Assembly: GCA_016209155.1 (NCBI GenBank) | Contig: JACQWU010000184.1 | Location: 1-9,369 of the forward strand | DNA length: 9,369 nucleotides | Direction: 5' to 3' | DNA from: Candidatus Desantisiibacteriota bacterium | GTDB taxonomy: Bacteria > JACRDZ01 | In this document: piece by piece, positions 1 through 9,369 of the stretch | Layout of the letters: each line of letters begins with the position of its first letter | Numbering within the stretch: the stretch's first letter is position 1 | The notes under the pieces: generated by a model | Seen by the model: the letters and a program-made list of their open reading frames with translations, nothing else | The model's database searches: none | Told to the model about the DNA's origin: nothing | Made by a program: the position numbers and the translations under genes

Positions 1-2
1 CA

Positions 3-380
3 ATGGCTAAGGCAAAAAATAAACCCCATCCGGCGGAATCCAAATCTGATGATCACTCTCATGGTGCTTCTCCTTCAGTAAACCCTCTGGAAAAGATCAA
101 AGAGAAGGAACTTGAATTACGCGGGAAATATCTTGAAATAAAAAAACAGGGTGAGCTGATTGTTGCTGAGGCTCGTAAAAAAGCAAGTGAGATAAGGCGT
201 ACAGCTGCTGAGAGAGCGGCTAAGGAAGCGCAGTCATATTATGAAGGTGAACTAATAAAAATACGCGGTGAAAATTCAGGTCCTGTCAACGATAAGGAAT
301 TAGTTGAAGTCAAAAAAACAGGGGATAAAAACTTAAACCAAGCCCGGGAGTTTCTTATAAGGAATATTATTCCTTTATAA
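3..380 (+). CDS. atpH: A/V-type ATPase peripheral stalk subunit (G/H-like)
   Basis: A 125-residue protein, probably the short partner of subunit E in the peripheral stalk that stops the A3B3 head from turning with the rotor. Residues about 29-84 are rich in Glu, Lys, Arg and Ala and look like one long coiled coil, as in G/H stalk subunits; the stretch AEARKKASEIRRTAAERAA is typical. The first 25 residues are hydrophilic and probably disordered, with His at 9, 18 and 20. The last 35 residues are a less regular tail. It is first in the operon, 51 bp before I, the same place G holds in Thermus. The ATG is only two bases from the window edge, so no ribosome binding site can be seen and the true start could lie upstream. 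The family call rests on composition and position, not on a diagnostic motif. Confidence 0.75.
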   Translation: MAKAKNKPHPAESKSDDHSHGASPSVNPLEKIKEKELELRGKYLEIKKQGELIVAEARKKASEIRRTAAERAAKEAQSYYEGELIKIRGENSGPVNDKELVEVKKTGDKNLNQAREFLIRNIIPL

Positions 381-431
381 AAGAGTGTAGATTATTATTT
401 TAACTGTCGGGAATAAAAGAGGAGATAAATT

Positions 432-2423
432 ATGCATACGAGGATGTCGAAGGTCCAGATTGTGGGTCCAAAGAGTCTTTTCCTAGATGCCATTAGTTTT
501 TTCCATAATTTAGGAGTTTTGCATGTTGAGAATATTACGCGTGAAGTAGTTGAGCATGGTGATGAATCTATAGTAAAACCTATGCAGATAGACGCTACTC
601 AGATGGACAGAAAAAATAGTATTGAAGCCGCGTTAATAAAGATAAACGGGATAATCTCCACTTTAAAAGGCAAAGCACCTGATATCAGCAAAGAAAAAAG
701 AGATAGTATTTACAAAGAAATATGGAGTAAAACTATTGATGAATTATTAACCGAAGCAGACATTATAGTTGAGGGCCTGGAAGCAAAAGCCACTTCTTTA
801 TATGAAAAAAAGAATTCCCTGGAATCAAAGCTTTCCTTATTTGAAAAATATGAACCAATCCTCGAAAAAATACAACCTCTTGCCAGACAAATTTGCACGC
901 TTGAAGGTTTTGAATCAATAGCACTGCTTGTTGATAAGCAGAATAAAGCAGGTATTGATGATTTGAAAGAAGAATTAAAACGTATATGCAAGGATCAGTG
1001 TGATCTTGTTTCTTCTGAGGTGGATGACAATAATATAGCAGTTATCATAATTTACAACAAAATTTATGCAAAAACCATACATGATTTCCTTTCTATGGAA
1101 AATGTAAATGAAATAAAGCTCCCCAGTGAATTATCCAGTAAACCATTCGAAACAGCCCTTGACGAGATACACAGCAGTAAAAAAAATTTACCTCAGGAAT
1201 TAGCCAAAGTAACTGAAGAGTTGGAAGCTCTTTCATCAATATGGCATCATAGAATAATAGCAGTCAGAGATGTTTTAAGAGACAGGATCGATGAAATTCA
1301 AATGATCCCGCAGTTTGGTACAACAGGATATACCTTTGTTATTACAGGCTGGATGCCGGATAAAGAAATAGATCGTTGTAAACAGGCGCTTATAGATGAG
1401 TTTTTTGGCAAAGTGGCTTTGATAAAACTGGATGTTTCGCATCATGAAATGGAAAAAGCTCCTGTTGCGCTTTCCAACCCTCCATGGGCAAAACCCTTTG
1501 AGTTTTTTTACAGTTTTGTAAAACTCCCCAGGTATGGAGGAGTTGATCCCACACCTTTTATGGCAATATTTTTTCCTATTATTTTTGGAATGATGGTTGG
1601 AGACATTGGATACGGACTGATTATTCTCGGGATAGCGCTTTTGCTTAAAGCTAAATCTAAAGGCGATGATATATTTGAAGTATTTTCCGGTGTTCTCAAG
1701 CTTGCTTCTATTGGAGCGATTATATGGGGTTTTCTGTATTTAGAAGCTTTTGGAGACGGACTGGAAATTGTGCTTAAAAAAATGCATATCCATATACCCG
1801 AAACGCACATATTCGGGATTATTCCTTTCCCTCTTAATAGATTGGAATTTATGAGCCATCTGCTTGTGATGGCAGTAGTGATGGGGATGGTACATGTAGG
1901 ATTTGGACTGGTATTTGGAATGATTAACGGACTCAGAGAACATCAGAATAAGCATGTTATAGAAAAAGCAGGAATGTTCTGTATTTTTATAGTCGCACCG
2001 CTTTTTCTGGTTATTGGAGTAGCCTTAAATATAAATTTATTTAAAGTTATAGGAGGATTAGCTTTATTCGCGGGAGTAATCGGTTCGGTTGTTGGTGGAG
2101 GGATTAAAGGGTTGATAGAAATATTTGGGACCATGAGTAATATTTTTTCATATTCGCGTATTATGGCAATAGGCCTTGCGGGTGTTATTCTTGGAGCAGT
2201 AGCAAACAGGCTTGGTATGGAAATCGGGGGGATGGGGGGAGTAGGGATGATGATGGTTGGATTTATTCTGGCGGCTCTCCTTCATGCTATAAATATTATA
2301 GTAAGCACATTTAGTCCTTCTATTCACACTCTGCGTTTACATTTAGTGGAATGCTTTACAAAATTTTATGAACCTGCAGAATGTGAATACAAACCGTTTA
2401 AAAAGACAGGAGGTGAAAAATAA
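432..2423 (+). CDS. atpI: A/V-type ATPase membrane stator subunit I (a-subunit equivalent)
   Basis: A 663-residue membrane subunit that forms the ion half-channels beside the K ring and anchors the E/G stalks. Residues 1 to about 360 are the cytoplasmic arm; the opening RMSKVQIVGPK and then GVLHVEN are typical. From about residue 377 there are around eight membrane segments, near 377-392, 395-407, 415-440, 474-500, 510-537, 538-562, 572-596 and 600-630. Arg576 in SYSRIMAIGLA corresponds to the essential Arg of yeast Vph1 (SYLRLWALSLA), and Arg635 lies in the conserved RLHLVE. The end KFYEPAECEYKPF matches the family's KFYEGG..F.PF signature. Length is normal. AGAGGAGA just upstream supports the ATG. 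Its TAA overlaps the K start by one base, which suggests translational coupling. Confidence 0.97.
   Translation: MHTRMSKVQIVGPKSLFLDAISFFHNLGVLHVENITREVVEHGDESIVKPMQIDATQMDRKNSIEAALIKINGIISTLKGKAPDISKEKRDSIYKEIWSKTIDELLTEADIIVEGLEAKATSLYEKKNSLESKLSLFEKYEPILEKIQPLARQICTLEGFESIALLVDKQNKAGIDDLKEELKRICKDQCDLVSSEVDDNNIAVIIIYNKIYAKTIHDFLSMENVNEIKLPSELSSKPFETALDEIHSSKKNLPQELAKVTEELEALSSIWHHRIIAVRDVLRDRIDEIQMIPQFGTTGYTFVITGWMPDKEIDRCKQALIDEFFGKVALIKLDVSHHEMEKAPVALSNPPWAKPFEFFYSFVKLPRYGGVDPTPFMAIFFPIIFGMMVGDIGYGLIILGIALLLKAKSKGDDIFEVFSGVLKLASIGAIIWGFLYLEAFGDGLEIVLKKMHIHIPETHIFGIIPFPLNRLEFMSHLLVMAVVMGMVHVGFGLVFGMINGLREHQNKHVIEKAGMFCIFIVAPLFLVIGVALNINLFKVIGGLALFAGVIGSVVGGGIKGLIEIFGTMSNIFSYSRIMAIGLAGVILGAVANRLGMEIGGMGGVGMMMVGFILAALLHAINIIVSTFSPSIHTLRLHLVECFTKFYEPAECEYKPFKKTGGEK
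2408..2415 (+). promoter_or_regulatory. Strong ribosome binding site for K
   Basis: AGGAGGTG lies 7 nt before the K start and inside the last codons of I. It is the fullest Shine-Dalgarno match in the operon. That fits the need for many K copies per complex, although the link to dosage is inference. Confidence 0.85.
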
Positions 2424-2692
2424 TGGCAGAAGCAAACGTAGCAGTAGATTCAGCATTAGCAGTAGCAAAAGTATGGCAGAATATCGGTGTTATAGCCGGT
2501 GCAACTTTATCGATAGGTATTACTGCTCTGGCTACAGGATATACACAGGGTAAAATTGGACAGGCAGGATGCGGCGCAATAGCTGAAAAACCTGAAGTTG
2601 CAGGAACAGTTTTCATTCTTGTTGCTATTCCTGAAACAATGGTAGTTTTGGGATTCGTTATTGGTGCTATGATTTTATTCTTTGTAAAATAG
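2423..2692 (+). CDS. atpK: A/V-type ATPase c-ring subunit K (proteolipid)
   Basis: An 89-residue two-helix proteolipid, many copies of which form the ion-carrying rotor ring. Helix 1 covers about residues 20-42, a polar loop with GKIGQAGCGAIAEKPE follows, and helix 2 covers about 60-87. Glu71 in AIPETMVVLGF is the ion-binding carboxylate in the middle of helix 2. The size is that of a single hairpin, not the duplicated form of Enterococcus hirae NtpK. The Na+-site Gln that I recall following the Pro-x-Thr motif in sodium-type rings is Met73 here, and helix 1 has no Gln in its membrane part. Proton coupling is therefore more likely, but this is a weak inference. It overlaps the I stop codon by one base. 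Confidence 0.95.
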   Translation: MAEANVAVDSALAVAKVWQNIGVIAGATLSIGITALATGYTQGKIGQAGCGAIAEKPEVAGTVFILVAIPETMVVLGFVIGAMILFFVK

Positions 2693-2717
2693 TTTTAGTT
2701 TTATGTGAAAAAATATA

Positions 2718-2763
2718 CACAGATAATAAACTAAAAACATAGCTAAAATGATAATTATCTGTG
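2718..2763 (+). promoter_or_regulatory. Intercistronic stem-loop between K and E
   Basis: CACAGATAAT (2718-2727) and ATTATCTGTG (2754-2763) are perfect 10-bp inverted arms around a 26-nt AT-rich loop. No T-run follows, so it is not a standard intrinsic terminator. It could protect the K end of the mRNA from 3' decay or lower read-through into E; both roles are inference. Confidence 0.6.
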
Positions 2764-2779
2764 CAGAGGGAGTCTGTGC
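2758..2779 (+). repeat. Short direct repeat that could pair alternatively with the K-E stem
   Basis: TCTGTGC occurs at 2758-2764 and again at 2773-2779. Both copies are complementary to CACAGA at 2718-2723, so two mutually exclusive pairings are possible. The second copy lies closer to the E ribosome binding site. The repeat is short and may be chance. Confidence 0.4.
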
Positions 2780-2801
2780 CCTAAAATTTGAAAGGTATCA
2801 C

Positions 2802-2806
2802 AGGAG
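2802..2806 (+). promoter_or_regulatory. Ribosome binding site that sets the E start
   Basis: AGGAG lies 5 nt before ATG 2812 and favours that start over the in-frame TTG at 2788, which has no such site upstream. Confidence 0.7.
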
Positions 2807-2811
2807 ATTAT

Positions 2812-3408
2812 ATGTCATTAGAAAAAATATTTGAAACTCTGGATGAAGAAGCTGAATATCAACGTAAAGAACTTTTAGGAAAAGCCGAAGCTGAAGCTAA
2901 AAAAATAATACAGGAAGCTGAGGAAGAAGCCCAAAAAATTATCAAAAGCAGTATTGATAAGATGGACATCTTATTGCGTATAGAAAAATCAAGGCTTCTG
3001 ACAGAAATAGAGCTGGCAAAAAAGAGAAAAATAGCTAAAGCTAAGGATGAATACACATCACGAGTTTATGAAGATACGGAAAAGTATTGTAAAAAATTAA
3101 GGGATAATCCTGAAAATCATAAAAAAGTATTCAAAAATTTATTTCTGGAGTCTCTTGGTGAAGCTCATGGCAGTAAAAATATAGTTGTTCTGGTAAATAA
3201 TAAAGATAAAGAATTAGCAGCAAGGATTTTAAGTGAATCAAACTTAAATTATGAAGTTAAGGTTGTGGATAATTCTTTTGACGGCGGGCTTTGTCTTCAA
3301 GTAGAGGGTAACCGCATTGTGATATATAATACCTTTGAATCACGGCTGGAAAAAGCCAAGAAAATTTTATTGGCTCAACTTACTGAGGTGCTTTTTAGTG
3401 CGCAATAA
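2812..3408 (+). CDS. atpE: A/V-type ATPase peripheral stalk subunit E
   Basis: A 198-residue stator subunit that pairs with the G/H-like coiled-coil protein to link the top of A3B3 to subunit I. The N-terminal half (about residues 1-100) is a charged Ala/Glu/Lys coiled coil; GKAEAEAKKIIQEAEEEAQK is typical of the family. The C-terminal half is a mixed alpha/beta head with DNSFDGGLCLQVEGNRIVIYNTFESRL in the place where E subunits carry GG..v....g.i...NTfe.Rl. Length is normal. I chose ATG 2812 because of the AGGAG before it; an in-frame TTG at 2788 would add eight residues of no family likeness. The 3' end overlaps the C gene by 11 bp, so the two are probably translationally coupled. The gap before it holds a stem-loop. 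Confidence 0.93.
   Translation: MSLEKIFETLDEEAEYQRKELLGKAEAEAKKIIQEAEEEAQKIIKSSIDKMDILLRIEKSRLLTEIELAKKRKIAKAKDEYTSRVYEDTEKYCKKLRDNPENHKKVFKNLFLESLGEAHGSKNIVVLVNNKDKELAARILSESNLNYEVKVVDNSFDGGLCLQVEGNRIVIYNTFESRLEKAKKILLAQLTEVLFSAQ
3385..3390 (+). promoter_or_regulatory. Ribosome binding site that decides the GTG start of C
   Basis: GAGGTG lies inside the end of E, 7 nt before GTG 3398. The alternative ATG at 3419 has no recognisable site upstream. Confidence 0.65.
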
Positions 3409-4723
3409 TCAAAGTTCAATGCAAATAGAAAATTACGGGTATGTTAATGCCCGTATAAGGGGAATGAAAAGCCTGCTCATAAGCAAAAATTTTTATGAAG
3501 ACTTATTGAAAGCCAGTGATTTTCCCGGTTTGGTTAATTTGCTTGAAAAGACTAATTATAAGCTGGAGGTTGAGGAGTGTGCTATCTCTCACTCCGGAGT
3601 AGAGGGTATTGATGAGGCTCTCAAGAGAAACTTATCAAGAACTTTTCGTAAAATTTTAGGTTTTGTAGGTGATGAACCCAGAAATCTAATTCTTTTATTT
3701 CTTGGAAGATGGGATATGCATAATATAATTACCATTTTACGCGGTATTCATATTTCAGCCCCGTCTGATCAGATTCTTGAGAGCCTTATACCAGCTGGTC
3801 AATTAGATATGCCTGTTTTAAATCAGCTTGCAAGTGAAACCACTATAAAGGGATTTATAGATATTTTAGCTACATTGGGTATTCCATATGCAAAGGTACT
3901 GAATGATAAGTATCCTGAATATTCAAAAGAAAAAAATTTATCAATTTTAGAATTGTCCTTACATAAAGCATATTATCAATATGCTTTGAGTAATTTAGAT
4001 AGAATGAATATGAATTATAAAATAATGAAAAATATTATATCTCAGGAAATAGATGCATTAAATATTATAACTATTTTACGTCTTCAGAAAGTTAATATAG
4101 AAGATTTTATTAAAAAGAGTGAAGAGAAACTTGATAAAAAAACAAAGAATTTAAAAGATTTAAAGAAACCCTCAAAAAGTTTAAGTATAAGATTGAAATC
4201 ATTATGGGGTAAATTTTTTGCTTCTGATGATGTATATAAAAAAGCTGATATAATGCAGGAAGTAAGAAATTTAGCCGGTATAAAAAGACGTGTTTCACAG
4301 GCAAGCCTGCCAAAAACTCAAGAAGCTAAAAAAGAATATGAAAAGCGCCGTGAGTGTGTAAAAGAATTCTATGTCTCCGGCGGCAAGGAAATAAGTGAGG
4401 ATTATTTTATAGATTTATGCTTAACCCTGGATGTGGAAAAAGTAGTAAAAGATCTTGAAAAAACATCTTTCGGACCTATTCTTGAAAATGCATTGGGCAG
4501 ATATATCGAATATAATAATATATCAATTTTAGAAAGAAAGCTGGAAGAGCAAATTACTAAAAATGGTATAAATGTTACTTATAAAGGTCCGCTGTATATT
4601 GGGGTTGCTATAGGGTATATCTGGAAAAAATATAATGAAATAGTAAATTTAAGAATTATTGTACGCTGTAAAAGCGTTGGCATGCCTGACAGGAAAATCA
4701 GAGAAGAATTAGTTCTGGTTTAA
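3398..4723 (+). CDS. atpC: A/V-type ATPase subunit C (rotor socket on the K ring), with insertion
   Basis: A 441-residue subunit that seats the D-F shaft on the K ring (family d/C, yeast Vma6). The diagnostic N-terminus YGYVNARIRGMKSLL is present, as are LGRWDMHNIITILRGI, the second-domain ITILRLQ and the third-domain SGGKEISEDYF and IGYIWKKYNEIVNLRII. Start choice: GTG 3398 has a well-spaced GAGGTG, while ATG 3419 fits the family N-terminus directly but has no ribosome binding site. Either start gives a sound protein. The chain is longer than the 320-380 residues I expect. The excess lies mostly at residues 238-322, a Lys/Glu-rich stretch between the second and third domains. An open frame extends back to 3335 but has no family likeness there. 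It overlaps E by 11 bp. Confidence 0.93.
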   Translation: MRNNQSSMQIENYGYVNARIRGMKSLLISKNFYEDLLKASDFPGLVNLLEKTNYKLEVEECAISHSGVEGIDEALKRNLSRTFRKILGFVGDEPRNLILLFLGRWDMHNIITILRGIHISAPSDQILESLIPAGQLDMPVLNQLASETTIKGFIDILATLGIPYAKVLNDKYPEYSKEKNLSILELSLHKAYYQYALSNLDRMNMNYKIMKNIISQEIDALNIITILRLQKVNIEDFIKKSEEKLDKKTKNLKDLKKPSKSLSIRLKSLWGKFFASDDVYKKADIMQEVRNLAGIKRRVSQASLPKTQEAKKEYEKRRECVKEFYVSGGKEISEDYFIDLCLTLDVEKVVKDLEKTSFGPILENALGRYIEYNNISILERKLEEQITKNGINVTYKGPLYIGVAIGYIWKKYNEIVNLRIIVRCKSVGMPDRKIREELVLV

Positions 4724-4743
4724 AGTATAGAAATTGAAAACAT

Positions 4744-4780
4744 AACTTAGACTGAAGGTTTTTAGACTGAAGGCTAAGTT
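4744..4780 (+). repeat. Stem-loop with tandem repeat before F
   Basis: TTAGACTGAAGG occurs twice, at 4747-4758 and 4762-4773, with a 15-nt period. The pair is bracketed by AACTTAG (4744-4750) and CTAAGTT (4774-4780), a perfect 7-bp inverted repeat. It fills the 82-bp C-F gap just before the F ribosome binding site. It could be a slippage duplication or an mRNA control element; the sequence alone does not decide. Confidence 0.6.
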
Positions 4781-4793
4781 GTTAAATAATTTC

Positions 4794-4798
4794 GGAGG
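4794..4798 (+). promoter_or_regulatory. Ribosome binding site supporting the TTG start of F
   Basis: GGAGG lies 7 nt before TTG 4806, the ideal distance. No ATG is available at the family N-terminus, so the TTG start is well supported. Confidence 0.8.
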
Positions 4799-4805
4799 TT
4801 GAATT

Positions 4806-5147
4806 TTGTATAAAGTTGTAGTAATTACCGATAAAAATACTGTTTATGGTTTTAGACTGGCAGGTATTGAAGGATATGAAGCTGAAACTCCTGAAGAGGC
4901 AAAAAAAATATTAGTATCTTTATTGAATGATGATACCATAGGAATTATTGGGCTCAATGAAGGATTTGTTTCTGCAATCGATCAGCGTACTCAAGAAAAA
5001 ATAGATAGTGTTTACCGTCCGATAGTAGTTGCTTTGCCGGTAAGAGAAAAACTTGATTTAGACGAGCTTGGACAGGCAAAAAGAAGTTATTTAGCCCGGC
5101 TTATTCGTAAGGCAATCGGGTTTGATATCACACTTGGTAAAAAATAA
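4806..5147 (+). CDS. atpF: A/V-type ATPase central shaft subunit F
   Basis: A 113-residue protein of the rotating central stalk that binds subunit D and helps set the direction and regulation of rotation. The N-terminus MYKVVVITDKNTVYGFRLAG matches the family pattern M.ki.vigd.dtv.GFrl.Gi. The fold expected is a small CheY-like alpha/beta domain with a C-terminal helix that enters the head. IGIIGLNEGFVSAI and PIVVALPVRE are further typical strands. Length is as expected (about 100-115). It starts with TTG, placed by GGAGG seven bases upstream. It lies between C and A, as in Thermus. Confidence 0.93.
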   Translation: MYKVVVITDKNTVYGFRLAGIEGYEAETPEEAKKILVSLLNDDTIGIIGLNEGFVSAIDQRTQEKIDSVYRPIVVALPVREKLDLDELGQAKRSYLARLIRKAIGFDITLGKK

Positions 5148-5184
5148 TTAAATAAATACATTAAAGCGAGGAGACTAAATATAT

Positions 5185-5565
5185 ATGATAAAAGGTAAAA
5201 TCACTAAAATATCAGGTCCGGTTGTTATTGCAAAAGAAATGACAGGATCCAAAATGTATGATGTTGTTAAAGTTGGTGAATTGGGACTTATCGGTGAAAT
5301 CATACGACTCGAAGCTGATAAAGCTACTATTCAGGTTTATGAAGATACTTCAGGCTTAATAGTTAATGACCAGGTTGTAAGCACTGAAAGCCCTCTTACA
5401 ATTGAGCTGGGACCCGGACTTTTAACCTCAATTTATGACGGTATTCAAAGGCCTTTACCTGTCATAGCACATGATCATGGTGATTTTATTTCAAGAGGAG
5501 TAAATGTTCCTGCTTTAAATCGTAAGAAAAAATGGCTTTTTAAACCTGCTGTAAAAAGTTCTTGA
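5185..5565 (+). CDS. atpA: A/V-type ATPase catalytic subunit A, N-terminal part (broken gene)
   Basis: The first 126 codons of the catalytic A subunit. Residues 1 to about 75 are the N-terminal beta-barrel; [47 protein letters not shown] and [16 protein letters not shown] are hallmark blocks. It then enters the A-specific bulge region ([24 protein letters not shown]) and breaks off. Family likeness ends at Lys124; the last two codons read Ser-Ser and are followed by three consecutive stops. The continuation is in the next frame from 5558. ATG 5185 is preceded by GAGGAG 11 nt away. This piece alone has no catalytic site and would not work by itself. Confidence 0.9.
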
Positions 5566-5571
5566 TAATAA
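5551..5571 (+). other. Frameshift and deletion junction in A
   Basis: The N-terminal frame ends with Ala-Val-Lys at 5548-5556 and the downstream frame resumes with GTT at 5558. The five-A run at 5553-5557 is the join; one A fewer would make a single open frame. In the upstream frame the next codons are AGT, TCT and then TGA TAA TAA. Comparison with the family shows that about 49 residues of the bulge are also absent here. Confidence 0.8.
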
Positions 5572-5584
5572 ACATGAAGTAAAA

Positions 5585-6772
5585 TTGTATCATATCTGGC
5601 CGGTGCGTATAGCAAGACCTTTTAAAAAGAAGCTGGATCCTGATGTGCCATTCCTTACCGGTATGAGAATTTTTGATACATTTTTCCCGATAGCAAAGGG
5701 AGGAAATGCTATTATCCCCGGACCCTTCGGCAGCGGTAAAACAGTTACTCAGCAGTCTCTTGCCAAATGGGCTGATGCTGATATTATTGTCTATGTCGGA
5801 TGCGGTGAACGCGGAAATGAAATGACCGAAGTTCTTGTTGAATTTCCTCAACTGGTTGATCCAAAATCCGGAATGCCTCTTATGCAAAGAACAATTCTTG
5901 TTGCAAACACATCAAATATGCCTGTTGCAGCAAGAGAAGCTTCAATTTACACGGGAATTACTCTGGCTGAATATTTCAGAGATATGGGGTATGATGTTGC
6001 TATGATGGCAGATTCAACATCCCGCTGGGGTGAAGCTCTTAGAGAAGTATCTGGACGTCTGGAAGAAATGCCCGGTGAAGAAGGTTATCCTGCATATCTT
6101 GCAACACGTCTTGCAAATTTTTATGAAAGAAGCGGAAGAGTTATGTGTACGAATTCAGGTGAGGAAAGAACAGGTTCAATCACTGTTGTCGGCGCTGTTT
6201 CACCTCCGGGCGGAGATTTTTCCGAACCTATGACTCAGAATTCATTACGTATAAGCGGTGCTTTTTGGGCATTGGATGCAAGTCTTGCTCATCGCCGTCA
6301 TTTCCCTGCTATAAACTGGACCAAGAGTTATACTCTATACATGGGGCAGATACAGAATTGGTTTTCAAATAAAGTTGCTCCTGACTGGAAAGACTTAAGA
6401 GATAAAGCAATGTTCCTTTTGCAGAAAGAAGTTGAATTACAGGAAATAGTCCAATTGGTTGGTCCTGATGCATTACCTGAATCAGAAAAAGTAATTTTGG
6501 AAGTTACCAGAATGATCAGAGAAGATTTTCTGCAGCAGTTTGCTTTTCATGAAATTGATGCCTATTGTCCTCCGATAAAACAATATTGGATGTTAAAGGC
6601 AATAATAAGTTTTTATGATTCAACCTCAGAGGCTGTAGGAAGAGGTGTTACGCTGCAGCAAATATTCAGTTTGCCGATAAAGAATGAAATTGCGCGTATG
6701 AAAGAAATACCGCTTGATAAGGCTCCTGAAATTTTAGCAAAATTAAATGAAAAAATAAAAATCAAACTTTAG
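5585..6772 (+). CDS. atpA: A/V-type ATPase catalytic subunit A, C-terminal part (broken gene)
   Basis: The nucleotide-binding and C-terminal domains of subunit A, 395 codons from the TTG at 5585. Family likeness begins earlier, at 5558 ([17 protein letters not shown]), so the TTG is probably not a real start and it lacks a good ribosome binding site. GPFGSGKT (5720-5743) is the Walker A loop. GERGNE holds the catalytic Glu at codon 5807 and the adjacent Arg at 5810. [30 protein letters not shown] and [14 protein letters not shown] follow, then a helical C-terminal domain with [18 protein letters not shown]. No intein interrupts the P-loop. In a joined chain of 528 residues the Walker Lys is 185 and the catalytic Glu 208, against 234 and 257 in Thermus as I recall. 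Both differ by 49, which places the loss before the P-loop. All catalytic motifs are intact. Confidence 0.95.
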
Positions 6773-6810
6773 ATGTCACAATGTGATATTTAGTGATTAA
6801 TATTTTATGA

Positions 6811-6816
6811 GAGGGG
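6811..6816 (+). promoter_or_regulatory. Ribosome binding site that sets the B start
   Basis: GAGGGG lies 8 nt before ATG 6825. An in-frame ATG at 6807 overlaps this region and has no site of its own, so 6825 is preferred. Confidence 0.65.
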
Positions 6817-6824
6817 CAAAAGAA

Positions 6825-8228
6825 ATGGCAAATAAATTATCTCTTGTTTCCAGTGAGTTTAGGACGATTAGTTATGTTACAGGACCACTTATTTTTGTTG
6901 AAGGCGCCAAAGGAGTTTCGTACGGTGAGATGGTAGAAATTACTTTGTCGAATGGTAAGATAAGAAATGGGCAGGTGCTGGAAATTTCCGAAGAATTAGC
7001 CTGCGTACAGGTTTTCGAAGGAACACAGGGTATAGATGTTGATAAATGCAGTGTAAAATTTAAGGGTGAAATTGCAAAAATAGGTGTTTCGGTTGACTTA
7101 TTGGGACGTGTTTTGAACGGGTTTGGAAAACCTATAGATGGAGGACCTGAAATTCTTCCAGAGGCAAGAGTTGAAATAGCAGGTTCACCTATTAATCCCT
7201 GTTCACGGGCGGAACCAAGGGATTTTATTCAGACAGGAATTTCAGCAATTGATACTTTAAATACACTTGTTCGAGGACAGAAACTGCCGATATTTTCAGG
7301 GTCGGGACTTCCTGCCAATGAATTAATTGCTCAGATTATCCGTCAGGCAAAAGTAAAAAGCGGTGAAAATTTTGCAATTGTTTTTGGAGCTATGGGTATT
7401 ACAAACCGTGAGGCATCTTTTTTTCAGCAGAGTTTCGAACAGACCGGTGCATTGCAGAAGGTTGTATTCTTCCTTAATCTTGCGGATGATCCTACAATTG
7501 AGCGTATAGTCACGCCGAGATGCGCTCTTACAGTTGCAGAGTATCTTGCATTTGAGCATGATATGCAGGTTCTTGTTGTTCTCACTGATATGACTAATTA
7601 TTGCGAAGCATTACGTGAAATTTCAACAGCACGTGAAGAAGTTCCGGGAAGACGAGGTTACCCGGGTTATATGTATACAGATCTTTCAACTATTTATGAA
7701 AGAGCAGGAAGAATAAAAGGTAAAAAAGGTTCAATTACTCAGCTTATTATATTGACAATGCCGGATGATGATATAACTCATCCAATTCCTGACCTAACCG
7801 GATATATTACTGAAGGACAGATAGTTTTGAGCCGTCCATTGCATAGAAGAGGAGTTTTCCCTCCTATAGATGTTCTCCCGTGTCTTTCCCGTTTGATGAA
7901 TATGGGAATAGGTGAAGGTAAAACAAGAGAAGATCATAGAGGGCTTGCCAACCAGCTTTACGCTTCATATGCTCAGGGAAGAGACCTCAGACGTCTTGTT
8001 GCAATAGTCGGAGAAGAAGCGCTTTCCGAACTGGACAGGAAACATTTAAAATTTGCCGATGATTTTGAAAAATTTTTCATATCCCAGGGTGAAGATGACC
8101 GGACAATTGAGAAATCTTTGGGTACCGGATGGGAATTGCTTTCAATTTATCCGGATGAAGAATTAAAACAGATAAAGCGCGAATTTATAACTAAATATAA
8201 AGTAAAACCCGGAGTTGAAAGTAAATAA
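6825..8228 (+). CDS. atpB: A/V-type ATPase regulatory (non-catalytic) subunit B
   Basis: A 467-residue subunit that alternates with A in the A3B3 head and completes the nucleotide sites from across the interface. The N-terminal barrel has [13 protein letters not shown] and [23 protein letters not shown]. The P-loop place is the non-catalytic [17 protein letters not shown], diagnostic for B rather than A. Further marks are [48 protein letters not shown] and [14 protein letters not shown]. Arg356 in this last motif is the likely arginine finger (Arg360 in Thermus as I recall). The C-terminal domain is helical with [14 protein letters not shown]. Length is normal with start 6825. Unlike A, it is fully intact. 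A small inverted repeat, TCACA-A-TGTGA at 6776-6786, lies in the A-B gap. Confidence 0.97.
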
Positions 8229-8253
8229 CCGAAATATTACGGAGTAATAAAAA

Positions 8254-8931
8254 ATGGAACAAACATCTCCCACACGTACAGAGCTGCTTTTAAAGAAAAG
8301 TCAGATAAATCTTGCGAATCAGGGAAAAGAATTACTGAAGAAAAAACGTGATGCATTGATGCTTGAATTTATGAATGTTTTGAATGATGCGTTACGTCTA
8401 AGCAGTTTTCTTCAGCGCGCAATGGCTGAAGGACAATATTCTCTTGCAACCGCTCAGGCTGTTGACGGAATGGTAACAGTAAAATCCGCCAGCTTTGCCA
8501 CCAAAGGCAATGTGACTGTTGATATTACAGGTACACAGATTATGGGTGTACCTCTGCCTGTTGTTACAAAAGGTCTAAGTCCCGTAAGATCAGCTCTTGA
8601 ACGCGGTTATAGCATTGTAAATGTATCAAGCAGAATAAGTGAGACTGCGGAAAAGTTTGAAAAAATTATTGATGTTATTATTGACAATGCCCATATAGAA
8701 ACACGCCTAAAACGTCTTGGAGAAGAAATTCAAAAGACCAACCGCAGAGTTAACGCCCTTGAACATGTTGTTGTCCCTGCCATGAAACAACAGATGAATT
8801 ATATTAAAATGATCCTCGAAGAACGCGCAAGAGAAGATTTATTCCGCCTGAAGAAAGTCAAAAAATCCATCGAAAAGAAAAAGAAGATTATGATTGCCGA
8901 AAGAGACAGGAATGCTGCCGCCAGAGCATAA
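8254..8931 (+). CDS. atpD: A/V-type ATPase central shaft subunit D
   Basis: A 225-residue central rotor shaft that passes through A3B3 and turns with F, C and the K ring. The N-terminal helix has the family opening PTRTELLLKKSQINLANQGKELLKKKRDAL. A short globular middle follows (about residues 55-125). The C-terminal helix contains KTNRRVNALEHVVVPAMK and ILEERAREDLFRLKKVK, ending in a Lys-rich tail. The two long helices form the antiparallel coiled coil expected of the shaft. Length is within the usual 200-225. ACGGAG lies nine bases before the ATG, and the gene follows B by 25 bp. It is the last gene of the operon; no good terminator is seen after it. Confidence 0.96.
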   Translation: MEQTSPTRTELLLKKSQINLANQGKELLKKKRDALMLEFMNVLNDALRLSSFLQRAMAEGQYSLATAQAVDGMVTVKSASFATKGNVTVDITGTQIMGVPLPVVTKGLSPVRSALERGYSIVNVSSRISETAEKFEKIIDVIIDNAHIETRLKRLGEEIQKTNRRVNALEHVVVPAMKQQMNYIKMILEERAREDLFRLKKVKKSIEKKKKIMIAERDRNAAARA

Positions 8932-8978
8932 AAGCAATTAATTATTCTCAACAAAGAAATCCCTATCGTGTTTTTGTG

Positions 8979-9227
8979 CTATTCTTTTACAAGTAAAATT
9001 AAGCTTTTTTCACTTTTTTGTGCTGAATTGCTTAAGTCGGATGGTAATCCAGCCGCATCTAAACCATTAATGAACTCGGGCAATTTTTTTATACTGATTT
9101 CTATTGCATCCTTACATGATTTTAATAATGGCAATCTATTATGAGTAACAATTGTAACAAAATAATACCCATTCGTATCATAATCATATTTTTTTAATCT
9201 GATATTTTTTCTAAATTTTATCGGCAT
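8979..9227 (-). pseudogene. Truncated REP-associated tyrosine transposase (RAYT, Y1/HUH type)
   Basis: The minus strand from ATG 9227 reads MPIKFRKNIRLKKYDYDTNGYYFVTIVTHNR, the typical N-terminus of RAYT proteins (IRL..YDY...G.YFVTI.THNR). RAYTs are single-strand transposases that act on REP palindromes. Likeness continues to about LPEFINGL at 9060. The expected next block, with a ..MPNHiH. HUH motif, and then the catalytic Tyr are missing. In their place the frame runs through a REP-like unit (coding for DAAGLPSDLS) and about 19 unrelated residues to a TAG at 8979. The remnant has about 55 of the usual 150 or more residues and must be inactive. The same frame stays open upstream to 9320, but those residues are translated REP units. 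No ribosome binding site is visible. Confidence 0.75.
9039..9060 (-). repeat. REP-like unit inside the RAYT remnant
   Basis: GGATGGTAATCC followed by AGCCGC (+ strand) matches GGACGGTAATCC plus CCCCGC at 9258-9275 in 15 of 18 positions. It lies at the point where RAYT likeness ends, so it may mark the rearrangement. Confidence 0.55.
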
Positions 9228-9253
9228 AATTTTTTTTGTAATGTATGATTTTT

Positions 9254-9279
9254 TGTGGGACGGTAATCCCCCCGCTACA
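9254..9279 (-). repeat. REP-like unit upstream of the RAYT remnant (minus orientation)
   Basis: On the minus strand it reads TGTAGCGGG followed by an imperfect palindrome with GGGA and TCCC arms. It shares its 9-base head with the unit at 9332-9355 in the opposite orientation. Confidence 0.6.
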
Positions 9280-9300
9280 TTGCGTTTTTCTATTGTATTG

Positions 9301-9318
9301 GGCAAATTACAATTTGCC
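9301..9318 (+). repeat. REP-like palindrome
   Basis: GGCAAATT, AC, AATTTGCC is a perfect 8-bp inverted repeat. It resembles the palindrome at 9339-9355 in arm sequence, and both are followed by AT, so they look like diverged copies. Confidence 0.6.
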
Positions 9319-9331
9319 ATATATTTTATTT

Positions 9332-9355
9332 TGTAGCGGGCGAATTATATTCGCC
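9332..9355 (+). repeat. REP-like unit near the right edge (plus orientation)
   Basis: A TGTAGCGGG head leads into GGCGAAT, TAT, ATTCGCC, a 7-bp hairpin. GTAGCGGGCGAA..TTCGCC-like units are a common form of bacterial REP. With the unit at 9254-9279 it makes an inverted pair around a 52-bp centre. Confidence 0.65.
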
Positions 9356-9369
9356 ATGTTTACGCTGGA

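Follow-up and report, generated by a model that had tools for sequence, protein, structure and literature searches.

An unmarked join, probably false, splits the V/A-ATPase A-subunit gene and omits most of its bulge in a draft Candidatus Desantisiibacteriota genome

Errors of local assembly are common in metagenome-assembled genomes (MAGs) and, together with the incorrect protein-coding sequences to which they give rise, are a known problem in MAG curation (PMC7111523). At such errors and at mis-sized scaffold gaps, sequence is lost or wrong at the join, across unrelated genes (PMC7111523), and the locus described here is alike in both respects. It lies on a 9,369-nt contig (JACQWU010000184.1, C85; hereafter the window), which is shown here in full, of a draft scaffolded MAG of Candidatus Desantisiibacteriota (G000; 3.08 Mb in 352 contigs, 78.8% complete). 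Compared with the V/A-ATPase A subunits of Thermus thermophilus (3a5c/5gar) and Pyrococcus horikoshii (1vdz), both parts of the split gene in the window are ordinary A sequence, with the Walker A and GER motifs intact, but 52 bulge codons are missing by the yardstick of the nearest relatives and the reading frame changes at that point. A similar loss in the same gene is found in an unrelated MAG, UBA33 (L067, DAYE01000054.1), where it occurs at two NN joins (approximately positions 5821 and 5957) with approximately 28 and 20 codons lost, as estimated from the reading frames; each of these joins conceals far more sequence than two bases. In contrast to UBA33 and to the described scaffold-gap errors, the join in the window is without N and reads as continuous sequence.

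The V/A-ATPase operon of the window encodes the subunits I, K/c, E, C, F, A, B, and D, and every subunit gene is open apart from that for A. The gene for subunit B, directly 3′ of A (positions 6807–8228, forward strand), is intact on the basis of its ORF and Pfam match, and is 88% identical to those of the relatives. The gene for subunit C contains a 57-nt in-frame gap compared to G003, in a poorly conserved linker, that is probably a natural indel. Close to the contig end, an ORF on the reverse strand (8979–9320) contains GYYFVTIVTHNR, which we take to recall REP-associated tyrosine transposases; a Pfam search with this ORF gave no match. A second, divergent V/A-ATPase A-B-D set is located on contig C148 (L128, positions 1–2789), where it is truncated by the contig start. 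The nearest relatives used in this study, G001 and G003, belong to the same phylum and each have two V/A-ATPase operons.

The A gene (positions 5185–6772, forward strand) consists of two reading frames that meet at approximately position 5556, as a sequence-only reading of the window had described for the ORF 5185–5565 and the frame of ORF 5585–6772. The N-terminal piece (5185–5565) comprises the β-barrel and the start of the bulge, matches Pfam ATP-synt_ab_N, is 75% identical to residues 1–126 of the A subunit of a relative, and ends in FKPAVKSS at a stop codon after the junction. The C-terminal piece (5558–6772), in the next frame, encodes the nucleotide-binding and C-terminal domains (Pfam ATP-synt_ab and ATP-synt_VA_C) with intact catalytic motifs, and the frame of ORF 5585–6772 stays open upstream to approximately position 5555. 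At the junction (GTAAAA/AGTTCTT, 5551–5563), which we presume to be a false join, the change of frame coincides with the loss of approximately 155 nt of bulge-coding sequence, as judged by comparison with the intact relatives. The β-barrel, nucleotide-binding and C-terminal domains and the Walker A and GER motifs are all present according to Pfam and motif positions, and the bulge segment is absent as assembled.

Skipping one base at position 5557 yields a fused reading of 528 aa, with the Walker lysine at residue 185 and the catalytic glutamate at residue 208. The equivalent residues are 234 and 257 in Thermus caliditerrae A (L057), which bears out the previously noted offset of 49 residues from Thermus, and 237 and 260 in the nearest relatives, an offset of 52. 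The predicted deletion size of 146 nt holds only by the Thermus yardstick; against the nearest relatives the loss is collinear, with 52 codons absent and a single base gained, for a net 155 nt. The absent stretch corresponds to residues 125–176 of L004, VGDEIGNGDIVGIVVENGTFEHRIMVPPTLNKLHKVTKVAKKGEYTITDTIV. A move of the bulge to another contig was considered and rejected, as the bulge peptide of a relative found no match in the MAG, which is weak evidence at a completeness of only 79%.

When the alignment with close relatives that had been proposed from the sequence was run, a short form in a single frame was not shared. Both G001 and G003 encode A as a single frame of 586 aa that includes the bulge, and the window A is approximately 86–88% identical to these proteins across its right-hand part. 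Since an intact single-frame gene in the relatives speaks against an inherited short form, a lineage-specific short A subunit was ruled out. In the wider alignment, 90 of the 92 other A genes have 74–82 residues where the window has 29. The earlier statement that the lost part is most of the bulge holds. The remaining two short rows (L067 and L103) have NN scaffold gaps at the bulge region and were for that reason discarded as further bulge-less A genes, leaving no bulge-less A without scaffold gaps among the 92.

This alignment bears directly on whether the window could encode a genuine bulge-less A subunit, expressed through +1 frameshifting at AAA-A (GTA AAA A GTT). The junction lies on a run of five A on which tRNA-Lys could slip +1, and the downstream catalytic motifs are intact; if frameshifting did occur, the resulting V1 motor would lack the bulge that is specific to A. 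However, the bulge is covered in all aligned A genes other than the two with NN gaps, and junctions on A-runs were also found at breaks in two unrelated genes, those encoding PPDK and UDP-glucose dehydrogenase (see below), so that the A-run is not particular to A. With nothing in its favor beyond the A-run and the intact motifs, a functional bulge-less or frameshifting A subunit is very unlikely, and we give the frameshifting proposal hardly any credence.

Identities by codon position to the left and right of the break (approximately 0.90–0.93 at second and 0.45–0.52 at third positions, with similar values for the B gene) are typical of purifying selection, and any real event in A would therefore be recent. 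The sequence-only reading had concluded that the event is either recent or an artefact; both parts stand, and the presence of similar lesions in five or more further genes of the MAG strongly favors the artefact.

These lesions were identified by comparing approximately 0.56 Mb of G000 (60 contigs and the window) against 1005 ORFs taken from 1.2 Mb of G003. Good matches in the G000 sample were obtained for 81 of the G003 queries, and among these well-matched queries six genes are each broken into two collinear parts that lie in different frames and lack the sequence between them. Besides A itself (approximately position 5556 of C85, −155 nt), frame-changing internal deletions split the genes for PPDK (C11:1549, about −385 nt), UDP-glucose dehydrogenase (C34:3625, about −254 nt), RadC (C3:17495, −103 nt), RtcB (C57:7840, −101 nt), and AccA (C51:5072, −79 nt), with names assigned by reading the sequences and rough lesion sizes read from the alignment ends. 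RadC shows just 47% identity to the reference, and this match may be a paralogue. Frame-changing insertions were not seen in the 0.56 Mb compared with G003; the same list contains four large positive values, which we read as neighboring paralogues or overlapping queries, and one value of −8 that spans an N run.

Single-gene searches in the relatives, covering genes picked because they are split in G000, showed that PPDK, UDP-glucose dehydrogenase, RtcB, and AccA are each encoded in one frame in G001 and G003 and in two pieces in G000. In G002, the matches to PPDK and AccA are unsplit, the match to UDP-glucose dehydrogenase begins only at residue 139, and RtcB gave no match. No other full-length copy of AccA, PPDK, or RtcB was found in the G000 MAG.

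Approximately one third of random deletions are expected to be in frame, and the loss in the flagellar ATPase FliI (C343, L129, positions 1654–2880, reverse strand) would be such a case. This gene lacks the P-loop segment in frame and matches Pfam ATP-synt_ab only at profile positions 71–213, which we read as what may be another false join. On the same contig, FliG and FliH form a single ORF of 478 aa (2893–4329, reverse strand), which may be naturally fused or, perhaps, the product of another false join.

The lesions in other genes also weigh on the possibility that the deletion in A is real and recent, and that the gene is a young pseudogene tolerated through the second V/A-ATPase operon. 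The A and B genes on C148 would make such a loss tolerable, both relatives likewise have two operons, and the pristine flanks are as a young event would leave them. Yet similar lesions are present in this MAG in conserved genes unrelated to A, among them the only AccA found. The lesions seen are deletions, whereas gene decay would be expected to leave point lesions or insertions as well, and these are lacking. Moreover, the genome is not reduced, with 3.08 Mb at 79% completeness versus 2.6–2.7 Mb for G001 and G003. We consider a real deletion unlikely.

The assembly itself bears traces of scaffolding. We found 17 N-runs in 14 of the 60 sampled G000 contigs, compared to two in 1.2 Mb of G003, which indicates that G000 was scaffolded. 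N-runs are present on four of the six contigs that carry a split gene, a co-occurrence that is only suggestive, as longer contigs hold more of both; for a comparison of N-run length with true missing length there were no usable cases. At the AccA junction approximately 10 nt (GCAGATGGCA) match both sides, and three junctions (A, PPDK, and UDP-glucose dehydrogenase) lie on A-runs, which makes joining by short chance overlaps plausible.

Scattered, clean deletions of approximately 80–400 nt in otherwise pristine, conserved and partly essential genes are the pattern that false joining leaves when short reads are assembled and scaffolded. The missing stretch of A is carried in a single frame by both G001 and G003, and similar lesions affect unrelated genes, in frame in the case of FliI, which shifts the balance strongly toward an artefact; the lack of N at the A junction counts against it. 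Taken together, we estimate a probability of roughly 88% that the lesion in A is a false join in the scaffolded draft MAG, with approximately 155 nt omitted. An assembler or gap-closing step would have joined the two A pieces end to end at approximately position 5556, leaving out the bulge-coding sequence between them, and the change of frame would follow simply from an omitted length that is not divisible by three. We infer that software rather than the cell made these joins, plausibly through short chance overlaps, and from the sequences compared the cause looks assembly-wide instead of specific to A.

G000 appears to hold unmarked false joins that lose approximately 80–400 nt inside conserved genes, and frameshifts, gene losses, and “domain-less” variants in this MAG should not be trusted without the reads. 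As biology, the lesion in A very probably has no significance, and the living organism most likely has an ordinary, full-length A subunit.
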